A stretch of DNA of 37,935 nt, taken from NCBI RefSeq assembly GCF_000484635.1, contig NZ_AXVM01000012.1, positions 1 through 37,935 on the forward strand, given 5' to 3'. This document shows, piece after piece, positions 1 to 37,935 of this stretch. Both the position numbers and the translations under genes were made by a program. The stretch is from Comamonas badia DSM 17552 (lineage in GTDB: Bacteria; Pseudomonadota; Gammaproteobacteria; Burkholderiales; Burkholderiaceae_C). The notes beneath the pieces were generated by a model, which was given only the letters and a program-made list of their open reading frames with translations, searched no databases and was not told where the DNA came from. Positions within the stretch are counted from its first letter, which is position 1; each line of letters starts with the position of its first letter.

Positions 1-740
1 GGGCCCTTGAGGCCCCGCACCTCGGGGAAGGCGTTTTCTTCGGGGCAGAAGACTTCGTCCAGCACGATTTCGCCGGTGATCGATGCGCGCAGACCCACCT
101 TGCCGTGGATGGCGGGGGCCGTGAGGCCCTTCCAGCCCTTTTCGAGCACGAAGCCGCGAATGGCGCCTTCATCGTCCTTGGCCCAGACGACGAAGACGTC
201 GGCAATCGGGCTGTTGGAGATCCACATCTTGCTGCCCGAGAGCGAATAGCCGCCGGGCACCTTCTTGGCGCGGGTGATCATGCTGCCGGGGTCCGAGCCG
301 TGGTTGGGCTCGGTCAGGCCAAAGCAGCCGATCCATTCGCCGCTGGCCAGCTTGGGCAGGTATTTCTGCTTGGTGGCCTCGTTGCCGAAGGCGTTGATGG
401 GCACCATCACCAGCGAGGACTGCACGCTCATCATGGAGCGGTAGCCCGAATCAACCCGCTCGACTTCGCGCGCGATCAGGCCGTAGCTGACGTAGTTCAG
501 GCCCGCGCCGCCGTATTGCTCGGGGATGGTGGGGCCGAGCAGGCCCAGCTCGCCCATTTCGCGGAAGATGGCCGGGTCGGTCTTCTCGTGGCGAAAGGCT
601 TCCTGCACGCGCGGCAGCAGTTTGTCCTGGCAGTAGGCGCGGGCGGCGTCCTGCACGGCGCGCTCGTCGGCTGTGAGCTGGTCGTGCAGGGCAAACGGGT
701 CTTGCCAGCTGAAGGGGGTCTTGGGCTTGGAGTTGGACAT
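1..740 (-). CDS. gcdH: Glutaryl-CoA dehydrogenase, 3' end cut by window
   Basis: Flavoprotein of the acyl-CoA dehydrogenase family that oxidises and decarboxylates glutaryl-CoA to crotonyl-CoA. I translated the strand directly: ATG at 740, then about 246 codons open to the window edge, so roughly the C-terminal third (including the catalytic Glu) is missing. The N-terminal part carries [19 protein letters not shown], then [20 protein letters not shown] and [14 protein letters not shown], which are typical of glutaryl-CoA dehydrogenase rather than generic acyl-CoA dehydrogenases. It starts 26 nt downstream of the RidA-like stop on the same strand, so it is probably the next gene of the 2-aminobenzoate operon. 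A role in using a glutaryl-CoA intermediate of that pathway is inference; lysine or tryptophan breakdown would also explain it. Confidence 0.88.
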
Positions 741-766
741 GAAAGGCTCCGGTCGGTAAGTGAAAT

Positions 767-1165
767 TCAATCGGGAATGACGGCCGTGACTTCGATCTCG
801 ACCTTGGCGCGCTCTTCCATCAGCGCCGCCACCTGCACGCAGGTCATGGCCGGGAAGTTCTTGCCCATGATCTCGCGGTACGCACCGCCCAGCTCTTTCA
901 GGCGGCTGTTGTACTCGACGCGGTCGATCACATACCAGGTCATGCGCACCATGTGCTCGGGGCCGGCACCGGCTGCCTTGAGCACGGCCGCGATGTTGGC
1001 CAGCGCCTGGTGCACCTGCGCGATGAAATCGTCGCTCTCGAACTGCTGCTGCGCATTCCAGCCGATCTGGCCGCCAACGAAAATCTGCGTGCCGCGTGCG
1101 GCCACACCGTTGGCGTAACCCTTGGCGGGCGCCCAGCCCGCGGGTTGGATGTTCTCGTGGATCAT
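767..1165 (-). CDS. RidA/YjgF-family protein lacking the imine-deaminase Arg
   Basis: A 132-residue protein of the Rid (YjgF/YER057c/UK114) superfamily, normal length for the family. The family signature VEIEVTAV is near the C-terminus. True RidA proteins have an Arg (Arg105 in E. coli, in the context ARSCVEV) that binds the carboxylate of 2-iminobutanoate or 2-aminoacrylate. Here the matching segment reads PAMTCVQVA, so that position is Met107. This places the protein outside the RidA deaminase group. Its ATG overlaps the ligase stop by 4 nt (ATGA), so it is translationally coupled to an aryl-CoA ligase. The Azoarcus evansii 2-aminobenzoate clusters, as I recall, also contain such a protein. 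A role in handling a ring-derived imine or enamine is plausible but unproven. Confidence 0.85.
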
Positions 1166-2784
1166 GGCGTCTGCCTCAATTTATAGCGCTGCACCTTGCC
1201 GGTTTCGGTACGGGGCAGCTGGGTGATGAATTCAATCTCGCGCGGGTACTTGTACGGCGCGATGGTGTTCTTGACGTAGTCCTGCAGGGTTTTCACCAGG
1301 GCCGCATCGCCCTGGTAGCCCGGTTTGAGCACGACGAAGGCCTTGATGATCATGCCGCGCGCCTCGTCGGGCTTGCCGACCACGCCGCATTCCGCGACGG
1401 ACGGATGCGTGAGCAGACAGCCTTCGACTTCCGGGCCGCCCACGTTGTAGCCGGCGGTGACGATCATGTCGTCATTGCGCGCCTGGTAAAAGAAATAGCC
1501 GTCCTCGTCCTGCATGAACGAATCGCCCGGGTGGTTCCAGCCCTTGGTCACGTACTTGGTCTGGCGCTCGTCCTGCATGTAGCGGCAGCCGGTCGGGCCG
1601 ATCATCGCCAGGCGCCCGACAGTGCCGCGCGCAACCTCGTTGTCGTCGTCGTCCACCACCTTGGCGATATAGCCGGGCACCACCTTGCCGATGGCGCCGG
1701 GGCGCACCTCGCTGCCCGCCGACGAAATGTAGATGTGAAACACCTCGGTGCCGCCGATGCCGTCCAGCATCTCTATGCCGGTGGCCTGCTTCCAGAGCTG
1801 GCGCGTGGCATCGGGCAGCGCTTCGCCGGCGCTCACGCAGATGCGCAGGCTGGGTGCGCCGATCGACTGCATGAAGGGAGCCATCTGGCGGTAGAACGTG
1901 GGTGCGGTGTAGCAGATGGTGACGCCGTGCTCGCGCATCTGGCGCACCATGGTCTCGGGGTTGTAGCGGCCGTCGGGGTAGTAGATGGAGGCGCCAGCCC
2001 ACATCGGGAAGACCAGCAGGCCACCCAGGCCAAAGGTGAAGGCAAGTGGCGGCGAACCGGTCACCACGTCGTCCGCCGTGGCCTTGAGCACGTGGCGCGG
2101 CCAGGCATTGCAGGCGGCCAGGATTTCGCGGTGCGTCGTCACGCAGGCCTTGGGCACGCCGGTGGTGCCGCTGGTGAAGGCCAGCAGCGCCACATCGTCG
2201 GCTGCCGTCGGGCAACCCGCATACTGGGCGGATTGCCTGGCGGAGCGCGCCTCAAGGCCATCGGCGCGGGTGGCATCGCCAAACACGATCATGGGCACTT
2301 TCCCTGACCGCACCTGCGCCACCTGCTCCATTTCCTGCAGCAGATGCGCTTCGCACAGCGCCAGCGCAGGCAGCGCCTTGTCAGCCACCTGGTCGAGCTC
2401 CTTGGCACGCAGCAGCGGCATGGTGGCCACGGCGATCAGACCGGCCTTGACCACGGCCAGCCAGGCCAGCGCCATCTCGATCGAGTTGCCGCCACGCAGC
2501 AGCACGCGGTTGCCGGGCACCAGCCTGCACTCATGCAGCAGCACGCCGCAAATGCGGTTGACCTCGGCATCCGCCTGCGCGTAGCTCAGCGTCTGGCTGG
2601 GCGCGCGCAGAAACGGCTTGTCGGCCCTGCCGCCGGCCAGCGCCTTGGCAAACAGCGCGGTGACGACGTTGGCCTGATCCTGGATCTGCTGCTCGGGCAG
2701 GTCATAGCGGAATTCGGGCCACTGCGCCTTGGGCGGCAGACGGTCGCGCACGAAGGAATCTGTCTGAGCGGATGCAACAGTCAC
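1162..2784 (-). CDS. 2-aminobenzoate-CoA ligase (benzoate-CoA ligase family)
   Basis: ATP-dependent aryl-CoA synthetase (ANL superfamily, 540 residues) that activates an aromatic carboxylate as its CoA thioester through an acyl-adenylate. The phosphate-binding loop TSGTTGVPK is at residues 204-212, the aromatic-CoA-ligase motif around [12 protein letters not shown] follows, and the C-terminal catalytic lysine lies in [10 protein letters not shown] (Lys530). The start is GTG at 2784, overlapping the upstream TGA, with GGAG 8 nt before it. Substrate assignment to 2-aminobenzoate rests on the neighbouring fused monooxygenase/reductase of the 2-aminobenzoyl-CoA type. Salicylate or another ortho-substituted benzoate is the main alternative. 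Confidence 0.85.
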
Positions 2785-4010
2785 TTTTTCATCTCCTGCA
2801 GGGCGGCCTTGCCAATGATCAGCTGCTGCACCTCGGTCGCACCTTCGTAGATGCGCAGCGAACGGATATCGCGGTAGAGCGATTCCACCTTGCTGCCGAC
2901 CATGACGCCCAGGCCGCCATGCATCTGCAGCGCCATGTCGATCACGCGCTGGGCGTTTTCGGTGGCGGTCATCTTGGCCATGGCGGCAGCGACGCTGCGT
3001 TCGCGCTGATCGCCCTGGCCGGTGTCGCGCATCCAGGCAGCGCGGTAGGTCAGCAAGGCGCCGGCGTCGATCAGCGCGGCCATTTCGCCGAGCCTGGCCT
3101 GCGTGAGCTGGAAGTCGGCCAGCGTCTGGCCGAACATCTTGCGATGCTTCGCATGGTCGATCGCCTCGGCCAGCGCGCGGCGGGCGAAGCCCAGCGCGGC
3201 GGCGGCGACGCTGGCGCGGAAGATGTCCAGCGTCTGCATGGCCAGCTTGAAGCCGCCGTTCACCTCGCCCAGCATCTGCTCGCCGTCCACGCGGCAGCGA
3301 TGGAAGGTGAGCGTGGCCAGCGGGTGCGGCGCCATGACCGGAATATGGACGGAATCATCCAGCCCTTCACTGCCGCGATCGACGACGAAGGCGCTGATGC
3401 CCCGGCTGCCACCGTCAGGATCGGTCTTGGCAAAGACGCAATAGAAATCGGCGATGCCGCCATTGCTGATCCAGGTTTTCTGGCCATCCAGAAAATAAGA
3501 ATCATCTTTTTGGCCTACAACGCAATCAGGGCGTGCGTCAGTAGCTCTTAATTTCATTGCAGCCACGTCTGATCCGGCCTCGGGTTCGGACAGGGCAAAC
3601 GCGGCGATCTTGCGGCCGGCCGCCACCTCGGGCAGGTAGGCACGGCGCGTGGTGTCGCTGCCGCCCAGCGATATCGCACCGCTGCCCAGACCCTGCATGG
3701 CAAACGCAAAGTCCGCCAGCGGCGAGTAGAACGCCAGCGTCTCGCGCAGCATCACCAGGGCGCGCGAATCGAGCTGCGGCAGAGCGCCGCCGAACTCGCC
3801 GGGTACGCAGTAGCCCAGCCAGCCGCCCTGCCCCAGGCGCTGGACCCAGTCGCGGCAGGCCGCGCGGTCATCGGCCTCATCCACGCGCTGGGCGTTGGCC
3901 CAGTCGGGCAGCTCGGCGGCAATGCGCCGGTGCGCCTCGTCGAAGAAGGGCAAGGCCAGGTGCGATGCAGAGGGGCGCAGGTGCGTGGCCTGCAGGATGC
4001 CGGTGCTCAT
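2781..4010 (-). CDS. Acyl-CoA dehydrogenase of the 2-aminobenzoate operon
   Basis: FAD enzyme of 409 residues for alpha,beta-oxidation of an acyl-CoA intermediate. Visible motifs are FALSEPEAGSDVAAMK (FAD/substrate loop), KTWISNGGIADFY, and IYEGATEVQQL near the C-terminus with the catalytic Glu. I chose ATG 4010, which shares one base with the stop of the enoyl-CoA hydratase (TGATG); a longer reading frame upstream only runs across that gene. Between KLRAT and YFLDG there are extra residues (DARPDCVVGQKDDS) encoded by an AT-rich patch that looks like an in-frame copy of a small dispersed repeat. The enzyme probably acts on ring-reduced or ring-opened CoA esters made by the monooxygenase/reductase; the exact substrate cannot be read from sequence. 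Confidence 0.88.
   Translation of the reverse strand: MSTGILQATHLRPSASHLALPFFDEAHRRIAAELPDWANAQRVDEADDRAACRDWVQRLGQGGWLGYCVPGEFGGALPQLDSRALVMLRETLAFYSPLADFAFAMQGLGSGAISLGGSDTTRRAYLPEVAAGRKIAAFALSEPEAGSDVAAMKLRATDARPDCVVGQKDDSYFLDGQKTWISNGGIADFYCVFAKTDPDGGSRGISAFVVDRGSEGLDDSVHIPVMAPHPLATLTFHRCRVDGEQMLGEVNGGFKLAMQTLDIFRASVAAAALGFARRALAEAIDHAKHRKMFGQTLADFQLTQARLGEMAALIDAGALLTYRAAWMRDTGQGDQRERSVAAAMAKMTATENAQRVIDMALQMHGGLGVMVGSKVESLYRDIRSLRIYEGATEVQQLIIGKAALQEMKK
3500..3553 (-). repeat. Small dispersed repeat, copy A (inside acyl-CoA dehydrogenase)
   Basis: Minus-strand reading gives AGC, 27 nt, then AGGCCAAAAAGATG. The same AGC-N27-AGGC layout recurs at 20794-20830, 25139-25175, and in weaker form at 11811 and 26285-26321. 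The patch is much richer in A and T than the surrounding gene and adds about 8-10 residues compared with what I expect for the family. Confidence 0.5.
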
Positions 4011-4867
4011 CAGTCGCCTCCGAACACGGGCTTTTGCTTGGCCACGAAGGCTTCGTAGGCGCGGCGGAAGTCCTGCGTCTGCATGCAGATGGCCTGGGCC
4101 TGCGCCTCGGCCTCGATCGCCTGGTCTATGGTCATCGCCCATTCCTGGTTCAGCATGTTCTTGGTCATCGCGTGGCCGAACATCGGCCCTGCGGCCAGCT
4201 GGCGCGCCGTGGCCTGCGCCTTGCCCAGCAGCTCGCTGCTTTCGTGCAAGGCGTTGAAAAAGCCCCAGGCCAGGCCTTCGTGCCCGGTCATCGCGCGGCC
4301 GGTGAACAGCAGCTCGCTGGCCCGGCCCTGGCCGATCACGCGCGGCAGCAGCGCGCAGGCGCCCATGTCGGCGCCGGCCAGACCCACGCGGGTGAAGAGA
4401 AACGCCGTCTTGGTCAGCTCGCTGCCGTAGCGCAGATCACAGGCCAGCGCCATCATGGCGCCCGCTCCGGCGCACACGCCGTCGATCGCGCCGATGATGG
4501 GCTGCGGGCAATGGCGCATGGCCTTGACCAGATCACCCGTCATGCGGGTGAACTCCAGCAGCTCGGGCATGGTCATCTTCGTGAGCGGGCCGATGATGTC
4601 GTGCACGTCGCCGCCCGAGCAGAAGTTGCCGCCCTCGCCGGTCACCACCACCACCTTCACATCGGTGGCGTAGCGCAGGCCGTTGAACAGGTCGCGCAGC
4701 TCGCCATAGCTGTCGAAGGTCAGCGGGTTCTTGCGGTCCGGGCGGTTGAGCATCACGGTGGCGACGCCATCGTCGCCGCACTCCCACGCGAAATGCCGAG
4801 CCTCATAGCCGGAGCGCGCACCAAATTGCGGGCGCATGGGGTTGTTGGAAGCGATGTAGTGTTTCAT
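4010..4867 (-). CDS. Enoyl-CoA hydratase/isomerase family protein
   Basis: Crotonase-fold protein of 285 residues. The oxyanion-hole segments are seen as [10 protein letters not shown] (residues 81-90) and [17 protein letters not shown] (130-146). Usual length for the family is about 260; the extra N-terminal 25 residues are conserved-looking rather than disordered. ATG 4867 overlaps the MarR stop by 4 nt; a longer frame upstream is rejected because it runs through the MarR gene. In this operon it would hydrate an enoyl-CoA or open the ring of a cyclohexene carbonyl-CoA formed after dearomatisation, by analogy with the Azoarcus evansii 2-aminobenzoate cluster. The exact reaction is not determined. 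Confidence 0.87.
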
Positions 4868-5343
4868 TGGGTCTCCAGTTCCAGATAGTGGCGTTTGACC
4901 TTGCCCAGCAACTGGTGCAAGGCGCGGATTTCCTCGGGCGCCAGGCCGCCCAGCGCGGTGACTACCCACTCTTCGTGCGCCTGCGCCATGGCGCGGAATT
5001 CCTGGCGTCCCTTGGCGGTGAGCTGTACGCGAAACGCGCGGCGATCGTCCTCATCGGTCACACGCGCCACCAGCCCCTCTTTTTCCAGCTGATCGGTCAC
5101 GCCCGTCACGTTGCCGCCCGTGACCATCATGCGTTTGGAGAGCTCGCTCATGCGCAGGCCCTCGGGCTTGCGCTCCAGCTGCGCCATCAGGTCAAAGCGC
5201 GGCAAGGTGGTGTCGAACTGCTCGCGCAGATGCGATCGCAGATCGCGCTCGATCAGCTGGGTGCAGGTCAGCATGCGCAGCCACAGCCGCAATTCCTCGG
5301 GGTGGCCCGCATGGGCGCGGGCTTCCATGTCTACAGGCGCCAT
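4864..5343 (-). CDS. MarR-family transcriptional regulator
   Basis: A 159-residue winged-helix regulator with the MarR arrangement: N-terminal dimerisation helices, helix-turn-helix around [28 protein letters not shown], and the wing [16 protein letters not shown]. It is embedded in the middle of the catabolic operon, 1 nt after the SDR stop and overlapping the hydratase start. MarR proteins of CoA-dependent aromatic pathways usually repress their operon and are released by the aryl-CoA ester. An inverted repeat in the promoter spacer at 8547-8565 is a reasonable operator for it. Autoregulation is inference. Confidence 0.9.
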
Positions 5344-5344
5344 C

Positions 5345-6139
5345 TCACATCACCTCTCCGCCACTGACGGAAATACCCTGCCCGGTGACCGCACCGGCAC
5401 TGTCTTCGCACAGCCACAGCACGGCACTGGCGACTTCATCGGGCTGCACCAGGCGCTTCTGCGGATTGCCCGCCGCAAGCTGCGCCCGCGCCTCATCCTC
5501 GCTGCGGCCGGTCTTGGCGACGATATTGGCGATGCTGTCCTTGAGCAAGTCGGTTTCGGTATAGCCCGGGCAGACGGCGTTGACCGTGACGCCCTTGGTG
5601 GCCAGTTCCAGCGCCAGCGCGCGCGTGAGGCCCAGCACCCCGTGCTTGGCCGCGCAATAGGCGCTGACGTAGGCGTAGCCGCGCTGTGCCGCGGTGCTGG
5701 CCACGTTCACCACACGCCCCCAGCCGGCGGACAGCATGCCCGGCAGCGCGGCCTGGGTGCAGACCATGGTGCCGGTCAGGTTGACCGCCAGCATCTTGTT
5801 CCAGAGCGCCATGTCCATCTTTGCAAACGGCACGCTTTCGGCCTGGCCAGCGTTGTTCACCAGCGTGTCCATGGCGCCAAAGCGGCCCGCCGCCTGCGCA
5901 AATGCCGCGCGGACGGCTGCCGGATCGGCCACGTCGGCAGACACCGCCTGCAGCCGCGCGGCCGCGCCGGCGCTGCCCGCAAGCTGCGGCAGGCGATCCG
6001 CCGCCACCGGACTGCGCCCGAGCATCGTCACGCGCGCGCCACGGGCCAGCAGCGCCTGCGTGACGGCAAGACCGATGCCGCGCGCACCACCCGTCACCAG
6101 GCAGTGGCGCGCATCCCAGGCAGGTGCAACGGCGCTCAT
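5345..6139 (-). CDS. Short-chain dehydrogenase (3-hydroxyacyl-CoA dehydrogenase type)
   Basis: Classical SDR of 264 residues. The Rossmann motif TGGARGIG is at 16-23, NNAG at 105-108, and the catalytic triad Ser158, Tyr171 and Lys175 (YCAAK) is complete. I start it at ATG 6139, 5 nt after the stop of the monooxygenase/reductase; a longer in-frame extension only overlaps that gene. The acidic residue expected after the second beta strand for NAD preference is not obvious, so the cofactor is left open. As part of a beta-oxidation-like set (hydratase, acyl-CoA dehydrogenase) it most likely oxidises a 3-hydroxyacyl-CoA intermediate of 2-aminobenzoyl-CoA breakdown. Confidence 0.87.
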   Translation of the reverse strand: MSAVAPAWDARHCLVTGGARGIGLAVTQALLARGARVTMLGRSPVAADRLPQLAGSAGAAARLQAVSADVADPAAVRAAFAQAAGRFGAMDTLVNNAGQAESVPFAKMDMALWNKMLAVNLTGTMVCTQAALPGMLSAGWGRVVNVASTAAQRGYAYVSAYCAAKHGVLGLTRALALELATKGVTVNAVCPGYTETDLLKDSIANIVAKTGRSEDEARAQLAAGNPQKRLVQPDEVASAVLWLCEDSAGAVTGQGISVSGGEVM

Positions 6140-6144
6140 GGCAC

Positions 6145-8502
6145 TCACGCCGGCACGTGGATGGCGGCGGCCGCGATCTGCGCCGCGATCTGCGCCTTCT
6201 CGCGCTCGAACAGCGCCTCCATCTGGCGTTTGCCCTGGTAATACTGCCTGGGCCAGGCGATCGGCGTGTAGCCGATCCTGGCCGCCTCGGTCAGCGTCCA
6301 GTTCGGGTTGGCCAGGTGCGGGCGCGCCACGGCGCAGAGGTCGGCGCGGCCTGCGGCGATGATGCTGTTGACATGGTCGGCCTCCGTAATCGCGCCCACG
6401 GCGATGGTGGCGATGCCCGCCTCCTGGCGTACACGGTCGGCGAACGGGGTTTGCCACATGCGGCCGTAGACCGGCTTTTCTTCCTTGCTGACCTGCCCAG
6501 CCGAGCAATCGACCATGTCGGCGCCCGCAGCCTTGAAGGCCTTGGCGATGTCCACGGCATCGGCCGGCGTGATGCCGCCCTCCACCCAGTCGGTGGCGGA
6601 GATGCGCACCGACATGGGCTTGTCTGCCGGCCAGACGGCGCGCATGGCCCTGAAGACCTCCAGCGGGTAGCGCAGGCGGTTTTCCAGGCTGCCGCCGTAC
6701 TCGTCCTGGCGGTGATTCGTCAGCGGCGAGATGAATTCGGAGAGCAGATAGCCGTGGGCGCAGTGCAGTTCGATCCAGTCCACCCCGATGTCGATGCAAT
6801 CCTTCGCCGCCTCGACAAAGCGCTGCTTGAGGTGCTCCATCTCGCTCTTGCTGATTTCCCTGGCCACCTGGCTCACGCCCTCAAGGTATTGCTGCTCGGA
6901 GGCGCCGACGATGGGCCAGTTGCCCGATTCCAGCGGCAGGTCGGTGCCATCCCAGGCCAGGCGCGTCGAGGCCTTGGCGCCGGCGTGGCCCAGCTGCATG
7001 GCGAACCTGGCGTCGGAGTGTTCGTGAATCCAGCGGGCAATGCGCTTCCAGCCCGCCTTCTGCTCCGCCGTGTAGAGGCCGGGGCAGCCCGGGGTGATGC
7101 GGCCTTCCGGCGTGATGCAGGTCATCTCGGCAAACACCATGCCGGCGCCGCCCATGGCGCGTGCGCCCAGGTGCACCAGGTGGTAATCGTCCGGCAGACC
7201 ATCGACGCACGAATACTGCGCCATCGGCGAGACGACGACGCGGTTCTTCAGCGTGAGGCCGCGCACGGTGAACGGCGTGAACATCGGCGGCGGCGGCGTC
7301 TGGTCGTCCGCCACCGTCAGACCATCACGGCGCGCCAGCCAGCGCTCGTAGCCTTCCAGCCAGGCCTTGTCGCGCAGGCGCAGGTTCTCGTGGCTGATGC
7401 GCTGGCTGCGCGTGAGCATGGAGTACATGAACTGCGGCGGCTCCAGCTGGTCGCAGTAGCGCTCGCCGCACACCTCGAACCACTCCATGGCGTTCCAGGC
7501 GGCGTTCTGCAGGCGCAGCGCCTCGATGCTGCGCGTGGCCTGGTACTGCGTCAACACATCCTCGATCTGGCCAGCGCCGTCGCCCAGTTCGATGAACTTG
7601 CGCGTGAGATCGATCGCGTCTTCCAGCGCCAGCTTGGTGCCCGAGCCGATGGCGAAGTGCGCCGTGTGCACCGCATCGCCCAGCAGCACCACATGCGCTC
7701 CGTTCTGGTTCCTGAACCACCAGTGGTCGCACTTGACGCGGGTGAAATTGATCCATGCCGAGCCGCGCAGGTGGCGCGCGTTGCTCATCAGCCTCTCGCC
7801 CTGAAGGTTGTCGGCAAACAGTTTTTCGCAGAATTCGATCGACTCGTCCGGCCCGGCGTTGTCCAGGCCATGCGCCTTCCACACATGCTCGGGGCATTCG
7901 ACGATGAAGGTGGACGTTTCTTCGTCGAACTTGTAGATGTGCGCCTGGAACCAGCCGTGCTCGGTCTTCTTGAAATCAAAGGTGAAGGCGTCGTACTGGC
8001 GCTTGGTGCCCAGCCAGATGAAGCGGTTGGGGCGCACCACCAGTTCGGGCTGGAATTTGTCGGCGTGCAGCGTGCGGATCTTGGAATTGATGCCGTCGCT
8101 GGCGATGATGAGATCGGCATCCGGAAAATCCAGATCGGAGTCGACATCGGTCTCGAACACCAGTTTGACGCCCAGTTCCTCGCAGCGCGCCTGCAGGATG
8201 TTGAGCAGTTTCTTGCGCCCGATGCCGACGAAGCCATGGCCGCCCGAGCGGATCACCTCGCCCTTGAACAGCAGTTCGATGTCATCCCAGTGGTTGAACG
8301 CCTGCTGGATGGTGTCGGCGGTCGGCTTGTCCCACTGGCGCATGTTGTCCATCGTGGCGTCGGAAAACACCACGCCCCAGCCAAAGGTGTCATAGGGCTT
8401 GTTGCGTTCGACGACGGTGATGTCGTGCGAGGGGTTGCGCTGCTTCATCAGGAGCGCGAAATACAGGCCGCCGGGGCCGCCGCCGATACAGACAATCTTC
8501 AT
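6145..8502 (-). CDS. Fused FAD monooxygenase / Old-Yellow-Enzyme reductase (2-aminobenzoyl-CoA monooxygenase/reductase type)
   Basis: A 785-residue fusion. Residues 1 to about 400 are a p-hydroxybenzoate-hydroxylase-like flavin monooxygenase (GGGPGG at 8-13, the internal [10 protein letters not shown] segment, GDAVH). Residues from about 407 to the end are an Old Yellow Enzyme-type flavin reductase ([37 protein letters not shown]). This architecture is that of Azoarcus evansii 2-aminobenzoyl-CoA monooxygenase/reductase, which hydroxylates the aromatic CoA ester and reduces the ring in one protein. Databases often name relatives bifunctional salicylyl-CoA 5-hydroxylase/oxidoreductase. It is the first gene after the promoter and is followed within 5 nt by the SDR. 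Substrate: 2-aminobenzoyl-CoA most likely, salicylyl-CoA possible. Confidence 0.92.
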
Positions 8503-8534
8503 GGATGAACCTCTGGTGTGCTGTGGCTGGAAGA

Positions 8535-8570
8535 TGGGTGTAATTTATTTATGAATAGTTTAAATGTCAA
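8535..8570 (-). promoter_or_regulatory. Sigma-70 promoter of the 2-aminobenzoate operon
   Basis: On the minus strand a perfect TTGACA (8565-8570) is followed, after exactly 17 nt, by TAAATT (8542-8547). The expected start of transcription is near 8535, giving a leader of about 33 nt to ATG 8502 with AGAGGTT as a likely ribosome binding site. The region is strikingly AT-rich against its GC-rich surroundings. Confidence 0.65.
8547..8565. promoter_or_regulatory. Operator-like inverted repeat in promoter spacer
   Basis: ATTTA-N9-TAAAT lies exactly between the -35 and -10 elements. A regulator bound here would block RNA polymerase. The MarR protein at 4864-5343 is the natural candidate. A direct repeat GTAATT at 8540 and 8571 brackets the site. 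The arms are only 5 bp, so chance in AT-rich sequence cannot be excluded. Confidence 0.35.
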
Positions 8571-8662
8571 GTAATTCTTCAAAATAAACCATCGAGAGGC
8601 CCCACACCGCATCCCGAAAGCCTGCGCCCCTGCATGAGGCACGGCGCCGGGCGGCACAGGCT

Positions 8663-9706
8663 TCACTGCCGGTGGTACCACAGGCAGCCATCGCCCCCCG
8701 GATTCGATTGCACCTCGCCACGCGCCACCAGGTAATTGAGGTGAGCCAGACTCTCGCCCGTGGCCAGGCTCATGAGCATCTGATCCGACGTGATCGGCCG
8801 GGCGAACAGCGCCGGGAAGACATCCACCACCCGCTTCGGCTCATGCAGCGCGGCGCGCAGGCGATCGAGCGATTCATGGTGGCTGCGCCGCAGCTGCGCC
8901 AGCCGCGCGTGCAGACCGTGAAACAGCCGGTTGTGCGCCGGCAGCACCAGGACATCATCATGCAGCTGCTGCTGCAGCTTGTCGATCGAATCCAGCCAAT
9001 CGCCCAGGGGATCGGCTTCGGGTTCGGTTGGAAAAACCGACACATTGGACGAAATGCCGGCAATCACCTGATCGCCCGAAATCAGCAGCTGGCGTTCTGG
9101 GCTGTACAGGCACGCATGCTCGGGCGAATGCCCCCGGCCCACCACCACGCGCCAATCGATGCTGCCGATGCGGATGCTCTCGCCATCGGTCAGGCGCCGG
9201 AAGCTGTCCGGCATGGCGTAAATCATCTTGCCGAAGCCGCCAAAACGCGCGCGGTAGGTCTCGATGGCGTCCTCGGTCCATCCGGCCCGGCGGTAGAACT
9301 GGATCGCGTCCTCCGGCGCCTCGCGCCCGGTGTCCGCAGCCAGGGCGCGGCAGGTCAGGTATTCCAGCCGGCTGATCCACAGGCGGCAGCCGAACTTGCG
9401 CGTGAGCCAGCCCGCCATGCCGATGTGGTCCGGATGCATGTGGGTAACGATGACGCGCTTGACCGGGCCGGCCAGGGTGCCCGCGAACAGCGTGCGCCAG
9501 GCATCGACGGTGACGGTGGACCAGATGCCGGTATCCACCAGCGTCCAGCCATCGCCATCGCGCAAGGCCCAGAGATTGATGTGGTTGAGCGAAAACGGCA
9601 GCGGCATGCGGATCCAGTAAACACCATCGGCCACCTCCTTGGCCTCGCCGCTGGCAGGCGCTTCACCGCAGGGGAAGTCCAGCCCTTGCGCATCGTGTTT
9701 GTCCAT
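8663..9706 (-). CDS. MBL-fold metallo-hydrolase
   Basis: A 347-residue metallo-beta-lactamase-fold enzyme. The metal-binding motif HMHPDH is at 89-94, with later ligands in GRGHSPEH, ISGDQVI and LPAHN, so both zinc sites look complete. The long C-terminal region (about residue 240 on) resembles the helical substrate-binding part of glyoxalase II or lactonase-like family members that act on thioesters or lactones. The start is uncertain: ATG 9706 is used here, while ATG 9751, 15 codons earlier, has GGAG at a good distance. Any start further upstream would run antisense through the glycine riboswitch and is rejected. It is separated by 160 bp from the operon downstream on the same strand; the substrate is unknown. 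Confidence 0.82.
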   Translation of the reverse strand: MDKHDAQGLDFPCGEAPASGEAKEVADGVYWIRMPLPFSLNHINLWALRDGDGWTLVDTGIWSTVTVDAWRTLFAGTLAGPVKRVIVTHMHPDHIGMAGWLTRKFGCRLWISRLEYLTCRALAADTGREAPEDAIQFYRRAGWTEDAIETYRARFGGFGKMIYAMPDSFRRLTDGESIRIGSIDWRVVVGRGHSPEHACLYSPERQLLISGDQVIAGISSNVSVFPTEPEADPLGDWLDSIDKLQQQLHDDVLVLPAHNRLFHGLHARLAQLRRSHHESLDRLRAALHEPKRVVDVFPALFARPITSDQMLMSLATGESLAHLNYLVARGEVQSNPGGDGCLWYHRQ

Positions 9707-9806
9707 GGATTGCTTTCTGCCTTTGATCAACGGGCTGTGATTGTGCGCCATGGCCACGGCTCCTGGGCGGCTTCCGGCGCCCATGCGCCAAGGCCCAAAA
9801 TCCACG

Positions 9807-9812
9807 TAGAAT
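9807..9812 (+). promoter_or_regulatory. Likely -10 element of the gcv operon
   Basis: TAGAAT matches the -10 consensus at five of six positions and lies about 10 nt before the first riboswitch aptamer, as expected for a riboswitch at the very start of the transcript. No convincing -35 is seen, so the promoter may need an activator. The rest of 9707-9806 holds nothing else recognisable. Confidence 0.45.
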
Positions 9813-9818
9813 CCGCCG

Positions 9819-10028
9819 CTGTCAGGAGAGAGTGCCGCCGCAAGGCCGGCGCCGCCGAAGGCGCCAGGCTTCACGCTCAAACGCTCAGGCAAAAGGACTG
9901 GCAAGTGCCCCGGCAACGGCGCACCCACCCTGCTGGAGAGAGAAGCCCGCAGCCACCGCGCGGCAGGCTTCCACCGAAGGAGCAAGCGCGGCATCGCCCG
10001 CGTGAATCTCTCAGGTAAAGCGGACAGC
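9819..10028 (+). promoter_or_regulatory. Tandem glycine riboswitch
   Basis: Two glycine aptamers in series. Aptamer I (about 9819-9904) contains GGAGAGAGTGCC, CCGAAGGCGCCAGG and CTCAGGCAAAAGGACTGGC. Aptamer II (about 9932-10028) contains GGAGAGAGAAGCC, CCACCGAAGGAGCAAG and CTCTCAGGTAAAGCGGACAG. These are the conserved cores of the family. It sits between the -10 at 9807 and gcvT and is followed by a terminator hairpin, consistent with glycine-dependent control of glycine cleavage, usually switching expression on when glycine is in excess. Confidence 0.95.
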
Positions 10029-10031
10029 CGG

Positions 10032-10065
10032 GCATGCCCACACCCCGTGGTGTGCCATGCTTTTT
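10032..10065 (+). terminator. Riboswitch expression-platform terminator before gcvT
   Basis: GCATG pairs with CATGC and CACACC with GGTGTG around a CCGT loop, with a small internal mismatch, followed directly by TTTTT. It starts a few bases after aptamer II, so glycine binding could decide whether it forms. The 3' arm contains an ATG (10057) in the gcvT frame that should not be taken as the start. Confidence 0.75.
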
Positions 10066-10083
10066 CCTTCAAGGAGTCCGCGC

Positions 10084-11211
10084 TTGTCCGATACCGCCCT
10101 GCTCACCACCCCACTGGCCGCGCTGCACCAGGAACTCGGCGCGCGCATGGTGCCCTTTGCCGGTTACAGCATGCCGGTGCAATACCCCGCAGGCCTGATG
10201 GCCGAACACCTGCATGTGCGCGCGCACGCGGGGCTGTTCGACGTCTCGCACATGGGCCAGCTGACCCTCTCCGGGCCCGATGCCGCTGCCGCGCTGGAGA
10301 GCCTGATGCCCGTCGATGTGGCAGGCCTTGCCGTCGGCAAGCAGCGCTACGGCCTGCTGCTGAACGAGGCGGGCGGCATCATCGACGACCTGATGTTCTT
10401 CCGCCAGCAAGAGCAGCGCTTCTTCGTGATCGTCAACGGCGCCTGCAAGGTGGGCGACATCGCCCATATGCGCGAGCGCATCGGTGCGCGCTGCGCAATC
10501 GAAACCATGCCCGATCACGGCCTGCTGGCGCTGCAGGGGCCGCAGGCGGCCACCGCGCTGCAGCGCGTGGTGCCGGGCGTGCAGGCGCTGGTTTTCATGA
10601 GCGGCGCGCACTTCCACTGGCAAGGCGCGGAACTCTTCATCACGCGCAGCGGCTATACCGGAGAGGACGGCTTTGAAATCTCCGTTCCCGGCAACCAGAC
10701 CGAGGCGCTGGCCCGTGCGCTGCTGGCCGAGCCCGAGGTCCAGCCCATAGGCCTGGGCGCGCGCAACTCGCTGCGCCTGGAAGCGGGGCTGTGCCTGTAC
10801 GGCAACGACATCGACACCAGCACCACCCCGCCCGAGGCGGCGCTGAACTGGGCGATCCAGAAGGTGCGGCGCACCGGCGGCGAGCGTGCAGGCGGCTTTC
10901 CGGGTGCCGAAAAAATCCTGGCGCAGATCGCCGACCCGGCCCAGCTCACGCGCAAGCGCGTGGGCCTGGTCGCGCTGGAGCGCGTGCCAGTGCGCGAGCA
11001 CACCGAGCTGCAGGAGCTGGACGGCAAACCCGCAGGCACCGTCACCAGCGGTCTGCTCGCGCCCACGCTGGGCAAGCCGATCGCGCTCGGCTACCTGCCG
11101 CCGGCCCTGGCCGCCGTGGGCACCAAGGTCAATGCCATGGTGCGCGGCAAGGCCGTGTCCATGGAAGTCGCCGCCACCCCCTTCCTGCCGCCGCGCTACC
11201 ACCGCGGCTGA
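10084..11211 (+). CDS. gcvT: Glycine cleavage system T protein (aminomethyltransferase)
   Basis: Transfers the aminomethyl carbon from the lipoyl arm of H protein to tetrahydrofolate, giving 5,10-methylene-THF and ammonia. 375 residues, the usual length. Recognisable segments are MVPFAGYSMPVQY, LFDVSHMGQ, and LQGPQA. The start is TTG at 10084: AAGGAG lies at 10071-10076, 7 nt upstream, whereas the earlier in-frame ATG (10057) is inside the terminator stem and has no ribosome binding site. First gene of the gcvTHP operon and directly controlled by the riboswitch; a repeat-bearing spacer of 141 bp separates it from gcvH. Confidence 0.95.
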   Translation: MSDTALLTTPLAALHQELGARMVPFAGYSMPVQYPAGLMAEHLHVRAHAGLFDVSHMGQLTLSGPDAAAALESLMPVDVAGLAVGKQRYGLLLNEAGGIIDDLMFFRQQEQRFFVIVNGACKVGDIAHMRERIGARCAIETMPDHGLLALQGPQAATALQRVVPGVQALVFMSGAHFHWQGAELFITRSGYTGEDGFEISVPGNQTEALARALLAEPEVQPIGLGARNSLRLEAGLCLYGNDIDTSTTPPEAALNWAIQKVRRTGGERAGGFPGAEKILAQIADPAQLTRKRVGLVALERVPVREHTELQELDGKPAGTVTSGLLAPTLGKPIALGYLPPALAAVGTKVNAMVRGKAVSMEVAATPFLPPRYHRG

Positions 11212-11228
11212 TTCCCTGCCCTTATTCC

Positions 11229-11327
11229 AATTCCATATCATTCGAGTACGCGAAGGCGAAGCGAAGACAGTGCTGTAGCACGGCGAGCGAAGCCGACAAA
11301 GTAATCGATTGATCTGGAAATGGAATT
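11229..11327. repeat. 99-bp MITE-like inverted-repeat element between gcvT and gcvH
   Basis: The spacer is bounded by AATTCCAT (11229-11236) and ATGGAATT (11320-11327). Inside these, CCATATCATTCGAGTAC (11233-11249) pairs with GTAATCGATTGATCTGG (11301-11317) at 14 of 17 positions. The centre contains GTGCT-GT-AGCAC and several GCGAAG units. No coding capacity. This looks like a small non-autonomous element or an RNA hairpin in the operon transcript; its family is unknown to me. Confidence 0.5.
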
Positions 11328-11352
11328 ACCTTCTCTTCAACGGAGCCCCGCC

Positions 11353-11724
11353 ATGAGCATCAAGTTTTCGCAAGACCACGAGTGGGTCGATTCCTCCAAC
11401 CCCGCAGCCACCTCCGTCGGCATCACCGCCCACGCGCAGGATGCGTTGGGCGACGTGGTGTTCGTCGACCTGCCCGAAGTGGGCAAGACCTATGCCGCAG
11501 GCGACGTGGCCGGTGTGGTCGAGTCGGTCAAGGCCGCGTCCGACGTGTACATGCCGGTCTCGGGCGAGGTCGTGGAAGTGAACGAAGCCCTGCGCGCCGA
11601 TCCGTCGCTCGCCAACAGCGACCCCATGGGCGCAGGCTGGTTCTTCAAGGTCAAGCTGAGCAACGCGGCTGAAGTGGACGCGCTGATGACGGAAGCGGCC
11701 TACAACGACTTCACCAAGGCGTGA
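11353..11724 (+). CDS. gcvH: Glycine cleavage system H protein (lipoyl carrier)
   Basis: Small lipoylated carrier, 123 residues, that shuttles the aminomethyl group from P to T protein. The lipoylation site is Lys60 in ESVKAAS, within the expected hybrid motif, and the C-terminus (AYNDFTKA) is typical. ATG 11353 has GGAG 7 nt upstream. It lies between gcvT and gcvP in the same operon and so is expected to be under the glycine riboswitch, with the caveat that repeats in both spacers could change mRNA stability or attenuate transcription. Confidence 0.95.
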   Translation: MSIKFSQDHEWVDSSNPAATSVGITAHAQDALGDVVFVDLPEVGKTYAAGDVAGVVESVKAASDVYMPVSGEVVEVNEALRADPSLANSDPMGAGWFFKVKLSNAAEVDALMTEAAYNDFTKA

Positions 11725-11730
11725 CGAGAG

Positions 11731-11786
11731 GTTGAGCGTTCAGCGTTGGGCGTTGGGCGTTTTGCATCCCACGCTGAACGCTCAAC
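11731..11786. repeat. Perfect 16-bp inverted repeat between gcvH and gcvP
   Basis: GTTGAGCGTTCAGCGT (11731-11746) and its exact reverse complement (11771-11786) flank a 24-nt loop with repeated GCGTTGGGC units. It begins 6 nt after the gcvH stop. No T-run follows on the plus strand, so it is more likely a dispersed palindromic repeat or mRNA-stabilising hairpin than an intrinsic terminator. Confidence 0.6.
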
Positions 11787-11803
11787 GCCGAACACCCAAC
11801 CAA

Positions 11804-11855
11804 AAACAATAGCTTGCTGCACTTGACTGGCGCGGCTTTCGAACATATTTGATCT
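11804..11855 (+). repeat. Small dispersed repeat, copy D (upstream of gcvP)
   Basis: ATAGC, then a 27-nt interval containing CTGCACTTGACTGGCGCGGC, then a degenerate end (GAACATATTTGATC). The spacing matches copies A, B, C and E, but the 3' end is diverged. It fills the space normally used for the gcvP ribosome binding site. Confidence 0.4.
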
Positions 11856-11863
11856 ATATTTCC

Positions 11864-14746
11864 ATGTCCGCCCTGTCCCTGTCCGCTCTGGAAAACGCCA
11901 GCGAATTCCACGCCCGCCACATCGGCATCGACGCTGCCGACGAAGCCCACATGCTCTCCGTCGTGGGAGCGGCGTCGCGCCAGGCGCTGGTGGCCTCCAT
12001 CGTGCCGCAGTCCATCGCGCGCGCCAGCGCCATGCAACTGCCCCCGGCCTGTACCGAGGCCGAGGCGCTGGCCGAACTCAAGGCGATTGCGAGCAAGAAC
12101 CGGGTGATGAAGAGCTTCATCGGGCAGGGCTACCACGGCACGCACACGCCGGGTGTGATCCTGCGCAACGTGCTGGAGAACCCTGCCTGGTACACCGCCT
12201 ACACGCCCTACCAGGCCGAGATCTCCCAGGGCCGCATGGAGGCGCTGGTCAACTTCCAGACCATGGTGACCGATCTGACCGGCATGGACATCGCCAACGC
12301 CTCCATGCTGGACGAAGCCACCGCCGCCGCCGAGGCCATGACGCTGGCCAGGCGCAGCGTGAAGGCCAAGGGCAACACCATCGTGGTGTTTGACGACGTG
12401 CATCCGCAAACCGTGGAGGTACTGCGCACCCGCGCCGAACCCATGGGCTTCACCGTGCGCCTCGCGCAATCGGCCGATGACTGGCACGCCGCGCTGGCGG
12501 GTGACGACTACTTCGCCGCGCTGATGCAGTACCCGGTCAGCAGCGGCTGGGTGATGGACTGGACAGCGGAAATCGCCAAGATTCACGCCAAGGGCGCCGC
12601 CGCCATCGTCGCGGCCGACCTGCTGGCGCTCACGCTGCTCAAGTCGCCCGGCGAGATGGGCGCAGACATCGTCATCGGCACCACCCAGCGTTTTGGCATG
12701 CCCATGGGCGCGGGCGGCCCGCACGCGGGCTACATGGCCTGCAAGGATGGCTTCAAGCGCAGCCTGCCCGGGCGCCTGGTGGGCGTGAGTGTGGACGTGC
12801 ACGGCGCGCCCGCCTACCGCCTGGCGCTGCAGACGCGCGAGCAGCACATCCGCCGCGAAAAAGCCACCAGCAACATCTGCACCGCGCAGGTGCTGCCCGC
12901 GGTGATCGCCAGCATGTACGCGGTCTACCACGGCCCCGAGGGCCTCACGCGCATCGCCCAGCGCGTGGCGCGCTACACCGCCATCCTGGTGGCGGGCCTG
13001 AAAGAAATGGGCTTGAAGCTGGTGAACCAGAGCGCCTTCGATACCCAGGCGGTGGACATGGGCAGCCGCGCAGCCGCGCAGGCTGTGCTGGCACGCGCCG
13101 TGGCCGCGGGTGCCAATCTGCGCGACTATGGTGATGCCCGTGTGGGCGTGTCTCTGGACGAAACCACGGCACGCGCCGATCTGGAATTGCTGTGGAAGGT
13201 GTTTGCGCCCAACGCCACGCAGCCCAGTGTGCAGGCGCTGGAAAACACCCCCAGCCTGATCCCCGCAGCGCTCGCGCGCACCGGCAGCTTCCTCACGCAC
13301 CCGGTGTTCAACACCCACCATTCCGAAACGGCCATGCTGCGCTACATCCGCATGCTGTCGGACAAGGACCTGGCGCTGGACCGCAGCATGATCCCACTGG
13401 GCAGTTGCACCATGAAGCTCAACGCCACCAGCGAGATGATCCCCATCACCTGGCCGGAGTTTGCGCACATCCATCCCTTTGCCCCCGCCGATCAACTCGC
13501 GGGTTACGCCGAGCTGGACCGCCTGCTGCAAGACTGGCTCTGCCAGGCCACCGGCTACGCGGGCGTGAGCCTGCAGCCCAACGCGGGTTCACAAGGCGAA
13601 TACGCCGGGCTGCTCGCCATCAAGGCCTGGCATGAAGCGCAAGGCAACGCACACCGCACCATCTGCCTGATCCCCTCCAGCGCCCATGGCACCAATCCGG
13701 CCAGCGCACAGATGGCGGGCATGCAGGTGGTGGTGACCAAGTGCGACGACAACGGCAACGTGGACATGCAGGATTTGCAGGCGCAGTGCGAAAAGCACAG
13801 CGCCAACCTCGCCTGCGTGATGATCACCTACCCCAGCACGCACGGCGTGTTTGAAACCCAGGTCAAAGAACTCTGCCAGATCGTGCACCGCCACGGCGGG
13901 CGTGTGTACGTGGACGGCGCCAACATGAATGCCCTGGTCGGCGTGGCCGCGCCCGGCGAATTCGGCGGCGACGTGAGTCACCTGAACCTGCACAAGACCT
14001 TCTGCATCCCCCACGGCGGCGGCGGCCCGGGCGTCGGCCCGGTCTGCGTGGTGCAAGACCTGGTGCCCTTTCTGCCGGGCCATCGCACGGCGGGCATCAC
14101 TAGCAAAGTAGGAGCTGTCAGCGCAGCACCATTGGGCAATGCAGCCGTATTGCCCATCAGCTGGATGTACATCCGCATGATGGGTGCCGACGGCCTCACC
14201 GCGGCCACCGAAGCCGCCATCCTCAACGCCAACTACATCAGCAAGCGCCTGGCCCAGCATTACCCCACGCTCTACGCATCCGCCAACGGCCACGTGGCGC
14301 ACGAATGCATCCTGGATCTGCGCCAGCTGAAGGAAAGCAGCGGCGTGATGGCCGAGGACGTGGCCAAGCGGCTGATCGACTACGGCTTTCACGCCCCCAC
14401 CTTGAGCTTCCCGGTCGCCAATACGCTGATGGTCGAGCCCACCGAGAGCGAAGACCTGGCCGAGATCGAGCGCTTCATCGCCGCGATGGTCGCCATCCGC
14501 GAGGAGATCCGCCAGATCGAAAACGGCACCTGGCCGCAGGACGACAACCCGCTCAAGAACGCCCCGCACACCGCAGAAACCCTGCTGGCTGCCGACTGGG
14601 CCCATCCCTACTCGCGCGAAGCCGCTGCCTTCCCGGTGGCGGGCCTGCGCAAGACCAAATACTGGGCGCCCGTGGGCCGCGTGGACAACGTCTATGGCGA
14701 CCGCAACCTGTTCTGCAGCTGCGTGCCCATCGAGGAGCCGGCGTGA
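11864..14746 (+). CDS. gcvP: Glycine dehydrogenase (decarboxylating), P protein
   Basis: PLP enzyme that decarboxylates glycine and loads the aminomethyl group on H protein. 960 residues, the fused single-chain form. The N-terminal FHARHIG segment, [10 protein letters not shown], the central [12 protein letters not shown] motif, and the PLP lysine (Lys711) in [17 protein letters not shown] are all present. ATG 11864 is used; there is no good Shine-Dalgarno in front because a dispersed repeat occupies the site. An in-frame TTG at 11849 is an alternative. Last gene of the glycine cleavage operon; the L protein is not encoded here. Confidence 0.95.
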
Positions 14747-14771
14747 CGCCCTCGCGCACCGAGAAACCACG

Positions 14772-15755
14772 ATGCCGCCCGGCGAAAGCCTGAACCCCGC
14801 AAAGCTGGCCGTCCTCATCGACGCCGACAACACCAGCGCCGCATGCGCGCAGGATTTGCTGGAGGAAATCGCCAAATACGGCATTGCCAGCGTCAAGCGC
14901 ATCTATGGCGACTGGAGCAGCCCCCTGCTCAGCGGCTGGCGCAGCATTCTGCTCAAGCACGCGCTCGTGCCGATCCAGCAATTCGCCTATACCAAGGGCA
15001 AAGACGCCACCGACATGGGCTTGATCATCGATGCCATGGACCTGCTCTACAGCGGCCACTTCGACGGCTTCTGCCTGGTCTCCAGCGACAGCGACTTCAC
15101 GCCGCTGGCCTCGCGCATCCGGGCATCGGGGCGGGTGGTTTACGGATTCGGCCGAACCAAGACGCCCGAAGCCTTCCGGCAAGCCTGCGACCGGTTCTTC
15201 TACATCGAAAACCTTGGCGAAGGCGCGCAAGGCAAGGGCGAAGCGGATGCCGCGTCCGCCACTGCTCCCAGCAGCCCACCCGACCTTGCCAGGCCAGTTG
15301 CCAAGCCAAGGCAGATGGATACCGCCATCAAGAACCTGCTGAAAAAATCGATCAAGGACGCGACCGACGAAGCCACCGGCTGGGCCTTCGTAGGCAAGAT
15401 CGGCAACGTCATCAGCGAAACGCGGCCGGACTTCGATTCGCGCACTTACGGCTACGCCAAGCTTTCCGGCATGCTGCGCGACCTGAGGGGCCTGCAGTTT
15501 CGCACCGACGAAGTCAACCGCATGTATTGCCGCAAGGTGCCCTTCGGCGATCTCATCAAGCTGCTCGACGAAGCCTTCAACAGGTTCAAGAGTGCCAAGG
15601 GCTGGGCCAGCCTCGACGTGGTCGGCAAATACGTGAAGCCGCGCTGGAACTGGCAGGAGTACGGGTTTGAGAGTTTTTCCGAATTGCTGGGCAAGGTCGA
15701 TCACGTTGAAATCAGCAGCGAGGGCATGCGCATGCAGTCGCCCATTGCGCCATAG
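14772..15755 (+). CDS. NYN-domain protein with two C-terminal LOTUS/OST-HTH-like domains
   Basis: 327 residues. The N-terminal NYN (PIN-like) nuclease domain spans about 10-147, with the acidic residues expected at the active site visible: Asp17 and Asp19 in LIDADN, Asp81 in KDATDMGL, Asp106 and Asp108 in SSDSDF. A low-complexity linker (about 150-180) follows. Residues 183-250 form a LOTUS-type winged helix (GWAFVGKIGNVIS, YGYAKLSGML), and 255-318 look like a second copy (VPFGDLIKLLDE, WASLDVVGKYVKP, YGFESFSELL). It is probably an RNA-binding ribonuclease acting in the cytoplasm; the RNA target is unknown. It starts 25 nt after gcvP and may be read through from the gcv operon. Confidence 0.82.
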   Translation: MPPGESLNPAKLAVLIDADNTSAACAQDLLEEIAKYGIASVKRIYGDWSSPLLSGWRSILLKHALVPIQQFAYTKGKDATDMGLIIDAMDLLYSGHFDGFCLVSSDSDFTPLASRIRASGRVVYGFGRTKTPEAFRQACDRFFYIENLGEGAQGKGEADAASATAPSSPPDLARPVAKPRQMDTAIKNLLKKSIKDATDEATGWAFVGKIGNVISETRPDFDSRTYGYAKLSGMLRDLRGLQFRTDEVNRMYCRKVPFGDLIKLLDEAFNRFKSAKGWASLDVVGKYVKPRWNWQEYGFESFSELLGKVDHVEISSEGMRMQSPIAP

Positions 15756-15873
15756 CACCGGTTTCCGCCTGCATCCGCCAAGTCCTTCGCCGGATGTCCC
15801 TATCATTTCTGCTGCCGCACATCCCCGAGCGATGTGCAGGACTGGTTCTACTCCCCTTTTTTCAAGAACACCC

Positions 15874-16278
15874 ATGCGCCCTGTTTCCGCTCTGCTCGCC
15901 AGCCTGCTGGCACTATCCGCCACGGCTGCTCCGCACGCCGCCCCGGTCACCACCGGCAGCGGTCTGGTCTACGAGTCCATCACCGAAGGCCAGGGCGACG
16001 CACCCAAAGCCGGCGACACCGTCCAGGTGCACTACAAGGGCATGTTCGCCGACGGCAAGGTCTTTGACAGTTCCCATCAGCGCGGTGAACCCACGGAATT
16101 CCCGCTGAACCGCGTCATCCCCTGCTGGACCGAGGGGCTGCAGAAAATGAAGGTGGGCGGCAAGGCCAGGCTCACCTGCCCGCCCGCGATCGCCTACGGC
16201 GCACGCGGCGCGGGTGGCGTGATCCCGCCCAACGCCACGCTGACCTTTGAAGTGGAACTACTGGCCGTCAAGCGCTGA
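15874..16278 (+). CDS. FKBP-type peptidyl-prolyl isomerase, exported
   Basis: 134 residues: a signal peptide of about 22 residues (MRPVSALLASLLALSATAAP) and one FKBP domain. Typical FKBP elements are seen: VQVHYKGMFADGKVFDSS, FPLNRVIPCWTEGLQKMKVGGKARL, PPAIAYGARG, and IPPNATLTFEVELL. It should catalyse cis-trans isomerisation of prolyl bonds in the periplasm. The upstream spacer (15756-15873) holds a perfect 6-bp hairpin, GCACAT at 15817-15822 with ATGTGC at 15831-15836, but no clear promoter or strong ribosome binding site. Confidence 0.92.
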   Translation: MRPVSALLASLLALSATAAPHAAPVTTGSGLVYESITEGQGDAPKAGDTVQVHYKGMFADGKVFDSSHQRGEPTEFPLNRVIPCWTEGLQKMKVGGKARLTCPPAIAYGARGAGGVIPPNATLTFEVELLAVKR

Positions 16279-16318
16279 CGGCTGGCGCCTACACTGGCGC
16301 CACTGCCCATCGACAGCC

Positions 16319-18487
16319 ATGAACCTCCCTGACCTGTCATTTTTGAACCAGGACGGCACGCACCAGGCGCCCGCCACGGCCCAGCCTGGACAAGCCACCG
16401 TGAATCGCCGCGGCGCCGACCGTTTCGAAGGCCCGATCGGCGAGGTGATAGAGCAGCTACGGACCGCGCAGCGCGAGCTGCAGGTGCAGAACAAGGAGCT
16501 GCTCTACAGCCAGCAGGTGGCGGAAAGCGCGTCCGAGCGTTTCGAGGCGCTGTTTGCCAGCGTGCCGCTGGCGCTCATGGTGCTGGACGAGCACGACATG
16601 GTGGTGCAGGCCAATGCGATGGCGCATCGCTCGTTCCAGCCCGCCGAAACCGATCGGCCACTGATCTCGCTCATGCCCTTCGTGAGCGACACGGATGCCG
16701 ACCGCGTGCACCGCGCCTTTGCCATCGCCCGCGTCCAGGGACGCAGCGACAGTTCCGAAGTGGTGTTCCGCATCGGGCGCGAGCGCCAGATGACGGGCGA
16801 CCTGCACATTGCCTACGCCGAGATTCCGCTGGCCCAGGGCGAGCCGCTGCGCCAGTTCCTGTGCGCCGTGATTGACCAGGGCCCGCTGCTGGCCGAGCGC
16901 AAGACGCTGCAGCAAAGGAACGAGCAGCTGCACGCCAGCGAAGAGCGGCTGGAGGCGGTGATCAACTCGGCGCTGGACGCCATCATCTGCATCGACCAGC
17001 ACCAGCGCATCACCGTCTTCAACCCCACGGCTGCCGCCCTGTTCCAGTGCCCGACGCGCGACGCCCTGGGCAGCCCGCTGTCGCGCTTCTTCCCCGAGCT
17101 GGACCGTGCACCCGCCTACGCCCAGCTCACCACGCAGGCGGCCCTGGGCGAAGTGCAGGCGCGCACCGCCGCGGGCCAGCCGCTGGCGGTGGAAGTGAAC
17201 ATGGCCTTCGAGCACCACGAAGGGCGCGTGACCACCACCATCTTCGCGCGCGACCTGACCGCGCACAAGCGCGCCGAGGCGCGGCGCAGCGAACTGGAAG
17301 GGCAGCTGCGCGAATCGCAGAAGATGCAGGCCGTGGGCACCATGGCCGGCGGCATTGCGCACGATTTCAACAACATCCTGCACGCCATCCTGGGCAACGT
17401 CGAACTGGCCAAGGCCGATGCCGAGGCACCCGCCGTCGATGCGCGCGTGCTGGAGAGCCTGCACGAGATCGAAAAAGCCGCGCGGCGCGCGCGCGACCTG
17501 GTGCGCCAGATTCTTGCCTTCAGCCGCAACGAAGCACCGCAGCGCAAGCCTGTTCAAATGGCCGAATTGATGCACGAGACCGAGCGCCTGCTGCATGTCA
17601 CGCTGCCACCCGGCGTCACGCTGCGGATAGAACCGCCCGAGCGCCTGCCGCCCATCCTGGCCGATGCCACGCAGGTGGAACAGGCCCTGCTCAACCTCTG
17701 CACCAACGCGGTGCAGGCGCTGGGCACGCAACCCGGGCAAGTCCGCATGCGGGCCCGGCGCGTGCGCCCGCAGCAGCGCCTGGCCGAGCGCCTGAACCTC
17801 GCGCCCGGCGCCTACGTGGCGCTGGACGTCACCGATGACGGGCCGGGCATGGACGCCGCCACGCGCGCACGCATCTTCGAACCCTTCTACACCACCAAGC
17901 CGGTTGGCCAGGGCACCGGGCTGGGCCTGCCCGTGGTGCATGGCGTGATGCGCACGCATGGCGGCGCCATCGACGTGCAGAGCGCACCCGGACAGGGAAG
18001 CTGCTTCACGCTGTACTTCCCCGCCGCGGAGCAGGAAGACCCGCCGCAGGCCGACACCCGCCAGCAGTACCTGCCCGGCATGCCCGCGGCGCAGGCCGCC
18101 GCCGCACCCGCACGCAAGCGCCACGTGATGTACGTGGACGATGACCAGGCGCTGGTGTTTCTGGTGCAGCGGCTGCTGGCACGCCGCGGCTACGAGGTCA
18201 GCGGCTTCACCGACCCGCAGGCGGCCACCGCCGCGCTGGCGCAGGACCCGGGCCGCTACGACCTGCTGGTCACCGACTACAACATGCCCGGCTATTCGGG
18301 CGTGGAGCTGTTGCGCGCCGCGCGCCAGATCCGCGGCGATCTGCCGGTGGCGCTGGCTTCGGGCTACATCACCGCCGAGATCGAACAGGCAGCGCTGCAG
18401 GAAGGCGCGCGCGCCCTGATCCACAAGCCCAACGACGTGCAGGAGCTGTGCGAGACGGTGGACCGGCTCATCGATGGCCGCCCTTGA
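16319..18487 (+). CDS. Soluble hybrid sensor histidine kinase with C-terminal receiver
   Basis: 722 residues with no membrane segment, so a cytoplasmic sensor. An N-terminal coiled coil (about 40-75) leads into two PAS-like domains (about 76-205 and 215-335, the second with AVINSALDAIICIDQHQRI). Then come the kinase core, with phospho-acceptor His348 in AGGIAHDFNNIL, and the ATPase domain with N-box LLNLCTNAVQAL, DDGPGMD, EPFYTTK and GTGLGL. A receiver domain at about 600-720 has Asp653 in VTDYNMPGYSG and Lys in IHKPND. Such HDFNN kinases often pair with NtrC-like or orphan regulators; no separate response regulator is next to it. ATG 16319 follows a GGCGCC-N6-GGCGCC palindrome without a clear ribosome binding site. 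Confidence 0.9.
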   Translation: MNLPDLSFLNQDGTHQAPATAQPGQATVNRRGADRFEGPIGEVIEQLRTAQRELQVQNKELLYSQQVAESASERFEALFASVPLALMVLDEHDMVVQANAMAHRSFQPAETDRPLISLMPFVSDTDADRVHRAFAIARVQGRSDSSEVVFRIGRERQMTGDLHIAYAEIPLAQGEPLRQFLCAVIDQGPLLAERKTLQQRNEQLHASEERLEAVINSALDAIICIDQHQRITVFNPTAAALFQCPTRDALGSPLSRFFPELDRAPAYAQLTTQAALGEVQARTAAGQPLAVEVNMAFEHHEGRVTTTIFARDLTAHKRAEARRSELEGQLRESQKMQAVGTMAGGIAHDFNNILHAILGNVELAKADAEAPAVDARVLESLHEIEKAARRARDLVRQILAFSRNEAPQRKPVQMAELMHETERLLHVTLPPGVTLRIEPPERLPPILADATQVEQALLNLCTNAVQALGTQPGQVRMRARRVRPQQRLAERLNLAPGAYVALDVTDDGPGMDAATRARIFEPFYTTKPVGQGTGLGLPVVHGVMRTHGGAIDVQSAPGQGSCFTLYFPAAEQEDPPQADTRQQYLPGMPAAQAAAAPARKRHVMYVDDDQALVFLVQRLLARRGYEVSGFTDPQAATAALAQDPGRYDLLVTDYNMPGYSGVELLRAARQIRGDLPVALASGYITAEIEQAALQEGARALIHKPNDVQELCETVDRLIDGRP

Positions 18488-19139
18488 CGCGGCAGCGCCC
18501 GTGCAGTGCCTGCACGCGGATGACGATGTGCTGGTGCTGTGCAAACCCGCCGGACTGCTCTGCGTGCCGGGGCGCGGAGCGGACAAGCAGGATTGCCTGA
18601 GCCGCCGCGCCCAGCGCCATTACCCGGATGCGCTCGTGGTGCACCGGCTGGACCAGGCCACCTCGGGCCTGGTGCTGATGGCGCGCCATCCCGCTGCCCA
18701 GCGCAGCCTGAGCCACGCGTTTGCGGCGCGCGCCATGGCCAAGCGCTACCTGGCCATCGTGCACGGGCACCCCCGGGGAAATGCCGACGCCGAGGGCTGG
18801 AGCACCATAGCCGCGCCGGTGATGGCAGACTGGCCGCGCCGTCCGCTGCAGAAAGTGGATTTCGTTCAAGGCAAGCCCAGCCAGACGCGCTGGCGCACGC
18901 TGCGCCACGATGCCGCCAGCCACGGCACGCGGCTGGAACTGGAGCCGCTGACCGGCCGCACCCACCAGCTGCGCCTGCATCTGGCGCACATCGGACACCC
19001 CATCCTGGGCGATGCGCTCTATGCCCCGCAAGCGGTTGCCGCCGCCAGCCCGCGCCTGCTGCTGCACGCCTGGAAACTCGGGTTTGCCCATCCGGCCACA
19101 GGCCAATGGATGCAATACAGCGCGCCGCCGCCTTTCTGA
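18474..19139 (+). CDS. RluA-family pseudouridine synthase
   Basis: 221 residues, shorter than RluC/RluD and without an S4 domain, similar in size to RluA or TruC. The catalytic motif HRLDQATSGLVLMA is at 57-70 with Asp60 as the nucleophile. KRYLAIVHG and LTGRTHQLRLHLAHIGHPILGD are further family motifs. It should isomerise a uridine in rRNA or tRNA; the target is not readable from sequence. ATG 18474 overlaps the histidine kinase end by 14 nt, so translation is probably coupled, although no functional link is evident. Confidence 0.9.
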   Translation: MAALDAAAPVQCLHADDDVLVLCKPAGLLCVPGRGADKQDCLSRRAQRHYPDALVVHRLDQATSGLVLMARHPAAQRSLSHAFAARAMAKRYLAIVHGHPRGNADAEGWSTIAAPVMADWPRRPLQKVDFVQGKPSQTRWRTLRHDAASHGTRLELEPLTGRTHQLRLHLAHIGHPILGDALYAPQAVAAASPRLLLHAWKLGFAHPATGQWMQYSAPPPF

Positions 19140-19200
19140 TGGACCAGAATGCAGGTGATGGCGTCGCCACAGCGCGCGCAGCACCCACCGCACGAACCGC

Positions 19201-20013
19201 ATGCCTTCTTCACACCTGACCATCATCACCGGCGCCTCCCGCGGCCTGGGCCTGGCGCTCGCCCGCCAGCTGCTGCAACCCGGGCAGACGCTGATTCTCA
19301 TCTCGCGCAGCACCCATGCGCGGCTCAGCGCCCCGCCCGGCGCCCGGCTGGAGCAATGGCAGCACGACCTGGCCGATGCCGCCCCCGCCGCCGCGCGGCT
19401 GCGCGACTGGCTCGCCGCCCAGCCGCCCGAGCGCCATGCCAGCGCCACGCTGATCAACAACGCCGGCGTGCTGCCCCCCATCGTGCCCCTGAGCCAGAGT
19501 GCCGACGCCACCGGGCAGGCGGCGCTGGCCAGCGCGCTGCGCGTGGGGCTGGAGGCGCCGATGCTGCTGTGCGCCGCCTTCCTCTGCGCCACCGGGCACT
19601 GGAAGGCACCGCGCAAGGTGCTCAACATTTCGTCCGGCCTGGGGCGCAGGGCGATGGCATCCACCGCCGCCTACTGCGCCGGCAAGGCGGGCATGGACCA
19701 CTTCACCCGCTGCCTGGCGCTGGAGGAAGCCGGCAAGCCGCACGGGGCGCGCGTCTGCTCGCTGGCGCCCGGCGTCATCGATACCGACATGCAGGTTCAG
19801 CTGCGCGGGGCCCAGGCGAGTGATTTTCCCGACCACTCGCGCTTCCTTCGCCTGAAGCAGGAGCACGCGCTGGCCAGCGCCGACGCCGCGGCCCAGCGCG
19901 TGCTGGCGTGGCTGCAGCGCGCCGACTTCGGCGCCGAACCCGTGGCCGACCTGCGCTCGCCCGATGCCGGCACGACCGCCATGGCCCGCCATGGCGGCGG
20001 CGCTGCGCGCTGA
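19201..20013 (+). CDS. SDR-family NAD(P)-dependent oxidoreductase (sepiapterin-reductase-like)
   Basis: 270 residues. The cofactor motif TGASRGLG lies near the N-terminus, followed by an ISRS segment that suggests NADPH. NNAG is present, and the catalytic Ser (NISSGLG), Tyr and Lys (YCAGK) are complete. The arrangement and the loop after VLPPI resemble sepiapterin reductase-like or benzil reductase-like SDRs. The substrate is unknown. It starts 61 nt after the pseudouridine synthase, and the next gene, a Crp/Fnr regulator, begins 43 nt further on, so the three may be co-transcribed. Confidence 0.85.
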   Translation: MPSSHLTIITGASRGLGLALARQLLQPGQTLILISRSTHARLSAPPGARLEQWQHDLADAAPAAARLRDWLAAQPPERHASATLINNAGVLPPIVPLSQSADATGQAALASALRVGLEAPMLLCAAFLCATGHWKAPRKVLNISSGLGRRAMASTAAYCAGKAGMDHFTRCLALEEAGKPHGARVCSLAPGVIDTDMQVQLRGAQASDFPDHSRFLRLKQEHALASADAAAQRVLAWLQRADFGAEPVADLRSPDAGTTAMARHGGGAAR

Positions 20014-20056
20014 GGCATCATCGGCGCATCGAACACAGTCACCCAAAAGACAGACC

Positions 20057-20776
20057 ATGGATGAACCCATCCTTACGATTGAAGAACGCGAGGCGATCAA
20101 CTCCGGTCGCTGGTTTTCCTCCCTCTCGCCATCGCTGCGACACGACATTCTTCGATGCACCTACGTCAAACGCTTTCGCGATGGCACGCTGATCGCCGCC
20201 CGCGGCGACATGGCCGAAGAATGGATCGCCTGCGCACGCGGGGCGGTGCGCGTGAGCTCCACCTCGCTGTCGGGCAAGCAGATCACGCTGACCTACGTGG
20301 AGCCGGGCATCTGGTTCGGCGACATCGCCATCTTGGACGGCGACCAGCGCACGCACGATACCTACGCGCATGGCGAGACCACCATCGTCTGCGTGGCGCG
20401 GGCGGATTTCCGCAAAATCCTCACGCAGCACACCGAGCTTTACGAAGCGCTGCTGCGGCTGCAGGCGCGGCGCATCCGCCAGCTCTTCGGGCTGGTGGAA
20501 GACCTCAACACCCTGCCGCTGCGCGCGCGCCTGGCCAAGCAGCTGCTGCACCTGGCGCGCAGCTACGGCGTGACCAGCCTGGCCAACGAGGGCGAAATCC
20601 GCATTGGCCTGCACCTGGCGCAGGAAGAGCTGGCGCAGTTGCTGGGCGCCTCGCGCCAACGCGTGAACCAGGAGCTCAAGGCGATGGAGCGCGAGGATGC
20701 CATCCGCATCGAGCTCGGCGGCCTGGTGGTGCGCGAGCGCGAAGCGCTGATGCGCATTGCCGAAAGCGCGCTCTAG
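20057..20776 (+). CDS. Crp/Fnr-family transcriptional regulator
   Basis: 239 residues: an N-terminal cyclic-nucleotide-binding fold (about 20-130), a dimer helix, and a C-terminal winged helix with recognition helix in ELAQLLGASRQRVNQELKAM (191-210). The phosphate-binding segment reads WFGDIAILDGDQRTHDTYA and lacks the Arg-Ser/Thr pair with which Crp holds cAMP. There is also no N-terminal cysteine cluster as in Fnr. Its effector is therefore unlikely to be cAMP or an Fe-S cluster. It may regulate the fatty-acid-like genes downstream, but this is only suggested by position. Confidence 0.9.
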   Translation: MDEPILTIEEREAINSGRWFSSLSPSLRHDILRCTYVKRFRDGTLIAARGDMAEEWIACARGAVRVSSTSLSGKQITLTYVEPGIWFGDIAILDGDQRTHDTYAHGETTIVCVARADFRKILTQHTELYEALLRLQARRIRQLFGLVEDLNTLPLRARLAKQLLHLARSYGVTSLANEGEIRIGLHLAQEELAQLLGASRQRVNQELKAMEREDAIRIELGGLVVREREALMRIAESAL

Positions 20777-20783
20777 AGCGCTT

Positions 20784-20837
20784 GAAAATTCATAGCTTCT
20801 CGCGCTCGCTGGACAATGAATTAAGGCATGAATCAAT
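20784..20837 (+). repeat. Small dispersed repeat, copy B (intergenic)
   Basis: AATTCATAGC, 27 nt, AGGCATGAATC in the 114-bp spacer between the Crp/Fnr gene and the phosphotransferase gene. The AGC-N27-AGGC layout and AT-rich flanks match copy A (3500-3553). The remainder of the spacer (20838-20890) shows no convincing promoter. Confidence 0.5.
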
Positions 20838-20890
20838 TGAAAACCCTTGGTTGACGCGCGCCAGCCACTCTCATTTTTGAATTGCCCGCC

Positions 20891-21976
20891 ATGCCCTCCT
20901 ACGATCAATTCATCGGCACGCGCCCGGTCTCGGGCAAGCAGGCTTTCGACACCGACGCGCTCGCCGCCTGGGCGGCGCAGCATGTGCCCGGCTTTGCCGG
21001 TCCGCTGCAGGTGGAGCTTTTCAAGGGCGGGCAATCCAATCCCACCTACAAACTCGTCACGCCCGCACGCAGCTACGTGATGCGCTCCAAGCCCGGACCG
21101 GTGGCAAAACTTCTGCCCTCGGCCCATGCCATAGAGCGCGAATACGCCGTCATGCAAGGTCTGGCGGGCACCGATGTGCCGGTCCCCAGGATGGTCGCGT
21201 TGTGCGAAGACGAATCCGTCATCGGCCGCGCCTTCTACCTCATGGAGCACATGCAGGGCCGGGTGCTCTGGGACCAATCCCTGCCCGGCATGAGCCCGGC
21301 CGAGCGCGGCGCGATCTACGACGCCATGAACCGCGTCATCGCCGCGCTGCACACCGTCGATTTTGCGAAGCAGGGCCTGGCCAGCTACGGCAAGGGCGGC
21401 AACTACTTCGAGCGCCAGATCGGCCGCTGGAGCAAGCAGTACCGCGCCTCCATCACCCAGCCCATCGCCGAGATGGACCAGCTGATGGACTGGCTGCCCG
21501 CCCACATGCCCGCGAGCGCGCGCGACGACAGCCGCGTCTGCATCGTGCACGGCGACTACCGCCTGGACAACCTGATGTTCCACCCCACCGAGCCGCGCAT
21601 CATCGCCGTGCTCGATTGGGAGCTGTCCACGCTCGGCCATCCGCTGGCGGACTTCGCCTACCACTGCATGAGCTGGCACATCCCCCACGCACTGGGGCGC
21701 GGCATCGGCGGGCTGGACCTGGCGGCGCTGGGCATCCCCGCGGAGCGCGATTACATCCACCGCTACTGCGAGCGCACCGGCATCGCCGACACAAGCAGCC
21801 TGCACGCCGACTGGAATTTCTACCTGGCCTACAACCTGTTTCGCATCGCCGCCATCCTGCAGGGCATCGCCAAGCGCGTGGAAGCCGGCACGGCCGCGAG
21901 CAGCGAAGCCAGGGCCGCCGGGGCGCAGGCGCACCCGATGGCGGAGCTTGCCTGGTCCTTCGCCCGCAAGGCCTGA
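20891..21976 (+). CDS. APH-family phosphotransferase (ACAD10/11-type kinase)
   Basis: 361 residues with the aminoglycoside phosphotransferase/choline kinase fold. The glycine loop region FKGGQSNPTYKL is at 44-55, the catalytic loop HGDYRLDN at 220-227, and the metal-binding LDWELSTLGHP at 241-251. This subfamily is nearly always next to an acyl-CoA dehydrogenase, as it is here (27 nt to the next start), and corresponds to the kinase half of mammalian ACAD10/ACAD11. In Pseudomonas putida a comparable kinase (LvaA) phosphorylates 4-hydroxyvaleryl-CoA. A 4-hydroxyacyl-CoA kinase activity is therefore a fair hypothesis. Antibiotic phosphorylation is unlikely. Confidence 0.88.
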   Translation: MPSYDQFIGTRPVSGKQAFDTDALAAWAAQHVPGFAGPLQVELFKGGQSNPTYKLVTPARSYVMRSKPGPVAKLLPSAHAIEREYAVMQGLAGTDVPVPRMVALCEDESVIGRAFYLMEHMQGRVLWDQSLPGMSPAERGAIYDAMNRVIAALHTVDFAKQGLASYGKGGNYFERQIGRWSKQYRASITQPIAEMDQLMDWLPAHMPASARDDSRVCIVHGDYRLDNLMFHPTEPRIIAVLDWELSTLGHPLADFAYHCMSWHIPHALGRGIGGLDLAALGIPAERDYIHRYCERTGIADTSSLHADWNFYLAYNLFRIAAILQGIAKRVEAGTAASSEARAAGAQAHPMAELAWSFARKA

Positions 21977-22003
21977 ACCCCTTTCATCTCCACGAGGAAA
22001 CCC

Positions 22004-23254
22004 ATGGACTTCGCCTACTCCCCCAAGACCCGCGAGCTGCAGAAGAAATTGACGCAGTTCATGGACGACCACGTCTACCCGGCCGAGAAGGAACACGCCG
22101 CGGAACTCGCCGCCAACACCCAGGCCGGCAAGCGCTGGACACCGCTCAAGACCATAGAAAACCTCAAGCCCAAGGCACAGGCGGCCGGGCTGTGGAACCT
22201 GTTCCTGCCGGTGGATACGGCCGAAGCCTCGGGCTACCACGGCGCGGGCCTGACCAACCAGGAATACGCCCCGCTGGCCGAAATCATGGGCCGCGTGCTC
22301 TGGGCCAGCGAAGTCTTCAACTGCTCAGCGCCCGATACCGGCAACATGGAAACCATCGCCCGCTACGGCAGCGAGGCGATCAAGGCGGAATGGCTCAAAC
22401 CCCTGCTCGAAGGCCGCATCCGCTCGGGCTTTGCGATGACGGAGCCAGACGTGGCATCGAGCGACGCCACCAACATCACCACCCGCATAGCGCGCGACGG
22501 CGACGACTACGTCATCACCGGCCGCAAGTGGTGGACCAGCGGCGCGGGCGATCCGCGCTGCAAGGTCTACATCACCATGGGCAAGACCGACCCGGAGGCC
22601 GCCAGGCATTCGCAGCAAAGCATGATCGTCGTGCCTGCGGATACACCTGGCATCACGGTGCTGCGCAACCTCAACGTCTTCGGCTACGACGATGCGCCGC
22701 ACGGCCACTCGGAAGTCATCTTCGACCGCGTGCGCGTGCCCGCCGGCAACATCCTGCTGGGTGAAGGCCGCGGTTTCGAGATCGCGCAGGGGCGCCTGGG
22801 GCCGGGGCGCATCCACCATTGCATGCGCCTGATCGGCCAGGCCGAGCGCGCGCTCGAACTGATGTGCCGGCGCGCCAGCAGCCGCGTCGCCTTCGGCAAG
22901 ACCATCGCCCAGCAGACGGTGACGCAGGAGCGCATCGCCGAAGCGCGCTGCAAGATCGACATGGCGCGCCTGCTCACGCTCAAGGCCGCATGGATGATGG
23001 ACACCGCGGGCAACAAGGCGGCCAAGACCGAGATCGCGATGATCAAGGTCGTCGCCCCGAACATGGCCTGCCAGGTGATCGACTGGGCCATCCAGGTGCA
23101 TGGCGGCGGCGGCGTCAGCGATGATTTCCCGCTCGCCTACGCCTACGCCAATGCGCGCACGCTGCGCTTTGCCGACGGGCCCGACGAAGTGCACCGCAAC
23201 GCGATCGCCAAGTGGGAGCTGGGCAAGTACGCGGACCGGCCCGCACGCGGCTGA
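22004..23254 (+). CDS. Acyl-CoA dehydrogenase, ACAD10/11 type
   Basis: 416 residues. [16 protein letters not shown] and [15 protein letters not shown] are signatures of the long-chain ACAD10/11-like group, and [19 protein letters not shown] and FADGPDEVH complete the C-terminal part. At the position of the usual catalytic Glu the sequence appears to have Asp391 (ADGPDEVH), as in this subgroup. Co-encoded with the phosphotransferase upstream; together they probably form a two-enzyme module that dehydrates 4-hydroxyacyl-CoA through a 4-phospho intermediate, by analogy with LvaA/LvaC and ACAD10/11. Ordinary acyl-CoA dehydrogenation is the alternative. Confidence 0.9.
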
Positions 23255-23297
23255 ACCCCAGGTCCGCCACCGGCAAACACAGGCGGGCGCATCGCCC

Positions 23298-23303
23298 TAA
23301 AAT
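23298..23303 (+). promoter_or_regulatory. Likely -10 element of argD-argF
   Basis: TAAAAT matches the -10 consensus at five of six positions and stands about 58 nt before the argD ATG. No good -35 is visible. The leader it would generate contains the hairpin listed next. Confidence 0.45.
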
Positions 23304-23318
23304 GCCCAGTTTTCCCCA

Positions 23319-23342
23319 GCGGTCAGCGCATGCATTGACCGC
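23319..23342 (+). promoter_or_regulatory. Hairpin in argD leader
   Basis: GCGGTCA (23319-23325) and TGACCGC (23336-23342) form a perfect 7-bp stem with a 10-nt loop. It stands between the putative -10 and the ribosome binding site GGAGAG (23350-23355). No T-run follows, so it is not an intrinsic terminator; it could stabilise the mRNA or be part of a protein-binding site. Confidence 0.4.
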
Positions 23343-23360
23343 GCCCTTTGGAGAGCCTTC

Positions 23361-24575
23361 ATGAGCGCACCGATTGCTGCCGCCTCGCCCCACGTGATGA
23401 ACACCTACAACCGGGTGCCGATCGCGCTTGAGCGAGGCCGCGGCGTGCGCGTGTGGGACGTGAACGGCAAGGAGTACATGGATGCGCTCGCCGGCATCGC
23501 CGTCAGCACGCTGGGGCACGACCACCCCAAACTGGTTCCTGCCCTGCAGGACCAGGTGGCCAAACTCATCCACTGCTCCAACTATTACCACGTGCCCGGC
23601 CAGGAGCAGCTCGCCACGCTGCTGACCGAGCGTGCACGCATGGACAAGGCGTTCTTCTGCAGCACGGGTCTTGAGGCCAACGAGGCGGCGATCAAGATCG
23701 CCCGCAAATACGGCGTGGACAAGGGCATCGCCAAGCCGGTGATCGTGGTCTACGAACACGCCTTCCACGGCCGCTCGCTCGGGACGATGGCCGCCACGGC
23801 CAATGAGAAGGTGCGCAGCGGTTTCGGCCCGCTGATGGAAGGTTTTCTGCGCGTGCCGGTCAATGACCTCGCCGCGCTCAAGGCGGCCACGGCAGGCAAC
23901 CCCGACATCGTCGCCGTGATGCTCGAACCCATCCAGGGCGAAGGCGGTCTGCACCCGATGCGAGCCGAGTACCTGCAGCAGGTGCGCGCGTTGTGCGACG
24001 AGCGCGGCTGGCTCATGGTACTGGACGAAATCCAGTGCGGCATGGGGCGCACCGGCAAGTGGTTTGCGCACCAGTGGGCCGGCATCGTGCCCGACGTGAT
24101 GAGCCTGGCCAAGGGCCTGGCCTCGGGCGTGCCGGTGGGCGCGGTGCTGGCGCGCGGCGCGGCCGCCAGCGTGTTTCAGCCCGGCAACCACGGCACCACG
24201 TTCGGCGGCAATCCGCTGGCGATGCGCGCGGGGGTCGAGACCCTCGCCATCATGGAGGAAGACCGGCTGCTGGCCAACGCGACCGAAGTCGGCGCGCACC
24301 TCAAGGCCGCGCTGCAGCAGGCGCTTGGCGGCCTGCCGGGCGTGAAGGAAATCCGCGGCCAGGGCCTGATCATCGGCGTGGAGCTGGACCGCCCCTGCGG
24401 CGTGCTCATCAACCGCGCCGCCGCCGCGGGCCTGCTGATCTCGGTGACGGCCGACAGCGTGATCCGCATCGTGCCGCCGCTCATCCTCACGCGCGCCGAG
24501 GCGGATGAAATCGTGGCGCTCCTCACACCCGTGGTACAGGCCTTCCTGGCCGAAACGAGCGAGGTGAGCGCATGA
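23361..24575 (+). CDS. argD: Acetylornithine aminotransferase
   Basis: PLP-dependent class III aminotransferase, 404 residues, converting N-acetylglutamate semialdehyde to N-acetylornithine in arginine synthesis (family members may also act in succinyl-DAP synthesis). The PLP lysine is Lys251 in MSLAKGLASGVPVGA; the preceding LDEIQCGMGRTGKWFA and GTHGTTFGGNPLA-like segment (NHGTTFGGNPLA) are typical. CSTGLEANEAAIK replaces the more usual CNSGTEANE form, still compatible with PLP phosphate binding. ATG 23361 has GGAGAG upstream. The stop overlaps the argF start by 4 nt, so the two arginine genes are translationally coupled. Confidence 0.93.
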   Translation: MSAPIAAASPHVMNTYNRVPIALERGRGVRVWDVNGKEYMDALAGIAVSTLGHDHPKLVPALQDQVAKLIHCSNYYHVPGQEQLATLLTERARMDKAFFCSTGLEANEAAIKIARKYGVDKGIAKPVIVVYEHAFHGRSLGTMAATANEKVRSGFGPLMEGFLRVPVNDLAALKAATAGNPDIVAVMLEPIQGEGGLHPMRAEYLQQVRALCDERGWLMVLDEIQCGMGRTGKWFAHQWAGIVPDVMSLAKGLASGVPVGAVLARGAAASVFQPGNHGTTFGGNPLAMRAGVETLAIMEEDRLLANATEVGAHLKAALQQALGGLPGVKEIRGQGLIIGVELDRPCGVLINRAAAAGLLISVTADSVIRIVPPLILTRAEADEIVALLTPVVQAFLAETSEVSA

Positions 24576-25501
24576 AGCACTACCTGCAATTCAGCGATTT
24601 CAGCGCCGACGACTACGCCTATCTCTTTGAGCGTACGGCCATCATCAAGCGCAAGTTCAAGAGCTACGAGAAATACCACCCGCTGGTGGACCGCACGCTG
24701 GCCATGATTTTCGAGAAAGCGAGCACGCGCACGCGCGTGAGCTTCGAGGCCGGCATGGGCCAGCTCGGCGGCACGGTGGTGAACCTCACGAGCACCGACA
24801 GCCAGCTCGGCCGCTCCGAATCCATCGAGGACACCGCGCGCGTCATCAGCCGCATGACCGACATCGTGATGATCCGCACCTTCGGGCAGGAGCGCCTGGA
24901 GCGCTTCGCCGAATATTCACGCGTGCCGGTCATCAACGGGCTGACCAACGAATTCCACCCCTGCCAGATCATGGCGGATCTGTTCACCTTCATCGAGCAC
25001 CGCGGCTCCATCGCCGGCAAGGTCGTCACCTGGGTGGGCGACGGCAACAACATGGCCAACACCTGGCTGCAGGCGGCCGACCTGCTGGGCTTTACCGTGC
25101 ACCTGAGCACGCCCAGCGGCTACGAAGTGGATGAAAAATTGGCCTTCGGCGCCCGCCAGCCGCGCGCTGGCTGCTACAAAATTTTCAAGGACCCGATGCA
25201 GGCCTGCGCAGGTGCCGACCTGGTGACCACCGACGTCTGGACCAGCATGGGCTACGAGGCCGAGAACGAGGCGCGGCGCAAGGCCTTCGCTGACTGGTGC
25301 GTCGATGAAAAAATGATGGCTGCTGCCAAACCCGATGCGCTTTTCATGCACTGCCTGCCCGCGCACCGCGGCGAGGAAGTGACGGCCGAGGTGATAGACG
25401 GCGCACAATCCGTCGTCTGGGACGAGGCCGAGAACCGCATGCACGTGCAGAAGGCGGTGATGGAATACCTGCTGCTGGGGCGCATCAGCGAAGCGGCCTG
25501 A
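24572..25501 (+). CDS. argF: Ornithine carbamoyltransferase
   Basis: 309 residues. Forms citrulline from ornithine and carbamoyl phosphate. The carbamoyl phosphate site STRTR is at 51-55 and the ornithine-side motif HCLPAHRGEEV starts at His260; HPCQIMADLFT and DGNNMANTWL are further signatures. ATG overlaps the argD stop (ATGA). Between VDEKLA and KDPMQAC there is an A/T-edged segment encoding FGARQPRAGCYKIF that matches the layout of the dispersed repeat seen elsewhere in the window, suggesting an in-frame insertion or a region reshaped by it. The 3' end overlaps the convergent DUF488 gene by 17 nt. Confidence 0.93.
   Translation: MKHYLQFSDFSADDYAYLFERTAIIKRKFKSYEKYHPLVDRTLAMIFEKASTRTRVSFEAGMGQLGGTVVNLTSTDSQLGRSESIEDTARVISRMTDIVMIRTFGQERLERFAEYSRVPVINGLTNEFHPCQIMADLFTFIEHRGSIAGKVVTWVGDGNNMANTWLQAADLLGFTVHLSTPSGYEVDEKLAFGARQPRAGCYKIFKDPMQACAGADLVTTDVWTSMGYEAENEARRKAFADWCVDEKMMAAAKPDALFMHCLPAHRGEEVTAEVIDGAQSVVWDEAENRMHVQKAVMEYLLLGRISEAA
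25131..25186 (-). repeat. Small dispersed repeat, copy C (inside argF)
   Basis: On the minus strand: GTAGC, 27 nt, AGGCCAATTTTTCAT. The inner part contains GCCAGC-GCGCG-GCTGGC, a 6-bp hairpin. AT-rich ends contrast with the GC-rich gene. Layout is the same as copies A and B. Confidence 0.5.
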
Positions 25502-26048
25502 GCCCTTCGGTCTGCGGCGCGGGGTAAGTCACCGCCCCGCCGCCCTGCTCCACCACGGCGCCCGCGCTCAGGTGCGCTGGCTCCAGCTTGCCCGGCCCCA
25601 TGATGTGCCACACCTGCTCGCCCCGCGCCAGCAGGTGGTCGGTGACGATGCGCCGGTGGCAGCGCCACCACAGCACCTCGGAGCACATCAGCGCGCAGCG
25701 CTGCGCACGCCCCTCTTCGATCAGATGCGCCAGCCCGGCGTCGAAGTCGGGCGTGCAGGCGTAATCGGCATAACGGTGAAAGCTCTGGTTTTCCCACCAC
25801 GCGTTGACCTCGGGCGCGATGTCTGCCGTCTTCCCGCGCAGGCCGCCGAGCTGCGCCACATGCTCGTAAGCCAGGCCATGCGCGGGCAGGCTGACCGAAA
25901 GCGCATCCTCGTTGAACTGCGGGAATTTGCGCGAGCCCGGCATCTTGCGGATGTCCACCACGCGCTGCACGCCGGCCTCCTTGAGCAGGTCAGCGAATTC
26001 TTCCAGGCTGTGCGTGGAGTGGCCCACGGTGAAGAAAGGCAGGCTCAT
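25485..26048 (-). CDS. DUF488 family protein
   Basis: 187 residues, all one DUF488 domain: FTVGHSTHSLEEFADLL at the start, VVDIRKMPGSRKFPQFN, and the cysteine-containing ALMCSEVLWWRCHRRIVTDHLL block. The biochemical role of the family is not established; conserved Cys and His residues have prompted suggestions of nucleic-acid or metal-related activity, but I cannot add evidence. Its ATG overlaps the stop of the DUF2945 gene by 4 nt, so the two are coupled. It converges on argF with overlapping 3' ends and no terminator between them. Confidence 0.88.
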   Translation of the reverse strand: MSLPFFTVGHSTHSLEEFADLLKEAGVQRVVDIRKMPGSRKFPQFNEDALSVSLPAHGLAYEHVAQLGGLRGKTADIAPEVNAWWENQSFHRYADYACTPDFDAGLAHLIEEGRAQRCALMCSEVLWWRCHRRIVTDHLLARGEQVWHIMGPGKLEPAHLSAGAVVEQGGGAVTYPAPQTEGLRPLR

Positions 26049-26254
26049 AGCTTGGTCAATGCGGTGGCGTAATGGGCAGCAATGTGGTCGGTCTTGTCGC
26101 TCTTGATTTCGTACTGGGGCCGCGCCGGTGACGCATGGTGGCGATGGCCCTTGTAATCGAAATCCTGCAGATGCACGGCCACGATGGTGCCAGAGACCCG
26201 GCCCGCCTCGGAATTCCAGGCCACATGGTCTCCAAGGTCAAATCGCGTTTCCAT
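26045..26254 (-). CDS. DUF2945 (HVA1/TUDOR-like) small protein
   Basis: 69 residues. FDLGDHVAWNSEAGRVSGTIV followed by HHASPARPQYEIKSDKTDHIAAH is the complete signature of DUF2945, a small SH3/Tudor-like barrel also called hypervirulence-associated domain. Function unknown in bacteria; the KSDKTDHIAAHYATALTKL tail is typical. First gene of a two-gene unit with DUF488. The 68 bp upstream (26255-26322) contain the start region and dispersed repeat copy E. Confidence 0.88.
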   Translation of the reverse strand: METRFDLGDHVAWNSEAGRVSGTIVAVHLQDFDYKGHRHHASPARPQYEIKSDKTDHIAAHYATALTKL

Positions 26255-26276
26255 GCTTGCCTCCGTACATTGATTT

Positions 26277-26329
26277 GAACCAAAACAGGGCGCAGCGCAT
26301 GACCATCAAGCGCTGCCAGCTATCATTTC
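26277..26329 (-). repeat. Small dispersed repeat, copy E (overlaps fumC stop)
   Basis: On the minus strand: GATAGC, then a GCAGCGC-N11-GCGCTGC hairpin (7-bp perfect stem), then CCCTGTTTTGGTTC. The first TGA of the repeat is the stop codon of fumC. The hairpin followed by a short T-run could act as a fumC terminator. Confidence 0.55.
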
Positions 26330-27714
26330 CCAACCATCTTGGCAGGCACGACCCACTCGTCGAACTGCTCGGCCGTGAGAAACCCGAGCGCCAGCGCCGC
26401 TTCGCGCAGGCTGGTGCCTTCGGCGTGCGCCTTCTTGGCGATCCTGGCGGATTTGTCGTAGCCGATATGGGTGTTGAGCGCGGTCACCAGCATCAGCGAG
26501 CGCCCCACCAGCTCGTCAATGCGCGCCCGGTTGGGTTCTATGCCGACGGCACAGTGGTCGTTGAAGCTATTGATGCCATCGGCCAGCAGGCGCACGCTCT
26601 GCAGGAAGTTGTGCGCGATCATGGGGCGAAACACGTTGAGCTCGAAGTTGCCCGAAGCGCCGCCGATGTTGATCGCCACGTCGTTGCCCATGACCTGCGC
26701 GGCCAGCATGGTGACGGCCTCGGACTGCGTCGGATTGACCTTGCCCGGCATGATGGACGAGCCTGGCTCGTTCTCGGGGATGTGAATCTCGCCAATGCCG
26801 CTGCGCGGCCCGCTGGCCAGCCAGCGCACGTCGTTGGCGATCTTCATCATGCTCGCGGCCAGGGTCTTGAGCGCGCCATGCGCATGGACCAGCGCGTCGC
26901 AGCTTGCCAGCGATTCGAACTTGTTCGGTGAAGTCACGAAGGGCAGGCCCGTCAGGCGCGCCAGCTCCGCCGCCACCTGCTCCGCATAGCCCTTGGGCGC
27001 GTTGAGCCCCGTGCCCACCGCCGTGCCGCCCAGCGCCAGCTCGCACAGGTGCGGCAGCGCCGCGCGGATATGCGCCTCGCCATGCGCCAGCTGCGCTGCC
27101 CAGCCCGAAATCTCCTGCCCCAGGGTCAGCGGCGTCGCATCCTGCAGGTGGGTGCGGCCGATTTTCACGATGCCGTCGAACGCCTGGGCCTTGGCCGCCA
27201 GCGTGCCGTGCAGCCTGGCGATGGCGGGCAGCAGCCTGTGCGTGATGGTGTCGACCGCCGCCACGTGCATCGCGGTGGGGAACACGTCGTTGCTCGACTG
27301 GCTCTTGTTCACGTCGTCGTTGGGGTGCACCAGGCGCTTCTCACCGCGCTCGCCGCCCATCAGCTCGCTCGCGCGGTTGGCCAGCACCTCGTTCACGTTC
27401 ATGTTGGTCTGCGTGCCCGAACCGGTCTGCCAGACCACCAGCGGGAACTCATCCGGGTGCTTGCCCGCCAGCACCTCGTCGGCGGCGGCGATGATGGCGT
27501 TGGTCTTCTTCTCGTCCATCAGGCCCAGCGCATGGTTCACCTTGGCCGAGGCCTTCTTCACCGTGGCCAGCGCGTGAATGATCTCGGCCGGCTGGTGCTC
27601 GCCGCTGATGGCGAAATTGAGTTTGGAACGCTGCGTCTGCGCGCCCCAGAGGTGGTCGGCGGGCACCTCGACATCGCCCAGGGTGTCGTGTTCGATGCGG
27701 GTTTTCTGATTCAT
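26323..27714 (-). CDS. fumC: Fumarate hydratase class II
   Basis: 463 residues; the oxygen-stable, iron-free fumarase that interconverts fumarate and malate in the TCA cycle. Motifs: [14 protein letters not shown]-like ([13 protein letters not shown]), [31 protein letters not shown], and the fumarase/aspartase signature [16 protein letters not shown] 27714 has GGGAGAA upstream; longer forms would extend into the shared promoter region. The stop codon is provided by a dispersed repeat, so the C-terminus may have been set by its insertion. Transcribed divergently from the class I fumarase gene. Confidence 0.95.
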
Positions 27715-27823
27715 GGCGTTCTCCCAGATGGCTACAGCCGCCCATTGGAACGCAATCGCGCGAGCCGCACACGAAGCATCCCACTTGCCCGCATATGGAG
27801 CGCAGGTTCCCCAAGGCACTTGA

Positions 27824-27829
27824 GATAAT
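27824..27829 (+). promoter_or_regulatory. Possible -10 element of the class I fumarase gene
   Basis: GATAAT, five of six consensus matches, 26 nt before ATG 27856 in the 141-bp divergent fumC/fumA region. No good -35 is seen. The fumC-side promoter could not be located. Confidence 0.35.
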
Positions 27830-27855
27830 CAACCGTCAATCCTCAAAGACTGTCC

Positions 27856-29421
27856 ATGACCACGACCATCCGCTACGACGACCTGGTGGAATCCATTGCC
27901 GCCGCGCTGCAGTACATCAGCTACTACCACCCCACCGACTACATCCAGCACCTGGTGCGCGCCTGGGAGCACGAGAAAAGCCCCGCCGCCAAGGACGCGA
28001 TGGCGCAGATCCTCACCAACAGCAAGATGAGCGCCATGGGCCACCGCCCGATCTGCCAGGACACCGGCATCGTCAACGTGTTCCTGAAGATCGGCATGGA
28101 CGTGCGCTTCGAAGGCTTTCCGGCCGGCCAGGCGGTGGAAGACGCCGCCAACGAAGGCACGCGCCGCGCCTACCTCTCGGCCGAGAACACGCTGCGCGCC
28201 AGCGTGGTGGCCGATCCGCTCTTTGCGCGCAAGAACACCAAGGACAACACCCCGGCCGTCACCCACGTGCAGCTCGTGCCCGGCAACAAGCTGGAAGTCA
28301 CCGTTGCCGCCAAGGGCGGCGGCAGCGAAAACAAGAGCAAGCTCGCCATGCTCAACCCCGGCGACAGCCTGGTGGACTGGGTGCTCAAGACCGTGCCCAC
28401 CATGGGCGCCGGCTGGTGCCCGCCCGGCATGCTGGGCATAGGCGTGGGCGGCACCATGGAAAAGGCGGCGCTGCTGGCCAAGGAAAGCCTGATGGAAGAC
28501 CTCAACATGTACGAGCTGCAGCAGCGCTCGGCCAAGGGCGAGAAGCTCACGCAGGTGGAAGAACTGCGCCTGGAGCTGTATGAAAAGGTCAACGCGCTGG
28601 GCATAGGCGCGCAGGGCCTGGGGGGGCTTTCCACCGTGCTGGACGTGAAGATCGCGCTCTACCCCACGCACGCCGCCGGCAAGCCCGTCGCCATGATCCC
28701 CAACTGCGCCGCCACGCGCCACGCGCATTTCGTGCTGGATGGCTCCGGCCCGGCCTACCTGGATGCGCCAGACCTCAAGCTCTGGCCCCAGCTCGACTGG
28801 GCGCCCAACTACGCCGAATCACGCCGCGTCGATCTCGACACGCTCACCCCCGCCGAGGTGGCGAGCTGGAAATCCGGCGAGCGCATCTTGCTCAACGGCA
28901 AGATGCTCACCGGCCGCGATGCCGCGCACAAGCGCATCCAGGAGATGCTGGCCAAGGGCGAAACGCTGCCCGTGGACTTCAGCAACCGCGTCATCTACTA
29001 CGTCGGCCCGGTGGACCCCGTGCGTGACGAAGTCGTCGGCCCCGCCGGCCCGACGACGGCCACGCGCATGGACAAGTTCACTGAAATGATGCTGGCGCAG
29101 ACCGGCCTGATCGCCATGATCGGCAAATCCGAACGCGGCCCCGAGGCGATTGCCGCGATCCAGAAACACCAAAGCGCCTACCTCATGGCCGTGGGCGGCG
29201 CCGCCTACCTGGTGAGCAAGGCCATCAAGCACGCGCGTGTGCTGGCATTTGAAGACCTGGGCATGGAAGCCATCTACGAATTCGACGTGGTGGACATGCC
29301 GGTGACGGTGGCGGTGGACTCGACTGGCACCAGCCAGCACATCACCGGGCCGGCGGAGTGGCAGAAACGGATTGCGGCGAATATGGCGCGGAGTTATACG
29401 GCAAGCAAAGCGGCGACGTGA
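27856..29421 (+). CDS. fumA: Fumarate hydratase class I (iron-sulfur)
   Basis: 521 residues; single-chain [4Fe-4S] fumarase with the alpha domain (N-terminal, to about 300) and beta domain fused. Likely cluster cysteines are in HRPICQDTG (Cys67), GAGWCPPG and IPNCAATRH. KSERGPEAI and GMEAIYEFDVVDMP are typical of the beta domain. It catalyses the same reaction as FumC but is oxygen- and iron-sensitive. The divergent pair lets the cell choose an isoenzyme according to iron and oxidative state, as with E. coli fumA/fumC; no Fur or SoxS site is evident by eye. Confidence 0.94.
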   Translation: MTTTIRYDDLVESIAAALQYISYYHPTDYIQHLVRAWEHEKSPAAKDAMAQILTNSKMSAMGHRPICQDTGIVNVFLKIGMDVRFEGFPAGQAVEDAANEGTRRAYLSAENTLRASVVADPLFARKNTKDNTPAVTHVQLVPGNKLEVTVAAKGGGSENKSKLAMLNPGDSLVDWVLKTVPTMGAGWCPPGMLGIGVGGTMEKAALLAKESLMEDLNMYELQQRSAKGEKLTQVEELRLELYEKVNALGIGAQGLGGLSTVLDVKIALYPTHAAGKPVAMIPNCAATRHAHFVLDGSGPAYLDAPDLKLWPQLDWAPNYAESRRVDLDTLTPAEVASWKSGERILLNGKMLTGRDAAHKRIQEMLAKGETLPVDFSNRVIYYVGPVDPVRDEVVGPAGPTTATRMDKFTEMMLAQTGLIAMIGKSERGPEAIAAIQKHQSAYLMAVGGAAYLVSKAIKHARVLAFEDLGMEAIYEFDVVDMPVTVAVDSTGTSQHITGPAEWQKRIAANMARSYTASKAAT

Positions 29422-29494
29422 ACATCTGATCCGGGAATTTTTAGGTAAAAACCGGATATATATCGTTTACGCTGGCATTTCAGCGCTTCTGACA
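29422..29494. other. Convergent spacer with weak hairpins
   Basis: AT-rich spacer between the convergent fumA and tusA-like genes. ATCCGG (29429-29434) pairs with CCGGAT (29452-29457) with TTTTT/AAAAA inside, and CGCTG-GCATTT-CAGCG follows near 29471-29486. Neither has a proper T-run, so termination is possible but not convincing. Confidence 0.3.
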
Positions 29495-29722
29495 TCAACG
29501 CCGCCGCAAGATGTGGATGAACTCTTCACCCTGGGTCTGTTGCTCCACCAATTCGTTTCCTGTTTGCTTGGCGAACGCCTGAAAGTCGCGCGTAGAGCCA
29601 GGATCCGTCGCAACGACCTTGAGAAGCTGGCCGCTGAGCATCTTGGTCAGCACCTTTTTGGCCTTGAGGATGGGTAGCGGGCAGTTGAGTCCGCGTGCAT
29701 CAAGTTCACTGTCGATGTTCAT
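29495..29722 (-). CDS. tusA: TusA-family sulfur carrier protein
   Basis: 75 residues, one SirA/TusA domain. The sulfur-carrying cysteine is Cys14 in ARGLNCPLPILKAKK, and TDPGSTRDFQAFAKQTGNEL is typical of the second half. TusA-type proteins accept persulfide sulfur from a cysteine desulfurase or rhodanese and pass it to tRNA thiolation or other acceptors. ATG 29722 overlaps the Nudix stop by 4 nt, placing it third in a cysM-Nudix-tusA unit. The context suggests a role in cytoplasmic sulfur trafficking linked to cysteine synthesis; the exact acceptor is unknown. Confidence 0.9.
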   Translation of the reverse strand: MNIDSELDARGLNCPLPILKAKKVLTKMLSGQLLKVVATDPGSTRDFQAFAKQTGNELVEQQTQGEEFIHILRRR

Positions 29723-30297
29723 GTTCCCTCCTTGGGTTGATCCAGCCCGCGCCGGCGTTCGGCGTTCTCTTCCGGTGTAAAGAATACGGGTTCGTGGCCG
29801 CGTGCACGCAGCCAGTCTGCCAGTGCATAGCCCGTGCCCGCAGGCCAGCATTTGAGATCCTTGAGTTCCATCAGCCGATAGTCCAGCAGTTCCGGCGACA
29901 GCTGAACCGTGCCACTCGCCTGAACATGGTAGGCAATGATCACCTGGTTCATGCGCAGAAACTCGTAAGCACCCACCATGGTGATCGCATGAGCGTCCAG
30001 ATTGGTTTCTTCCTTCACCTCGCGCGCGACACCTTCCTGGGGACTTTCTCCAGCCTCCATGAAGCCCGTGATGAGAGCAAACATCTTTGGGGGCCACGCG
30101 GCATTGCGGGCCAGCAGCACCTTGCCTTCAATTTCAACGATGGCTGCAAGCACAGGAACAGGGTTGTTCCAGTGCGTCCAGCCGCAGGCGGCACAGCGCA
30201 GGCGCACTTTCTCGCCGCCATCCTCCATTTGTGCGATCGGCGCAAGTTCAGTTGCGCAGTGAGGGCAAAAGCGCATTTCGTATTGCTGCAGCATCAT
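29719..30297 (-). CDS. Nudix hydrolase with N-terminal zinc ribbon (NudC-like)
   Basis: 192 residues. The zinc ribbon uses Cys11, Cys14, Cys35 and Cys38 (CPHC...CAAC), as in NADH pyrophosphatase NudC. The Nudix box at 78-100 (GFMEAGESPQEGVAREVKEE, then TNL) has the metal-binding Glu residues, but Asn99 replaces the usual Gly. NudC proteins decap NAD-RNA or hydrolyse NAD(H); the short C-terminal part lacks the full SQPWPFPQS motif that defines NudC, so substrate is open. It starts immediately after the cysM stop and overlaps tusA. Confidence 0.87.
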   Translation of the reverse strand: MMLQQYEMRFCPHCATELAPIAQMEDGGEKVRLRCAACGWTHWNNPVPVLAAIVEIEGKVLLARNAAWPPKMFALITGFMEAGESPQEGVAREVKEETNLDAHAITMVGAYEFLRMNQVIIAYHVQASGTVQLSPELLDYRLMELKDLKCWPAGTGYALADWLRARGHEPVFFTPEENAERRRGLDQPKEGT

Positions 30298-31203
30298 TCA
30301 GGCGGGGAAAACCCCGGTGGAGAGATACCGATCACCGCGATCGCACACGATGAAGACAATGGTTGCGTCATGTTCGCGCTGTGCAATCTGTTGTGCTGCC
30401 CAGCAAGCTCCCGCCGACGAAATCCCGCCGAAGATGCCTTCTTCCGCCGCCAGCCGTCGCGCCATGTCCTCGGCATCGCCCTGCGAGACCGACACCAGTT
30501 CGTCGACGAGTTCCGGATGGTAGATCTTGGGCAGATAGGCTTCCGGCCACTTGCGGATGCCCGGTATGCGCGAGCCTTCCGTTGGCTGAGCACCGACGAT
30601 GCGCACCTTGGGATTTTTCTTGCGCAGGTAGCGCGCCACGCCGGTGATCGTCCCCGTGGTTCCCATCGCACTTATGAAGTGGGTGATGCGCCCTCCCGTC
30701 TGCTCCCAGATCTCGGGGCCCGTTGCCTCGAAATGCGCACGCGGATTGTCTTCGTTCGCGAACTGGTCCAGCACCCTGCCCTTGCCTTGCGCCGCCATCT
30801 GAAGGGCAAGATCGCGGGCGTACTCCATGCCGCCGCTCTTGGGCGTGAGCACCAGCTCAGCTCCATAGGCTTTCATGGTCTGTGCGCGTTCGACGGACAG
30901 ATCTTCGGGCATCACCAGCACCATGCGATAGCCCTTGACCGCCGCCACCATCGCGAGCGCAATGCCGGTATTGCCGGAAGTGGCTTCGATCAGCGCGTCG
31001 CCCGGCTTGATTTCGCCGCGCTGCTCCGCGCCCTGGATCATCGCCAGCGCCGCCCTGTCCTTGACGGAGCCGGCCGGGTTATTGCCTTCCAGTTTGGCAA
31101 GGACCACGATTCGCCGCTCGGCATGCTCGGCTGCGCCCAAGCGCTGCAACGCCACCAAGGGGGTGTTTCCTATCGTGCTCTCAATCGAAGAATACGTTTT
31201 CAT
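30298..31203 (-). CDS. cysM: Cysteine synthase B (O-acetylserine sulfhydrylase, CysM)
   Basis: 301 residues, PLP-dependent. The PLP lysine is Lys48 in NNPAGSVKDRAA; TSGNTGIALA, HFEATGPEIWEQTGG, and SAMGTTGTITGVARYL follow. The stretch GAQPTEGSRIPGIRKWPEAY is characteristic of CysM rather than CysK. CysM makes cysteine from O-acetylserine with sulfide or thiosulfate. ATG 31203 is preceded by GGGGAT; an upstream frame extension would run antisense over the tRNA fragment and is rejected. Divergent from the tRNA-Leu region, with which it shares the 41-bp promoter interval. Confidence 0.94.
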   Translation of the reverse strand: MKTYSSIESTIGNTPLVALQRLGAAEHAERRIVVLAKLEGNNPAGSVKDRAALAMIQGAEQRGEIKPGDALIEATSGNTGIALAMVAAVKGYRMVLVMPEDLSVERAQTMKAYGAELVLTPKSGGMEYARDLALQMAAQGKGRVLDQFANEDNPRAHFEATGPEIWEQTGGRITHFISAMGTTGTITGVARYLRKKNPKVRIVGAQPTEGSRIPGIRKWPEAYLPKIYHPELVDELVSVSQGDAEDMARRLAAEEGIFGGISSAGACWAAQQIAQREHDATIVFIVCDRGDRYLSTGVFPA

Positions 31204-31214
31204 ATCCCCTACTG

Positions 31215-31223
31215 TGCCATAAT
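31215..31223 (+). promoter_or_regulatory. Extended -10 promoter of the original tRNA-Leu
   Basis: TGCCATAAT gives a TGn extended -10 with CATAAT, placing transcription start near 31230, about 15 nt before the tRNA 5' half at 31245. The -35 is poor, as is common for extended -10 promoters. No comparable promoter is visible directly before the intact tRNA at 31471, so this one may serve both. Confidence 0.4.
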
Positions 31224-31244
31224 TCCACGCTTCGTGAGATACCA

Positions 31245-31284
31245 GCCCGGGTGGTGAAATTGGTAGACGCAGGGGACTCAAAAA
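31245..31284 (+). pseudogene. 5' half of tRNA-Leu(CAA), truncated after the anticodon loop
   Basis: GCCCGGG, the D-arm GGTGAAATTGGTAGAC and GCAGGGGACTCAAAA are the acceptor strand, D-arm, and anticodon stem/loop of tRNA-Leu(CAA). It agrees with the intact copy at 31471 except for one acceptor-stem base (GCCCGGG against GCCCGAG) and, unlike it, has the continuous loop CTCAAAA without an intron. Directly after the loop, where TCCCC is required to close the anticodon stem, the sequence changes to ACAGGGAC. No matching 3' half (with CCCGGGC) follows within the next 190 bp. Confidence 0.85.
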
Positions 31285-31470
31285 CAGGGACTTCTACGTA
31301 GGTCTTGCTTGAGGCCACCGTCTGCCAAGCCGCATAGGGCAAGGGATTGAGTGAAAAATCGCCTCTTGATCGAGATGCAAGCATTTCGAGCCAGGAGTCA
31401 GTTAGGAGCCAGGACGATGCAAGCTGGTTCCTAGCGAGGAGTAGGTAGTTGAAGTAGCATCGTGCGTCAT
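31285..31470 (+). other. Linker between tRNA half and intact tRNA, rich in short repeats
   Basis: 186 bp without coding potential. It holds an 8-bp palindrome CTACGTAG, a direct repeat GATGCAAGC (31374-31382 and 31416-31424), a direct repeat GAGCCAGGA (31388-31396 and 31406-31414), and a hairpin TAGGAGCCAG/CTGGTTCCTA (31404-31413 with 31424-31433, one G-T pair). These could be integrase or accessory-protein sites at an element end; this is inference. Confidence 0.45.
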
Positions 31471-31792
31471 GCCCGAGTGGTGAAATTGGTAGACGCAGGG
31501 GACTCAGACCAAATTTGAGCCCTCCGGGGGAAACCCCAGAGGTGAAGCCCGTCAAACTCGGCGAAGGCCCTGGACGCAAGTCCGAGCTAATACCGAGCCA
31601 AGCCCTGGAGCCGAAAGGTTCCTCGGAAGGTGTAGAGAGCAGACGGCGGGCACCTAAGGCCGAAAGGCTATGGTGAAGGCGTGCTCCAGCCCACGAACGT
31701 CGTTTCTTCGGAGACGGCGGCGGCGAAAGCCGAAGTGGGAAGAAAATCCCCCGCCGCAAGGCGTGCCGGTTCGATTCCGGCCTCGGGCACCA
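31471..31792 (+). tRNA. tRNA-Leu(CAA) interrupted by a group I intron
   Basis: 5' exon 31471-31505 (GCCCGAG acceptor strand, D-arm, anticodon stem GGGGA, then CTC) and 3' exon 31743-31792 (AAAATCCCC, a long variable arm CGCCGCAAGGCG, T-arm CCGGTTCGATTCCGG, CTCGGGC, then encoded ACCA). Spliced length is 85 nt, normal for a class II tRNA-Leu. The joined loop is CTCAAAA, so the anticodon is CAA. The intron sits between positions 34 and 35; because an A flanks both junctions, the boundary could shift by one nucleotide. A strong terminator starts 5 nt after the gene. Confidence 0.93.
31506..31742 (+). ncRNA. Group I self-splicing intron (Azoarcus tRNA-Ile-like, probably subgroup IC3)
   Basis: 237 nt, no open frame, ending in G. 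Paired regions by eye: P1, TTTGAGCCC with the 5' exon; P2, CCTC/GAGG with a GGGG-GAAA-CCCC hairpin (31521-31542); P3, GCCCG (31547) with CGGGC (31647); P4, CTCGG (31557) with CCGAG (31593); P5, GGAC-GCAA-GTCC; P6, GAGCC-GAAA-GGTTC; P8, GGCC-GAAA-GGCT inside CACC/GGTG; P9, CCCAC/GTGGG enclosing CGGC-GAAA-GCCG. The core AAGGTGTAGAGAGCAGACGG and CTATGGTGAAGGC is nearly that of the Azoarcus tRNA-Ile ribozyme as I recall it. Abundant GNRA loops suggest a compact, active fold. Confidence 0.92.
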
Positions 31793-31796
31793 ATTC

Positions 31797-31830
31797 AAAA
31801 GCCGCCCCTGTTCACGCAGGGGCGGCTTTT
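31797..31830. terminator. Bidirectional terminator between tRNA-Leu and the trb operon
   Basis: AAAAGCCGCCCCTG and CAGGGGCGGCTTTT form a perfect 14-bp stem around TTCACG, with T-runs on both strands (TTTTCCTTTTTT on plus). It ends the tRNA transcript and the trb/DUF2274 transcript. The last codons of the DUF2274 gene (Lys-Ala-Ala-Pro-Ala-stop) lie inside the hairpin. Confidence 0.9.
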
Positions 31831-32054
31831 CCTTTTTTGGGCTGCGTGCGCTTGAAGCCACGATCCCCAGTCATGAACGCCTCCAGCATGTGCGGGATCA
31901 GCGTCGCCGCATCGACCGCTTCGCCGTAGGTCTGCGCGTGCAGCGCGGCGTAGCCGTCGAGGTCTGCTTTCAGGCTGGCCGGGCATGCAAAGGTCATCTT
32001 CGTGGATTCCAGTTTCGGCAGCGGCCCGAGCCGCAGCTTCTTGGCCGTGCTCAT
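31812..32054 (-). CDS. DUF2274 family protein at the end of the trb operon
   Basis: 80 residues. KLRLGPLPKLESTKMTFACP and HAQTYGEAVDAATLIPHMLE are the DUF2274 signature; a ribbon-helix-helix-like DNA-binding fold is possible but not shown. It regularly follows trbI in Tn4371-type conjugative elements. ATG 32054 overlaps the trbI stop by 4 nt. The C-terminal residues KAAPA and the stop are encoded within the terminator hairpin, so this is the last gene of the operon and probably lies close to the element boundary. Confidence 0.87.
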   Translation of the reverse strand: MSTAKKLRLGPLPKLESTKMTFACPASLKADLDGYAALHAQTYGEAVDAATLIPHMLEAFMTGDRGFKRTQPKKGKAAPA

Positions 32055-33313
32055 CGCATCGCCCCTCTGTTGAAAAAAAGCGGCTGATAAGGCCGCAGCA
32101 CCAGGTCCCGGTTGACGATGATCCGCACCGGCAGGCCCGGCCGTGTGGTCAGCGTCGGTTGGATGTTCAGGTTGCGCCGGGTGATCTCCTGGCCGACCTG
32201 ATTGATGCTGTCCTGTGCGCTGTCGCGCCCGGCGATGACGATGTGGTTGCCGTCCTGCCGATTCTCGGGCGCGGCCAGTTCGGCGCCCACGCCCAGCAGC
32301 GTCGTCAGCGCCGCGCCGGCGACGATGCGGCTCCAGTGGTAGTCCACGCCGTCTTCCAGGCCGGAATAGCCCGCCGGATCGGTGCCAACAAGGTTGTCGA
32401 TGGTCAGTGAAGACGTGTCCGGCAGGATGATCCGGTTCCACACCACTTGCACACGGCTCTGCCCGTAGCTGACCTGGCTGTTGTATTTGCCCAGGATGCG
32501 CGATCCCTGCGGGATCAGAAGGAACTTGCCCGTGGCCGTGTCGTAGACCGGCTCCGTCACCGTGGCGATCACGTCGCCCGGCAAATCGGACTTGATGCCC
32601 GTCGCCAGCGCGCCGGCGATTACTGTCCCGGCCATCACCTGATATGGCGAAGTCGGCATTTGTAGATTGCCGGAATTACGGGTTTCCGTAGAACCGGCTT
32701 TCAGGAACGCCTCTTTCTGGTTTTGCCGGTTCTGCACGGCGGTCGGATCGCTGGGTTGCGCAGCCGTCGAGGCCGGCCCTGCCGCCAGCGGGTCGAAGGC
32801 CGCGATCGTGCTTGTGCTGCCCGGCGCCGCCTGCGCCACCGCGGCGGCGGCGTGGCCTTGCCCGCCCGAACGGAAGAACACCGACGAAGCCGCTGCGGCT
32901 TCCGCCTCCTTGCGCAAGGCGTCGTTGGGATCGTGGGCGGGGGCCGCGTAGGCGGCCACGGCCGCCTGTTGCGAGTTCACGATGGCCGGACCCAGGTCGC
33001 CCGGAAGCGGCGGCCCCAGTTCGGGCGCCTTCGGCAGCTTCGAGTAGTCCGAAGGCAGACCGTCGAGCCCTTCGGACTTCGAGACGCGATCGACGTTGTA
33101 AAGCTCGGTCTGCGCGCCGGTGCCGCGCCGGTGCGGTTGCAGCGACCAGATCGTGGCCCCGAGCACGGCGACCGACAGGCAGCCCATCAGCATCGCCAGC
33201 GTGCGCCGGTTCAGGCGTGTGACCGGGCGCGGCTGCGCGCGCAGCGTCACCGCCTCGGGCGCGACCTTGCCCGCCTGCGGCGCGGCACGGTCGGGGGTAT
33301 CGTCCTGGCTCAT
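32051..33313 (-). CDS. trbI: Conjugal transfer protein TrbI (VirB10-like)
   Basis: 420 residues. A cytoplasmic tail (1-38), one inner-membrane segment (about 39-56, LAMLMGCLSVAVLGATIW), a Pro/Ala-rich periplasmic linker, and the C-terminal VirB10 domain (SPYQVMAGTVIAGALATGI, IPQGSRILGKY, VVWNRIILPD). VirB10 proteins span the envelope and link the energy-providing ATPases to the outer-membrane core of the type IV secretion channel. ATG 33313 is chosen because GGAGGAA lies 8 nt upstream; a TTG two codons earlier overlaps that site. Two nt separate it from the trbG stop. Confidence 0.94.
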   Translation of the reverse strand: MSQDDTPDRAAPQAGKVAPEAVTLRAQPRPVTRLNRRTLAMLMGCLSVAVLGATIWSLQPHRRGTGAQTELYNVDRVSKSEGLDGLPSDYSKLPKAPELGPPLPGDLGPAIVNSQQAAVAAYAAPAHDPNDALRKEAEAAAASSVFFRSGGQGHAAAAVAQAAPGSTSTIAAFDPLAAGPASTAAQPSDPTAVQNRQNQKEAFLKAGSTETRNSGNLQMPTSPYQVMAGTVIAGALATGIKSDLPGDVIATVTEPVYDTATGKFLLIPQGSRILGKYNSQVSYGQSRVQVVWNRIILPDTSSLTIDNLVGTDPAGYSGLEDGVDYHWSRIVAGAALTTLLGVGAELAAPENRQDGNHIVIAGRDSAQDSINQVGQEITRRNLNIQPTLTTRPGLPVRIIVNRDLVLRPYQPLFFNRGAMR

Positions 33314-33315
33314 GG

Positions 33316-34314
33316 TCAATTCCTCCGCGTGCCGTCCGTGCGTTCGATCCGCACCACATCGCCCTTGTCCCCGCCCAGGCGCAGCTCGGCCGCACCGAAC
33401 AGCCGATCCACGATGTAGTACGGCGGGCGGAAACGGTAGTTGACGAGTTGCCCGTCGCCCTGCGCGCCGATGACGAACAGCGGCGGCAGTTCGCCCTGGG
33501 CGATGCCCGCCGGGAACTGGATATAGACCTTCTCACCGTCATCGAAGGCACGCAGTGGTTTCCACGACGGATTGCTGCCGCTGACCGCATAGCGGAAGCG
33601 GATCTTCTCCAGTGACAGGCCGGTATCGACAGGCGCGGCGGCGCTGGCCGCCTGTGCCTGGCGCTGCAAGGCCAGCATCTTGTCCTTCGGGTACTCCCAG
33701 GACACCGACGCCATCCACGTCTTCTCGGTCGAAGTCAGCTCCAGCAGGTAGGTGCGCCGGCTGGTGGTGATGACGAGATTGGTCTTCAACCCCGAGCGGA
33801 TCGGCTTGACCATCACGTTCACGCGCAGCGCGCCGCCACTGCCGCTTGACGTGTCCCCGACGATCCAGCGCACCGTGTCGCCGGCGGCGACCGTTATCAA
33901 TTCTTCGCCCGGCTGCAGCGTAACCACCGTCACACGGCCCACGGCCGCATAGATCTGGTACAGCGCGCCTTCGGTGAAGGGCCAGACTTGAATCGCATTG
34001 ACGTAGCCCTCCCGTGTAGGGGCAATGCGCGCCTCGGCATTGGCGCGGGCTACGCGCACGGTTTCATCGGCAGGTTCTGCTGCGGACTTCGCATCGACAC
34101 TGGGCATGGGCTTCAACTGCGCCGGCATCGGCAACACCTCAGGCACGGTCACGACCTCCACCGGCTTCGGCGCCTCGGGCAACGGATGGGCCTGTACCGG
34201 CTCATCGAGCGGGATCACCGGCGGTGGCTTGCCCGGCGTGGCGCAGCCCGCGAACAGGACAGCCGATGCCAGCAGGATCACCGACACCGCGGATTTACGG
34301 AAAACTGCATTCAT
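33316..34314 (-). CDS. trbG: Conjugal transfer protein TrbG (VirB9-like lipoprotein)
   Basis: 332 residues. A signal sequence ends in the lipobox LFAGC with Cys24 as the lipidated residue, so the protein is anchored to the membrane. A Pro-rich segment follows, then the VirB9 domain (WPFTEGALYQIYAAVGRVT, LQPGEELI, and the C-terminal FRPPYYIVDRLF). It forms the outer-membrane ring of the secretion channel with TrbI. ATG 34314 overlaps the trbF stop by 4 nt. Longer frames upstream would lie within trbF and are rejected. Confidence 0.93.
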   Translation of the reverse strand: MNAVFRKSAVSVILLASAVLFAGCATPGKPPPVIPLDEPVQAHPLPEAPKPVEVVTVPEVLPMPAQLKPMPSVDAKSAAEPADETVRVARANAEARIAPTREGYVNAIQVWPFTEGALYQIYAAVGRVTVVTLQPGEELITVAAGDTVRWIVGDTSSGSGGALRVNVMVKPIRSGLKTNLVITTSRRTYLLELTSTEKTWMASVSWEYPKDKMLALQRQAQAASAAAPVDTGLSLEKIRFRYAVSGSNPSWKPLRAFDDGEKVYIQFPAGIAQGELPPLFVIGAQGDGQLVNYRFRPPYYIVDRLFGAAELRLGGDKGDVVRIERTDGTRRN

Positions 34315-35015
34315 GGTTTTGCTCCTTCGTTTCCTTCCAGTTCGCGGCTCCACGACAGCCCGTTGACGTAGATACCCAAGGGGTTCTTGCGCAGGCGCTG
34401 CTCGGTGCGCGGGGTCTGCTGCACGATGGAAACCACGGCGTTCCAGCGCTCGGTGCGGTCTAGCGCGCCGTTGACGAAGCGCGTTTCCGTCCAGCGCACG
34501 TTGAATGACGTGTCGCTGGCGCGGGTCACGCTGGTGATCTGCACCGTCACCGACTCCTTGCCGATGCGCGCAAACGGGTTGTTCACGCGGGCGTACTCGT
34601 TGAGCACCACAGCGCCCTTATCGGTGGTGTAGTCGTAGGCATCGAGCCAGTTCTGCCGCACCACGATGGGGTCGATGGACAGCGAGCGTACGAGGCCGAT
34701 GAAGCGGGCCAGGTGGTAGGCGATCTGTGCATCGCTGGGCCGGTACGGCGTAGCGGCTTCGCCAACCGCGCGTACCTGGCCTGCGTTGTCCACCTCCACG
34801 ACGTAGGGCGTCACGATGGATTGCGCCGAGCGCCATACCAGGCCGCCGGCCATCAGCAGCGCGAGCGTCAGGCAACCGAAGGCCATCAGCCGCCAGTTCT
34901 TCGCCTGCACACGCGGCGAGCCGATACGCTCGTCCCACACCTGGCCGGCAGCTTGGTACGGCGTGGCGGGCTGCGGTGTGTCGGCATAGCGCACCTGCGG
35001 TTTTCTGAATCGCAT
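34311..35015 (-). CDS. trbF: Conjugal transfer protein TrbF (VirB8-like)
   Basis: 234 residues. A short cytoplasmic N-terminus, one membrane segment (about 43-62, LMAFGCLTLALLMAGGLVW), and a periplasmic VirB8-like NTF2-fold domain ending in NPLGIYVNGLSWSREL, a conserved TrbF motif. VirB8 proteins scaffold assembly of the type IV secretion system at the inner membrane. GGAGAA precedes ATG 35015; 24 nt separate it from the trbL stop and it overlaps trbG at its own end. Confidence 0.93.
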   Translation of the reverse strand: MRFRKPQVRYADTPQPATPYQAAGQVWDERIGSPRVQAKNWRLMAFGCLTLALLMAGGLVWRSAQSIVTPYVVEVDNAGQVRAVGEAATPYRPSDAQIAYHLARFIGLVRSLSIDPIVVRQNWLDAYDYTTDKGAVVLNEYARVNNPFARIGKESVTVQITSVTRASDTSFNVRWTETRFVNGALDRTERWNAVVSIVQQTPRTEQRLRKNPLGIYVNGLSWSRELEGNEGAKP

Positions 35016-35039
35016 GCTCAGTTCTCCTTGGAAATCGCC

Positions 35040-36425
35040 TTATTCGTCGGTACCGCGTAGGCTCGGGCCTTGCCCGGAGCCACCACCGTCGCCACCGCGC
35101 AGCGTGTGGGCGGCGGCGGTCGCGGCGTGGGTGAGTTGCTGGCGGCGATGCAGCCGCTTGGCCCAAGCGGGCTGTGCGTTGGCTGCGTCGTAAACGGCTT
35201 CGCTTGCGGCGGCATGGCCGGATGCCCCAGCTCCACCGGCTGCCGCGCCTTCGTCAGCGACCGGGCCGTTCCAGCCAGCGCGGAACGGTGCGGCCATCCG
35301 TTGTCCGGCAGCGGAAGCGCGGGATGCAGCCGCGCGCCCGGTGGACTGTGCGCCGGTCTTGGCAACGTTACCCAGGCCGGCCATCACCCCCCTTACACCA
35401 CCGCCTGCTGCGGTGGAACCGGCCTGGAACGCCGACTTGGCCCTGCTGGCCGCCGACGTGGCGGCACGCGCACTGCCGCCGGCCAGCTTGGCGGCGGCCG
35501 GCGCCATGCGCGCCCCGGCCATGACCGCGCCGCCCACGCCGGTCGCGGCGGCACCAATGGCAACGCCGGTGCCGACAGCGCCGACCGCAGCCCCGGCCAT
35601 CGCGCCCGCGCCAAGCTGCGGCGCACCGGACACCAGGCCCGTGGCGATGCCGGGGCCGAAGATCCCGAGCGCCAACAAGGTGAGCGAGGCCAGCATGATG
35701 ACCAGCGCATGGTCGATGGACGGCTCGGCGGGATGGACTTGGAACTGAGCGAACAGGCCCGATCCAATGCCGACGATCACGGCCAGCACCAGCACTTTGA
35801 CGCCGGCGGACACGACGTTGCCCAGCACCTTCTCGGCGAGGAAGCTGGTCTTGTTCCACAGTGCGAATGGCACCAGCACGAACCCAGCGAGCGTGGTCAG
35901 CTTGAACTCGATCAGCGTGATGAAAAGCTGGATCGCCAGCACGAAGAAGCACAACACCACGACCAGCCAGGCGAGGAACATCACCACGATGGGATCGAGA
36001 TTGGCGAACACCTCGGGAAACCCGGCCATGTCACCGATCTGCTTCAAGATCGGCGCTCCGGCGTCGATGCCGGTTTTGGCGAGCCGGCCCGGCTGCAAGA
36101 AGTTCTCCATCGTGATGGCCGAGCCAGTGGCCATGATGCCCAGTCCCGCGAATGAGCGGAACACGATACCGGCCAGCCAGTTGAAGTTGTTGATGATGTA
36201 GGCGAAGGCGCCAACGTAGAGCACCTTGCGCAGCAGCTTGGCAATCACGTCCTCGCCTTGGCCGGTGGCGTGGCTCATGGCCCAATACAGCCCGGCGATC
36301 GTCATGTCGATGACGATCAGCGTGGCGGTCAAGAACGCCACTTCGCCCCGCAACAGCCCGAAACCCGAGTCGATGTAGGTGGCGAAGGTGTTGAGGAACT
36401 GGTCGATGATGGTCACGTCATTCAT
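35040..36425 (-). CDS. trbL: Conjugal transfer protein TrbL (VirB6-like polytopic membrane protein)
   Basis: 461 residues. The N-terminal 290 residues contain several hydrophobic helices (for example VAFLTATLIVIDMTIAGLYW, VVMFLAWLVVVLCFFVLAI, ALVIMLASLTLLALGIF) typical of TrbL/VirB6, the inner-membrane part of the secretion channel. The C-terminal 170 residues are Ala/Gly-rich and low in complexity (GAGAMAGAAVGAVGTG), as is common for TrbL, and end in a charged tail. ATG 36425 overlaps the trbK-like stop by 4 nt. Confidence 0.93.
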   Translation of the reverse strand: MNDVTIIDQFLNTFATYIDSGFGLLRGEVAFLTATLIVIDMTIAGLYWAMSHATGQGEDVIAKLLRKVLYVGAFAYIINNFNWLAGIVFRSFAGLGIMATGSAITMENFLQPGRLAKTGIDAGAPILKQIGDMAGFPEVFANLDPIVVMFLAWLVVVLCFFVLAIQLFITLIEFKLTTLAGFVLVPFALWNKTSFLAEKVLGNVVSAGVKVLVLAVIVGIGSGLFAQFQVHPAEPSIDHALVIMLASLTLLALGIFGPGIATGLVSGAPQLGAGAMAGAAVGAVGTGVAIGAAATGVGGAVMAGARMAPAAAKLAGGSARAATSAASRAKSAFQAGSTAAGGGVRGVMAGLGNVAKTGAQSTGRAAASRASAAGQRMAAPFRAGWNGPVADEGAAAGGAGASGHAAASEAVYDAANAQPAWAKRLHRRQQLTHAATAAAHTLRGGDGGGSGQGPSLRGTDE

Positions 36426-36754
36426 GGCGTGCCCTCCGGTTCAATGGGCGGTGCCGGCGCTACGCCATTCGCCGGCTCATCGAAACTCGGCGGGATCGGC
36501 GGCAGGTCGGCCAGCGTCCGGTATTCATCTGGCCCGGCCTCACCGGAAAAGAAGCGCCGCCGGAAGGCTTCGGCGGCGGCGCGGCAAACGTCCTCGCCCG
36601 TGGCCTGCACGATTACCTGTGGATTGGCCGCGCATTGCGTGCGCAATGCCTTGAGCCGCACAGGATCGGCGGCTAGGGCGTCGGCAAGGGTGTTGGCCGG
36701 CTGCTTGCCGCAAGCGGCCAGGAGCGCGGCACACAGGATGAGGACGCCTCGCAT
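36422..36754 (-). CDS. trbK: TrbK-like entry-exclusion lipoprotein
   Basis: 110 residues. Signal sequence MRGVLILCAALLAAC with lipobox LLAAC (Cys15), a short helical domain with two further cysteines (RTQCAANP, EDVCRAAAEAFRRRFF), and a Pro-rich C-terminus (PPIPPSFDEP, PAPPIEPEGTP). Placed between trbJ and trbL like TrbK of RP4 and the TrbK-alt proteins of Tn4371-type elements, which reduce entry of related elements into a cell that already carries one. The assignment rests on position and lipoprotein type more than on strong sequence motifs. Confidence 0.75.
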   Translation of the reverse strand: MRGVLILCAALLAACGKQPANTLADALAADPVRLKALRTQCAANPQVIVQATGEDVCRAAAEAFRRRFFSGEAGPDEYRTLADLPPIPPSFDEPANGVAPAPPIEPEGTP

Positions 36755-36766
36755 GACGGCCTCCCG

Positions 36767-37522
36767 TCAGTCGCGGTAGAAGTTCACGGACTGTGGCGTG
36801 TACGGCGTGCCGTCACCCATGAAACGCCGCCGTACTTCGCGGGCGCGCTCCGTTGCAGCCGATTGCCGCGCCAGCTCCAGCGAGGCGGCACGGTCTTGTG
36901 TGATCTGGAGCCGCTGGGTCTGGATCGACTGCTTGGCCTGCAAGGCCAGCAGTTGGTTTGTGACCTGCATGGCTTGCAGCGCGCCGACTGCGGACTGGCT
37001 CTTGCCCACGAGGTCGGCCAGCACGCCTTCGTCGTCGCTCAGGTTCTGCGACGCCTGAGCCTGCATCTGCATGGTGGTCTGCAAGCCGTTGAGCGTGTTC
37101 CGCCAACGCTCCTGCGCGTCGCGGTACATCTGGTCGCCGCTGACGGTGGCGGCGTATTGCTCGGGGTACAGGCGCTGGAATTCCCGATCCAGATTCGTCA
37201 CGTCATAAGCCAAGCCCTTGGCCTGCGCAATCAGCCGCTGGGTGGTTGCCAGATTCGCGCGCAACTGGCCCACCACGCTGGACGGCAGGCTGGCCAGGTT
37301 GCGCGCCTGGTTGATGAGCATCTGCGCCTCGTTCTGGAGTTGGCGGATCTGGTTGTTGATCTGCTCCAGCGTGCGAACGGCGGTAAGCGTGTTCTGCACC
37401 AGATTGGTCGGGTCGAGCACGATGTCGCCGACGCCGAACAGCGCGTGCGCGGGCTGCGCGACGCCGAAGGCGAGCACGCAGACGGTCGTGAGCGCAGCGA
37501 GCTTGGGGGTATGCAGTTTCAT
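36767..37522 (-). CDS. trbJ: Conjugal transfer protein TrbJ (VirB5-like)
   Basis: 251 residues. A cleavable signal peptide ends at AHA (residue 27), followed by LFGVGDIVLDPTNLVQNTLTA, which is characteristic of TrbJ. The rest is almost entirely helical and Gln-rich (NNQIRQLQNEAQML, MQMQAQASQNLSDDEG). VirB5 proteins are minor pilus subunits that contact the recipient cell. ATG 37522 overlaps the trbE stop by 4 nt; 12 nt separate it from the trbK-like gene. Confidence 0.93.
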   Translation of the reverse strand: MKLHTPKLAALTTVCVLAFGVAQPAHALFGVGDIVLDPTNLVQNTLTAVRTLEQINNQIRQLQNEAQMLINQARNLASLPSSVVGQLRANLATTQRLIAQAKGLAYDVTNLDREFQRLYPEQYAATVSGDQMYRDAQERWRNTLNGLQTTMQMQAQASQNLSDDEGVLADLVGKSQSAVGALQAMQVTNQLLALQAKQSIQTQRLQITQDRAASLELARQSAATERAREVRRRFMGDGTPYTPQSVNFYRD

Positions 37523-37935
37523 GACAGGTTCTCCTGTGGGTGGTCAGCAGTACGGAGGGAACCCGGCGCAAGGCCGGGGAACGAGGGCAGCAGATCGGCC
37601 GCCCAATCGAGGCCGCGGTGGCGCAGCCAGACGCCCGCGAAGCCGGGCACGCCGGCATCCAGCAGCACGCGATCCATGTCGCGCTGGTCTTGCGGCGTGG
37701 AAGCGCCCGCGAAGGCCAGCGTCGCCGGCCCCAGGTCGAGGTCGAACAAGCGGTTGCCGAGGCGGGATTGGTAGTAGTAGTCGCGCTTCGGAACGGCCGT
37801 GGCGACGATCTCGATTTGCTGCCTGTTGAGGCCGAATCCTTCGTAGATCGTGCGAATCTGCGGCTCGGTCGCCTGCGGATTGGGCAGGAAGATGCGGCTG
37901 GCGCAGCTTTCGATGATCGCGGGGGCGATGCTCGA
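37519..37935 (-). CDS. trbE: Conjugal transfer ATPase TrbE, C-terminal part (cut by window)
   Basis: I translated the strand from the window edge: 138 codons in frame to the stop at 37519. It reads SSIAPAIIESCASRIFLPNP, then IEIVATAVPKRDYYYQSRLG and NRLFDLDLGPATLAFAGAS, the conserved end of TrbE, the VirB4-type ATPase that powers substrate transfer and pilus biogenesis. The Walker motifs lie outside the window. An internal TTG at 37749 is not a real start. Overlaps trbJ by 4 nt. Confidence 0.92.
   Translation of the reverse strand, partial: SSIAPAIIESCASRIFLPNPQATEPQIRTIYEGFGLNRQQIEIVATAVPKRDYYYQSRLGNRLFDLDLGPATLAFAGASTPQDQRDMDRVLLDAGVPGFAGVWLRHRGLDWAADLLPSFPGLAPGSLRTADHPQENLS

What the first reader, a model, noticed from the sequence alone, without database searches (positions are those of the whole stretch)
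31471..31792. tRNA-Leu(CAA) carries a 237-nt group I intron in its anticodon loop
The two exons join to a normal class II tRNA-Leu with encoded CCA, and the insert shows P1-P9 pairings and a catalytic core close to the Azoarcus tRNA-Ile(CAU) ribozyme. Group I introns are well known in cyanobacterial tRNA-Leu(UAA), Azoarcus tRNA-Ile and Agrobacterium tRNA-Arg. A proteobacterial tRNA-Leu(CAA) host is one I do not recall as described. Standard annotation is likely to miss this tRNA.
Basis: partly seen in the sequence, partly recalled or inferred. Interest (0 to 1): 0.85.

Follow-up and report, generated by a model that had tools for sequence, protein, structure and literature searches.

The report
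Intron-split spare tRNA on mobile element
A mobile DNA element cuts the bacterium's only plain tRNA-Leu(CAA) gene in two and brings a spare copy of it; the spare carries a probable self-splicing intron exactly where the element's own integrase would cut, which probably protects it.

Summary
Window 31471-31792 is a tRNA-Leu(CAA) with a 237-nt group I intron (31506-31742) between C34 and A35. Default ARAGORN and Rfam at gathering score miss it.

The context is the finding. The gene lies 187 bp inside a trb-type integrative and conjugative element (ICE) that has split the cell's own tRNA-Leu(CAA) at the anticodon loop: 5' half at 31245-31283, 3' half on another contig beside a tyrosine integrase. 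Joining the flanks gives, letter for letter, the intact gene of element-free relatives. So the element breaks the only plain CAA gene and supplies an intron-bearing replacement. Related ICEs that target tRNA-Leu(UAA) carry an intron-bearing tRNA-Leu(UAA) (3 of 4); genomes with only related integrases at a non-tRNA site lack it (0 of 12). Half-tRNAs also lie near 15 of 96 intron tRNAs from other bacteria, and phage Daredevil has a hidden intron tRNA-Lys beside its attP-like core.

My reading: the intron interrupts the 7-bp core, so the replacement is no target for the element's integrase, while splicing restores the tRNA. Architecture: near certain. Shield: inferred, about 0.55. Main rival: a passenger intron, since most tRNA introns seen have no element nearby.

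The parts
31245..31283 (+). [quoted passage not shown]
   Evidence: Its 3' half is on G000:C1:3308-3357; the joined flanks give an intact tRNA-Leu(caa) identical over 85 nt to the gene of G007 and G008
31277..31283 (+). 7-bp core CTCAAAA, the whole anticodon loop, shared by attL, attR and attB
   Evidence: Direct comparison of junctions and empty sites
31284..31470 (+). 187-bp spacer at the end of the ICE, between attL and the replacement tRNA; no sigma-70 consensus promoter found
31471..31505 (+). Exon 1 of the replacement tRNA-Leu(CAA), ending at C34
31506..31742 (+). Group I intron, 237 nt, between C34 and A35, inside the core sequence
31743..31792 (+). Exon 2 of the replacement tRNA-Leu(CAA), with CCA
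31797..31830 (+). Terminator-like hairpin after the tRNA
   Evidence: 15 pairs, then T-rich tail; 3 terminator-like sites found against 1.1 +/- 1.2 in shuffles
31812..32441 (-). ICE gene, DUF2274
   Evidence: PF10038, E 5e-22
32051..33319 (-). ICE gene, TrbI-like (ORF as listed; the true start may be later)
   Evidence: TrbI subfamily match, below the curated cut-off; a TrbI Pfam match in the ORF at the like place of the G006 element
33316..34353 (-). ICE gene, TrbG/CagX-like
   Evidence: PF03524
34311..35015 (-). ICE gene, VirB8/TrbF-like
   Evidence: PF04335
35040..36425 (-). ICE gene, TrbL/VirB6-like
   Evidence: PF04610
36767..37522 (-). ICE gene, TrbJ
   Evidence: NCBIfam TIGR02780, over cut-off

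Best explanation
An ICE carrying a trb-type conjugation system integrates by a tyrosine integrase into the anticodon loop of the host's tRNA-Leu(CAA) gene. The shared core is only the 7 bases CTCAAAA, so the host gene is left in two dead halves. Just inside attL, in the same orientation, the ICE carries a complete replacement tRNA-Leu(CAA) interrupted by a group I intron between C34 and A35, in the middle of the core. Splicing restores the tRNA, which becomes the cell's only plain source of that anticodon. Because a replacement must keep the anticodon loop, an intron-free replacement would recreate the target on the element itself. The intron splits that target at the DNA level and hides it from the element's integrase and from relatives with the same specificity. 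SHOWN by sequence: the split host gene, the short core, the integrase beside attR, the intron-bearing replacement, the empty-site match, and the match between integrase target and replacement anticodon. INFERRED: that the element moves by this integrase; splicing in the cell; the shield effect; and a further guess that the host tRNA promoter left upstream of attL transcribes the replacement. My confidence is about 0.95 for the architecture and 0.55 for the shield.
For: Junctions and empty sites. Integrase by Pfam inside attR. ICE genes. One CAA 5'-half-plus-loop site in 16 of 17 genomes by exact pattern (G001, 86% complete, had none); in the nine carriers among them it is the split one. In 200 family genomes, 7 carry the CAA-type intron and 0 of these 7 have an intact CAA gene by pattern, against 146 of 193 others (Fisher). 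Target and replacement switch together: 7 integrases at tRNA-Leu(CAA), with intron tRNA-Leu(CAA) in all 7 genomes; 4 integrases at tRNA-Leu(UAA), with intron tRNA-Leu(UAA) found for 3; 18 related integrases beside a non-tRNA site, and 0 of the 12 genomes in which only that kind was classed match the intron. Recurrence: a half copy of the same tRNA near 18 of 96 intron tRNAs from other bacteria (15 after dropping three doubtful ones) against 1 of 51 intron-free tRNAs in the same loci. Daredevil: intron tRNA-Lys(UUU) 153 bp from an attP-like core with the same stem-loop over 16 of 16 bases. The replacement stem-loop equals attB over 17 of 17 bases here, whereas the intron-free tRNA-Lys(ttt) of phages Chaser and Silverleaf differ in the stem from the attP-like site beside their integrases.
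Against: No RNA or recombination data. Many tRNA introns have no split tRNA nearby: 78 of 96 genome loci, 66 of 66 viral loci, 12 of 25 in this family. In G044 and G171 the intron UAA gene sits next to the gene that follows tRNA-Leu(UAA) elsewhere in the family, so introns also live in native places. UAA-type replacements already differ from the host stem at two positions on each side, so they may not need a shield. Intron-free replacements exist in phages. One UAA-targeting case, G154 (240 contigs, 87% complete), showed no intron tRNA. Daredevil makes clear plaques (PMC10865867, section read), which does not suggest that its hidden tRNA works, and Rfam does not recognise its intron at E 0.1; 13 of 14 loci also miss RF00028 at gathering score. 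In the half-copy test the null reached 63 and 38 at most, above some of the hits. Anticodon loops are favoured sites for both integrases and tRNA introns (recalled), so the coincidence of place is partly expected. The integrase-target comparison rests on two related clades, so its Fisher value (2e-5) overstates independence.
Confidence: 0.6

Rival explanations
1. Passenger intron. The ICE took its replacement tRNA from a source that already had a group I intron in the anticodon loop; the intron is tolerated and has no role in integration.
For: Such introns are common in tRNAs with no element in sight: 66 of 66 intron tRNAs in viral loci without a half copy and 78 of 96 genome loci without one. 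Native-place intron genes in G044 and G171.
Against: Half copies near intron tRNAs are more frequent than near intron-free tRNAs (18 of 96 against 1 of 51). The intron is kept across CAA and UAA versions of the ICE although the anticodon changed. In 10 genomes with a tRNA-targeting integrase, 9 have the intron and one, G154, has none found.
Confidence: 0.3
2. The intron is a control device: splicing (for example GTP-dependent) sets how much replacement tRNA is made and ties survival of the element or cell to growth state, with no role at the DNA level.
For: In carriers it is the only plain CAA gene by pattern, and in 16 genomes no intact UAA gene was found by pattern beside the intron-bearing one, so splicing would be a bottleneck.
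Against: No regulatory feature was seen, though none was searched for beyond a promoter scan. It does not explain why the intron sits at the integration core in elements.
Confidence: 0.07
3. The intron-bearing gene is a decayed copy that does not splice, and UUG codons are read by tRNA-Leu(UAA).
For: P1 has C-G at the 5' splice site where most relatives have U (77 of 96 and 52 of 66 records end exon 1 in T as split by ARAGORN). RF00028 score is low. Wobble reading of UUG by UAA is established knowledge (recalled).
Against: The intron is 97-99% identical in five other carriers and 86% in G004, and its family keeps a paired structure. Related UAA introns sit in the only UAA gene found by pattern, which should have to work.
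Confidence: 0.05

Closest known systems
tRNA-dependent lysogeny of actinobacteriophages (PMC10865867; abstract, passages and sections 10 and 11 read)
   Same: Tyrosine integrase, short core (8-17 bp in its Table 2) that does not rebuild the tRNA, element-borne tRNA of the same isotype replaces the broken one; phage Gaia uses tRNA-Leu(CAA).
   Different: Here the element is an ICE in another group of bacteria and the replacement gene is interrupted by a group I intron inside the core. [quoted passage not shown]
Group I introns of bacterial tRNA genes (cyanobacterial tRNA-Leu(UAA), Azoarcus tRNA-Ile(CAU), Agrobacterium tRNA-Arg(CCU); recalled; review PMC3984707 seen in passages)
   Same: Short intron in the anticodon loop, similar core, joined exons make a normal tRNA.
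   Different: Leu(CAA) host with C at the splice site, and residence in an ICE as replacement for a split host gene.
Tn4371-like trb-type ICEs (recalled)
   Same: TraG-type coupling protein, Trb genes at one end, tyrosine integrase at the other, metal-transport cargo.
   Different: Targets a tRNA anticodon loop and carries the replacement tRNA; membership was not tested against a reference element.
IStrons (mentioned in a passage of PMC3984707)
   Same: A mobile element that uses a group I intron to spare a host function.
   Different: There the intron is part of the moving unit; here the intron sits in a spare gene carried by the element.

Membership tests
Group I intron (tRNA type) | Match to RF00028 | tested here: inconclusive
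   Window 20.5 bits, E 0.0069 on 651 bases, below the gathering score of 50; 1 of 14 relatives' loci passes (L290, 55.9 bits)
Group I intron (tRNA type) | Conserved paired core with covariation | tested here: met
   45 introns, 58 pairs, 43 varying on both sides, consensus energy -65 against -0.6 for shuffles; the P7 pseudoknot was not tested
Group I intron (tRNA type) | Intron ends in G and exons join to a tRNA | tested here: met
Group I intron (tRNA type) | U-G pair at the 5' splice site | tested here: not met
   C34-G read by eye; exon 1 ends in C in 2 of 96 and 2 of 66 other records as split by ARAGORN. I treat U-G as typical rather than defining (recalled), so the filing stands
Group I intron (tRNA type) | Self-splicing with GTP | not testable with these tools
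   Needs an in vitro assay
tRNA-dependent integration | Tyrosine integrase beside an att site in a tRNA gene | tested here: met
tRNA-dependent integration | Core too short to rebuild the tRNA | tested here: met
   7-bp core; host gene left split
[quoted passage not shown]
   CAA in 7 of 7 carriers of 200 genomes, UAA in 3 of 4 UAA-targeting cases
tRNA-dependent integration | Carried tRNA needed for survival or stable integration | not testable with these tools
   Needs a knock-out
Integrative and conjugative element | Integrase, coupling protein, mating-pair genes | tested here: met
   G006 element of 58,223 bp:
Integrative and conjugative element | Relaxase | tested here: inconclusive
   Only DUF3363 found, which I recall as part of relaxase proteins
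Tn4371-like ICE | Homology to Tn4371 modules | not tested
   Likeness of gene order recalled only

The most novel reading that the evidence does not exclude
Group I introns in bacterial tRNA anticodon loops are, in part, shields that integrative elements use to make their replacement tRNAs invisible to their own integrase. When such an element decays, the intron-bearing gene stays as the cell's only copy. This would explain why so many bacterial tRNA introns sit in the anticodon loop and are scattered across lineages.
Probability: 0.35. Interest if true: 0.93.

Novelty: new variant of a known kind. Interest (0 to 1): 0.85.

Why it matters
If true, a ribozyme is used as a DNA-level shield: it breaks a recombination target in the gene and mends the product in RNA. 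It would give a function to introns usually taken as neutral passengers, extend tRNA-dependent integration from actinophages to conjugative elements, and suggest a source for the scattered tRNA introns of bacteria. It also shows that common tools hide the only plain tRNA-Leu(CAA) gene of such cells, and that phage Daredevil, published as not encoding its own tRNA, has a hidden intron-bearing one. The idea can be tested directly with one integrase and a few target plasmids.

Tried and rejected
Self-contained 460-bp unit between the two 5' halves: rejected when the host 3' half was found 58-82 kb away in complete genomes. First guess that ORFs next to attR on the + strand were the integrase: antisense, no Pfam match; the true gene is on the - strand. 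Leu(CAA) intron tRNAs in viral loci L076, L086 and L146: mis-splits by ARAGORN (they read as Arg UCU by eye). Most 'tRNA-Tyr(ata)' calls look by eye like Leu(UAA) split wrongly. Universal link of tRNA introns to integration: not supported, 0 of 66 viral loci. Chaser, Silverleaf, Smoothie, Yuna and Archie: no intron tRNA found in the stretches of about 11 kb around the integrase. RF00028 over the whole genome of the window: no match at E 0.001. Promoter in the 187-bp spacer: none by consensus. Single-strand folding of the intron with exon ends: z -2.8, 1 of 200 shuffles as stable, weaker than the alignment test.

ARAGORN found an intron tRNA at 66 of 121 viral and 96 of 117 genome matches; the rest were dropped. 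Three of 18 half copies (L185, L194, L199) were judged doubtful by eye. The permuted null for half copies had maxima of 63 and 38 against cut-offs of 41 and 32.3. Of 33 integrase places, 30 were fetched as loci and 29 could be classed by their att-like site (L299, L300 and L321 by eye); L318 could not, and three places were not fetched. Pattern searches for intact genes are exact and can miss variants. In one search intact tRNAs were not masked; the one 3'-half match, G134, is not part of an intact tRNA by ARAGORN.

Literature: among the papers listed by the searches (two of these listed 20 of 316 and 20 of 403), I saw none that links group I introns in tRNA genes to integrative elements. The library lacks most subscription papers.

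Full report
THE OBSERVATION. Window 31471-31792 reads as a tRNA-Leu(CAA) whose anticodon loop is interrupted by 237 nt. Intron 31506-31742 lies between C34 and A35 and ends in G. ARAGORN finds it only with the intron option; the joined 85 nt score as tRNA-Leu(caa). RF00028 matches it full length but weakly, 20.5 bits against a gathering score of 50, and not at all in whole-window or whole-genome searches at their thresholds. The stronger test is comparative: 45 tRNA-Leu introns, the window's among them, share 58 pairs, 43 of which vary on both sides (2501 of 2593 cells paired), with a consensus energy of -65.2 against -0.6 +/- 0.9 for 20 column shuffles. L290, one of the 45, passes RF00028; the other 13 of 14 loci given to that search do not.

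THE CONTEXT. A second 5' half of tRNA-Leu ends at 31283, 187 bp upstream of the intron-bearing gene. Its 3' half is on another contig of the same genome (G000:C1:3308-3357). In complete relatives the two halves are far apart: the inserted DNA is 58,223 bp in G006 and 82,379 bp in G012 (from coordinates). attL reads GGGGACTCAAAA then element; attR reads element, CTCAAAA, then TCCCC; empty relatives read GGGGACTCAAAATCCCC. The shared core is CTCAAAA, the anticodon loop. Joining the flanks of G000 and of G006 gives exactly the 85-nt intact tRNA-Leu(CAA) of the element-free relatives G007 and G008. A tyrosine integrase (PF00589 with an arm-binding domain) sits directly inside attR in G000, G006 and G012. 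The element carries a coupling protein, trb genes, a DUF3363 protein and metal-transport cargo. It is an ICE by gene content; transfer was not tested.

THE REPLACEMENT. Ten genomes with this CAA intron gene were seen in all: seven in the 200-genome family set and G001, G003, G005 in the 40 relatives. Nine show both junctions, in draft genomes on different contigs; G001 has a decayed 5' half and I did not find its other end. In 16 of 17 genomes tested there is one CAA 5'-half-plus-loop site by exact pattern, and in the nine carriers among them it is the split one. Of 200 family genomes, the 7 with the CAA-type intron have no intact CAA gene by pattern, against 146 of 193 others with one (Fisher 7.8e-5, not corrected for relatedness).

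TARGET AND REPLACEMENT SWITCH TOGETHER. A search with the G006 integrase in 200 family genomes gave 33 places in 23 genomes at E 1e-60. I could read the att-like site of 29 of the 30 fetched loci. Seven integrases (87-100% identity) sit at tRNA-Leu(CAA) and all seven genomes carry intron tRNA-Leu(CAA). Four (64-66%) sit at tRNA-Leu(UAA); three of these have an intron tRNA-Leu(UAA) 162-164 bp from a split UAA 5' half, and none was found in the fragmented G154. Eighteen (58-63%) sit beside a GGAGTCAT...GAAA...AAAA site that is not recognisably a tRNA; none of the 12 genomes in which only these were classed matches the intron at E 1e-10. G145 has both a CAA and a UAA element. These are few independent events, so the Fisher value of 2e-5 (9 of 10 genomes against 0 of 12) overstates the case, but the anticodon of the spare gene follows the target.

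BEYOND THIS ELEMENT. ARAGORN found intron tRNAs at 96 of 117 genome matches and 66 of 121 viral matches. In the genome set 18 of 96 have a half copy of the same tRNA within 2.5 kb (above the 99th percentile of 384 permuted draws, whose maxima were 63 and 38), against 1 of 51 intron-free tRNAs in the same stretches (Fisher 0.0035). Dropping L185, L194 and L199 by eye leaves 15 (Fisher 0.011). Of the 15, thirteen are 5' halves on the same strand that end in or just past the anticodon loop: eight 106-192 bp upstream, four 1.4-1.5 kb upstream with an integrase in between, one 2.2 kb upstream. Two are 3' halves on the other strand. They include tRNA-Leu(UAA), tRNA-Ile(CAU) (called Met(cat) by ARAGORN) and, in L183, a gene called tRNA-Thr that I read by eye as tRNA-Lys. 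Named hosts include Phenylobacterium, Polynucleobacter, Hydrogenophaga, Bradyrhizobium and Comamonas. In the viral set 0 of 66 have a half copy, and 2 of 120 viral loci have an integrase by my own profile search, whose sensitivity is limited. So many tRNA introns have no visible link to integration.

A PHAGE CASE. Gordonia phage Daredevil holds a tRNA-Lys(UUU) with a 238-nt intron (L059 2841-3152) between its integrase and the next gene, 153 bp from a stem-loop copy that looks like its attP core. The published study says that Daredevil integrates at tRNA-Lys(UUU) without rebuilding it, that only its relative Mollymur encodes its own tRNA, and that Daredevil makes clear plaques as predicted (PMC10865867, sections 10 and 11 read). 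I read the gene as a missed replacement. The clear plaques speak against its being fully functional, or have another cause. Rfam does not recognise this intron at E 0.1. The review PMC3984707 (passages) states that all phage introns then known were in protein genes; the viral set here differs, with the caution that viral contigs may hold host DNA.

MECHANISM. Shown: the element breaks the host gene and brings an intron-bearing gene of the same anticodon. Inferred: splicing, and the shield. The case for the shield is that the replacement must keep the anticodon loop, which is the core; here its whole stem-loop equals attB (17 of 17), as in Daredevil (16 of 16 with the attP-like core), while the intron-free tRNA-Lys(ttt) of phages Chaser (listed as tRNA-dependent in that paper) and Silverleaf (a relative, not in the table I read) have stems unlike the attP-like site near their integrases. 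Two solutions to one problem would be expected: change the stem or split the loop. Against a simple rule, the UAA replacements have both a changed stem and an intron. A further inference is that the replacement lies just downstream of the host tRNA promoter left at attL, in the same direction; no consensus promoter was found in the spacer.

FOSSILS OR PASSENGERS. In this family 25 intron tRNAs from 24 genomes were checked: 12 have a displaced 5' half at -147 to -190, one (G134) a 3' half, 12 neither. In 16 genomes with UAA-type introns no intact UAA gene was found by exact pattern: four had only a split one and twelve had no match (masked bases hide the split half of G175), while three intron-free controls had a match. 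In G044 and G171 the intron gene sits at the native place; in G092 the native neighbour lies near it but on the other strand. These may be what is left after an element has gone, or native genes that gained an intron. The data do not decide, and this is why I keep the passenger reading at 0.3.

NOVELTY. tRNA-dependent integration is known from actinophages, and group I introns are known in bacterial tRNAs. The combination, an intron inside the integration core of a replacement tRNA on a conjugative element, was not seen among the papers listed. The tRNAscan-SE 2.0 paper says that the program was not designed to detect such genes, and names group I introns in tRNA-Ile2 of Acidovorax and Burkholderia (PMC8450103, passages). 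Papers PMC12429752, PMC13313380 and PMC11476347 were searched for 'intron' and hold none.

Noticed in passing
window 9813-10037 (+): Tandem glycine riboswitch, two aptamers of 55.7 and 58.2 bits.
   Followed up: no
L059 2841-3152 (Gordonia phage Daredevil): Unannotated tRNA-Lys(UUU) with a 238-nt group I-like intron beside an attP-like stem-loop, in a phage published as not encoding its own tRNA.
   Followed up: partly
L031, L033, L034, L035 at about 6001-6250: A tRNA-Leu(UAA) with an intron, unannotated, lies near aac(3)-II genes in the four resistance plasmids looked at; 1289 plasmid records match the window's gene, 1267 over at least 80% of the query. In L034 an anticodon-loop half copy ends 160 bp upstream. 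Described only.
   Followed up: partly
L018 (G002), tRNA-Leu(CAA) gene: An element-free relative has three extra bases in the anticodon loop of this tRNA gene (CTCCTCAAAA); a scar of excision, a resistant target or an error are possible.
   Followed up: no
L307-L317, L319, L321-L326: Related ICE integrases sit beside a conserved non-tRNA site, GGAGTCAT..GAAA..AAAA, often followed by what look like terminator hairpins: an apparent preference for gene ends.
   Followed up: no
L061-L180 (viral contigs): 66 intron-bearing tRNA genes at 121 pattern matches in viral contigs, mostly Leu(UAA) and Arg(UCU); 2 of 120 loci have an integrase by my profile; L180 has two such tRNAs about 600 bp apart.
   Followed up: partly
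L189, L199, L212, L228, L240: Intron tRNAs called Met(cat) with a GTCGGG- or GTTGGG-type stem, which look like initiator tRNA-fMet, in records named Nitrospirae, Oscillatoria, Actinomycetota and Saprospiraceae.
   Followed up: no
L210: A Coriobacteriia MAG has what is called tRNA-Leu(caa) with an intron at the same place, after C34; no half copy found.
   Followed up: no
L194: Two intron cores on opposite strands about 500 bp apart in one locus.
   Followed up: no
L056 (G020): Intron tRNA-Ile(CAU) with an integrase beside it and a 21-base copy of its anticodon stem-loop and beyond 1877 bp away, another likely split-and-replace case.
   Followed up: partly
L060 (uncultured 595-kb phage): The intron there seems to contain an open frame that looks by eye like an HNH endonuclease; not tested.
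   Followed up: no
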